Part shown: one piece after another, positions 1 through 37,417 of the stretch | Numbering within the stretch: position 1 is the first letter of the stretch | How the letters are laid out: the number at the start of each line of letters is the position of its first letter | DNA from: a virus | Virus record (IMG/VR): IMGVR_UViG_3300049484_000146 | Coordinates: 1 to 37,417 of that record | DNA length: 37,417 nucleotides | Direction: 5' to 3' (one strand) | Made by a program: the position numbers and the translations under genes | The notes under the pieces: generated by a model | What the model was told of the DNA's origin: nothing | What the model saw: the letters and a program-made list of their open reading frames with translations, nothing else | Database searches by the model: none

Positions 1-79
1 ACGAACTGCACTTGCTTTTACCCAAACACGTTTAGCAGAGGCTCAGGGTCAGGAGATACCGGAGCCGGAGGAGGAATGA
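1..79 (+). CDS. 3' end of the small CxxC protein that starts near the right end (partial)
   Basis: This is the second copy of the last codons of the gene at 37149-37349. The frame begins at base 2 and ends with EIPEPEEE and a TGA at 77-79. It is present twice only because the contig ends overlap, so it should be counted once. The stop overlaps the ATG of the next gene at 76. Confidence 0.9.
   Translation, partial: RTALAFTQTRLAEAQGQEIPEPEEE
53..75 (+). repeat. 23-bp seam repeat, copy 1 (gene tail plus Shine-Dalgarno)
   Basis: It is identical to 244-266 and, through the terminal repeat, to 37323-37345. It encodes the tail EIPEPEEE of the upstream gene and its GGAGGAGGA is also the ribosome binding site of the overlapping next gene. 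The two copies bracket the small gene at 76-273. Confidence 0.85.
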
Positions 80-273
80 TGACAGCTAAAATTCATTTAA
101 GGCGCAACAATTCTTTTTCGTTTTGTTGATTGTATGCAGGAAGAAGGAAATTGAAACCTTTTACAAGTGATTTCAGAGAAGTGAACTGCAAAAACTGTAT
201 AAAATCTGCTCACTATTGGCGCATTAAGGAAACTGCGACAGAAGAGATACCGGAGCCGGAGGAGGAGAAATGA
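76..273 (+). CDS. Small zinc-binding-type protein split by the contig ends; carries a stop codon in this copy
   Basis: Read with the right-end variant (G at 37397), this is a 65-residue protein starting at the ATG that overlaps the upstream stop. It ends at the TGA overlapping the next ATG at 270. In the left copy, T at 127 turns GGA into an in-frame TGA at codon 18. The protein has KIH near the N-terminus, a CGL motif and then CKNC about 20 residues later. That is the same layout as the next gene, so the two look like tandem paralogs that could bind one zinc. The function is unknown. The tail EIPEPEEEK doubles as ribosome binding site for the next gene. Confidence 0.7.
244..266 (+). repeat. 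23-bp seam repeat, copy 2
   Basis: It is identical to 53-75. It encodes the tail of the 76-273 gene and supplies the ribosome binding site for the gene starting at 270. A 12-13 base piece of the same motif occurs near 700, inside the 578-763 gene. Confidence 0.85.
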
Positions 274-581
274 AAATACATTATGCTTCTAGTGGTGGTT
301 TTACGCCATGTGGATTACCCACATATTACAATACAATCCAAGTTACTGTAGATTTTTGTGATGTGACTTGCAAGAATTGCCGCCGAACAGAAGAATTTAT
401 ATATGCGTGGAAAGCCATGAGCGACCTTGACGCTGTGGTGAAGGCAGAACTAACCGTAACCCTCTATTGCGACAAGTGCGGCGCCCCGTGTGGGAGCATG
501 ACGCTTCCGTTCTCCGGCACTCTGGTTTCCATCGTTTGTCAGGATTGCCTAAGGCAAACAAGAGAGGAGAGGAACAGATGA
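270..581 (+). CDS. Small Cys-rich phage protein, probable zinc ribbon
   Basis: This is a 103-residue protein with KIHYA, then CGL, then VTCKNC, followed by a second pair YCDKCGAPCG and a third VCQDC. The four or more Cys pairs suggest one or two zinc sites. The front half resembles the preceding 65-residue protein (KIH, CGL, DF, V-CKNC), so the pair probably arose by duplication. Small proteins of this type are common in phage early regions, and I know of no assigned function. The start is at 270 because its ATG overlaps the upstream TGA and a strong GGAGGAG precedes it. It ends in ATGA overlap with the next gene. Confidence 0.75.
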   Translation: MKIHYASSGGFTPCGLPTYYNTIQVTVDFCDVTCKNCRRTEEFIYAWKAMSDLDAVVKAELTVTLYCDKCGAPCGSMTLPFSGTLVSIVCQDCLRQTREERNR

Positions 582-763
582 CTAAGACTTATCAGCGTAT
601 CCTATGGCTAAATGATCTAAGTGGTATTGTAGAGACTACTACTATCTCTGACTATACTACAGCCTTAGGTCAAAGAGGGCTTACCAAAGAGGAAGTTACG
701 AGATACCGGAGGATGATTATTGATAGACCTATGTTCTGGACGGAATATAATCCTAACCCTTAA
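578..763 (+). CDS. Small hypothetical phage protein
   Basis: This 61-residue protein starts at the ATG that overlaps the previous TGA (ATGA), with AGAGGAGAGG upstream. A longer reading from 467 would overlap the previous gene heavily and lacks a ribosome binding site. The middle contains LTKEEVTRYRRMI, which looks helical. No family is recognised. It ends in NPNP and its stop lies inside a 22-bp repeat that recurs at the end of the following gene. Confidence 0.65.
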   Translation: MTKTYQRILWLNDLSGIVETTTISDYTTALGQRGLTKEEVTRYRRMIIDRPMFWTEYNPNP

Positions 764-774
764 CCCGGTTCAGG
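753..774. repeat. 22-bp direct repeat bounding the 782-997 gene, copy 1
   Basis: It is identical to 987-1008. It spans the TAA stop of the 578-763 gene and the first bases of the ribosome binding site of the next gene. Read on the minus strand, the same bases encode the last residues of the protease gene that ends at 987, which suggests that the repeat was copied from that convergent junction. Confidence 0.85.
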
Positions 775-781
775 AGGAGAT

Positions 782-997
782 ATGAACCTGCAATCAATTA
801 TATCAGATTGGCTGAAACAGAACGGCTATGACGGCTTGCTTCACGCCTATACTTGTTGCGGATGCAGTTTAGATGATTTTATGCCCTGTGGCGAACCCAA
901 ACCAGATTGCGAACCAGGATACGCGAACCCTGTATGCGAATGTGGCGGCGAGTGTGATGTGGGAATATATATGGTTAAGCCAGGGACTAACCCTTAA
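782..997 (+). CDS. Small Cys-rich phage protein (NGYDGL type)
   Basis: This 71-residue protein has NGYDGLL near the N-terminus, then CCGCSLDDFMPCG, and then C-rich stretches CEPGYANPVCECGGECD. The layout NGYDGL-CGC-LDD-MPCG is a recurrent small phage protein of unknown role, probably metal-binding. GGAGGAGAT precedes the ATG. The gene is flanked exactly by two 22-bp direct repeats and its last 11 bases overlap the end of the leftward protease gene, so the two operons converge here with no room for a terminator. Confidence 0.8.
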   Translation: MNLQSIISDWLKQNGYDGLLHAYTCCGCSLDDFMPCGEPKPDCEPGYANPVCECGGECDVGIYMVKPGTNP

Positions 998-1008
998 CCC
1001 GGTTCAGG
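987..1008. repeat. 22-bp direct repeat bounding the 782-997 gene, copy 2
   Basis: It is identical to 753-774. It holds the plus-strand TAA (995-997) and the minus-strand TAG (987-989) of the two converging genes. Confidence 0.85.
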
Positions 1009-1715
1009 TCGGCTACCAAGTCCCTCCAAGCCAGACCGTCTGGAGACTTGTGGTCGGCCCTGAACCAATCCAACCCCAGCAGGGCAAAGGCTTCGTCGCA
1101 GTAAACACTCGTAAACGCCGGGGTCATCGCCACCTTCTCGCCCCAGGTGTAGTTGTAGAGGTTGCCCTGGGCATCGTACTGGCAGCAGACGGTAAGATGC
1201 CCTCCCCAACCGAAGCTGGCACTCTCAGGCCCGCCGCTGACCACATCCCAGACAGACTGATTCTGTGCCGACAGGGGCAATCCTATCCCGGTGAACACGC
1301 CCCCGAAGAGATGTATAGCCGCCTTGACCTGCTCAATCTTGGTGGGGTTCACCGCCACGAAAGCACCCAGGGGATGCCCGGCGATAGGATTCTTCAACCA
1401 GTATTTCAGAAACGACAGCACGTTCAGCCCCGAGTCAACCCCGCCGGTGCAGGTGTAGTAGACATTGAGCAAGTCGGCATCTGAGATAATCCGCTCCCTG
1501 GCAGCGTTAGCCGACCAGACTTGTACCTGGTGGACGGCACCCGACACCACACAGCAAGAGTGAACGTCGTTGCAGGCTTTCGTCATCCGGCTGAGTTTAG
1601 TGTAGTGGTTGTCCTCACCCGGGATGGGCCGGAGCTTGGCGGTGTCGAGGTACTGCGACAGACGCAGGGTGCGCCGGTCACGCTGAGGGAAGTCCTTGCC
1701 GAGTAGACGGGTCAT
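987..1715 (-). CDS. Putative papain-like cysteine protease
   Basis: This is a 242-residue protein. It has a Cys pair (C54, C55) in NDVHSCCVVSGA, a later GGH173 motif and a YTWGEK motif around residue 191. This order of Cys, His and WG is seen in papain-fold peptidases. The context TCTGGVDSGLN and LGAFVAVN matches phage and bacterial members I recall, but the assignment is from motifs only. The chosen ATG at 1715 overlaps the TGA of the upstream small membrane ORF; a TTG at 1730 would add five residues. It is the last gene of the leftward late operon, after the lysis genes. A role in virion maturation or against the host is possible. Confidence 0.5.
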   Translation of the reverse strand: MTRLLGKDFPQRDRRTLRLSQYLDTAKLRPIPGEDNHYTKLSRMTKACNDVHSCCVVSGAVHQVQVWSANAARERIISDADLLNVYYTCTGGVDSGLNVLSFLKYWLKNPIAGHPLGAFVAVNPTKIEQVKAAIHLFGGVFTGIGLPLSAQNQSVWDVVSGGPESASFGWGGHLTVCCQYDAQGNLYNYTWGEKVAMTPAFTSVYCDEAFALLGLDWFRADHKSPDGLAWRDLVADLNRVKG

Positions 1716-1810
1716 CTCACCATGCTCCAAAGGATTACCCCCATCCCAGCCAAGAACGCTGTGACCGGGATGAGGAGGTATTTAAGGAACCATAGCCAGC
1801 GTTTGTCCAC
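1712..1810 (-). CDS. 32-residue membrane peptide, holin- or antiholin-like
   Basis: It starts with GTG, overlaps the previous stop (TAGTG) and ends with TGA overlapping the next ATG (ATGA), so it is coupled on both sides. The sequence is one hydrophobic helix of about 20 residues (LLIPVTAFLAGMGVILW) after a basic N-terminus (DKRW). There is no strong ribosome binding site, which fits reinitiation. Its location in the lysis region suggests a membrane role, which is inference. Confidence 0.5.
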   Translation of the reverse strand: MDKRWLWFLKYLLIPVTAFLAGMGVILWSMVR

Positions 1811-2202
1811 TACTTCACCAGCACCCTTAATGGCCGGTACTCAGGCAACGCCGGGGTAGCACCCTTGAGCTTCCCCAACTGAGCCTGCGCCACGGCAGCG
1901 TTGGCAGCGTCAACCGCATCGAAGGCAGACTTGAGTTCAGAGATAACGAAGCAACCACCCCCGACTATAACACGCAACACCGCCGAAGCCTTGGCTATCC
2001 CCAGGACCGGGAAGAACATCGCTCCCGCGGCCTGTGCTGCGTCCAGGGCAGCAAGCATTGCGGCGGCTGTCGCCTGTTGCTCGGGGGTAGGGGAGCACAT
2101 GAATCCCACCGGCCCTGAGTTCAGGACAGAGTTGAGGCATGTCGCTCCAGTTATCCCAAACACCATTGCCACGATTAGACATAGAATCGCTGCCTTACGC
2201 AT
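1810..2202 (-). CDS. Exported Ala-rich protein of the lysis region
   Basis: This 130-residue protein begins with a signal peptide (MRKAAILCLIVAMVFGITGA), with a Cys just after it but no canonical lipobox. The rest is Ala-rich and helical. AGGAGG precedes the ATG. It lies downstream of the coiled-coil membrane protein at 2218-2457, where outer spanin components often sit, but it is longer than typical ones. The function is unassigned; a spanin partner is one option. Confidence 0.6.
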   Translation of the reverse strand: MRKAAILCLIVAMVFGITGATCLNSVLNSGPVGFMCSPTPEQQATAAAMLAALDAAQAAGAMFFPVLGIAKASAVLRVIVGGGCFVISELKSAFDAVDAANAAVAQAQLGKLKGATPALPEYRPLRVLVK

Positions 2203-2217
2203 AAATCCTCCTGAGGT

Positions 2218-2457
2218 TCATTTTGATTTCTCCCTACATTCGCTCTCATGAGCGTGATAACCCTCTAGATGGGCTAACCTTTCCTTCGTTTTAGACACGT
2301 CCATCAGCAATAATTCCTTAGTCTTTGCCGCTTCCTGCCACTGCAATTTGTTCTGGGTTTTCATCTCGGTCAACTCGCTCTGGGCAAACCAGACCGCCAA
2401 GCTCAACAGGAACAGGATGGCAGACCCGGCTATCTTCCAGATGTGTTCCTTGTTCAT
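2218..2457 (-). CDS. Membrane-anchored coiled-coil protein, inner-spanin-like
   Basis: This 79-residue protein has a short cytoplasmic start, one TM helix (IAGSAILFLLSLAVWFAQ) and then a charged coiled-coil tail. That is the topology of inner spanins and of XhlA-type lysis proteins. Its ATG overlaps the stop of the holin-like gene by ATGA. The neighbouring exported protein at 1810-2202 may be its partner. Confidence 0.55.
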   Translation of the reverse strand: MNKEHIWKIAGSAILFLLSLAVWFAQSELTEMKTQNKLQWQEAAKTKELLLMDVSKTKERLAHLEGYHAHESECREKSK

Positions 2458-2624
2458 TGGCTGCCAGATTTAGTTACCCCAGACCTGAGAAATGCCAGTC
2501 CCAGCGAGGCCAGGATGCCCATGATAACGTCGTACTGCTGTTGGGTGATGTACCCCAGGGCCAGCGCCCCGGTGAGGATGATGCCGAGTGCTGCTGTGAT
2601 GTAAGTCCTGTACCCGCTAAGCAT
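2454..2624 (-). CDS. Small holin-like membrane protein
   Basis: This 56-residue protein begins MLSGYRTYITAALGIILTG and continues with a second hydrophobic helix (VIMGILASLGLAFLRSGV). The pattern is familiar from small phage membrane proteins placed next to endolysins. It has two predicted TM helices with a short QQQY loop. AGGACTGAA precedes the ATG and it starts just after the upstream TGA. With the CHAP endolysin two genes upstream, a holin role is reasonable but unproven. Confidence 0.65.
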   Translation of the reverse strand: MLSGYRTYITAALGIILTGALALGYITQQQYDVIMGILASLGLAFLRSGVTKSGSQ

Positions 2625-2625
2625 T

Positions 2626-2880
2626 TCAGTCCTCCATCAATTCTTTAATCGCTCTATATTTAAGAGACTCAATCCCACCGATGAACTTATGCATCTGCTC
2701 TTCTGCCCCTATCGACCACGCTGTCCCAACCGATTGGTCTTGGTGCAGAGACACAATCCCGACTGCGAATATGTCACCTGACTTGGCCCGCCGGATAACG
2801 TCCTCCAGTAGTTGGATAATGTCCTGGTAGAGGTTCGAGTCCTTGGGCAGCAGTTCGACTACCTTGAGGTTGGTGGTCAT
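2626..2880 (-). CDS. Conserved small phage protein
   Basis: This 84-residue protein has the pattern LLEDVIRRAKSGDIFAVGIVSLHQD followed by GTAWS and IGGIESLKYR. This combination recurs in small phage proteins near lysis or replication genes; no function is known to me. Its ATG overlaps the endolysin stop (TAATG). Confidence 0.65.
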   Translation of the reverse strand: MTTNLKVVELLPKDSNLYQDIIQLLEDVIRRAKSGDIFAVGIVSLHQDQSVGTAWSIGAEEQMHKFIGGIESLKYRAIKELMED

Positions 2881-3305
2881 TAGCTCGGCACCCGATAACC
2901 CAAGACCCGTTCCATAGGAAACCAGGCGTACCCAACCTTATCCCCCTGGTTGCCCCCCAGGAGCCGCACACGGTCATCATCCCAATCATCGAGGAAACCT
3001 ACATGGCCTGAGTTCTCACCGCGCTCCAGCACCACCACAACGCCCTGGTCAACTTCCTCATCAGTGGCTTCCCGGCCCCAGTTGAGCCACGACCTCGCCC
3101 AAGCGGAGTTGGTGCCTTTCACCCCGGCCTGCTCCATGCACCAGTTGGCGAAGGCGGAGCACCAGGGGGTCTCGTCGTTGTGGTTCTCCGGGCTGCCGAG
3201 AGTGGTCGACTCCAGATACTCCACAATCCTGGGGTTATCTCCCGGGCCTGGAACTTCCGACACCCCGAGTTCGTGCTGGGCGATTTTGAACCAAGGACAC
3301 TTCAT
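2880..3305 (-). CDS. Endolysin, CHAP/TIGR02594-type
   Basis: This 141-residue protein belongs to the TIGR02594-like CHAP group: WFKIAQHELGV at the start, ETPWCSAFANWC with likely nucleophile C49, SWLNWG, and SGHVGF with likely catalytic H101, then LGGNQGD and VLGYR near the end. Such proteins cut peptidoglycan cross-links in the periplasm. No signal peptide is seen, so export would need the holin. I chose ATG 3305, with AGGAGG at good spacing and where family similarity begins; an ATG at 3359 overlapping the upstream stop would add 18 residues. Confidence 0.85.
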   Translation of the reverse strand: MKCPWFKIAQHELGVSEVPGPGDNPRIVEYLESTTLGSPENHNDETPWCSAFANWCMEQAGVKGTNSAWARSWLNWGREATDEEVDQGVVVVLERGENSGHVGFLDDWDDDRVRLLGGNQGDKVGYAWFPMERVLGYRVPS

Positions 3306-3355
3306 TTCAATCCTCCTGCATCGGTTGCTTTTACCTAAGCAGTAAAAGGAGAAGT

Positions 3356-3820
3356 TCATTTCCTGATCTCAAATGGCTCTGTATATGCCACCACCGGAGG
3401 CGGCGGGTTCTTTACATTCTGGTAACTGGCGGTAAGTTTCAGCACCGCCTTGCCCTCCGGGGTCCATTCGGGTATCGAAACATAAGCCTTTTTGACCACA
3501 TCTCCAATGGGCAGATGGCCCGAAATATCCCGCAGGGGAATGTAGACCTCTTCAGAACCATCAAAAGGTTTAACTATCAACTGTTTAACCAAATCCCCAG
3601 GAACATCTTTGAACTTGTAATAATGGATCCGGTAGCCGATCGCCCTCCCTGGTTGCACCGTCTTGGAGCCGCAGATTTTAAAGGGCGGGTCAATGGCTTT
3701 AATGACAGGTGCTGGTGGGATAGCCGAGATGATTAAATCTCCTATAACAAAGGCACAAAGGAACGCCGCCAGGGAGATAAAGAATACTACCATGTGCTTC
3801 TGAAATTCATGCTGGCTCAC
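3356..3820 (-). CDS. Membrane-anchored phage protein of unknown function
   Basis: This 154-residue protein has one TM segment near the N-terminus (VVFFISLAAFLCAFVIGDLIIS) followed by a periplasmic, beta-rich domain with motifs ICGSKTVQPGRAIGYRIHYYKF. A signal-anchor topology is likely. Similar small anchored proteins sit between tail and lysis genes in environmental phages. It overlaps the upstream gene by ATGA and the downstream ATG candidate at 3359. Confidence 0.6.
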   Translation of the reverse strand: MSQHEFQKHMVVFFISLAAFLCAFVIGDLIISAIPPAPVIKAIDPPFKICGSKTVQPGRAIGYRIHYYKFKDVPGDLVKQLIVKPFDGSEEVYIPLRDISGHLPIGDVVKKAYVSIPEWTPEGKAVLKLTASYQNVKNPPPPVVAYTEPFEIRK

Positions 3821-4107
3821 TTATAACCCCCATTCTTGCGCTGCTCATCCCTGGCTTCCCGCTCCAACCGTATCCTCTGTAGAGTGTCAATGCGGGTTAT
3901 GTCGCCTTGCATCTTCATAATCAGACTATTAAAGGATTCCTGTGAAGACTCAATCTTCGATAATCGGAGATTTATTGACGCATCCCCCGCCTCGATCTTG
4001 TTGCCCAAGGAGTTGAACCCTATCGCAATCAGGACGGCAATCAGTCCAGCCATTGCAGTGATTATTACCGTACTCAGGTTCCATGCTTTAGTATCTCCAT
4101 TTGCCAT
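3817..4107 (-). CDS. Small TM plus coiled-coil protein
   Basis: This 96-residue protein has one TM helix (VIITAMAGLIAVLIAIGF) followed by a long amphipathic, charged helix ending in EREARDEQRKNGGYK. The ATG at 4107 has GGGGGAGAGG just upstream; an upstream in-frame ATG at 4128 lacks this. The topology resembles holin-accessory or spanin-like proteins. No family is recognised. Confidence 0.6.
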   Translation of the reverse strand: MANGDTKAWNLSTVIITAMAGLIAVLIAIGFNSLGNKIEAGDASINLRLSKIESSQESFNSLIMKMQGDITRIDTLQRIRLEREARDEQRKNGGYK

Positions 4108-4161
4108 CCTCTCCCCCTCACTGTGCAAAGTGGCTGATGGTTTACTGCGGCTCCTATTTTC

Positions 4162-5910
4162 TTAGTCCGCATTGGATGAAGTAACTTTCTGCCAGTTCGT
4201 CCCATTATGAAAGCAGATGGTGTGCAGGGTTGAATCAAAAACCACCATGCCTTCTACTGGAGCACTAATAGCTAACCGAGCCGTTGTGTTCATAGTTTTT
4301 AAAGCAAGACATCCTCCTGGATATAAAGTCAGTGCTATAGCGGCATTAGGTTCAAATACTATCGGGTGACTTCCTAAAGTAGTCAGATTAAGTTGTGCGC
4401 TATCTGCATATAAGCCAAAGAAGTCTCTGGCTTCTGCTGCCAAATTAAAATACGTTCCACCTAACCGCAGATATGTTCCGGGAACTGCCGTCGTAGATGC
4501 ATTAAATTCGGTATGGGATGCACTGGTTCCATTGCCTATGCCAGTCAGATCGAACTTAGGACCGGCTGCCGCACTTCTACTATGCAAGGTGATTATTTCT
4601 GTTTCTGCCGCCGTTATAAGGGTGGTATAGGTTTTCCAGGCCCAATCAGTCGTAACCCCTGCAAACGTTAGATTGCGCTGCGATCCTCCCTGCCATCCCA
4701 GATCAGAGATGAGAGTATTACACCGCAGGGCAGATACCATAGCACTTATATAAGCAGAGCTTGTTCCAGTTATCTTCAGGGCTATCCTATTTGCCAAAGA
4801 ATCGTCGGTAGTAAATGCCACTGATAACTGGCCAAGATTAATATTCTGGCTCTCATCAACCAGAACCGCCAGAACTGATGGTTCTTCCGTTAAAATACAG
4901 CCAATATTAACGTCATTGCTATGGGTAATCAAAAGCCCTGGAACTGAGGTTGATCCGGCATCATTACCGTGCTGCACTGCCAGCATATCAGCCGTGAACC
5001 CACTTGAGTTGATGCTGCAAACCGGGCCTTCGGTAACATTATTCACCCAGACATTTGAGAGATTCACTGCGCTACAAAGTGTGGTTCCAGAGGTTGTGGC
5101 ACCCCCGATTATCAACCCTCGCTTAGAACAATCAGTGATTCCCACATTGCTGAGGCCGTTGTTTTCTGCTCCATACCACTGCACACCGCTGGAAAAAGCG
5201 TTATTGGTCCTGTTGCCATTTACTTCCATATCTCGAAGAAATACCTGATGGGTGTAGTTAGCACCTAAAGTCCCTCTCCTGTCCACCATGACCACGAATT
5301 TCTCAACTGAGGGAGCCGCCCCATCGGTGAATTTCAGGGTAGTGTGGTAAACACCCTCCCCTTCTAAGGTCGTGCCCGGTCCTATCAATATATTATCACT
5401 AGTGAGGTATGTACCGTTTGAAAGGTGAACCACTCCGCAGCGCACTAACTCGCCACTCCAAGTTAGGGAGCCATCACCATAGGGAGGCAGAGACTTTAAG
5501 GCTTTGGAGATGGGAATATAATCATCCGTAGTACCATCGCCCTTGGCCCCAAACCACTTGGCCTGCACTATCGGGGTATTCGTGGTGCCAGCCGTTACAG
5601 TTCCGCCAAACTGCACCTTCCCGCCAAAAGCCGTGTATTCAAAAATTTGGTATAGGCCGGCTTCCATGGTGTCATTGATAGTGAGGGTCTGGGCGGTGGC
5701 AATGGTAAGAATAGCTCCAGGCATAAACTTCACACGAGCCGCCAAGGTCAGGGCAGAGGTTATGGAATAGGGTCGCCCAATGAGCAATTGCTTGCCCGCA
5801 GCCGCTGCAACCGCATCAGCCGCCGCCAGAGCCGCTTGGTTGGAGCCATAGTCCTGGGCCGCTACATATCCCGGGAAATGTTGTGCTGTCCCTTGCTGTG
5901 TCAATTTCAT
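4162..5910 (-). CDS. Tailspike, pectate-lyase-fold
   Basis: This 582-residue protein has WFGAKGDGTTDD near residue 120, the usual entry of the pectate lyase superfamily parallel beta-helix in phage tailspikes. Asn/Gly/Ser-rich short beta repeats follow. The C-terminal VEGMVVFDSTLHTICFHNGTNWQKV is a common closing motif of phage tail proteins. It probably binds and may cleave a host surface polysaccharide. The start at 5910 has AAAGGGGTCGTT upstream; the earlier in-frame start would overlap the fibre gene and has no ribosome binding site. The gene is the last structural gene before the lysis block. Confidence 0.85.
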   Translation of the reverse strand: MKLTQQGTAQHFPGYVAAQDYGSNQAALAAADAVAAAAGKQLLIGRPYSITSALTLAARVKFMPGAILTIATAQTLTINDTMEAGLYQIFEYTAFGGKVQFGGTVTAGTTNTPIVQAKWFGAKGDGTTDDYIPISKALKSLPPYGDGSLTWSGELVRCGVVHLSNGTYLTSDNILIGPGTTLEGEGVYHTTLKFTDGAAPSVEKFVVMVDRRGTLGANYTHQVFLRDMEVNGNRTNNAFSSGVQWYGAENNGLSNVGITDCSKRGLIIGGATTSGTTLCSAVNLSNVWVNNVTEGPVCSINSSGFTADMLAVQHGNDAGSTSVPGLLITHSNDVNIGCILTEEPSVLAVLVDESQNINLGQLSVAFTTDDSLANRIALKITGTSSAYISAMVSALRCNTLISDLGWQGGSQRNLTFAGVTTDWAWKTYTTLITAAETEIITLHSRSAAAGPKFDLTGIGNGTSASHTEFNASTTAVPGTYLRLGGTYFNLAAEARDFFGLYADSAQLNLTTLGSHPIVFEPNAAIALTLYPGGCLALKTMNTTARLAISAPVEGMVVFDSTLHTICFHNGTNWQKVTSSNAD

Positions 5911-5933
5911 AACGACCCCTTTCAAAAAGCGGA

Positions 5934-6848
5934 TTATTGATCTCCAAAGCCGCATACATACAACTCGTCAACGTCAATTAAGTCACCGGCAATATTGTAA
6001 ACCTTAACAGATATTTCCCCGGCAGCCTTGGATATGAGATTAGGGACGGGAGGCGAGGTGGTATTCCGGTAAGCGGCAACCATTGGCACCCAGTTGGCGC
6101 TGGAAAAATCAGTGCCAATCGTCACCACATAAAACCCTGTGCTGGTTCTCGAACACGTTGCATTATAAGCGGTTCCCACCACGTTCCCGGTGGCCCCGTT
6201 GATGGTGATATAAAATTTAACCGACGAGGGGTGGAACTGCTGGGTTGCCGGAGCCACATAATGCGCCGCCTCGCTCCCGGCTTCCTGTTCAGCCTGGGAT
6301 GCAGCCGAGATTCCCACTGCCATCGGCTTGGTTATTAAACACATATAAGTGCCGTCATACAAGAGGAGGATTGTTTGTCCACTGATCAGGTCAGTGAGGA
6401 CCGTATCCCCAAGGGAACCGTCAGCGTTGCGCCTCTTGATGGTTTTGGCCCCGAGGGAATTGACGTTAATGGTCGATGCGCCAGTATTGCTGGCTGTCAA
6501 TGTCACGGCAATCAACTGGCCGGCCACATAAGCACCCAGGACCGGGGATAATGTCAGGGTAAGGGTGTCGCCTGTGCCACCCGCTACGCCATAATTTGTG
6601 ACATTTGACTGCAACAGGTTGGCCCTGACCGCCTGGTTGACTGTAGTGGGGTTAGACGCAGGCAGAATGGGTATGTGGGAGAAAGTCTTTATGCCGTCAA
6701 CCGTTTGGTCGTTGACAATGTCGGCGGCGTTGGCCTTGACCTGCGCCTTGATATTCTGTAGTTGGTCGTGCAAATCGGTGGGGCTGTCTGTGCCCACCGG
6801 GGTGTTGCTCGCTGCTGTGGTTGACCAATCAGCCCAAATATCTGCCAT
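5934..6848 (-). CDS. Tail fibre / neck-fibre protein
   Basis: This 304-residue protein begins ADIWADWSTTAASNTPVGTDSP, followed by LHDQLQNIKAQVKA, a pattern typical of phage tail fibre or collar-connected proteins that precede the tailspike. The middle has Thr/Ala/Gly-rich beta repeats (NTGASTINVNSLGAKTIK). It is preceded by AGAGGAGCAATAAA and follows the internal protein gene directly. Confidence 0.7.
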   Translation of the reverse strand: MADIWADWSTTAASNTPVGTDSPTDLHDQLQNIKAQVKANAADIVNDQTVDGIKTFSHIPILPASNPTTVNQAVRANLLQSNVTNYGVAGGTGDTLTLTLSPVLGAYVAGQLIAVTLTASNTGASTINVNSLGAKTIKRRNADGSLGDTVLTDLISGQTILLLYDGTYMCLITKPMAVGISAASQAEQEAGSEAAHYVAPATQQFHPSSVKFYITINGATGNVVGTAYNATCSRTSTGFYVVTIGTDFSSANWVPMVAAYRNTTSPPVPNLISKAAGEISVKVYNIAGDLIDVDELYVCGFGDQ

Positions 6849-6849
6849 T

Positions 6850-8925
6850 TTATTGCTCCTCTTTCTGTTTGCCGCTGTTTTTTAACTTTTCAGAAGCCAA
6901 ATATGACATGATCTTCCCAACTGGCAATGCCATACCAGTTGTTTCTTTAAGTCCTTTGCCATAAATGGATAGAAACTCACCTTGCAACCGGGGGGAACTG
7001 GCCGCTAACACTCCCCAAAACGCAGGGTTGATAATTTTATGCAACAATACGCCTGCGCCGGCCCCACCAACAGCCATTAATCCCGCCAATCCATGAGGTA
7101 ATGCAGGAGCCATCATTCCCCCGGCAATCTGCCCCCCCAAGTCTTGTCCAGACTCCTGACTTAAAATGTCAACTAACTCCTTTCTCAGCGGAAAATTATC
7201 TCTCATCGCCGAACTGAGTCTTCGCAAGGTTTGATCGGCCACTACCCTCCCGGTCATACCCTGCTTTCTCAACGTCAGACCGGCCTCCAAATCCTTGATT
7301 AAGTTGGTAGCTTCAGCATAGGGTTTCGTCAGGTTTGCATATTCTGGCACCTGATTTTCCAGGGTCTTCGCTACTTCTTTTGTCAATGAGGTAGTAAAGG
7401 CCCGGGCCTGGGAGGATTCAGCATAGAAATCACTCAAGTATCTTTTCAGAGCATCCACACCCAAAGGGGTTTTATCTTTCCATGACCACACGGTTTCAAT
7501 CATGTCCTTGATTTCTTTCCGTCCTCGATTGCCTATCGCCACTGTGGATAAATCTATATCCCCCTCGGGAGTTACCCCAACCCGATATGAAGTCATCAAA
7601 TCCCTTAATTTCAGTTGAATCGGGGTCATATCTATTTCATTGGTATTTTTACTAATTTCAGCTAATTGATCGGTATATGCTTTCCCTCTCGCATCCTTCA
7701 GAGTTTGAAGTGCCGCCTTAGCATTTCCCACTATTTCTTCGCCGGTAATATCCCCCCGCATAGCCGCGGTGAAGTCTTTAGAACCTTGCAATGCCGTATC
7801 TATGGCAGCGCCCCCTGTCCCACTCATTTTCCCGAGTAGAGGTTTAACCACCTTCCCCGCCATCCCCAATGCACCCTTGAGGACTGGGCCTGCAACTTCC
7901 CCGGCCATAGTTGTCAATGCGCCGGTTCCTAATTCGCCTGCAACATTACCGGGGATTTCTCCAAGGGTTTCCGGTTTCTTACCCCCACTCCATTCATCCA
8001 AGGCATTAGCAGTCCTGGCTCCCATGCCATATCCAAGAGTGCCTCCAGCCAATGCTCCCGGATAACTGGTAGCCCCTGCGGTCAGGAGACCCGAACCGGC
8101 CCCTAACAGAGACCCGGCTGTCAACCCGCCATATTCTAAGGTCGGCCTTAGTGCGGGCATAGCTGCTCGTGTTGCTCCCTTTAAATCAAGAATCGTGCCT
8201 GGTTGGGAAATAACTTGTGCTTCCGGTGATGCTTGGAAAGCATTTGGTTCTGGTTGGGGTTTCTGAGGAACCGCACCCTGTACGCCAGCCACCGCCGTTC
8301 CTTCACGTCTGGCTAATTCTGCATTAATATCCTGTGCATTCGGTTGCCACTGCGCTCGTCTTGCTAATTCTGCCTCTACTTCTTCCAGGGTAGGTTTTTC
8401 CCCTACCGTTGCCGCAACCTTCCCGGCCATTATTTCACCCCGAGAAGGTTCCAAAGGGGAACCTGCTATCACCGTATCGCCTCGAGTCAACCCATGCGCT
8501 CGCATCCAATCAACGTGATTCCCAGACGGGTCAACCATGCTCATGTGCAAGTGGGGTTTGTCCACCACGTTCCCCACAGTTGCAAATTGCTCGCCTGCAG
8601 GGATTATCTGACCGGGTTTCAGGTGTGATATGTCTCCGGTATGGGCAAAACGATATTCAACCCCCGTATCAACGTCCTTGGCATGGAGCCAGTAGTCGTT
8701 ATCTCTCAGATTAGTGCCGCCGCGCTTGCCGTAAAGAATCTCCATATTACCAGGAGCGACAACCGGAGTCCCGGGGTCAGCGTATAAGTCCCCGCCCATG
8801 TGGGGGCCGTGACTCCTCTTGTCATTGAACTCGCCGCCTAAATCCCCGGATATAGGAGAGATGATCGGTTTGGTCTCCCGGCGCGCTATTTCCTGTTCTA
8901 TCTCATCGAGGTTGTAATCTGCCAT
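6850..8925 (-). CDS. Internal virion protein with N-terminal M23 peptidase domain
   Basis: This is a 691-residue protein. Residues about 25-150 form an M23/LytM-type endopeptidase: H42xGxD46 in HMGGD, then HTG at 95 and the HLH of residues 125-127, which together supply the zinc ligands. A Gly/Ala-rich hydrophobic stretch follows (about 255-305, LTAGSLLGAGSGLLTAG), then a helical region and another hydrophobic stretch near the end. A peptidoglycan hydrolase with membrane-active segments fits an ejected protein that opens the cell wall and crosses the membrane during DNA entry. Its ATG overlaps the upstream stop by TAATG. Confidence 0.8.
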   Translation of the reverse strand: MADYNLDEIEQEIARRETKPIISPISGDLGGEFNDKRSHGPHMGGDLYADPGTPVVAPGNMEILYGKRGGTNLRDNDYWLHAKDVDTGVEYRFAHTGDISHLKPGQIIPAGEQFATVGNVVDKPHLHMSMVDPSGNHVDWMRAHGLTRGDTVIAGSPLEPSRGEIMAGKVAATVGEKPTLEEVEAELARRAQWQPNAQDINAELARREGTAVAGVQGAVPQKPQPEPNAFQASPEAQVISQPGTILDLKGATRAAMPALRPTLEYGGLTAGSLLGAGSGLLTAGATSYPGALAGGTLGYGMGARTANALDEWSGGKKPETLGEIPGNVAGELGTGALTTMAGEVAGPVLKGALGMAGKVVKPLLGKMSGTGGAAIDTALQGSKDFTAAMRGDITGEEIVGNAKAALQTLKDARGKAYTDQLAEISKNTNEIDMTPIQLKLRDLMTSYRVGVTPEGDIDLSTVAIGNRGRKEIKDMIETVWSWKDKTPLGVDALKRYLSDFYAESSQARAFTTSLTKEVAKTLENQVPEYANLTKPYAEATNLIKDLEAGLTLRKQGMTGRVVADQTLRRLSSAMRDNFPLRKELVDILSQESGQDLGGQIAGGMMAPALPHGLAGLMAVGGAGAGVLLHKIINPAFWGVLAASSPRLQGEFLSIYGKGLKETTGMALPVGKIMSYLASEKLKNSGKQKEEQ

Positions 8926-10439
8926 TACCGTCCACCCTTCAACCTATCCCGCAGTGCCTTGAGTTCATCAGTAGACATACTTCCCAAGTTCCTCCCCCCA
9001 CCGGAAGGAAGTTGCTGGGTCGCCGCTGGGCCTTTCCTTTTGCTCCCCGGGAGGGCTAAATCGCTCAATTCCTGTCTCTTTATGTCCACCGCAGTTGCCA
9101 AACTTCCTTTGCGGTTCTGAGTTTCTGATTCCATAAAGGACAATGCCGCTTCAAATTGTTCGGGGGTCTGTGCTGTTGACAACAGCTTTTCGACCTTGGC
9201 AATTTCCTGTTCTGCCATCTGAGTATTCCCAGCACTGGCAGTTGTGGTGATACGAGTAAATTCATTCACCAAAGTCTTTACGCCAACGTCAAATTTCGCC
9301 AATGCAGGATCGCCGGTCAATGATCTTTTTCCTGCCTGGAACCACCTATTGATGACCGGAACTCCGGTTCTGTCAACGTCCTGACCTATTGTCCTAACTA
9401 ATGCAGCATTTCGGTCGAAATTGTCAGTAAACGCGTTAATCATCGTCTGCTGTTTTACTAAACCTCCCAAAGCGGTCTTGGTAGCTCCATAAACCGCCTT
9501 ATTTTGTATTTGTTCATTGGGAGAGGTTCCCGCTTCATTAGCTAATTCACTAGCCCTGGTCATAACCACCTTGCGGAAGTCAGCCATGCCGAAACCACCA
9601 GGCAATTCTCCAGTTTGGTTATATTTTGCGGCTTCCCTGTCCACCATAGCCGGATCAAAAAATTGCGGCTGTTTGGGCCCGGGCATACCCGGTTCAAGAT
9701 TAGCGTAAACTGGGTTGCCATCTTTATCTATTGTCAACCCGATCCTATCTTTAGGGACTTTTTCCTTCATACTTTGATAACGTGCAAATCCTTCCGGGTC
9801 ATTCTTGAAAAATTCTACTTCGTTCATGTTTCTTTCAGCAGCGGATTTTTTATCCTGAATAGCCGACGTAATCTTATCCACTGCCGCTTTATCCCCTCGC
9901 TGGAGGGCATCGGCCAATAGTTGGTCAGTCGTTAAATTCTTCCCGGCCTTATCTTTTTCTAAGTACGCCTTGGTGTATAATTTCGCCAGTTCGTTGTCCT
10001 TCTGCATTTTCATGGCAGCCAGCATGGTTACCGGGAGCTGCGCCATCATCGCCGGCCGCTGTTCTTTGGGCGCCATCATGGTTGCGCCGAATTGCATCAA
10101 GGCCAAAGATGGCATGAGCCATTTGTTTTGTTCAGGGAATACCCCCGCGGCCTGGGCATCCTGTACCGCTTGCGATGCTGCCTGTGCCCCGCCTCGGACT
10201 CCAGGGACAAGTCCCGGCACTTGAGCAGGTGCGGTTGCTGGGGGCACCATGTCCTGGGTAGTCGGCTGCGCCATTGCCTGTTGAGCCGCCTGACCCATAG
10301 ACAGCATGGCAGGGTCTACTGGCTGGCCGGACACGCCCCCGGGGACGATTCCGGGGATGCCGCCCGTCTGTTGCGCCATCAGCGCCATTAATCTCTGATA
10401 TTCGCCAGGAGACAAGTTTTCGTCATTCGGCCATGCCAT
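8925..10439 (-). CDS. Internal virion (ejection) protein, unassigned
   Basis: This 504-residue protein is rich in Ala, Gln and Met in its first 130 residues (TQDMVPPATAPAQVPG, AQAAGVFPEQ), then mainly helical and charged. No domain is recognised. The position between a Gly/Ala-rich virion protein and the M23 internal protein is where podoviruses carry two or three ejection proteins, so that role is inferred. AAGGAGAATATC precedes the ATG. Confidence 0.6.
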   Translation of the reverse strand: MAWPNDENLSPGEYQRLMALMAQQTGGIPGIVPGGVSGQPVDPAMLSMGQAAQQAMAQPTTQDMVPPATAPAQVPGLVPGVRGGAQAASQAVQDAQAAGVFPEQNKWLMPSLALMQFGATMMAPKEQRPAMMAQLPVTMLAAMKMQKDNELAKLYTKAYLEKDKAGKNLTTDQLLADALQRGDKAAVDKITSAIQDKKSAAERNMNEVEFFKNDPEGFARYQSMKEKVPKDRIGLTIDKDGNPVYANLEPGMPGPKQPQFFDPAMVDREAAKYNQTGELPGGFGMADFRKVVMTRASELANEAGTSPNEQIQNKAVYGATKTALGGLVKQQTMINAFTDNFDRNAALVRTIGQDVDRTGVPVINRWFQAGKRSLTGDPALAKFDVGVKTLVNEFTRITTTASAGNTQMAEQEIAKVEKLLSTAQTPEQFEAALSFMESETQNRKGSLATAVDIKRQELSDLALPGSKRKGPAATQQLPSGGGRNLGSMSTDELKALRDRLKGGR

Positions 10440-10449
10440 GATATTCTCC

Positions 10450-11517
10450 TTACTTAAACAACCCTGCTAAACCACCTAAGACCCCGCCGATTGCAGTTCC
10501 CCAACCGGGCATGACCATGCTCCCCGCGCCAGCTCCAGACAAGGCCCCGCCTATAATGCTGCTCGGCCTGCTGGCAGAACTACCAGTTGACGTTCCAGAT
10601 GCTGTGGTCGTCCCGGTGGCGTTAGTATTGCTGCCCCAGCCGTAGACCGGGAATTGCTGCGCCGCCTGACCTGTGGTGAAGTAAGGCCATTGCTGCGTCT
10701 GGCCCCACTGCGCCAGCATATCGTTGATCGTCTGCTGTTGCTGCCCCTGGTAGACATCCCCGACCCCGAGTCCCGCCTGTTGCATCGTGATCGGTGCCTG
10801 GGCGATGGTTGGAGCAAAGAACTGCGCCTGCATCTGGCGCGTCCTCTCCGATTCGTATGCCGGGTTGTAAATTCCCGTGGCGGTGCGGGACAGGAGGTCG
10901 CTGTAGTTTTTCTCAGCTTCACTGCCGGCCAAGGTATGCGCTGAACCGCCAAAAGCCCCCGCCCGGGAAGCGCCGGCGTTGAGTTGCGGGACCACCGTGT
11001 TTTGATAATTGCGGCTGACATCTCCCAAAGCCTGATTAGCGTACTCGGCCAGGAAGGGGTTGCTGCCGGGGTTCAGGTAGCCGCCACCCATTGTGTCGGT
11101 CAACTGCTGCGTGGCTGTATCCAACACCCGGTTCGGCTGATTAGCATAGTTGGCAATATTCCCGAGGCTTGTGTACTGCTGGGCGTTTAGCGGGGCCACC
11201 GTAGAGGTGTATGGCAAACTCCCCGCCATCGACTGCCACTGTGACTCACTACCCGGCAGCACCTCACCGGTCAGAATATTCTTTATCCCGCCGGGTTTTA
11301 GCGGGTCTTTGGTATAGGGATAGGGCAGATATGGCATTTGAGCCAGTGCATCAGACCTAAGCAATCCCTGTTGCGCCATAGGCACGGCATAGTCTGGAGG
11401 GGTGGTCTGGCTATGCTGGGTAGTTGTCTGGGTTTGGTTGGTGCTACCCCCACTACCGCCACCCATAAACATGATTCCTTTGGGCATAACTTCAAAATAT
11501 CCATATTCAAAATCCAT
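10450..11517 (-). CDS. Gly/Gln-rich virion protein, possible DNA-transfer protein
   Basis: This 355-residue protein has a low-complexity start (MGGGSGGSTNQTQTTTQHSQ), Tyr/Pro/Gln-rich middle and a C-terminal Gly/Ala-rich hydrophobic end (WGTAIGGVLGGLAGLFK). Proteins of this kind with a membrane-like Gly zipper end are found among podovirus ejection proteins. AGGAGGT lies five bases before the ATG at 11517, which fixes the start although several Met follow. Confidence 0.6.
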   Translation of the reverse strand: MDFEYGYFEVMPKGIMFMGGGSGGSTNQTQTTTQHSQTTPPDYAVPMAQQGLLRSDALAQMPYLPYPYTKDPLKPGGIKNILTGEVLPGSESQWQSMAGSLPYTSTVAPLNAQQYTSLGNIANYANQPNRVLDTATQQLTDTMGGGYLNPGSNPFLAEYANQALGDVSRNYQNTVVPQLNAGASRAGAFGGSAHTLAGSEAEKNYSDLLSRTATGIYNPAYESERTRQMQAQFFAPTIAQAPITMQQAGLGVGDVYQGQQQQTINDMLAQWGQTQQWPYFTTGQAAQQFPVYGWGSNTNATGTTTASGTSTGSSASRPSSIIGGALSGAGAGSMVMPGWGTAIGGVLGGLAGLFK

Positions 11518-11519
11518 GA

Positions 11520-11966
11520 TTAGACCTCCTGCCGGTAAACCATTCGTTTAGGAACCATGCCATATCTTTGCATTATCCTTTCCCAACCCATTCGAGGCGA
11601 ATCCATCTCAATATATTTTGCCCCGTCGTTGTGAGCCATTTTTTTCAAATATACAAACACTTCGGGGAGAAATTCCCTTATCCGACCCCGGTATTTCCGA
11701 AATAAGTGCCCTACCCACAGATGCAGGTATTTAGCTTTGGTAAACTCTTCAGTGAACCTGCGGACCACAATGAACCCTATCCGGTCTTTGCCGTCATAGA
11801 CAAATATTGTCCGGCCTGCATCCGACTTGAGAGCACTTTTAAGGTCTTTCCCCGTCCACTCCATGTGTTCGCCAAACCTCTGTCTAAACTCGTCAACAGC
11901 GGGGCTTAGAACGTGCCACAGGCCGTCTATCTGTCCGGGTTCGATCTCCGAGAAGATTAGGTTCAC
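11520..11966 (-). CDS. GNAT-like acetyltransferase
   Basis: This 148-residue protein resembles phage GNAT-fold proteins. A beta strand IGFIVVRRF is followed by KAKYLHLWVGHLFRKYRG, where the basic loop would contact acetyl-CoA, and then MGWERIMQRYGMVPKRMVY, the usual closing part (helix, then GF/YGM strand). The canonical Q/RxxGxG/A loop is degenerate, so activity is uncertain. It starts with GTG overlapping the previous TGA (GTGA). GNAT-like genes sit among tail genes in several environmental phages; the target is unknown. Confidence 0.55.
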   Translation of the reverse strand: MNLIFSEIEPGQIDGLWHVLSPAVDEFRQRFGEHMEWTGKDLKSALKSDAGRTIFVYDGKDRIGFIVVRRFTEEFTKAKYLHLWVGHLFRKYRGRIREFLPEVFVYLKKMAHNDGAKYIEMDSPRMGWERIMQRYGMVPKRMVYRQEV

Positions 11967-12352
11967 ATCATCCCCCCGCCCATGCGTTTTCTCAGTGTCA
12001 TTAGAGCCTGTTGGAGTTGCAAGGGGGACAACTTCGGCATGGGCATCGCCTGTCCAGCTGGGCCAGACCGTCCAGGTACCATCCCTGCACCCCCCATCAT
12101 CTGAGGCATGGCCGACAACGCTGGTTGCGCCTGTTGCACCTGGGGTTGAGCAATCCCTTTGCCGGCAGAAAGCATTTTCATCAAGGCGCTGAAGTCAGGA
12201 CTGTTCCCCGCCTCTCTTATCTTGCGGAGCAAATCTTCGTCGCCCTGGACGTTGCCGAAAAAGGGGAGTTGGGTGTCCAGTTGCCCGCCATATTCTCCTG
12301 CCAGTGCTCCGTAACCGCCCGGTGAATCAGACATAAAAGAGCTAAAATCCAT
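11963..12352 (-). CDS. Small Met/Gln/Pro-rich virion protein
   Basis: This 129-residue protein has an acidic, Gly-rich N-terminus and a low-complexity middle rich in Gln, Pro and Met (QPQVQQAQPALSAMPQMMGG), ending in LQQALMTLRKRMGGGMM. No family is recognised. The composition is common among podovirus structural genes between the tail hub and ejection proteins. The ATG at 12352 overlaps the upstream TGA (TGATG), and GGGGGA lies upstream; a GTG at 12367 is the alternative start. Confidence 0.55.
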   Translation of the reverse strand: MDFSSFMSDSPGGYGALAGEYGGQLDTQLPFFGNVQGDEDLLRKIREAGNSPDFSALMKMLSAGKGIAQPQVQQAQPALSAMPQMMGGAGMVPGRSGPAGQAMPMPKLSPLQLQQALMTLRKRMGGGMM

Positions 12353-12600
12353 CAGGTCATCCCCCACTTTTTTATTGTGCCGCCAAAGTTGGCGACCAGA
12401 TAATATGCCGGACCGCCATCAGTATCCACCCATAATGCCAACGTGTTCTGTGGGATTATCGGTTCGGCATCCTGATAATATAGTTTGCAAATATTGTTCA
12501 GCGTCTGGGCCATAAGTTGCCAAGCCCGGAGCATCTCCCGCTTGGTGGCATTGTAATCTGCGGTTTCCGGCAGGTTAAGTCTTTCAGGTATCTGTCCCAT
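12352..12600 (-). CDS. Small conserved tail-region protein
   Basis: This 82-residue protein has a helical front part (NATKREMLRAWQLMAQTLNNI) and then PIIPQNTLALWVDTDGGPAYYLVANFGGTIKKW, a compact beta unit that recurs in phage structural operons. The latter half resembles small domains at the ends of tail or fibre proteins. TGATG couples it to the hub gene upstream. Confidence 0.55.
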   Translation of the reverse strand: MGQIPERLNLPETADYNATKREMLRAWQLMAQTLNNICKLYYQDAEPIIPQNTLALWVDTDGGPAYYLVANFGGTIKKWGMT

Positions 12601-14042
12601 CAGTACCTCGACACCTGTTTGATGTCAGCGTCAAATCCGACTATTTCAAAGTCGCCGGTCATGTCCATTTGCAGAGACAGAAACTTGCCGGATCGGTCTA
12701 AATCCACTTCACCGTTGGCCTTTAAAGTATTGGTACTCCCTGCCACTGCGGTATCCCCAAAAGCTGTCTTGCTCCTCGGCGTGACCGTGCAGGTGGTGGG
12801 GGTGATATTGAAATACGGGAACGCCTTCAACACCCGGGAGACACCCTGTAAAGACCCGGAATCTCCGGTGATAATGCTGGCCGACCCGGGAGTACCGCTA
12901 AATCTGGCTAACCGATGTGATGAATCCACCACCGATATGCCAAAACTGGTTGCACCCCACCAGGGGGAATCATACGAGGGGGCATCAGCTTCCAGATCGG
13001 CATAGGTCGCAAAGAAACCCCCGAGGGAATCGTAGGTTATAGAAGATGACCAATGGGTTAAAACAGCCTCGACGGTCTGGACTATCCTTCCCCACCGCTG
13101 GGTCTGCCAATCATAGACCAACCCCTCGACCAAAGCACTGGTCCCGTCTGCGGCAGTGGGATAAAACCAGAACAGCAACCGCCTTATCCCGTCGTACGCC
13201 CCCATCACCTTGGATTGGTAATTTCGATCCACACGGCCTAAAAACCAGTGTCTTACCCCCTGCCCGATGCGTTTTGGTATCGACCCGTCATAAACGTAGA
13301 AATCATCCATGCCCACAAAATACACACCGTTTTCCAGTTCGACTATCGAGGTCTGACTCGGTGCCCCGCAGTAGGCGGGGACGCGCCGAAACGACCAGAT
13401 GAACGGAGGCCCGATATAAGTGGCATGGTACAGGTTGCGGTCTTTGAACACGATAAAATCGTCACCTAACCGCGCCAATCCAGTGATCTCGCCGGGAGTG
13501 TCGCTCAAGTCCATGTAACCGGCCTGAGTCGAAGCCGATGCGACCCAGTCGGTGTGATCGCCTTGAGCGCACCATTGCACCCGGTTCCCATAAACGGCAC
13601 CGATATTGGCAGTAATGACAAAGTTTTGCGCTGTCGTGATGTATTTGGCGATCGGTGATCCGGCCAGGTCTGCAAAATCACTAAGGGAGGTCTCTTGCAC
13701 CTGGATAATGTCATCACCGTTGACGGCCAGGATATAGTTGCCCCACGCGGCAAAGTTCCACGATGAGCCGGTGTAATCGCCCGCCTTGGAAACATCGTTC
13801 CAACTGGTCACTTCGAGTTCATACAGTTTGGTGCTGGTAGCTCCAATAGTCCGAAATGAACTGGTCAGATTCTGATACGAAAACATCCCTAAACATTGGC
13901 CGGCCAGGGCGGCAGAAAACGGGGTGGCTGTGGGAATTGCCCTGATTCCACCAGTCTCGGAAGGATATACCCCACTGGCACTGACCAGGATACCTGGAGT
14001 CAGCGGGTTAGCGTCAGGGGCAAAGGTCGTGATTGGTTGCAT
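12600..14042 (-). CDS. Tail hub / stabilisation protein, beta-propeller type
   Basis: This 480-residue protein has repeated beta motifs with Trp and Gly-Asp (WNFAAWGNYILAVNGDDIIQV, YGNRVQWCAQGDHTDW, LGDDFIVFKDRNLYHATYIG), the signature of the propeller-like tail hub of podoviruses such as P22 gp10 or T7 gp12. It probably closes the portal after packaging and carries fibres. It follows the adaptor and a small basic protein, the expected order in a podovirus tail module. The assignment to the exact subfamily is inference. Confidence 0.6.
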   Translation of the reverse strand: MQPITTFAPDANPLTPGILVSASGVYPSETGGIRAIPTATPFSAALAGQCLGMFSYQNLTSSFRTIGATSTKLYELEVTSWNDVSKAGDYTGSSWNFAAWGNYILAVNGDDIIQVQETSLSDFADLAGSPIAKYITTAQNFVITANIGAVYGNRVQWCAQGDHTDWVASASTQAGYMDLSDTPGEITGLARLGDDFIVFKDRNLYHATYIGPPFIWSFRRVPAYCGAPSQTSIVELENGVYFVGMDDFYVYDGSIPKRIGQGVRHWFLGRVDRNYQSKVMGAYDGIRRLLFWFYPTAADGTSALVEGLVYDWQTQRWGRIVQTVEAVLTHWSSSITYDSLGGFFATYADLEADAPSYDSPWWGATSFGISVVDSSHRLARFSGTPGSASIITGDSGSLQGVSRVLKAFPYFNITPTTCTVTPRSKTAFGDTAVAGSTNTLKANGEVDLDRSGKFLSLQMDMTGDFEIVGFDADIKQVSRY

Positions 14043-14237
14043 TTATTTCTTCTTCATCGCCTTCTTCAGCGTGTCCACTGCCGGGGTAAGTTTCGTGCCG
14101 GGGATAGCCGGGAGTTTGGTCGCAGCCACTTTCCCGGTTTTTTGCCGGGGGACCATTAGCTTGGCTTCCGGCGTTTTCAACTTCGGCATCGGCATCATCT
14201 TGATTTTCGGCGCACTAACTTTCGGGATTTTAGCCAT
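14043..14237 (-). CDS. Small Lys/Pro-rich basic protein
   Basis: This 64-residue protein is very rich in Lys, Pro, Met and Ala (MAKIPKVSAPKIKMMPMPKL), with no clear hydrophobic core. It may bind DNA or a virion surface. It is tightly packed between adaptor and hub genes. No family is recognised. Confidence 0.6.
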   Translation of the reverse strand: MAKIPKVSAPKIKMMPMPKLKTPEAKLMVPRQKTGKVAATKLPAIPGTKLTPAVDTLKKAMKKK

Positions 14238-15209
14238 TTAGAACCTCGTCGCTCGTAGATTGCCAACGGCCATGCGCTGGCTCCCATCTGTCTGCAATTC
14301 CCCTAACCGCTTCAGCTTCATAGTGCCGGCTTTGGTCATCTCGTCAGTATTGCCCAAATACCTCCAGGCTTCCTCCATCACCGCCCAGAACGTCAAATCC
14401 CATGCCGCACTGGTCCAGACGTTGATGACCAAATCTGAAGGAAATCCGTAATATTTATAATAAGAAAATGTAAGATTTTTTATTGCCGAGGGAGTCGGGT
14501 TCAAATCAATCACATCGTTGACGCTGAAATAGCATGGGTCGCCGGCGGTGGTATTCGTCTTCTTCAAATAGACCATGTCCCGGTATGACACCGGCTTGAG
14601 AGAATAGCCAAGGTGGTCTATCAACCCCTCCCCTATCTCCTTGTCAATCTGCTTGACAAAGTCCGTAGGCAACGCCACATAGCTTTGAGTGGGCACTGTG
14701 GGTATGACCACATCCGTTATCTGGAACCACAGCCCCTCCCTTTCCAGGGTCTTGACTGCCATGTCGCAGAAGGTGACAATCTGCGTGGTCAAGTCGCTGC
14801 GGTTAAGATGCGTTGCAATCAATGCCTTGAACGTGGAGCCGGAATAAGAGGTGGAAGTGCTGACTGTCGGCAGGGTATCATCAACCTCTACCCCGCCCTG
14901 TACATACTTCTCATCGGAGAAATTCAGAACTGTCGTAGCATCGTCATAATGTGCAATCGCCTGGTAATATCCGTCCAGCCAGCCATCGGTAACTACGACT
15001 TTCTTATATTCGCCCGGGAGATAGGTGGCAGAGACTTCATCCATTGCGGTGGTCAGGTTTGTGCAACTCGCCGCGGCCTTGAACGTCACCCCGTCGACCC
15101 AGTCAAGACAATAACCATCGGATACCCGGCGAATTTTCAGGGTAGTAGACGCAGACTGCCCGGTCAGTAGTGTTCCGCTTGCGCTTGCACAAATGATTGA
15201 GATTTCCAC
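14238..15209 (-). CDS. Head-tail adaptor protein with extra N-terminal domain
   Basis: This is a 323-residue protein. The C-terminal two-thirds, from about residue 130 (TFCDMAVKTLEREGLWFQITDV, YVALPTDFVKQIDKEI, WAVMEEAWRYLGNTDEMTKA), matches the podovirus adaptor type that docks under the portal (P22 gp4-like in role). The first 120 residues resemble a beta-rich domain seen in neck proteins. The start codon is GTG at 15209 with AGGGGATACC upstream. It follows the coat-protein module as expected. Confidence 0.65.
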   Translation of the reverse strand: MEISIICASASGTLLTGQSASTTLKIRRVSDGYCLDWVDGVTFKAAASCTNLTTAMDEVSATYLPGEYKKVVVTDGWLDGYYQAIAHYDDATTVLNFSDEKYVQGGVEVDDTLPTVSTSTSYSGSTFKALIATHLNRSDLTTQIVTFCDMAVKTLEREGLWFQITDVVIPTVPTQSYVALPTDFVKQIDKEIGEGLIDHLGYSLKPVSYRDMVYLKKTNTTAGDPCYFSVNDVIDLNPTPSAIKNLTFSYYKYYGFPSDLVINVWTSAAWDLTFWAVMEEAWRYLGNTDEMTKAGTMKLKRLGELQTDGSQRMAVGNLRATRF

Positions 15210-15218
15210 AGGTATCCC

Positions 15219-15470
15219 CTATTTCTTCGGTTTGCTCTTCTTTGCCCCTGATTTACGCGCCGTGTCGAGAGCGATTGCCACCGCTTGCTTTTGCGGTCTT
15301 CCAGAGGCCATCAATTCCTTTATGTTGGCACCCACTACCTTCTGGCTTTTACCCTTTTTCAGAGGCATCTTGTTTTTGCTCCCCTTTGGTCTGCCGCCCT
15401 TCCCTTTGGGCTTGATCGGTTCGTCAACAATCTCGTGGCCGAACTGCATCATAAATTCCATTACGTTCAT
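15219..15470 (-). CDS. Small basic DNA-binding-type protein (AT-hook-like)
   Basis: This 83-residue protein has GGRPKGSKNK, an AT-hook-like motif, and IKELMASGRPQKQAVAIALDTARKSGAKK, a conserved helix seen in small phage proteins of the DUF6496 type. It is strongly basic and may bind DNA in the virion or during packaging. Its ATG overlaps the stop of the 15467-16036 gene (ATGA). Confidence 0.6.
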   Translation of the reverse strand: MNVMEFMMQFGHEIVDEPIKPKGKGGRPKGSKNKMPLKKGKSQKVVGANIKELMASGRPQKQAVAIALDTARKSGAKKSKPKK

Positions 15471-16036
15471 GGTGCGCCCAACTGGTCCTTAGTCCAACCT
15501 GACATGGAGAACACTGTGCCCTTGATAAAGGGTATGAACAGGTTCCACGCTGTCCTGGCTGACCCGTTCTCATTGCTGAACCACGGAGTCGACCAATCAT
15601 AAGGCCCATAGAAGTATGGAGCCTGCATACAGGGCATCCCGCAGAGGATAATCGGGTCATACCCCATGAGCAGGCCGACCATTGTCCCGAATACCCCCGA
15701 ATGGGTTACCCCGATGATGTTCCATTCGTACTGTCCACCCGCCTTGTTGCCGTGCGTGGTGATGGGGAAATCCTGTTTGAAGGCAGAGTCGGCCAACTTG
15801 ACCCATAACGGCAACCTGTCCGGGTGCATGGAAGCGGCATGGTGGACCGGAGACTTGGTAGTGAACCCGTAATGTTCAGTCATCTCGTTGATCGTCATCA
15901 CCTCGCCGTCGGCAACCTTGCCAAAACGCTTCAGGTCATCCCAAACACACGCCGCTGTCCCCAGTACCGTCAACTGGCCGCTTTTCTTTTTATACAATGC
16001 CTTCGGTGGCCGATGTACCAGTCCGTCTACCAGCAT
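15467..16036 (-). CDS. DUF115-like / sugar-metabolism-type protein
   Basis: This 189-residue protein has LGTAACVWDDLKRFG, HHAASMHPDRLPLWV and a SGVFGTMVGLLMGYDPIILCGMP block. The last block matches the pattern of DUF115 proteins (SG-x-x-A-x-x-LA-x-x-LGYDPI-x-L-x-G), which are linked to glycosylation and sugar precursor metabolism. No strong ribosome binding site precedes the ATG at 16036. It lies between the 150-residue protein pair and the adaptor, so it is another sugar-type gene inside the structural operon (see also 21768-23973). Confidence 0.45.
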   Translation of the reverse strand: MLVDGLVHRPPKALYKKKSGQLTVLGTAACVWDDLKRFGKVADGEVMTINEMTEHYGFTTKSPVHHAASMHPDRLPLWVKLADSAFKQDFPITTHGNKAGGQYEWNIIGVTHSGVFGTMVGLLMGYDPIILCGMPCMQAPYFYGPYDWSTPWFSNENGSARTAWNLFIPFIKGTVFSMSGWTKDQLGAP

Positions 16037-16049
16037 AAATCCAAGGTCA

Positions 16050-16074
16050 GGGAGAGGAGTTTATCCCCTCTCCC
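16050..16074 (-). terminator. Stem-loop after the second 150-residue gene
   Basis: GGGAGAGG (16050-16057) pairs with CCTCTCCC (16067-16074) across a 9-base loop. There is no clear T run on the leftward transcript. It may be a weak terminator, a processing site, or a transcript-stabilising hairpin between the virion genes and the DUF115-like gene. Confidence 0.4.
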
Positions 16075-16087
16075 GTCCGGTCAAGGG

Positions 16088-16540
16088 TTAATCGGGTTGA
16101 TCTATCGACATCAGCACGTTCATGTGGAAATGGAACGTGGTGGCAGTCGCAGTCGGAGCTGCCGTAACCGCAATGTCGATGGTATCGTTTACCGTGTATT
16201 GGTAGCCAACTCCCGCCGCGGTGGTGGTGGATACACTCGGGAAATGGATGTTACCCCCGGCCTGCCCGACAGTCGATGCGGTAATGAACCGGGCCGGCGT
16301 GGTCCCGTCACCGACACTTAGAGTCACCGCCGGGGTGCTGTCAGAATCCAGGTCGGTGCTGTACAAGTCGATTTGCAGGATACGCGCCCCAATCGGGACT
16401 TTTACCATCTGGATGACATCATTGATTATCAATGAACTGCCGGTAGCGATGTAATACCCGTAAGCATTAAACACCCCAGGAGACACCGCCCTCGGGGTAT
16501 CCCCCTGAGTTACCTGAGTTGATTTATAGGTGGTCGCCAT
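16088..16540 (-). CDS. Virion protein of a tandem pair, copy 2 (capsid-associated)
   Basis: This 150-residue protein is a close paralog of the next gene upstream (16609-17061). Both begin MATTYKSTQVTQGD, share VINDVIQMVKVPIGAR, ASTVGQAGG, AAGVGYQYTVNDTIDI and end in SIDQPD. It is beta-rich with no signal peptide. It follows the coat protein gene, the place of decoration or head-stabilising proteins, and that role is inferred. GGGGGTAAGAGATA precedes the ATG. Confidence 0.7.
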   Translation of the reverse strand: MATTYKSTQVTQGDTPRAVSPGVFNAYGYYIATGSSLIINDVIQMVKVPIGARILQIDLYSTDLDSDSTPAVTLSVGDGTTPARFITASTVGQAGGNIHFPSVSTTTAAGVGYQYTVNDTIDIAVTAAPTATATTFHFHMNVLMSIDQPD

Positions 16541-16567
16541 TATCTCTTACCCCCGTTAATGGGACAT

Positions 16568-16598
16568 GGGGAAGGAGGGGGTTGTCCTCCCCCTCCCC
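16568..16598 (-). terminator. G/C-rich hairpin region between the paired 150-residue genes
   Basis: A G-run arm (16568-16581) and a C-run arm (16585-16598) face each other around TTGT; GGAGG and CCTCC pair perfectly and the remaining pairing is imperfect. It could attenuate or process the transcript so that the first copy is made in excess. No T tract follows. Confidence 0.35.
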
Positions 16599-16608
16599 TG
16601 GTTTATTG

Positions 16609-17061
16609 TTAATCCGGCTGATCAATGCTGAACAGCACATTCATCTTGAACGAGAACGTGGTAGCCGTAGTCTGCGGTGCCGCCACTACCAGGATGTCAA
16701 TGGTGTCGTTCACCGTATACTGATAACCGACACCTGCCGCCGTAGTAGCAGAATCGCTGGGGAAGCGGATGTAACCACCCGCCTGACCCACCGTCGAGGC
16801 AGTGATGAACCGAGCCGTGGTGGAGCCGTCCCCAATCGCCAAAGTGACCGCCGGGGTTGCCCCGCTGTCCAGGTCAGTCGTGTACAAGTCAATGGACAGG
16901 ACTCTGGCCCCGATGGGAACCTTGACCATCTGGATCACGTCGTTGATGACGAGAAGCGACCCGGTGATGGTGTAATGCCCATACGAATTGTACACACCTG
17001 GAGTTACAGCACGGGGGACATCGCCCTGAGTAACCTGAGTGCTTTTATAAGTGGTAGCCAT
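16609..17061 (-). CDS. Virion protein of a tandem pair, copy 1 (capsid-associated)
   Basis: This 150-residue protein immediately follows the coat protein gene. It is about two-thirds identical by eye to the next gene (16088-16540), differing in surface positions such as GYY/GHY and PTATATTFHF/PQTTATTFSF. Beta-rich composition and position suggest a head decoration or capsid-cementing protein. GAGGGGGC lies about nine bases before the ATG. Confidence 0.7.
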   Translation of the reverse strand: MATTYKSTQVTQGDVPRAVTPGVYNSYGHYTITGSLLVINDVIQMVKVPIGARVLSIDLYTTDLDSGATPAVTLAIGDGSTTARFITASTVGQAGGYIRFPSDSATTAAGVGYQYTVNDTIDILVVAAPQTTATTFSFKMNVLFSIDQPD

Positions 17062-17075
17062 TAGTCAATGCCCCC

Positions 17076-18134
17076 TCAGTGAGCCGCGGCGTAGGTGCTG
17101 AGCACGATCACGCCGAAGTCGAGACTGTTGAACTGCACTTTCTTGATGCCGAAGATGCTTCCGCTGGATACGCCAAGCGAGTTGTCATAGTCGAACATTT
17201 TCTCGACCCAACCGAACCGCCCGGGGCCATTGTCCTGACCGAAGGCAATCACGCCGGCCTGCGCCCCGCAGAAAATGGCGCGCCGGGTGCTGGCAACCGC
17301 CGTGGTGGTGGTAGCGCCCAGAGGTACACGGCTGTCAACCCGGATGATGGTGTTGTTGTACTCGCCCATGGCACCATTGTAGATCGGGTTGCTGCTGCCT
17401 GCGCCGCCCTGGATGGCCGCTTTCTGGATGTCAAACCACGACCCTGCCGCTGCCGCACTCACCCGGAGGTTGAAAGCCTGGTAAGGATGGACGAACAGTA
17501 CATACTTCTTTTGCCCGCCAACCATAATCGGGCGCATACCCGGGGTCAGGGTCTGGGCCATTTCCCGGCAACGGTCGATGTCACGCAGGGAGATGGTGTC
17601 AGCCGCACCCAGAGTGGCATCGGTGGTGGCGGCGCCGGCCCAAATCCAATGGGTCGCCTCAGGAGTGATGGTGGCCTGGTTGCCGGTGAGCCGGGTGTCA
17701 GTAGCCGCGGTGTTGCCCGCCAACTGGTTGAAAATGGCAGTCGCTAACCGATCCGCCCACCAGTCTTTAAGGCCGTCAAGCGCCTGTTTCCGCACATCAA
17801 AGGGCACCCGCTGCTCACTCATTTTGCCGCTGCTGCGTACCGCAGTCCGCAACTGGTTAATCACCACGGCATCGCTGTAGGTAGCGAGTTCTTCCTCGTT
17901 CCCTTCGAGGGTGTTGTCACCCAGTACGCCGGGGGATGACAGTTGCATCCGCAGACCAAAGGTTATCTGGTCGCCGGCACTCTTTTGCGTTTCGGTCTTC
18001 ACCTGGATCAAGCTATTGGAATCTTCCCCGATATAGTCAGCTATTTCAGTATCTTTCAATACTTCAACATCGAGTTTCTTGGACCAGAGTTTGACCGCCA
18101 GGGCATTAGCTACCCCAAAATTAGTTAAGGCCAT
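17076..18134 (-). CDS. Major capsid protein, N4-gp56 / P22 coat type
   Basis: This 352-residue protein has the signature of the N4-gp56 family coat proteins: LWSKKLDVEVLKDTEI near residue 15, LRTAVRSSGKMSEQRVPFDVRKQALDGLKDWWADRL in the middle, and an ATTTTAVASTRRAIFCGAQAGVIAFG block toward the end. It forms the HK97-fold shell. Scaffold gene upstream, virion proteins on both sides and the adaptor downstream agree. GAGGTAAGAGCA precedes the ATG. Confidence 0.9.
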   Translation of the reverse strand: MALTNFGVANALAVKLWSKKLDVEVLKDTEIADYIGEDSNSLIQVKTETQKSAGDQITFGLRMQLSSPGVLGDNTLEGNEEELATYSDAVVINQLRTAVRSSGKMSEQRVPFDVRKQALDGLKDWWADRLATAIFNQLAGNTAATDTRLTGNQATITPEATHWIWAGAATTDATLGAADTISLRDIDRCREMAQTLTPGMRPIMVGGQKKYVLFVHPYQAFNLRVSAAAAGSWFDIQKAAIQGGAGSSNPIYNGAMGEYNNTIIRVDSRVPLGATTTTAVASTRRAIFCGAQAGVIAFGQDNGPGRFGWVEKMFDYDNSLGVSSGSIFGIKKVQFNSLDFGVIVLSTYAAAH

Positions 18135-18301
18135 TGCTCTTACCTCGCAGTTAAAAAGTGTTGGTTAAGGTTCATTCCCCTAATCGCTGGGGAACTGAGC
18201 GAAACCACCTATTAACGCCAGGTGAAGCGCAACAGCCTTTGGTATCCCGGGTCTGATCCGGGTTTGGTCTAACTGTCTTTAACGCCGGTTAGATCGGCGG
18301 G
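18135..18301 (-). promoter_or_regulatory. Intergenic leader of the capsid gene with three hairpins
   Basis: This gap in an otherwise gapless operon holds three short stem-loops: CGCCG/CGGCG (18283-18299), just after the stop of the 104-residue gene; CCCGG/CCGGG (18246-18262); and TTCCCC/GGGGAA (18175-18194), about 45 bases before the coat ATG. None ends in a clear T run. They may act as a partial terminator plus RNA stabiliser that raises coat protein output. A separate promoter is possible but no good -35/-10 pair is obvious. Confidence 0.5.
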
Positions 18302-18616
18302 TTATACCTCGTGGAAATAGGACACATGCAACGCCGCATTCGTGCCTTCCGACCTGATAAACGTCAAATCCCGGAAAGACTTGTCATCCATGACAATAGT
18401 TTGGCCTGCTTCCATTGGTGTTCCCACTGAACTGCTCACCGTAGTGCCACTATAGCATGAATACCTCATATCGTAACTCTCAAGGGTCAAAATAACCTGT
18501 TTAGCCATTTGGCCGGCAAATCTCCCTGTGGTGGGAGTCACCTTGGCCGCAGTCAAACCCTTGATGCCGGTGGTTACCGCGATCACTTCGTAACTTGAAC
18601 AAACCAGATTAGCCAT
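18302..18616 (-). CDS. Virion protein of a second tandem pair, copy 2
   Basis: This 104-residue protein is a paralog of 18620-18931: both share TGRFAGQMAK, a -RDLTF- motif and the end H-x-YFHEV. The pair lies between scaffold and coat protein. It is beta-rich without signal peptide. It may be a head decoration or assembly protein. The GAGGTATAA that ends the upstream copy also provides its ribosome binding site. Confidence 0.65.
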   Translation of the reverse strand: MANLVCSSYEVIAVTTGIKGLTAAKVTPTTGRFAGQMAKQVILTLESYDMRYSCYSGTTVSSSVGTPMEAGQTIVMDDKSFRDLTFIRSEGTNAALHVSYFHEV

Positions 18617-18619
18617 GCC

Positions 18620-18931
18620 TTATACCTCGTGGAAATAATGAACGTGTATTGTGCCGTCAGCCGCCACTGTATGGAAAGTTAAATCTCTGAACGCTTGATC
18701 TGTGAGTGTCAGCATATCGCCAATCGCCAGGGGGACTCCAACTGTGTCGGATGGTGCCGTTGATTTATCAAACGAGTACCTGACCGCGGCTGTTTCCAAG
18801 ACTATAGTCACCGTCTTTGCCATCTGGCCAGCGAATCTACCCGTGGCAGGGGTCAACCGGATTGCCGTCAGGGGGACCGGCGTCCCGGATATGGTCAAAG
18901 CCTCGTAATATGTACAAACCAGATCAGCCAT
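18620..18931 (-). CDS. Virion protein of a second tandem pair, copy 1
   Basis: This 103-residue protein begins MADLVCTYYEAL. The second of two adjacent ATGs is chosen because GGGAGGT is six bases away. It shares TGRFAGQMAK, FRDLTF and HVHYFHEV with the next gene. It follows the scaffold gene directly. The function is inferred from position only. Confidence 0.65.
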   Translation of the reverse strand: MADLVCTYYEALTISGTPVPLTAIRLTPATGRFAGQMAKTVTIVLETAAVRYSFDKSTAPSDTVGVPLAIGDMLTLTDQAFRDLTFHTVAADGTIHVHYFHEV

Positions 18932-18934
18932 CAT

Positions 18935-19825
18935 TTACCTCCCGTGCAGCTTGGCCCACTTTTTCCCCTTGGTGTATTTTGCAAAATCCTCGTCATTCAT
19001 TGCCAGGAGGGTTTCCGTAGTTATTTCACCTTCTGGTGCCCCGCCGGCCTTGCTCAATGAGGTAGCCGCTTGCTGCCCCTTACGGACTGACTCCAAGGTG
19101 CTTTCCTTTTCCGCAACTGGTTTTGTCCCGGAATACCCGCGGCTCCGGGCTAAGTTATAAAACACCTCCCCGGGGGATTTACCCTGCTGCAAAGCCCAGT
19201 AACCCACCTCGATCTCGTCCTGCTCCAATCTGGTGCGAATCTCGTTCTGGTCAGTGACCCCCATAACCTCAAGTTCTTTCAGGCGCGCCTCGATCAGATA
19301 CTTCGCGGCATCGTTATAGTCAGGGGTAACTTCGGCAAACTGGTTAATACCCTGTTTGATGGTTTGCCTCACCTGTTCCAACTGTTTCACTTGGGACGAC
19401 TGTTTTTCTTCTTCGGCTCGCTTTTCCGCTACAGCTCGCCTCTCTGCCAATAGTTGGTCATTCTGCCACTTCAGGTATGCCGCCGGGTCTTCTTCATACA
19501 CCGGCTGGGGTGGTTCCTGGGGCTTTTCGGCCTCTTGAATTTTCTGTAATATCGCGTCCAGACGTTCTCTGAGGATACGATTTTGCGCCGCATCCTGGTT
19601 GACACGGGCCTCAAGCGCCTGACGCTTTTTCCGTTCTTCTAACAGTTCCGGGAGAGGAACGTGTTTAACCGGCACCTTCTCCGGTTCAACCGCGGCAGCC
19701 TCTGGCTCGACGGCCCCATCCCCTTTGCCTAATTCTTCATCGGTAGGAGATAGATCATCAACCTCTATCGGTGCTAATTCAGGTTCTCCCTGACTTTCCG
19801 GCGTTACCACCGCTTCTTCTGGCAT
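18935..19825 (-). CDS. Scaffold protein
   Basis: This 296-residue protein is strongly acidic at the N-terminus (ESQGEPELAPIEVDDLSPTDEE), then has a long charged coiled-coil region (LEERKKRQALEARVNQDAAQ, EEEKQSSQVKQLEQVRQTI) and a short basic C-terminus (AKYTKGKKWAKLHGR). This is the standard composition of internal scaffolds, whose basic tail binds the coat protein. It lies upstream of the coat gene, as expected. AGGAAGGTAATTT precedes the ATG. Confidence 0.8.
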   Translation of the reverse strand: MPEEAVVTPESQGEPELAPIEVDDLSPTDEELGKGDGAVEPEAAAVEPEKVPVKHVPLPELLEERKKRQALEARVNQDAAQNRILRERLDAILQKIQEAEKPQEPPQPVYEEDPAAYLKWQNDQLLAERRAVAEKRAEEEKQSSQVKQLEQVRQTIKQGINQFAEVTPDYNDAAKYLIEARLKELEVMGVTDQNEIRTRLEQDEIEVGYWALQQGKSPGEVFYNLARSRGYSGTKPVAEKESTLESVRKGQQAATSLSKAGGAPEGEITTETLLAMNDEDFAKYTKGKKWAKLHGR

Positions 19826-19828
19826 AAA

Positions 19829-20248
19829 TTACCTTCCTTTATATTTTTTATTTGCCTCGTAAGCACATTCTCTATGACGAGCACCTCTGTTATAAATATA
19901 TAGATTATCTGGACTATCATAAGTGTGACAGTAATAACATTTTCTCCAATCCCAATGTCCACTGTGTTCAAATGCTTTTAATCTATGATGAAATTGTCTA
20001 TGCATAGCATATGTTTTAAACAATATTAAATTACCAATATTATTATTTGTTTTATCTCCATCAATATGATGGACAGATTCACTTTTTAATATGGGTCTCC
20101 CCAATGACTTTTCCATAACAACAATATGTTTATACATATATCCATCTATACTGCGTATGTTTTCTGGATTTAAAATCCTAATATATCCAAGACTATGTGT
20201 GTTTTCCCCACCTTTCCAGCGAGGATGATCTTCGCCACTACACCTCAT
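19829..20248 (-). CDS. HNH homing-type endonuclease, free-standing
   Basis: This 139-residue protein begins DHPRWKGG (the NUMOD-like/HNH start WKGG) and has GRPILKSESVHHIDGDKTNNNIGNL, the His-His and Asn of the HNH site (VHHIDGDKTNNN), then CYYCHTYD and a late Cys that may hold a structural zinc. The gene is visibly AT-rich compared with its neighbours, a usual sign of recent entry. It sits between the scaffold and the ART-like gene without breaking either. A paralog with the same layout is at 28831-29304. Such enzymes cut DNA at a site absent from genomes that carry them. Confidence 0.85.
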   Translation of the reverse strand: MRCSGEDHPRWKGGENTHSLGYIRILNPENIRSIDGYMYKHIVVMEKSLGRPILKSESVHHIDGDKTNNNIGNLILFKTYAMHRQFHHRLKAFEHSGHWDWRKCYYCHTYDSPDNLYIYNRGARHRECAYEANKKYKGR

Positions 20249-20259
20249 AAATCCCCCTA

Positions 20260-21777
20260 TTATCGGTTAAAGAGTTGGTTGCCTACCTGTTCCCGGTATT
20301 GGGAGTCAATCAATTCCAACATCCTACGCTTATTCTCTTCGCTTATCCGGTCAACCCAGGGGACTTGATTAAACACATCAGAGAGCCGGGTGGTGCCGGA
20401 CTGAAATTCGGGTTGGGCGGCGGTGTAGCCTTTAAATCCACCAGGAGTTATGCCTAATGCTTGTAAATTACCAGAATATTGATTGTTAACAGGAAGGTTG
20501 CGACTTGAATGACCAGTGTACTCAGTCGCCTTCCGATAATCCAGCGGCCTGACAAAACTGGGGTCCAGCATAAGCATCTCGTACTCGCCGTAGCGTTGCG
20601 GGCTGTAGAGTATCCCCCGCTTCCCCTGCGCTTGGAGGGCTTTGGAGTAGAGGGTGTTGAAGTTGGCGGTGATCGGCTGGGAGGATCCCATAGATTCGCC
20701 CAACTTAGCAACCTTTTCCTCTAACGGTTGATTCATAAATGATGCAGTTTCAAATGGACCTTTAAGGGCTTTCAAAAATGGTTCTCCCGGCTGTATATAG
20801 CCGGTTGGTATCCCAAGATGTTGCATTTTATTCAAATCAGCTATCGTTACACCTTGCCCCAACATCTGATTAAAAGCCGTATTATACCCCTCGTTCATGG
20901 CCTTCACGCCTTCCGGTCGCCACATGGGGATAATCGCTTCGGTCGGCGGGCCACCGTAGAGGGGTTGGACGCGGTGGATCATCTGGTCAGGGCTGAACCC
21001 GCTCGCCGCTACTGAGGGGGAAGCTGTGATGCTCACCCCGTAGGGTTCACCATACCTCGTGTAAGAAGGGTTAGCGTGGGTGGAGCCGGGGAAACCGTGG
21101 GCATTGGCAACACTAAGGGCCGCATCCTCATTGAAAGGGTATCCCCTGCCAGCAAAATCCTTAGATACATGAGGAACCAATTTTTCAATTTGTTCGTTGC
21201 TCAAAAATCCAAACTGTTCTGGTTTACCAGCGATTGATTCTGTTAAAGCCGCCCTCGCCTCCGGCCTCATACCGTGGAACCAGGAACCGCGCAGGATTTG
21301 GTCTACGGGGTCGGGAGATGATATTAAATTAGTCTTACCCCTATCTGTTCCTTGTACGGCTGATAAATATTCATTTGGTTCACTAGCCCAAGTGCGTTCC
21401 CATTCTGATGTTGGCATAGGCGTTTTGGATCTGTCCCAACTTTGATTTATCGCCCCCCTGGCCCGATTCTCCGCCGCCATCGCCTTGCGAAGTGACTGGA
21501 TCATCTCCGGGCTGCGGTAGTTTGCCGCTATGTCAGCAGGCATCGGACCCATGCCGATTATCCCACTCTCATACGCATCTTTCGGTGTCTCCGGCATTAT
21601 CCCGCCTGCTATCATCCCCGGCAGTCCCGTAGGACGTTGCCCCTCAAGCCCACCAAACGCCGGTGGTAAGCTGTTCTCCCGCGGGTCAAGGGCATTGCCT
21701 ATCAACTCGTATAGCTTCTTCCTGGCAGAATCCCAGGCATCGCTCAGGCCTTCCGGGATAGCGTAGTTTACTGGCAT
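20260..21777 (-). CDS. Large virion-associated protein with ADP-ribosyltransferase-like motifs
   Basis: This 505-residue protein is of no certain family. Three motifs stand in the order and spacing of R-S-E ADP-ribosyltransferases: LRGSWFHGM (R163), GVSITASPS (S249, T251, S253) and RYGEYEMLML (E398-x-E400). The region from 160 to 420 would then be the ART-like domain, preceded by a Gly/Pro/Met-rich 120-residue lead. Phages such as T4 package ARTs to modify host RNA polymerase or other proteins. The gene lies upstream of the scaffold. The chosen ATG at 21777 overlaps the previous gene; a GTG at 21789 is the alternative. The function is inferred from motifs only. Confidence 0.45.
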   Translation of the reverse strand: MPVNYAIPEGLSDAWDSARKKLYELIGNALDPRENSLPPAFGGLEGQRPTGLPGMIAGGIMPETPKDAYESGIIGMGPMPADIAANYRSPEMIQSLRKAMAAENRARGAINQSWDRSKTPMPTSEWERTWASEPNEYLSAVQGTDRGKTNLISSPDPVDQILRGSWFHGMRPEARAALTESIAGKPEQFGFLSNEQIEKLVPHVSKDFAGRGYPFNEDAALSVANAHGFPGSTHANPSYTRYGEPYGVSITASPSVAASGFSPDQMIHRVQPLYGGPPTEAIIPMWRPEGVKAMNEGYNTAFNQMLGQGVTIADLNKMQHLGIPTGYIQPGEPFLKALKGPFETASFMNQPLEEKVAKLGESMGSSQPITANFNTLYSKALQAQGKRGILYSPQRYGEYEMLMLDPSFVRPLDYRKATEYTGHSSRNLPVNNQYSGNLQALGITPGGFKGYTAAQPEFQSGTTRLSDVFNQVPWVDRISEENKRRMLELIDSQYREQVGNQLFNR

Positions 21778-22286
21778 CTCACATACCACACGGTATTGAC
21801 TACCCCATCAGGTTTCCCCAAAACATGGTCGACTGCCGGGATAACCTCCGTATTCTCCAAACACCCGTAATCATGGCCGCAGAGTAACCGCTTGGCCTTG
21901 GGTCTCCATGCCGTTATGTCATCGACAACCGACTGGAAATCATGCGACCCGTCGATAAAGACCATATCCACACTTTTGTCTGCAAACAATTTGGCGGCAT
22001 CGGTAGACCGCATCCTGATAATTACTAAATTCCCCAACCTTGAGGTGTTCTTCATAAACTCGCGGTACGCCGTGGTCGCGTTCACTTCCCGGCTGAAATA
22101 ATCGGGACTCCAGTTGTCCACAGCATAGACCATGCCGGTACACCCGGTTGCCAGCGCGTGAGTCGTGCCGCCCATCCAGCACCCCACCTCCACCACGTCT
22201 TGGCTTTTACGGGCTTCCTCATGCAACCATGTCACCTCGTCCAAGTCCGTTTGCCTGGTTAAGAGTTCAGGCTGAAACCCACTCAT
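21768..22286 (-). CDS. Class I SAM-dependent methyltransferase
   Basis: This 172-residue protein has VVEVGCWMGGTTHALA, the glycine-rich SAM motif I, AVDNWSPD as motif II, and SVDMVFIDGSHDFQSVVDDI as the D-D post-motif of the Methyltransf_24-like / cephalosporin-hydroxylase-like group, which acts on sugars and small molecules. This group is common in O-antigen and sugar-modification clusters. It overlaps the glycosyltransferase gene by four bases (ATGA) and the ART-like gene by ten. The substrate is unknown; a sugar is suggested by the neighbours. Confidence 0.75.
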   Translation of the reverse strand: MSGFQPELLTRQTDLDEVTWLHEEARKSQDVVEVGCWMGGTTHALATGCTGMVYAVDNWSPDYFSREVNATTAYREFMKNTSRLGNLVIIRMRSTDAAKLFADKSVDMVFIDGSHDFQSVVDDITAWRPKAKRLLCGHDYGCLENTEVIPAVDHVLGKPDGVVNTVWYVRCQ

Positions 22287-22870
22287 GGTCTACCCGGGCC
22301 GTACACGTCAAAACCTGATTGGGTTCTGGACGCTAAATACTGGACAATTACCGGGGGGTCGTTCCCAGGTGTCTCATCCGGCACATGGGCATACGTCCGG
22401 GGCAACTGCAAAAAGCTGACCTGTGGCGATTTCTTCAGCACCGTGTCCAGGTTCGTCTGGTCCGCATTCCTTGACAAGCAATTACGCCGGTTTTCGTCTA
22501 TCCATAGGTTCATAACCCTGTGGACATTGGGCACGTTAGCGCAGTACAGTATGGAAATCAGCAAGGAAACGTCATTCCACAGCACCGAAGCCACGTCCTC
22601 TTTGATGTCCTCCAACAATGAGGGGTAACTGACCACCTCAGAGTCGGCATCGAGCCAGACAATGGGCCGGCCCGGGTGTTTTTGCAGTTTTTCCTGAATA
22701 AATGGCGCTTTGAGACAACACACCGCCGGGAACGATGCCTTATCCCCCGGGGTAAGGCAATCTATCTCATATTCCAGCCCAAACTTGTCCAAACTGCGCT
22801 TCAATATATCGGCGCACCCGCTATACACTGCGTCCGGGGTATGGAAGCTGACTATCAGCGGGAAAGGCAT
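22283..22870 (-). CDS. GT-A-like glycosyltransferase
   Basis: This 195-residue protein begins MPFPLIVSFHTPDAVYSGCAD and has IVWLDADSEV, where the D-x-D-type site of a GT-A fold would bind a nucleotide sugar and metal, then SVLWNDVSLLISILYCANV and late NADQTNLDTVL. The pattern matches small nucleotide-diphospho-sugar transferases. The start at 22870 follows GGGAGGGG and overlaps the FAD gene by 16 bases; the product would act on the polysaccharide or other acceptor made by the same cassette. Confidence 0.65.
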   Translation of the reverse strand: MPFPLIVSFHTPDAVYSGCADILKRSLDKFGLEYEIDCLTPGDKASFPAVCCLKAPFIQEKLQKHPGRPIVWLDADSEVVSYPSLLEDIKEDVASVLWNDVSLLISILYCANVPNVHRVMNLWIDENRRNCLSRNADQTNLDTVLKKSPQVSFLQLPRTYAHVPDETPGNDPPVIVQYLASRTQSGFDVYGPGRP

Positions 22871-23973
22871 GATAACCCCTCCCTGATAGACTCGGCAATG
22901 CCCTGGAACTGCCACCGGGCATACCTGCCGACTTGGTAAATGTCTTTATCCGCTAATGCAGCGAGGGTATCCTTCCGCCAGGTGGACCCGGGCCAGCGGT
23001 AAGTGTAGGCGCAAGGGATGAACGTGGTGTCTACCGCGTCCACCTTGCCAATAAAACCCCAGGACTGTAGCTCTGCGATGATCTGGTCCGTATCAGGGCC
23101 GGATGTCATCTCCACATATACCCCCACCCTGTCCGGCGCCGGGGAGAACGATTCATCGACATTGCTGTAAAATCCCACCCGATGGAACCCAGACATAGCG
23201 TCAGGGATATACAGCCAATGGTCAGATGGGCATTTTGGGCCTCTCTCAGCCCCGATGTTGACCACATGGATCGACACATAGGGGTTGGTCCCGTTTATCT
23301 TTCCCTTCGCCATAGACTGCACCACATTAAGCGGCAGAGTGGAGAGCAGTTTCGAGTAGGAAACCGATTCGCCGTCGGTAAATTCGACCCGTTTCTCTTC
23401 AGTGTTGATCCAACCCACTTCACGTCCATACCGGACATCACATTTTGCCGCCATTGTCTCAACAAATGCGTCCAGGCCGGCAGGGGGGTAAACAAAGGTC
23501 AGGTTGTAGCCGTTGCCCCGGTCTGTCGGGGTCTTGTACTGGTCTTGGGGCGCTATCCGGCCATACAATCCGGCTGTATATCTCTCGTTAAAGGGATGAA
23601 AGAACCGCTGGCACAGGGATTCCCCAAACTGCGCCGTAAACCAGTCCTTCATAGTTGCAACCTCGATGTCCTCGGGTTGCGCCGGCAGGTTGTTCTGGAT
23701 CGGGAACGGCACAAACTCACCCGTGTCAGCAAAATACACCGATGACCTGCGCTCATGGGGCTGCATCTCGGCAAATCTGCTCATAAACTCCATCATCGTC
23801 GCATCAACCCCAAATATCCAGTGTCCACCACCACGTTCAAACCTGTACCCCTGCTGGTAATATGAGGAGCATATCCCGCCGGGGTTCAATGCCGCCTCGT
23901 AAACCGGGCACCCGGTGGCGATCCCTGCCGCCAGCCCTGTCACCCCTGCCCCCAGGATAATCGTGTCGGTCAT
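22855..23973 (-). CDS. FAD-dependent oxidoreductase, protoporphyrinogen-oxidase / UDP-galactopyranose-mutase-like
   Basis: This 372-residue protein starts with TIILGAGVTGLAAGIATG, the Rossmann FAD motif, followed by CPVYEAALNPGGICSSYYQQGYRFERGGGHWIFG, the GG doublet and the G-G-G-H-W-I motif of FAD-linked amine-oxidase-like and mutase-like enzymes. The end has VGRYARWQFQGIAESIREG, the usual FAD-closing motif. Relatives occur in O-antigen and capsule clusters. Its ATG is next to the portal stop. With the glycosyltransferase and methyltransferase it forms a three-gene, overlapping cassette. Confidence 0.75.
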   Translation of the reverse strand: MTDTIILGAGVTGLAAGIATGCPVYEAALNPGGICSSYYQQGYRFERGGGHWIFGVDATMMEFMSRFAEMQPHERRSSVYFADTGEFVPFPIQNNLPAQPEDIEVATMKDWFTAQFGESLCQRFFHPFNERYTAGLYGRIAPQDQYKTPTDRGNGYNLTFVYPPAGLDAFVETMAAKCDVRYGREVGWINTEEKRVEFTDGESVSYSKLLSTLPLNVVQSMAKGKINGTNPYVSIHVVNIGAERGPKCPSDHWLYIPDAMSGFHRVGFYSNVDESFSPAPDRVGVYVEMTSGPDTDQIIAELQSWGFIGKVDAVDTTFIPCAYTYRWPGSTWRKDTLAALADKDIYQVGRYARWQFQGIAESIREGLSCLSR

Positions 23974-26118
23974 TTATTGACCCTGTTGCGCAGGAGGCGG
24001 GGCCATCTGCTGCGCCATCTTCATTTTCTCCAGCTCTTGCCCATGTGCCTGCCCCATCTGGGACTGCTGTGCCGCCATCTGTTGCTGGTGAGCCTGATTG
24101 GCCTGCTCCGCTTGCGCCTGCTGGGACTGTACCTGGCGGATCATCTCATTTTGATGCGCGATGTCTTGGGCCAATACCCCCATTTGCGCCTTGTACTGCT
24201 CGAACTGCTGACCCAACTCAGCCGCTTCCGCTAACGCCAGATTCTTGATGGTTTCGCTCTCAGTCTTCTTGACGTTGGCCGTCAACTGCATCATCTCGAT
24301 CTGGTGCTTCTCCTTGTCCAATTGGAATCGGGCATCGGCTTCCTGCGCCTTCACCTGGATTTCGATCATTTTCGGGTCAGGAGGCGGGCCCTGCGCCTGC
24401 TGTTGCTTGGCTTGCTCCATAATCTCCGAAATCTTGTCGGTCATGGTGGTAGGCAGCGGCGAATACTTGATAATCTCGGGCCAGATATCCGGCGGCATTC
24501 CCAAACTGCTGATTATCGGGAGTAACTGCTGTATCACTCCCCAGGTCTGGTCCTTCTGGTTCGGGGCCGTGGGGGAATCGTCCACGATAACATCATAATC
24601 GGACACCCCGCCCTGCTTCATCAGTTGCACATATTGTGCGGTCTGCCCCCCACCTATCCGCACCAGCCGGCCATCGCTCATATACTCAACGATGAAATGG
24701 AGCAGCAACCGGCCCTGTTCCTTCCGATACTTCCGCAGGTGGCTGAAATACCCCGCCAGGTTGGTCATCATGCTCTGCTTCCGCATGTGCTCCAACACAC
24801 CCGGCTGGTTCCTGTCTGCCAATCCGATGGCGTCAGGGTTGATGCCCGTGACCTGGGGGATAGAATCAATCGCAAACTGTAGCAGCCTGTCAATGCCCGT
24901 GGGCAGGGTGGCACTCGTCTTTTCCTTGATCTTGCCGCCGGCGATCGCCCCCGGATTGACCTTGGTTACCAGACTCGGATCAGCCCAGCTTGCCTCAAAC
25001 TGCGCCCAGTTCGGCACTGCGTCAGACTCAGCCATAACCCCGCCCTTGGGGTTCACGTTCAGGATGTGCATAGTCTGACTCAGCCACTTGTTCGCCCACC
25101 GCTGCGGGTCTTGCATCGCCTTCAGGACACCATACAGTTCCCCGTTGTTCCGGTTCTGTTTTCCGGTGATGAATTTATAGGTGAACGAGTCAGGGCAGGG
25201 GCTGTCCTCTCTTTTTAATATCTCCTGGCCTACGAAAGCCCGTTTAAAAATTTTCTTGGTCATTGGCACTACGTCAACCGCGTCAGCCGGGATACCCATC
25301 TCCGGTAGACGTTCCATCAGCATCTTGTGCTCGTCTTTCTCCAAGACCTTTTTCTCGCCAGACATCGGGTCTTTGATCAGGTACACCCGCTTCTGTTCAT
25401 ACCACTGCGCCTCGACTATCGTCACGTCGCCGGCTTCATTGTCAGAATCAGCATTAGAGGCACCGCCGTAGTCATCATCCAGGTCAGTCTCTGTGGTGAC
25501 ATTGACATCGTACGCCGCCGCCCACCCTGCATTGAGCGTAGCTTCATCCTTGACCGCCGGGAACATGTCTTTGGCTACGGCAACCGGGATTTTACGCACT
25601 CTGAATATGTAGCGGGTATCGTCCAAGTTGACCTTCCGGGCCGAACCTTCCCAGAACATCTCCAACGGGTCCACCCGAGAGATGATAATGTCTCCCTCGG
25701 GATTAACATCGTAATCCATGTAGGTTTCGGTGGCCCCTAACCCGCAGACGATGCAATCCTCGAAAGCCTGGGACTCCTCATCCTCTGCGTCGCAATTGTC
25801 CCGGACCCACTTGACTGCGCCAGTCAGCAACTCGTTGACCTTGACATCGCCTATCTCGCGGGGCTGGTAGGTAATCTCGTGCCGGTTGTTTATCTCCAGG
25901 CCGCAGACACTATCCACCTGCGGACCCGTTCTGTTGAAGGTGATGATAGGTCTCTGCTGCGCCTCAAGCGCCTCCTTGTCTTCGTCGCTCCACTGCTCGC
26001 CTGACCGGAAGTCGTACCACTCCCGGGCTGATTTGCGCCATCTGGAGCTGGACCGCTGACTATCAGAAAACCACTCTTTCAGCTTTGCTAAATCTATTTT
26101 CTCTTGACTTTTTGCCAT
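23974..26118 (-). CDS. Portal protein, P22-type
   Basis: This 714-residue protein matches the P22 portal family: RWRKSAREWYDFRSGEQWSDEDKEAL near residue 25, RPIITFNRTGPQVDSVCGLEINNR, then VDPLEMFWEGSARKVNLDDTRYIFR and a long Gln-rich coiled-coil C-terminus (QANQAHQQQMAAQQSQM), which in P22 forms the barrel. It is a dodecameric ring at one vertex through which DNA passes. Terminase is on one side (with a small opposite-strand gene between). The ribosome binding site is weak. Confidence 0.9.
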   Translation of the reverse strand: MAKSQEKIDLAKLKEWFSDSQRSSSRWRKSAREWYDFRSGEQWSDEDKEALEAQQRPIITFNRTGPQVDSVCGLEINNRHEITYQPREIGDVKVNELLTGAVKWVRDNCDAEDEESQAFEDCIVCGLGATETYMDYDVNPEGDIIISRVDPLEMFWEGSARKVNLDDTRYIFRVRKIPVAVAKDMFPAVKDEATLNAGWAAAYDVNVTTETDLDDDYGGASNADSDNEAGDVTIVEAQWYEQKRVYLIKDPMSGEKKVLEKDEHKMLMERLPEMGIPADAVDVVPMTKKIFKRAFVGQEILKREDSPCPDSFTYKFITGKQNRNNGELYGVLKAMQDPQRWANKWLSQTMHILNVNPKGGVMAESDAVPNWAQFEASWADPSLVTKVNPGAIAGGKIKEKTSATLPTGIDRLLQFAIDSIPQVTGINPDAIGLADRNQPGVLEHMRKQSMMTNLAGYFSHLRKYRKEQGRLLLHFIVEYMSDGRLVRIGGGQTAQYVQLMKQGGVSDYDVIVDDSPTAPNQKDQTWGVIQQLLPIISSLGMPPDIWPEIIKYSPLPTTMTDKISEIMEQAKQQQAQGPPPDPKMIEIQVKAQEADARFQLDKEKHQIEMMQLTANVKKTESETIKNLALAEAAELGQQFEQYKAQMGVLAQDIAHQNEMIRQVQSQQAQAEQANQAHQQQMAAQQSQMGQAHGQELEKMKMAQQMAPPPAQQGQ

Positions 26119-26149
26119 TTCATACCCATAGATGGTTTAGGAGGTCGTT

Positions 26150-26371
26150 ATGAAACTGTTATCAGTTCTCGTGCTCGTTTTGACCTTGATCTCCGGGTGC
26201 GCCTTCATGGAAAAATTTGCCTACCATGAACCCGATCTTTCCTGGGTGGACAACCTGTCCACTGAGGACCGCGCCAAACTGTGCCGTTACCTTGAGACCA
26301 TGATGGTGGTAAACGAACTGCAATACCAATCAATGGTCATGTCCCCACCGTTCCGGGCCTGGGGGCGTTAA
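26150..26371 (+). CDS. Small lipoprotein on the opposite strand of the late operon (moron candidate)
   Basis: This 73-residue protein has a signal peptide (MKLLSVLVLVLTL) and a lipobox ISGC at residues 14-17, giving a lipid-anchored 57-residue mature protein. TAGGAGGTCGTT precedes the ATG. The gene sits between two leftward late genes and runs right; its TAA (26369-26371) and the terminase TAA share the bases TTAA. TTGACT at 26104-26109 may serve as a -35. Lipoproteins expressed alone by phages often block superinfection, which is an inference here. Confidence 0.75.
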   Translation: MKLLSVLVLVLTLISGCAFMEKFAYHEPDLSWVDNLSTEDRAKLCRYLETMMVVNELQYQSMVMSPPFRAWGR

Positions 26372-27690
26372 GCACTCATCCAACTGCCCCTGCGCTTTGG
26401 CTGGGCGTAGGGGTCTGGCTTCGGTTGAGCATGGAGTTGGTACTGGTTGTCACCTGCTCCCAGTTTAATCGCCATTGCCATTGTCCTGAGAGCGTCGGCA
26501 CCGTGCGAGGACTCGTCATGGACCGGCGTGTCGCTCCAGCACTGGTGCTTTTCCATCCATTCCTTCCTATATCCCTTCAGACGTTTCAGGCCCAAAGCAC
26601 ACCGCGATTCGTCAATCCAGATACGGTGGAACAACCCGCGCACCGCCTCAATGCCCTCGGCCACGAAATAGCGGCCTGGTGTGCGGGCTGCTGACAGGCG
26701 TACCACTCGAAAGGGAATCCCCAACTGCCGCGCTGTCTCCCGGCGGCTCTGTCCGACACCCAGCTCCCGGGCCTCGATGTCATGCGGTGCCCAATGCTCA
26801 CCGTAGATCAACCCCAGGTCTTTAGCCAGGCTGTCGAGGTATTTGGCGTAATGTTCTAGCCCTTCCCCTGACATCTCGTAATAGTCGATGAGATGCACCT
26901 CCTGGCGCGCAAACTGGACAAACCAGATCGAGGTATAGTCAGAAATGCCTAGATCCCAGAACGTATGAGTCAGCAGCGCAGGGTCAGGGGGGACGGAGGT
27001 GATCCGGTTGTCTGAATAAGCGGTGATGATGTGGTTGCCGTAGTAGCTGCCTTGACTGTGCCGGCGGGTTTCCCCCTCCCAGATATTCAGGTATGATTCC
27101 GGGTCAACCTTTTGGAGATAGGCACGTTCAGCCTCCAATTCCGGGGGGAACCAGGGGTTGTCCTGCCATCCGATCTTAACGACTGTTGCGCCTGGAGGAG
27201 TATTACGCACAAACCTGACATGGGTAGGGTCATGCTCCTCGTCTGGATTGTAACTCACCCATATCTCTGACCCAGCCTGCCGGATGGTAGGGATAAGGAT
27301 TTCCCAACTGGAGTTGCTGACTTTCTGGGCCTCTTCCACCCAGCAAATGTCCACGCCTTCAGTGGATTTGATCTTCTGCGGGTCTGATTTGATGCCGGCG
27401 AATATGAACTCTGAACCATTGGCGCAGAGGATGGACTGCTGTGTTATGGTGAAGTTGGCGGCAAACCCCATAGTATCTATCTGGTCTGATATGAGGCGGT
27501 GTACGGATTCCTGAATCGAGGACTGGTATTCCCTGGTGCAGAGTATGCGGGTCTTGGCCTGCTGCGCCCTGATGATCAACGCCCGAGCGAACCCCCAGGA
27601 CTTGCAACCGCCGCGGCCACCATAGGCGACCTTGTACCTGCTTGGTTTAAAGAGAAAATCCAGCTTCTGAGGTAGTTTAATCGTTGGCAT
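26368..27690 (-). CDS. Terminase large subunit
   Basis: This 440-residue protein has Walker A GGRGGCKS (24-31), coupling motif region ILCTREYQSSIQESV, Walker B VDICWVEEAQ (about 113-121), and a C-terminal RNase-H-type nuclease part with FWDLGISDYTSIW and HDIEARELG acidic residues. It is the PBSX / Terminase_3 type motor that packages DNA through the portal. ATG 27690 is chosen because the upstream gene ends 14 bases inside it. Confidence 0.93.
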   Translation of the reverse strand: MPTIKLPQKLDFLFKPSRYKVAYGGRGGCKSWGFARALIIRAQQAKTRILCTREYQSSIQESVHRLISDQIDTMGFAANFTITQQSILCANGSEFIFAGIKSDPQKIKSTEGVDICWVEEAQKVSNSSWEILIPTIRQAGSEIWVSYNPDEEHDPTHVRFVRNTPPGATVVKIGWQDNPWFPPELEAERAYLQKVDPESYLNIWEGETRRHSQGSYYGNHIITAYSDNRITSVPPDPALLTHTFWDLGISDYTSIWFVQFARQEVHLIDYYEMSGEGLEHYAKYLDSLAKDLGLIYGEHWAPHDIEARELGVGQSRRETARQLGIPFRVVRLSAARTPGRYFVAEGIEAVRGLFHRIWIDESRCALGLKRLKGYRKEWMEKHQCWSDTPVHDESSHGADALRTMAMAIKLGAGDNQYQLHAQPKPDPYAQPKRRGSWMSA

Positions 27691-28036
27691 CAGGGGCCAC
27701 AAACTCCACCTTCACGAGAACTTCACTGGTTGTTTTACCTGAAATATCGGTCTTATTGGTAGGCGGTGCGTGAGATTCTCTGGTAGCCGGGTGAGTCTGC
27801 AAAAATAAACCAGGGTTAACTCTAGCCAGGGTTTTCGCTGGTTCTGCCAATATCTCCAGCGTCTTGGTAGCCAATATATTTGATATATCCTTACGAGTTT
27901 TCCACTTACTAACGGTACTTTCGTGAACTCCGAGCATTAAGGCAATTTCACGCTGAGGCAACCCAAGTGCCATATATTCGATGATTTTCTCTAATAATTC
28001 TGGGCTTTCCCATAAAACCGATGGTCTAGCCATCAT
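27677..28036 (-). CDS. Terminase small subunit (HTH type)
   Basis: This 119-residue protein has a helix-turn-helix at residues 22-48 (LPQREIALMLGVHESTVSKWKTRKD), then a charged tail. Its position directly upstream of the large subunit, with a 14-base overlap, is the main reason for calling it TerS, the packaging-site binding subunit. The first ATG at 28036 overlaps the TGA of the preceding 29-residue ORF. Confidence 0.75.
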   Translation of the reverse strand: MMARPSVLWESPELLEKIIEYMALGLPQREIALMLGVHESTVSKWKTRKDISNILATKTLEILAEPAKTLARVNPGLFLQTHPATRESHAPPTNKTDISGKTTSEVLVKVEFVAPDAND

Positions 28037-28122
28037 TCATCCGGGGCATCATTAGCCCAATGGGCGCAGAGACAGATAATAGCGCATAATGCGACAGCCA
28101 GTAAGCAGGTCAAGTATGTCAC
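28033..28122 (-). CDS. 29-residue membrane peptide leading the late operon
   Basis: It starts with GTG, has GGAAGGTG upstream and ends with TGA overlapping the small terminase ATG. It is mostly hydrophobic and Cys-rich (TYLTCLLAVALCAIICLCAHW). The strong ribosome binding site and coupling suggest that it is translated, either as a leader for TerS or as a small membrane peptide. Confidence 0.45.
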   Translation of the reverse strand: MTYLTCLLAVALCAIICLCAHWANDAPDE

Positions 28123-28355
28123 GATATTGCACCTTCCGTCAATAATCAGTAATACAAAATCCCGTAAGAGCCAGTTTAGGCACCCTATCTTGTGAGATAT
28201 ATCAGCCCTACCAGCAATCAGTCGTTCGCCCGGCCTGTGAACGACACCAGGAACCGTTGCGGTTGTTATTCCCGTGTCAAGGTGGCTGTTTATCCGTTAT
28301 GCCCGGGTCGGGCCGATCGGCGTCTGGGATTACGGACGCCCCACAAGTTGAATTT
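28123..28355 (-). promoter_or_regulatory. Structured untranslated leader of the late operon
   Basis: No gene is seen here. On the leftward transcript it holds two clear stem-loops: GGCGTC/GACGCC (28319-28340, 6 bp, 10-base loop) and GTCGTTC/GAACGAC (28221-28245, 7 bp, 11-base loop). GC-rich inverted bases near 28301-28320 can extend the first. A leader of more than 200 bases with stems before the terminase genes suggests an antitermination or attenuation control of late transcription. Confidence 0.5.
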
Positions 28356-28385
28356 AGATTAGACATAGATTTAATTGAATGTCAA
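28356..28385 (-). promoter_or_regulatory. Candidate sigma70 promoter for the late operon
   Basis: On the minus strand a perfect TTGACA (28380-28385) is followed after 18 bases by TAATCT (28356-28361), within an AT-rich stretch. The -10 matches the consensus only in part. It lies upstream of the structured leader and the terminase genes and just downstream of the last early gene, where late transcription should begin. Confidence 0.5.
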
Positions 28386-28446
28386 GGGGAAAAGAGAAAA
28401 TATTTAGGGTGATGGGTAAATTTATCATCGGGTGCCACAGGGCATA

Positions 28447-28677
28447 TTATTTAAGTTTATCCAGGTTTTTAAGGGCTTTTAGCGCGGCTTGGGTTTCCAT
28501 GAACCCCACTTTATCCCGGCGGGTCTTGTTGACCTCGATGAGCAGGAGAAGCAAGCGGCGGTACTCGCCCGGGTCGCGGTTGGGTATGTGTGCCTCGGGG
28601 TCGGCGTAGCGGCAGCACCCCAGGCGGGAGATGAACTCGGCAATAGCTGTTTCGCCGTAGTTGCTATTGTGGGGCAT
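28447..28677 (-). CDS. Small hypothetical protein
   Basis: This 76-residue protein has a Cys pair (GCC), several charged residues and a helical second half (YRRLLLLLIEVNKTRRDKV). The ATG at 28677 follows GGGAGGTTGAGG. Its start overlaps the end of the Cys-rich 56-residue gene upstream by 14 bases. No family is recognised. It is the last gene of the leftward early operon. Confidence 0.55.
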   Translation of the reverse strand: MPHNSNYGETAIAEFISRLGCCRYADPEAHIPNRDPGEYRRLLLLLIEVNKTRRDKVGFMETQAALKALKNLDKLK

Positions 28678-28834
28678 CCTCAACCTCCCTGGTGACCTTG
28701 GGAATTCTCAGCCACCCGACTACGGGGTCTGGCGTGAGTTCGTGGCGGTGGCGCATGCAGGTTAAAACTGGTTTGCCGTTGACGAAGCAGAGCAGGACAG
28801 GGGCGCGACTACGGCATTTATGGCAGAGTTTCAT
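28664..28834 (-). CDS. Small zinc-binding-type protein
   Basis: This 56-residue protein begins MKLCHKCRSRAPVLLCF and contains two more potential metal ligands in TCMRHRHEL, so a single C-x2-C...C...H zinc knuckle is plausible. The ATG overlaps the TGA of the preceding gene (ATGA). The ribosome binding site GAGGAG is the end of the displaced rusA tail, so the pair was probably already coupled to rusA before the HNH gene entered. Confidence 0.6.
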   Translation of the reverse strand: MKLCHKCRSRAPVLLCFVNGKPVLTCMRHRHELTPDPVVGWLRIPKVTREVEDAPQ

Positions 28835-28890
28835 GGCATCTCCTCTATGGTTATCTCCACCCGGGGGTCCGGGTCTTTGCCGATGATGCG
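28831..28890 (-). pseudogene. Displaced 3' end of rusA fused to the HNH gene
   Basis: The last 19 residues of the HNH reading frame, with the motif R-I-x-G-x-D and then PRVEI-T-I, align with the end of the RusA protein encoded upstream (R-I-x-G-x-D and PRVEI-S-I). The stretch is GC-rich like the rest of the phage, unlike the AT-rich HNH body. It looks like the original rusA tail left behind when the endonuclease gene entered. Confidence 0.6.
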
Positions 28891-29304
28891 TTTATTTCTC
28901 CGATACTGGTTATAACAGACATTGTGATAGTAACCTCTGCCGTGACGTGTCATATTCTTGGTGTCGTCATACGAATGGCAATAACTACACTGTCTCCAAT
29001 CATAATGCCCGCACTTATTATATGCAGTTAATCTGCGATGAAAACCAGAGTGCATCGCATGATTAGCAAATACCATAAGATTGTATATTGAATTGTTTTT
29101 CTTATCGCCATCAATGTGGTGTATCCTCTCTGACTGTGATATTCCCCTTCCAAATGCTTTTTCTACAACCAATACCGATTCCAATACGCATCCTTGATGG
29201 TCTGCTCTTGGATGACTCGGCATCCAATGTCTTATATAACCATTAATATCAACTTTTATTCCACCTTTCCAATTATGGTGTTTTGACCCTTTTAATCCTT
29301 TCAT
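28831..29304 (-). CDS. HNH homing-type endonuclease with a fused rusA tail
   Basis: This 157-residue protein begins KGLKGSKHHNWKGGIKVDINGY and has GRGISQSERIHHIDGDKKNNSIYNL with the HNH active site HHIDGDKKNN, then CSYCHSYDD and a late Cys for structural zinc. The layout matches the HNH protein at 19829-20248. AT-rich codons are used up to about residue 138; the last 19 residues switch to GC-rich codons and resemble the end of RusA. It sits directly downstream of rusA and was probably inserted into that gene. Confidence 0.85.
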   Translation of the reverse strand: MKGLKGSKHHNWKGGIKVDINGYIRHWMPSHPRADHQGCVLESVLVVEKAFGRGISQSERIHHIDGDKKNNSIYNLMVFANHAMHSGFHRRLTAYNKCGHYDWRQCSYCHSYDDTKNMTRHGRGYYHNVCYNQYRRNKRIIGKDPDPRVEITIEEMP

Positions 29305-29676
29305 TTAATTCTCCTGATATTCAGTTATAGATATTTCAACTCTTGGATTTATTTTATCCATACCTGCTATCCTGCTTCCATCTACTGATTTTACCAACCT
29401 ATCATTTTCAATGAAACCAAAGGCTTCTAATAAATCATGGGTAGCTGCTAATAGGTTAGTAAGATCGGGTAAACGTGCAGTTGCCATATAGTATGTGCAT
29501 TTCACATGAACAGGGCCAAGCACCATTTTATATAGCATCCCTTTTATTTGTGAGGCCCATTCTTTTGAATAGGTTCTAAACGCCTTGCTCTGGATAATGC
29601 AGGGACGTTTACCGGCCATGATTATCTGCTGGCTGTTCTTTTTGGTGATGGGTTGGCCGTAGATGGTTAGTCTCAT
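29305..29676 (-). CDS. rusA: RusA-type Holliday junction resolvase
   Basis: This 123-residue protein has LTIYGQPITKKNSQQI at the start, then RLPDLTNLLAATHDLLEAFGFIENDRLVKSVDGSRI, with the D-x-x-N and the ND pair that bind metal, and PRVEISI at the end. RusA dimers cut Holliday junctions; in phages they clear branches before packaging. The ATG overlaps the previous TGA (TGATG). The second half of the gene is AT-rich and the first part GC-rich, so the 3' part seems to have come with the downstream HNH gene. Confidence 0.85.
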   Translation of the reverse strand: MRLTIYGQPITKKNSQQIIMAGKRPCIIQSKAFRTYSKEWASQIKGMLYKMVLGPVHVKCTYYMATARLPDLTNLLAATHDLLEAFGFIENDRLVKSVDGSRIAGMDKINPRVEISITEYQEN

Positions 29677-29894
29677 CAATCCTCCCCGCCTATCCCTGTA
29701 TCAAGCTGCGCCACAGCTTTGATTAGCTGGCGCTCGGGCGGGTCATTTAGCGGGGTGTCTCGGAGGGATTGCTGCCAAAACGGGCAGGTGTCCAGCCAAT
29801 CCCGGTAATCCTCGTTGCTGTAGCACCAGCCGGAGCCGCGCTCGTCGTCTGCGAAACCCGTGCTGAGCCAAATGCAATTTTCACAGGTTTTCAT
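29676..29894 (-). CDS. Small Cys-rich protein, probable zinc binding
   Basis: This 72-residue protein has CENCIW at residues 4-9, then C24 and C37 (GSGWCYSNEDYRDWLDTCPFW), a four-Cys set that could hold one zinc. The rest is charged. GGGGGGCAGCG precedes the ATG, which overlaps the upstream stop by 14 bases. Similar short Cys proteins appear in phage replication operons without known function. Confidence 0.65.
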   Translation of the reverse strand: MKTCENCIWLSTGFADDERGSGWCYSNEDYRDWLDTCPFWQQSLRDTPLNDPPERQLIKAVAQLDTGIGGED

Positions 29895-30081
29895 CGCTGC
29901 CCCCCATGATTTGTTTGACCAAGGGATTCGTTTCTATCAACTCCAACATATAAAAAGTCGGCAGATTAACGATTAAGTCCCGCACCAACTTCCTCAACGC
30001 GTCCACCTCCGCCGCCAGTTCCCGGTTGGACTGCTTGTAGATTGCCGCTATCGCGCCGCGTCTTACGTCCTCTGTGGTCAT
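29881..30081 (-). CDS. Small helical hypothetical protein
   Basis: This 66-residue protein begins MTTEDVRRGAIAAIYKQSNRELAAEVDALRKLV and looks fully helical, partly coiled coil. The ATG at 30081 has GGAGGAGAA upstream and overlaps the TGA of the 20-residue ORF; longer in-frame readings from 30153 or 30204 lack a good ribosome binding site. No family is recognised. Confidence 0.6.
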   Translation of the reverse strand: MTTEDVRRGAIAAIYKQSNRELAAEVDALRKLVRDLIVNLPTFYMLELIETNPLVKQIMGGSDENL

Positions 30082-30140
30082 TTCTCCTCCGTGTTGACTC
30101 CCGCCGCCGCCAGCCGCCGGGTTACCGGGTGGGTGGTCAT
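30078..30140 (-). CDS. 20-residue coupled micro-ORF
   Basis: The ATG overlaps the stop of the nuclease gene (ATGA) and the TGA overlaps the next ATG (ATGA). The encoded peptide is MTTHPVTRRLAAAGVNTEEK. Perfect double coupling and the GGAGGAG of the next gene at its own end suggest that ribosomes run through it. It may be only a coupling device. Confidence 0.3.
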   Translation of the reverse strand: MTTHPVTRRLAAAGVNTEEK

Positions 30141-30769
30141 GGGGTTTCTCCATGTTCAAACCGGGCTTTCCTAGCCTTCTTGTACGCATCAAATAATCCA
30201 CCATTTAATGGCATATATTTATCAGTCATTAAGTCTCCTTTATGAAAGTAAACCAAATCAGGTATTCCTTGAGTGTTCCTATCTATTACATCGCAATAAA
30301 TACAATAATAAGAATTTTCTCCATGTCGGGAGCCACTAAATCTATCAATAATTATACGGCCGCATTGTAGGCATCGCATAAAACAAGTTTCTTCTTCTTT
30401 ATTTAAAGTTGGCTCATTATCACGATATGATTTCCATATCCTATAAAAATCATATTCTTTCTTATAGTCTTCATCAATACCATGAATATATGGGTTACCA
30501 ACAATTATATATAGTTTATTGGTTGCCAATGAAAATTCTTTTAACTTATCAAATTCTTTTCCAGTTGGGATAATTGCTTTTATTTCAATAAACTTTCCAA
30601 ATTCAGGCAAATAAAAGTCAGGCAAATAAAATTCTTTATCCATTCCATATCCCTCAGGTTCATACTCCCACTCTATTCCCAATGCATCAAAAAATACTGC
30701 CCAGCGTGCCTCCAGCCTCGACCTCATCCGATAACCCTTGTACATGGTCTCAATCGGCTTAATATCCAT
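30137..30769 (-). CDS. PD-(D/E)XK-type nuclease with zinc-finger part, mosaic composition
   Basis: This 210-residue protein begins MDIKPIETMYKGYRMRSRLEARWAVFFDALGIEWEYEPEG and has the acid motif YLPDFYLPEFGKFIEIKA, where D...E-x-K is the PD-(D/E)XK active site. Two CxxC pairs (CLQC and CIYC, about residues 131 and 152) make a likely zinc site. The C-terminus KARKARFEHGETP is typical of such phage nucleases. The middle, about 30190-30650, is AT-rich while both ends are GC-rich, so the gene looks recombined. GGGGGATAC precedes the ATG; it overlaps the primase-helicase stop by 11 bases. Confidence 0.7.
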   Translation of the reverse strand: MDIKPIETMYKGYRMRSRLEARWAVFFDALGIEWEYEPEGYGMDKEFYLPDFYLPEFGKFIEIKAIIPTGKEFDKLKEFSLATNKLYIIVGNPYIHGIDEDYKKEYDFYRIWKSYRDNEPTLNKEEETCFMRCLQCGRIIIDRFSGSRHGENSYYCIYCDVIDRNTQGIPDLVYFHKGDLMTDKYMPLNGGLFDAYKKARKARFEHGETP

Positions 30770-32438
30770 GTATCCCCCTGTCATATTCGGTAAACTTGCT
30801 AAACTCTCCCTTAAAGTACAACATCGTGTCGCCGCCGGCGGTGTATCGTGACGCGTCCACTCGGACTAAAGTTTTGGGTTCAAAACTTGATTCCTGCGCT
30901 CCAGGGTTGCTCATATTTGACTTGGTTTTCTTGCGCCACAGAATTACCACCTGATCGCTGTCAGCCCCAATGCTTGAACTGTCCTTGAGGTCGTTCATGG
31001 TCATTATCGTGCCATCCTCTACCTTCCGTGGTTGGGCAATCAGAATCAGGGGTATATGTAATTCTTCGGCCAACATTTTAAATCCCCGCGTCACGTTTCC
31101 CACCTCTGCCGACACATGGGCCAAAGATCGGATGAGAAAATGAAGGTTGTCAAAAATAACCAACTTTAATCCGTACCGGCGCACCGCCGCCCGTATCGTC
31201 TTAAATACTGTCTCGGTAGTGATATTCTTGTAGTTGTAGCCAAAATATAATGGGATATCCATGATGGTTTCGGCCACATTCAGGGCAGCATCTCGGGTGA
31301 AACTCTCTTTAGATATGAACCCCTCGGCTTCGATAACCTTTTTGGCTAATCGTTCCGGGCGCATCTCCAGGCAATAGACCAGGGCCGGATACCCACGCTT
31401 GGCATTGTAGGTGGCAATGTTCAAGGCCATAGTTGACTTTCCTGTCTTGGGAACAGCGGACAAGGTTATAAGGTCTCCTCCCTCAATGGCCCCTAAGAGC
31501 TTATCTACGTTACGCCAAGGGGTTCTTATCTCTGAGCTTAAATCCTTTTCGTGTTCAAACAGTTTAAAAACTGACTCGAAGAAGTGGACCACATTGTCAA
31601 TTTTCTTTTGGGTGGCCTGGGTTAAGTCGTAGGTTTCGTTGCAGGTGAAATATTCGTTGGCATCTTTGAACCCTTCCTCCCGGATGAAATAGCACCGTTC
31701 CAACCCGAGCCGTGGGGCAAGTTCATCGCTGGCAATGTTCCCCTTTTCATCGTTGTCGTACCAGAGATATATTTTGTCCAGATGGTCAAGTTGGTCTATC
31801 CATTCCGGGGCGAAGCTGGCGCATCCGGTTGACCCGGAAACCACGTTCTTGATCCCGGCCTGCCAACACATGATGGCATCAAACTCTCCCTCCGTTATCA
31901 AAACTTCGGTGGCGCTTTTGAGACAGTCCTGATTGAACAGGGCAGACTTTGCGTCCTTCACCCGCTTAAATTCCTTGCCCGGTGGCATGGACCGAAACTT
32001 GAAGTTGATCAGTTTACCAGCCTCATAGTATGGGATCGCAATCCACCCACCCTGATTGTCGGCCATGAACCCCAGATTGAAGTGCTGTATAGTCTCCAGT
32101 TTCAAACCCCGCTTGATCAGATAGTCAAATGCAGCCGGGTTGTCGAACAGGTCTTTGTGGTATTTGTCGGCATCGTCGTCGGGTGGCTTTTTGGGTTCCT
32201 TTGTGCCGGCGGCTTTGCGAAATGACACGAGGTTTTCGTTCAACTGGTCATTGAAGTGCCGGCGCAGGGTGGTCTCGTTTCCTTTCTCGTTGCACTTGTG
32301 ACAGAAGTAGACGTTTTTATCGGGGTCAATATAGAGGTGAAACTTTTCATCCTCGCAGAAAGGACAGTTGGTTATGTCCTGACCAGAGGATTGCTTGATC
32401 GGGAATCCTTTGGCTTCCAAATAATCAGCAAGTTTCAT
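30759..32438 (-). CDS. Bifunctional primase-helicase, T7 gp4-like
   Basis: This is a 559-residue protein. Residues 25-49 form the primase zinc ribbon (CPFC then CHKC). The Toprim domain follows with ITEGEFDA (181-188) and WYDNDEKG near 230. The C-terminal DnaB-type helicase has Walker A VPKTGKST (329-336) and Walker B LVIFDNLHF near 430. It unwinds DNA and primes lagging-strand synthesis at the phage fork; no phage DNA polymerase is seen, so the host polymerase is probably recruited. Its ATG overlaps the initiator stop. Confidence 0.92.
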   Translation of the reverse strand: MKLADYLEAKGFPIKQSSGQDITNCPFCEDEKFHLYIDPDKNVYFCHKCNEKGNETTLRRHFNDQLNENLVSFRKAAGTKEPKKPPDDDADKYHKDLFDNPAAFDYLIKRGLKLETIQHFNLGFMADNQGGWIAIPYYEAGKLINFKFRSMPPGKEFKRVKDAKSALFNQDCLKSATEVLITEGEFDAIMCWQAGIKNVVSGSTGCASFAPEWIDQLDHLDKIYLWYDNDEKGNIASDELAPRLGLERCYFIREEGFKDANEYFTCNETYDLTQATQKKIDNVVHFFESVFKLFEHEKDLSSEIRTPWRNVDKLLGAIEGGDLITLSAVPKTGKSTMALNIATYNAKRGYPALVYCLEMRPERLAKKVIEAEGFISKESFTRDAALNVAETIMDIPLYFGYNYKNITTETVFKTIRAAVRRYGLKLVIFDNLHFLIRSLAHVSAEVGNVTRGFKMLAEELHIPLILIAQPRKVEDGTIMTMNDLKDSSSIGADSDQVVILWRKKTKSNMSNPGAQESSFEPKTLVRVDASRYTAGGDTMLYFKGEFSKFTEYDRGIHGY

Positions 32439-33211
32439 TGGTTCACCCCGTCACGCTTGGCTAAATAGTCCATGTAATCGTCCATCTTGTCTGTCTGGGG
32501 TTGATTTACTGACTCGTCTATGAATTTGCTTTGGTTCAGGTATGGCAGGGGGCCAGGAATATAATCACCTCCGTTTTTTGTCCAATCCAAACTTTTTTTC
32601 TGTGCCTCAAGAGTTACCATCATCACGGCCAATTCTGGTAATATTTTAATTTTGGTTAAATGTCTCCACTTTGCCAGACACACCGGCTTACCCTGCTTCC
32701 TTCTCCCTGGATAGGCTTTCCACCAAATTTCAAAATCTTCATCTACCCCGTTTCCCCGGTTCGGGGAAACAAGAGTAGTTTCTTCTCTTAACTTATCTTT
32801 ACTTAACTTAAGGCCGGAGTCCTCCGGGATAACTCCCGGAGTAGTCCCGGAGTCCTCCGGGAGTTCTCCATCATAAGCGGGTATCTTGGACGGTGCTTCC
32901 CTGTCTGGTCTAAGCCTTTGATTATCCTTGAATTTTGGGTATTGTATAAACCATTCTTTGTCTACCTTATAACGCAAAATTAATTCTTTTTCTGTAGCAT
33001 CTTTGAAGAATTTTGCTATTTTTTCTGAGGTAATATGTTCAAGGAGGGGAACCACCATTGCCCGGAAAACTTTTGGGCTACCAGATATACGTCCTTCAAT
33101 GTCAAGGTGAGATAATCCCCAGGTGAACAGGAGTCGGTGGGTATCATTTTCCAAGGCGGCTACTGCCTCATTCAATGATATTTTCTTGGAAAGCATCCTG
33201 CCGTCAGCCAT
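32435..33211 (-). CDS. Replication initiator / DnaD-like protein
   Basis: This 258-residue protein begins DGRMLSKKISLNEAVAALENDTHRLLFTWGLSHLDIEGRISGSPKVFRAMVVPLL, the N-terminal winged-helix-like part of phage replication initiators that pair with a helicase gene. The middle is low complexity (ELPEDSGTTPGVIPEDSG) and the end has WWKAYPGRRKQGKPVCLAKW, a second conserved part. The low-complexity DNA holds an iteron-like cluster. GGGGGT precedes the ATG. It couples to the primase-helicase by ATGA. Confidence 0.75.
   Translation of the reverse strand: MADGRMLSKKISLNEAVAALENDTHRLLFTWGLSHLDIEGRISGSPKVFRAMVVPLLEHITSEKIAKFFKDATEKELILRYKVDKEWFIQYPKFKDNQRLRPDREAPSKIPAYDGELPEDSGTTPGVIPEDSGLKLSKDKLREETTLVSPNRGNGVDEDFEIWWKAYPGRRKQGKPVCLAKWRHLTKIKILPELAVMMVTLEAQKKSLDWTKNGGDYIPGPLPYLNQSKFIDESVNQPQTDKMDDYMDYLAKRDGVNQ
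32814..32863. repeat. Iteron-like inverted/direct repeat cluster inside the replication initiator gene
   Basis: A 16-base unit at 32814-32829 (CCGGAGTCCTCCGGGA) recurs at 32847-32862. Each is itself nearly palindromic around CCGGAG and CTCCGG, and a further CTCCCGGAG lies between them. The 20 bases just to the left (32790-32811) are AT-rich. This is the layout of lambda-type origins, where iterons lie inside the initiator gene next to an AT-rich opening region. It may also simply encode repeated PEDSG residues. Confidence 0.5.
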
Positions 33212-33239
33212 TGTACCCCCACAAAAAAAATATCGAAAA

Positions 33240-33338
33240 TTATCTCTGCTGCTTCCACGCCGTCCACCGCACCCCGACTCGGCTTATCACCCTAAACGGC
33301 CACAGGATAATCCAGAGCAGGGCGCGGGGGAGGGACAT
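33240..33338 (-). CDS. 32-residue membrane peptide after the repressor gene
   Basis: The ATG follows the repressor TGA by one base, with CGGAGACTGAA upstream. The peptide is one hydrophobic, Trp-rich helix (LLWIILWPFRVISRVGV) with basic ends. It is the second cistron of the repressor operon. A membrane role is likely and unassigned. Confidence 0.45.
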   Translation of the reverse strand: MSLPRALLWIILWPFRVISRVGVRWTAWKQQR

Positions 33339-33339
33339 T

Positions 33340-33549
33340 TCAGTCTCCGTTGTCAACCTTGTCAATGAAGATTTCTGGTGGTACTGCCAATAGTTCCGCA
33401 ATCTTGTTGAGGACGCGGAACGACCCCACTCCACCCTTTTCCCAAGTGATAACCGACTGTCTGCTTACACCTGCCTGGGCAGCAAAAGCCTCCTGAGTAA
33501 GGCGGCGGGATTCCCGAATAAGTTTGATTTTTGAGCCATTGACTTTCAT
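33340..33549 (-). CDS. XRE-family transcriptional repressor
   Basis: This 69-residue protein has a Cro/C1-type helix-turn-helix (KIKLIRESRRLTQEAF, then QAGVSRQSVITWEKGG) and a helical end (LNKIAELLAVPPEIF). It lacks the C-terminal dimer/cleavage domain of long CI repressors. It starts at 33549 only a few bases after the predicted transcription start, so its mRNA is nearly leaderless. A longer reading from 33588 would run into the -35 box. It probably acts on the intervening operator region at 33.59-33.64 kb. Confidence 0.85.
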   Translation of the reverse strand: MKVNGSKIKLIRESRRLTQEAFAAQAGVSRQSVITWEKGGVGSFRVLNKIAELLAVPPEIFIDKVDNGD

Positions 33550-33559
33550 AGTGATTCCG

Positions 33560-33588
33560 ACCATAATCCAATTTACTCCCTGTGTCAA
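33560..33588 (-). promoter_or_regulatory. Leftward promoter of the repressor/replication operon
   Basis: On the minus strand TTGACA (33583-33588) is followed after 17 bases by TATGGT (33560-33565). The start would lie near 33553, about four bases before the repressor ATG at 33549, so the transcript is almost leaderless, as in lambda cI from PRM. The -35 forms an inverted repeat with the rightward -35. Confidence 0.75.
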
Positions 33589-33616
33589 GTTTTTTTTTCG
33601 ATGCGTACGATTTTTC

Positions 33617-33646
33617 TTGACAAGGCTGAAATACCCGTGCTATAAG
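33617..33646 (+). promoter_or_regulatory. Rightward early promoter
   Basis: TTGACA (33617-33622), an 18-base spacer and TATAAG (33641-33646) form a strong sigma70-like promoter. It lies back to back with the leftward promoter. Between the two -35 boxes is an AT-rich stretch of 27 bases with T runs and CGTACG, the likely operator. It drives the rightward operon beginning at 33753. Confidence 0.8.
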
Positions 33647-33658
33647 GGAATCATCACA

Positions 33659-33737
33659 CCCCGGCACCAAGTGGACATTGGAATGAAGCCGGGGGCAAAC
33701 CCTAAAGGGGCGGACAGCCGCCAGACTGAGCCGCCCC
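33659..33737 (+). promoter_or_regulatory. Structured leader with two strong stem-loops before the rightward operon
   Basis: CCCCGGC (33659-33665) pairs with GCCGGGG (33688-33694), with an inner CCAA/TTGG stem (33667-33681). GGGGCGG (33707-33713) pairs with CCGCCCC (33731-33737). The ribosome binding site AGGAGG comes two bases after the second stem. The two hairpins lie within the first 90 bases of the transcript, the usual place for attenuators or RNA-based antitermination elements. Confidence 0.6.
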
Positions 33738-33752
33738 CAGGAGGCAACGGAG

Positions 33753-33989
33753 ATGAAGGCCATCATCATTATTCTGTTAGCGATAATTTTATCCAGTTGT
33801 GTCAGCACTCGTTACCGGGAGGCGTATGAACGTGGCGAAATCACCGCTGCGCAAATGCTGGCATTTGAACAGGTTGAAAGACAGCAGATAGCCAATGCGT
33901 TCAATGAAATGGGGGCGAGCTTCCAAAGGCAGCAAATCATCAACAATATGAACCGCCCACAGACAGTGTATGTCTACCCGATGAGATAA
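33753..33989 (+). CDS. Small lipoprotein, first gene of the rightward operon
   Basis: This 78-residue protein has a signal peptide MKAIIIILLAIILSSC with a lipobox LSSC (13-16), then a charged helix YREAYERGEITAAQMLAFEQVERQQIA and a C-terminal VYVYP strand. AGGAGGCAACGG precedes the ATG. Its product would be a lipid-anchored early protein, perhaps acting at the envelope or in superinfection exclusion. This is inferred from position. Confidence 0.75.
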   Translation: MKAIIIILLAIILSSCVSTRYREAYERGEITAAQMLAFEQVERQQIANAFNEMGASFQRQQIINNMNRPQTVYVYPMR

Positions 33990-34001
33990 GGAGGACACCC
34001 C

Positions 34002-34280
34002 ATGATGGCCCCCTGGAAACCCTACCGCACCGCACCCCACATCGCCATCCCCCCAGGGTGGTCAGGGGGGCGTGTACCGGATGAACCCGAATCTCCGCCT
34101 GCGGTGGACGAGGACGACTACGACCGTATCCAGCGCAATGGGTGCCGGTACGATGCCATCGCTGCCCTCGGAACGGTAATTTCAAGGCTGGACGAACTTG
34201 ACCACGACGGCGAGGAGAGGTGGACACAACTGGCGCTGGAGATGCTTCGCAACTCACTGGAGAACGATTTGGAGGACTAA
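34002..34280 (+). CDS. Small hypothetical early protein
   Basis: This 92-residue protein is Pro-rich at the N-terminus (WKPYRTAPHIAIPPGWSGGR) and acidic and helical afterwards (AVDEDDYDRIQ, SLENDLED). AAGGAGG lies seven bases before the first of two ATGs. No family is recognised. Confidence 0.55.
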   Translation: MMAPWKPYRTAPHIAIPPGWSGGRVPDEPESPPAVDEDDYDRIQRNGCRYDAIAALGTVISRLDELDHDGEERWTQLALEMLRNSLENDLED

Positions 34281-34282
34281 CC

Positions 34283-34381
34283 ATGTGGACCGTGATTTGC
34301 TTCTTTGTCGGAGTTATCGCCGGATTTCTGATTTGCAGTCTTCTCGTTATCAGTTCAAGGGAGAATCGCTATGACCGTTAA
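34283..34381 (+). CDS. 32-residue membrane peptide
   Basis: It begins MWTVICFFVGVIAGFLICSL, a single TM helix with a basic end (SSRENRYDR). GGAGGACTAACC precedes the ATG. Short TM proteins of the same kind occur in the early operons of many phages. The function is unassigned. Confidence 0.55.
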   Translation: MWTVICFFVGVIAGFLICSLLVISSRENRYDR

Positions 34382-34544
34382 TGAGGTTGAAAGGCTTAGG
34401 CAGCAGGAGCGGAACATCGCCATCAACATCCAGCTTTTAACAGCTAAACTCCGGGAGGTGCAGTACCGGCTATTAAAACTCCACACCGAGGAGCGGGCGC
34501 TGGATGTGCAGCGGAAAAGGGTCTGCGGGGGGCTGGGAATCTGA
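34371..34544 (+). CDS. Small coiled-coil protein
   Basis: This 57-residue protein is one long charged helix (VERLRQQERNIAINIQLLTAKL, EERALDVQRKR). It overlaps the membrane peptide gene by 11 bases, and its TGA overlaps the next ATG (TGATG). GGGAG precedes the ATG. It may pair with the exonuclease that follows, but that is only from position. Confidence 0.55.
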   Translation: MTVNEVERLRQQERNIAINIQLLTAKLREVQYRLLKLHTEERALDVQRKRVCGGLGI

Positions 34545-35500
34545 TGGACAGAAAAAAGGGAATCGGCGGAACCGACATTAGCGCCATTGTGGGCATGAAT
34601 CCTTGGAAAACGCCCCTGGATGTCTGGTTGGACAAGACCGGACAGGCTGAGGACACCCCCGACAACGAAAACTTATGGTGGGGCCGGGAGATGGAGCCGG
34701 TATTGGCTAAGCGCTATGAGAAGGAAACGGGGGTAAAGGTCTATATCCCCCCGGTGGACGTTCTTCCCTATCGGCTAACGATGCCCCCGTGGTATCTTGG
34801 CTCCCCGGATGGCCTTATCAACTGTAATGAGATTGAAATGGTTACGCCGGTTGCAGAAGGCGGCGTAGACTTCAAGACTTCCGGCAGACCCCAGGAGTGG
34901 GGAGAACCCGGAACTGATGACATCCCCCAGCAGTATATCATTCAGGCCGAGTGGTACATGGGGCTCACTGGGGCGCAGTGGTGGGATGTGGCGGTTCTGC
35001 TCATGGGGTTCACCCGCAAGTTTGCTATCTACCGAGTTCACCGGGATGATGAGTTAATTGGAGACCTAACCGAAGCCGGGGAGAAATTCTGGAAAGACCA
35101 TGTGCTTACCGGTGTCGCCCCCGCCCTGGACGGTTCCAAATCGGCCACTGAATATCTCAAGCGGAAGTATCCCTCTAATCTGGGGCCGATGCTTGAGCCG
35201 ACTGATGCTGAAATATTGGCAACCATACAATCCTATCAATACGCAAGGAACAATCTAAAACACTTGGAAAGGGAAGTTGATGGTTATGAGAATATCCTCA
35301 AAGCCTTGGTTGGCGACTTCTCAGGATTGCAAGGTCCGTGGGGTTCCATCACCTGGAAAAAATCAAAGGACTCTGAAATAGTGGACTGGAAATCCCTTGC
35401 CACGAGTTATTCCGATTATCAAACCAAAATTAATAAATATACCACCATCCGCCCCGGCTCCCGCCGGTGGTTGCCAAAATTTAAGAAGGAGGATGTATGA
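34544..35500 (+). CDS. YqaJ-type viral recombination exonuclease
   Basis: This 318-residue protein has IGGTDISAIVGMNPWKTPLDVW at the start, then GREMEPVLAKRYEKETG, LGSPDG, GVDFKT (D...E/D-x-K nuclease core) and PQQYIIQAEWYMGLTG, the classic order of the YqaJ family. It is a lambda-exonuclease-like 5'-3' enzyme that makes single strands for annealing. It directly precedes recT with ATGA overlap, the standard pair. TGATG coupling from the upstream gene. Confidence 0.92.
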   Translation: MDRKKGIGGTDISAIVGMNPWKTPLDVWLDKTGQAEDTPDNENLWWGREMEPVLAKRYEKETGVKVYIPPVDVLPYRLTMPPWYLGSPDGLINCNEIEMVTPVAEGGVDFKTSGRPQEWGEPGTDDIPQQYIIQAEWYMGLTGAQWWDVAVLLMGFTRKFAIYRVHRDDELIGDLTEAGEKFWKDHVLTGVAPALDGSKSATEYLKRKYPSNLGPMLEPTDAEILATIQSYQYARNNLKHLEREVDGYENILKALVGDFSGLQGPWGSITWKKSKDSEIVDWKSLATSYSDYQTKINKYTTIRPGSRRWLPKFKKEDV

Positions 35501-36450
35501 ACGGAGATATCAAAGATGTCGCAGTAAAACCGGAACTAACTGGGGAGTCGGCAATCGTGCGGGATACCAGCGAATATGCCATGCTACTTGATTCAGCCAT
35601 GTTCAACCAGGCTTGGCGCGCTGCAACTATGTTCAGCAAATCGAAACTTGTGCCGGCCACTTTCCAAGGTTCCCCGGAGTCGTGCTTTGTGGCAATGCAC
35701 ATGGCGGTGCGTCTCAATTTAGACCCGATGGCCGTGATGCAGAAAACCTATATTGTCCACGGTCGCCCCGGAATGGAAGCTCAACTGGTCATCGCTTTGG
35801 TAAACTCCCGCGGCCCCTTCAAGGGTCCGATTCAATGGGAACAATCCGGGGAGGGAAACCAGAGACAATGGACTGCTTACGCTACCCACCGGGAAACCGG
35901 AGAACGGTGTGCGGCTACTGTGACTTGGCAGATGGTCACTGATGAGGGGTGGAACAAGGATAAGCAACTCCGGGATGGTGGGGGAGTGCAAAAATCCAAG
36001 TGGAACACGATTCCCGAACTCATGGGGAGGTATAGGTCTGCGGTTTTCTTGGCAAGACTGTATTGCCCCGAAGTTATCATGGGACTATCCACAGTGGACG
36101 AACTACAAGACATGGATGTGGTTGAATTAGAAACTATCCCGGCGGTTGTCGAAACCAAAGTGCCCCAGGTGGAGGTTATCAAGGAGAAGTTAAAACGCAC
36201 CCGCAAACCCTCCTCCGCACCCCCACCCGAAGTACCTGCGGAGGAAAATAACGCAGCCAGCGGCCCCTCATGGCTTCCACGGGCCATCTCAGAGGAGGCC
36301 ATAAAGGACATCGTGAGTCTGGCGGTGGACAAGGACTATCCGGTGGAGATGCTGCTCTCGGACTACGAGGTTCCAAAATTATCCGAACTCACCGAAGAAT
36401 CCGGCGCCAACATCCTGACCTTCCTGGCAGGACTGCCGGATGCGGGGTAA
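35497..36450 (+). CDS. recT: RecT-family single-strand annealing protein
   Basis: This 317-residue protein has AMFNQAWRAATMFSKSKLVPATFQGSPESCFVAMHMAVRL, NLDPMAVMQKTYIVHGRPGMEAQLVIALVN and WNTIPELMGRYRSAVFLARLYCPEV, the conserved RecT/Bet core. The C-terminus is Pro/Glu-rich and variable. It binds single strands made by YqaJ and anneals them during phage recombination and replication. Overlap with YqaJ is ATGA. Confidence 0.9.
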   Translation: MNGDIKDVAVKPELTGESAIVRDTSEYAMLLDSAMFNQAWRAATMFSKSKLVPATFQGSPESCFVAMHMAVRLNLDPMAVMQKTYIVHGRPGMEAQLVIALVNSRGPFKGPIQWEQSGEGNQRQWTAYATHRETGERCAATVTWQMVTDEGWNKDKQLRDGGGVQKSKWNTIPELMGRYRSAVFLARLYCPEVIMGLSTVDELQDMDVVELETIPAVVETKVPQVEVIKEKLKRTRKPSSAPPPEVPAEENNAASGPSWLPRAISEEAIKDIVSLAVDKDYPVEMLLSDYEVPKLSELTEESGANILTFLAGLPDAG

Positions 36451-36649
36451 CCAATTTCCCGGCGATTGGCCCATGCGGGTTTCGACCGGGGAAAACCTGG
36501 ACCAAAGTAGCCACCAGCGAAGCCTGTGCAGTAGCACCCGAAGGTCCAGGTAGGGTATCGGCAGCGGTGCTTGTCGTAATCCGGGTTGCGAATCAGGCGG
36601 CGTGGCCCCGTGCGCCTTATCATGGGGCGATTATCTCAAGGAGGACAAC
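36451..36649 (+). ncRNA. Gene-free, structured stretch between recT and the HicB-like gene
   Basis: No convincing gene is present. A perfect 8-bp inverted repeat, CCTGGACC (36496-36503) and GGTCCAGG (36543-36550), encloses about 39 bases. Upstream, TTTCCCGG and CCGGGGAAA can form another stem with one bulge (36456-36494). On the plus strand a possible ORF (36440, 37 residues) and on the minus strand a Cys/Gly/Tyr-rich frame overlap it, neither with good support. It may be a structured RNA or a remnant. Confidence 0.35.
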
Positions 36650-37162
36650 ATGGGCTTCTTCTGGACCAAGAATAATTGGGTATGTCCTGAAACGCGCTGG
36701 ACTGCTGCAAGTGGCCCTGTCAGCCATATTAAGAAAAATATGGAGGCATTTACCATGACCCCCGAAGCCGAGAATATGGTGCTGGTGCGTCGGGAGGATT
36801 TGGAAGTATCCCTAAAGTGTGCGGATTATGGCAGCGAAAGTTGGGATGAAGTTGGGATACGAGTTGAAGCTATTGACCGCCTCAAAGCCGCCCTGGCAGG
36901 AGAAACCACGGCCCCAGAAGAATACCTCAAGCGTCCTTACCATTACATCCTGGTCTGGGATGAGGAGAGCCAGACCTGGGCCGGGAAGGTCAAGGAACTG
37001 CCTGGGTGTTTGGCGCAGGGCGAATCGTGGGCCTTTACGATGGTGCGATTGCGTAGTGCCGCCCTTGACTGGATCGCCGCGGCCCTCGACCTGGGCCAGG
37101 AAATACCGGGGGTGGAAGGAGATGCCGGACCCGAAGGAGGAGTAACCAATGAAATACTGTGA
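36650..37162 (+). CDS. HicB-like protein with N-terminal extension
   Basis: This is a 170-residue protein. The last 65 residues (YHYILVWDEESQTWAGKVKELPGCLAQGESW, then LRSAALDWIAAALDLGQEIPG) match the HicB antitoxin-like fold: beta-alpha with the LPGC-GE motif and the end G-x-x-IP. The first 100 residues have MVLVRREDLEVSLKCADYG and a helix and are not recognised. AAGGAGG precedes the ATG at 36650; an ATG at 36755 with GGAGG upstream would give 135 residues. No HicA-type toxin is visible, so it is probably a solitary HicB used by the phage. Confidence 0.6.
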   Translation: MGFFWTKNNWVCPETRWTAASGPVSHIKKNMEAFTMTPEAENMVLVRREDLEVSLKCADYGSESWDEVGIRVEAIDRLKAALAGETTAPEEYLKRPYHYILVWDEESQTWAGKVKELPGCLAQGESWAFTMVRLRSAALDWIAAALDLGQEIPGVEGDAGPEGGVTNEIL

Positions 37163-37349
37163 GATACATAAAGACCTGACTGACGAGCCGGAGGAGGGTT
37201 GCCCACTTTGCCGTTGTATGCAGGAGAAAGCCGACATTATAACCAAGTGGGGACGAGAAGTGCGTATTTTACGAACTGCACTTGCTTTTACCCAAACACG
37301 TTTAGCAGAGGCTCAGGGTCAGGAGATACCGGAGCCGGAGGAGGAATGA
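37149..37349 (+). CDS. Small zinc-finger-type protein, ends in the terminal repeat
   Basis: This 66-residue protein has MKYCEIHKDLTDEPEEGCPLCRCMQ, a C..H...C-x-x-C set that could bind zinc, then a helix (VRILRTALAFTQTRLAEAQ) and the tail EIPEPEEE. GGAGGAGTAACCA precedes the ATG; it overlaps the HicB-like gene by 14 bases. Its 3' end is repeated at 1-79. The stop overlaps the next ATG. Confidence 0.75.
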   Translation: MKYCEIHKDLTDEPEEGCPLCRCMQEKADIITKWGREVRILRTALAFTQTRLAEAQGQEIPEPEEE

Positions 37350-37417
37350 TGACAGCTAAAATTCATTTAAGGCGCAACAATTCTTTTTCGTTTTGTGGAT
37401 TGTATGCAGGAAGAAGG
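37271..37417. repeat. Right copy of the 147-bp terminal direct repeat
   Basis: It is identical to 1-147 apart from G at 37397 in place of T at 127. The G restores an open frame through the small Cys gene that crosses the junction. Confidence 0.95.
37346..37417 (+). CDS. 5' end of the junction-spanning small Cys protein (partial)
   Basis: The frame begins MMTAKIHLRRNNSFSFCGL and runs open to the contig end (24 codons). Continuing at base 148 it makes the 65-residue protein annotated at 76-273. The ATG overlaps the previous TGA and has GGAGGAGGA upstream. Confidence 0.75.
   Translation, partial: MMTAKIHLRRNNSFSFCGLYAGRR

Follow-up and report, generated by a model that had tools for sequence, protein, structure and literature searches.

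A phage rusA gene with a foreign-looking 3' end, followed by an HNH endonuclease gene that probably retains the old one

In the window (the whole stretch of phage DNA analysed, 37,417 nucleotides), a free-standing HNH homing endonuclease cassette has quite probably entered rusA, bringing a divergent replacement 3' end and keeping the old end fused to the endonuclease itself. The cassette would consist of an AT-rich divergent copy of the 3' two-thirds of rusA, the HNH gene and the displaced resident rusA end. Such a layout is otherwise described in fungal mitochondria and, judging from the loci compared, appears here at four places in phage or prophage DNA, the window included.

Both genes were called as open reading frames on the minus strand. 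rusA occupies positions 29305-29679, with a TTG start at 29679 or an ATG start at 29676, and the HNH gene occupies positions 28831-29304. The two genes abut, the TAA of rusA being followed directly by the ATG of the HNH gene. The next gene (56 aa, 28664-28834, minus strand) begins with an ATG that overlaps the HNH stop codon (ATGA). A Shine-Dalgarno-like AGGAG lies within the rusA end ahead of the HNH ATG (29311-29315, minus strand). Another, GAGGAG, lies within the HNH tail ahead of the next gene (28840-28845, minus strand). The HNH protein matched Pfam HNH_3 with 30.7 bits (cut-off 24.8). Its body (residues 1-138, 28891-29304, minus strand) has a GC3 of 0.34, a confidently modelled fold and a Cys-rich, zinc-finger-like C-terminal region. 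In an alignment of HNH relatives, the catalytic motif HHIDGDKKNN was intact and His85 was conserved. The RusA protein matched Pfam RusA with 26 bits (cut-off 22.8), and Asp72, Asp82 and Asp93, which are invariant columns, all fall within the AT-rich 3' part of the gene. The RusA model shows an intact fold (pLDDT 93), with E. coli RusA (1q8r) as the best PDB match in Foldseek (E 6.6e-08). By profile, acidic residues and predicted fold, the window protein is a bona fide RusA Holliday junction resolvase. That both RusA and HNH were kept active, as the first-pass annotation held, rests on these intact motifs and models.

Composition changes abruptly within both genes. In rusA, GC3 is 0.73 before and 0.26 after a switch at codon 33 (shuffle p < 0.0005), which divides the gene into a GC-rich 5' part (codons 1-33, 29581-29679, minus strand) and an AT-rich 3' part (codons 34-124 and the stop codon, 29305-29580, minus strand). 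In the HNH gene, the switch is upward, from a GC3 of 0.34 to one of 0.79, and lies at codon 138 (p 0.0045), exactly at the first codon of the C-terminal tail (RIIGKDPDPRVEITIEEMP and the stop codon, 28831-28890, minus strand). The present rusA tail has a GC3 of 0.18, against 0.79 for the HNH tail, and most neighbouring phage genes lie at 0.6-0.73. These switches make the opening third of rusA and the HNH tail appear resident, and the DNA lying between the two appear foreign. The new rusA end continues the reading frame of the host gene, and we infer its foreign origin from composition. General codon differences of AT-rich HNH genes could account for part of the pattern, but not for the drop within host genes. 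The first-pass annotation had expected a composition scan to reveal such switch points and had proposed that an endonuclease gene arrived with a foreign rusA 3' part, leaving the old end as its own C-terminus. The switch points were found as claimed, and together with the tail identity and the tailless HNH homologues they fit this history.

The last 19 HNH residues are homologous to the RusA C-terminus. When aligned, RIIGKDP-DPRVEITIEE of HNH pairs with RIAGMDKINPRVEISITE of RusA (29320-29373, minus strand; alignment and model) with a BLOSUM62 score of 42, a value reached by 0.35% of whole-protein shuffles. Unrelated neighbouring frames, taken as a control, scored 43-46, so that the pair score alone is not decisive. 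For this reason, 32 RusA tails taken from other loci were made into a profile, with the window RusA left out. Among about 26,700 frames, the window HNH was the best non-RusA match to this profile (E 0.015; the next, 1.4), and it scored above 20,000 of 20,000 shuffles of itself. It was also the only one matched among about 200 HNH frames. The RusA ends of two loci with no HNH gene behind rusA, L123 and L124, read RIMGKDAEQPRVEIWIE and RIMGKDKDNPRVEIELIE (RIMGKD..PRVEI), which makes the HNH tail typical of RusA but for one residue. Counting against the cassette reading, the HNH tail is one residue shorter than all RI.G.D-type RusA tails seen. Chance or convergence is a scarcely credible source of the likeness, even with some unrelated neighbouring frames equalling the pair score: the independent profile and the 20,000 shuffles speak against it, the tail starts exactly at the GC3 switch, the two stretches share the same register at the C-terminus and the pattern recurs at other loci. 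Although pair scores near 42 do arise by chance, this reading was dropped in the light of the profile and of composition. The alignment of the two ends reported by the first-pass annotation thus holds up against an independent profile and shuffles, and a search of about 200 HNH frames turned up no HNH gene with the same tail and no rusA, which was named there as contrary evidence.

The C-terminus of every HNH in related loci was compared with the C-terminus of the upstream gene. Three unrelated phage or prophage loci share the layout, at a tape-measure gene, a lysis-type gene and a C5-methyltransferase gene. At L164, a prophage tape-measure gene of a Bacillota assembly (genome G131, contig C126), the end of the tape-measure protein and the HNH tail share 29 identical residues; 24 of the 87 bases differ, and the changes, in 22 of the 29 codons, are all synonymous. 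GC3 is 0.38 in the host-gene tail and 0.79 in the HNH tail. Within the 433 codons of the host gene that were covered, composition switches at codon 401, and the duplicated tail starts at codon 403. The lysis-type gene is found on two contigs (L006 and L007, with the ends LKRMQYRGIKLKFAP and LKRMLERGILIPFAPHE), and its GC3 goes from 0.80 to 0.26 at codon 133. At L275, the C5-cytosine methyltransferase has a motif X tail that reads QAGNSVSVPVIFEIAKRMEI in the gene and QAGNSVTVNVIYEIAKQMEV on the HNH. The HNH tail had a higher GC3 than the HNH body in all four cases (not significant for L007) and a higher GC3 than the present host-gene tail, again in four of four. In three of these cases, the HNH gene starts directly after the host stop codon or overlapping it. 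Under a single criterion, 4 of the 118 HNH-downstream pairs showed the pattern, as did 9 of the 2354 pairs formed by other neighbours (Fisher p 0.0025). This count is descriptive, because the criterion was fixed after the cases had been seen and with those loci themselves. Among the nine positives without HNH, several are small paralogues or matches in composition.

Some candidates were rejected. The HNH tandem pairs L172 and L234 are whole-gene paralogues. L003-L026, considered as simple tailed homologues, have no PRVEI ends. The RusA-like frame of L189 is well upstream of its HNH and unrelated to it. A separate observation concerns L132 (1815-3091), where each of two adjacent genes ends in an SSB-like acidic tip (NEDLPF and NEDIPF).

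Three HNH relatives are tailless and end within a few residues of the point where the tail starts: P0003, which is a paralogue in the same phage (19829-20248, minus strand; 45% identical to the first HNH), and two homologues elsewhere (L190 and L191). In the AlphaFold2 model of HNH, residues 20-140 are confident; confidence then falls to 73 and 56, and the tail is a low-confidence region. A tail captured from rusA could have become a functional, selected part of HNH, for DNA recognition or for interaction with RusA. It is kept in frame and still recognisable, and the C-terminal parts of phage HNH proteins vary with the insertion site (PMC12724721). We consider this reading very improbable in view of the three homologues that have no such tail, the low model confidence and the sister cases, in which each tail matches the local host gene and no common domain is seen. 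In the RusA model, the counterpart of the HNH tail overlaps two strands (103-107 and 113-120). Since it forms strands, a rusA gene losing its end would probably lose the fold of its product, and the replacement end would matter.

Two observations concern composition at other places in the window. The second HNH gene (19829-20248) has a GC3 of 0.20 and is followed by a scaffold-like gene (both within 18935-20248), the first 32 codons of which are AT-rich (GC3 0.28, then 0.60; p 0.02). This AT-rich start possibly reflects co-conversion that took in the 5' side of the gene downstream. An AT-rich endonuclease-like frame at 30137-30784 (phrog_21138, with weak endonuclease matches) has 28 GC-rich codons at its start (GC3 0.71, then 0.22; p<0.0005), and the switch falls within a conserved-looking RSRLEARWAVFFDALGIEW stretch. 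The window also holds two tandem paralogous gene pairs, of 150+150 aa and 104+104 aa, at 16088-17061 and 18302-18934.

Relatives lacking the HNH gene were also compared. The RusA proteins of L123 and L124, both viral contigs, are 47-49% identical to the window RusA. The tail of L123 scored 51 against the HNH tail and 45 against the present RusA end, and that of L124 scored 51 and 58. The comparison is mixed, L123 favouring the HNH tail and L124 the present end, and it is confounded by GC content. The first-pass annotation had predicted that the resident tail would lie closer to the HNH end: with these distant relatives, L123 leans towards the prediction and L124 away from it. At L275, two methyltransferase relatives without HNH have the diagnostic TVNV of the HNH tail in place of the SVPV of the present methyltransferase. 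Their overall identity differs little (17/20 with the displaced end, 16/20 with the present end). Identity over 60 bases was 43 against 42, giving no separation; L302 shares a 20-base identical run with the HNH tail of L275. L302 (genome G553, contig C4) is a methyltransferase relative of L275 that no HNH follows; its middle region is different and shorter, and identity is mosaic along the gene. No close relative lacking HNH was found for the window or L164, and no near-identical phage in the phage collection. A primase-helicase query gave no relative in IMG/VR. DNA patterns of the HNH tail gave no match in IMG/VR or GTDB contigs, and the HNH protein P0001 was not found in the records and genomes holding RusA relatives.

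The following sequence of events is proposed. The endonuclease would cut a rusA that lacks the cassette, close to the 3' end of the gene. A genome bearing the cassette would then serve as template for repair, and the AT-rich rusA end would be copied in together with the HNH gene. The left crossover would fall around codon 33, where rusA is conserved, and the right one within the old rusA end or past it. The new 3' end would keep RusA whole. It may also escape cutting because its DNA is divergent; that a changed site resists cutting is a general assumption for homing (PMC12724721). The old end would stay as a passenger tail and right-hand homology arm. It would keep the ribosome-binding site of the next gene (GAGGAG), and the new rusA end would supply AGGAG for the HNH gene. 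Ordinary mosaic recombination between phages, within rusA homology and not driven by the endonuclease, could also have brought in the foreign 3' part and the HNH gene and left the tail as a passive scar. Phages are mosaic, both junctions lie in rusA-related sequence and HNH activity is a prediction from sequence. We consider this origin unlikely: HNH genes show the three-part layout at four host genes unrelated to one another, other gene pairs show it less often, and phage homing endonucleases are known to co-convert flanking DNA (PMC2988022).

If the homing cassette is the correct reading, it shows a way for a homing gene that has no splicing element to enter a coding sequence and leave the gene alive, since the missing end is brought along. 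The signature is a host-gene tail repeated on the endonuclease with the opposite codon composition, and this would allow past invasions, donors and likely target sites to be read from genomes. Immunity to self-cleavage by swapping of the 3' end becomes a directly testable idea. A broader proposal is that certain phage HNH homing endonucleases act in nature as home-and-rescue elements, carrying a divergent, cut-resistant copy of the 3' end of their target. Such a cassette could enter coding sequence with neither intron nor intein, and the displaced end would persist as endonuclease tail and right homology arm; homing genes could then invade essential phage genes repeatedly, each time leaving a readable scar. 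This proposal seems to us about evenly balanced on this analysis.

Several known systems resemble this layout in part. Some prophages and integrative elements rebuild the 3' end of the gene into which they insert, for example phage 21 and e14 at icd. They likewise supply a replacement 3' end and displace the old one, but they use a site-specific integrase and att sites, with no homing endonuclease and no fused tail. In engineered home-and-rescue gene drives, too, an essential gene receives a nuclease cassette along with a sequence-changed copy that restores its function; these drives are artificial, CRISPR-based and used in insects (PMC7968924), and the likeness is an analogy only.

In phages, T4 Mob and Seg genes and the HNH genes of Skunavirus and ICP1 are closer. 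There, an HNH gene likewise lies between phage genes, its start abuts or overlaps the upstream stop codon, the insert is AT-rich and co-conversion of flanks is expected (PMC2988022, PMC12724721, PMC10448857). A duplicated, displaced host-gene end on the endonuclease is not described in the passages covered, and no phage report of one was found in the open-access literature searched. In a known in-gene insertion, mobE of Aeh1 in nrdA, the gene is split instead.

The closest parallel is found in fungal mitochondrial mobile ORFs with foreign C-termini, in Glomus atp6, atp9, cox2 and nad3 and Allomyces atp6 (PMC3630166). There too, an endonuclease ORF lies at the 3' part of a gene, a foreign 3' end makes the gene a hybrid and the native end is displaced downstream. 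As in those genes, the host-gene C-terminus is present twice in the window, flanking the endonuclease ORF. In the published fungal cases, the native end matches relatives better (PMC3630166). The fungal ORFs are mitochondrial and mostly LAGLIDADG or GIY-YIG, whereas those studied here are HNH_3 and at phage or prophage loci (PMC3630166). Here the old end is read in frame as the C-terminus of the endonuclease, unlike in the descriptions of the fungal ORFs (PMC3630166). For fungal atp9 and cox2, the published coordinates abut, so the displaced end may be fused to the endonuclease there too (PMC3630166).
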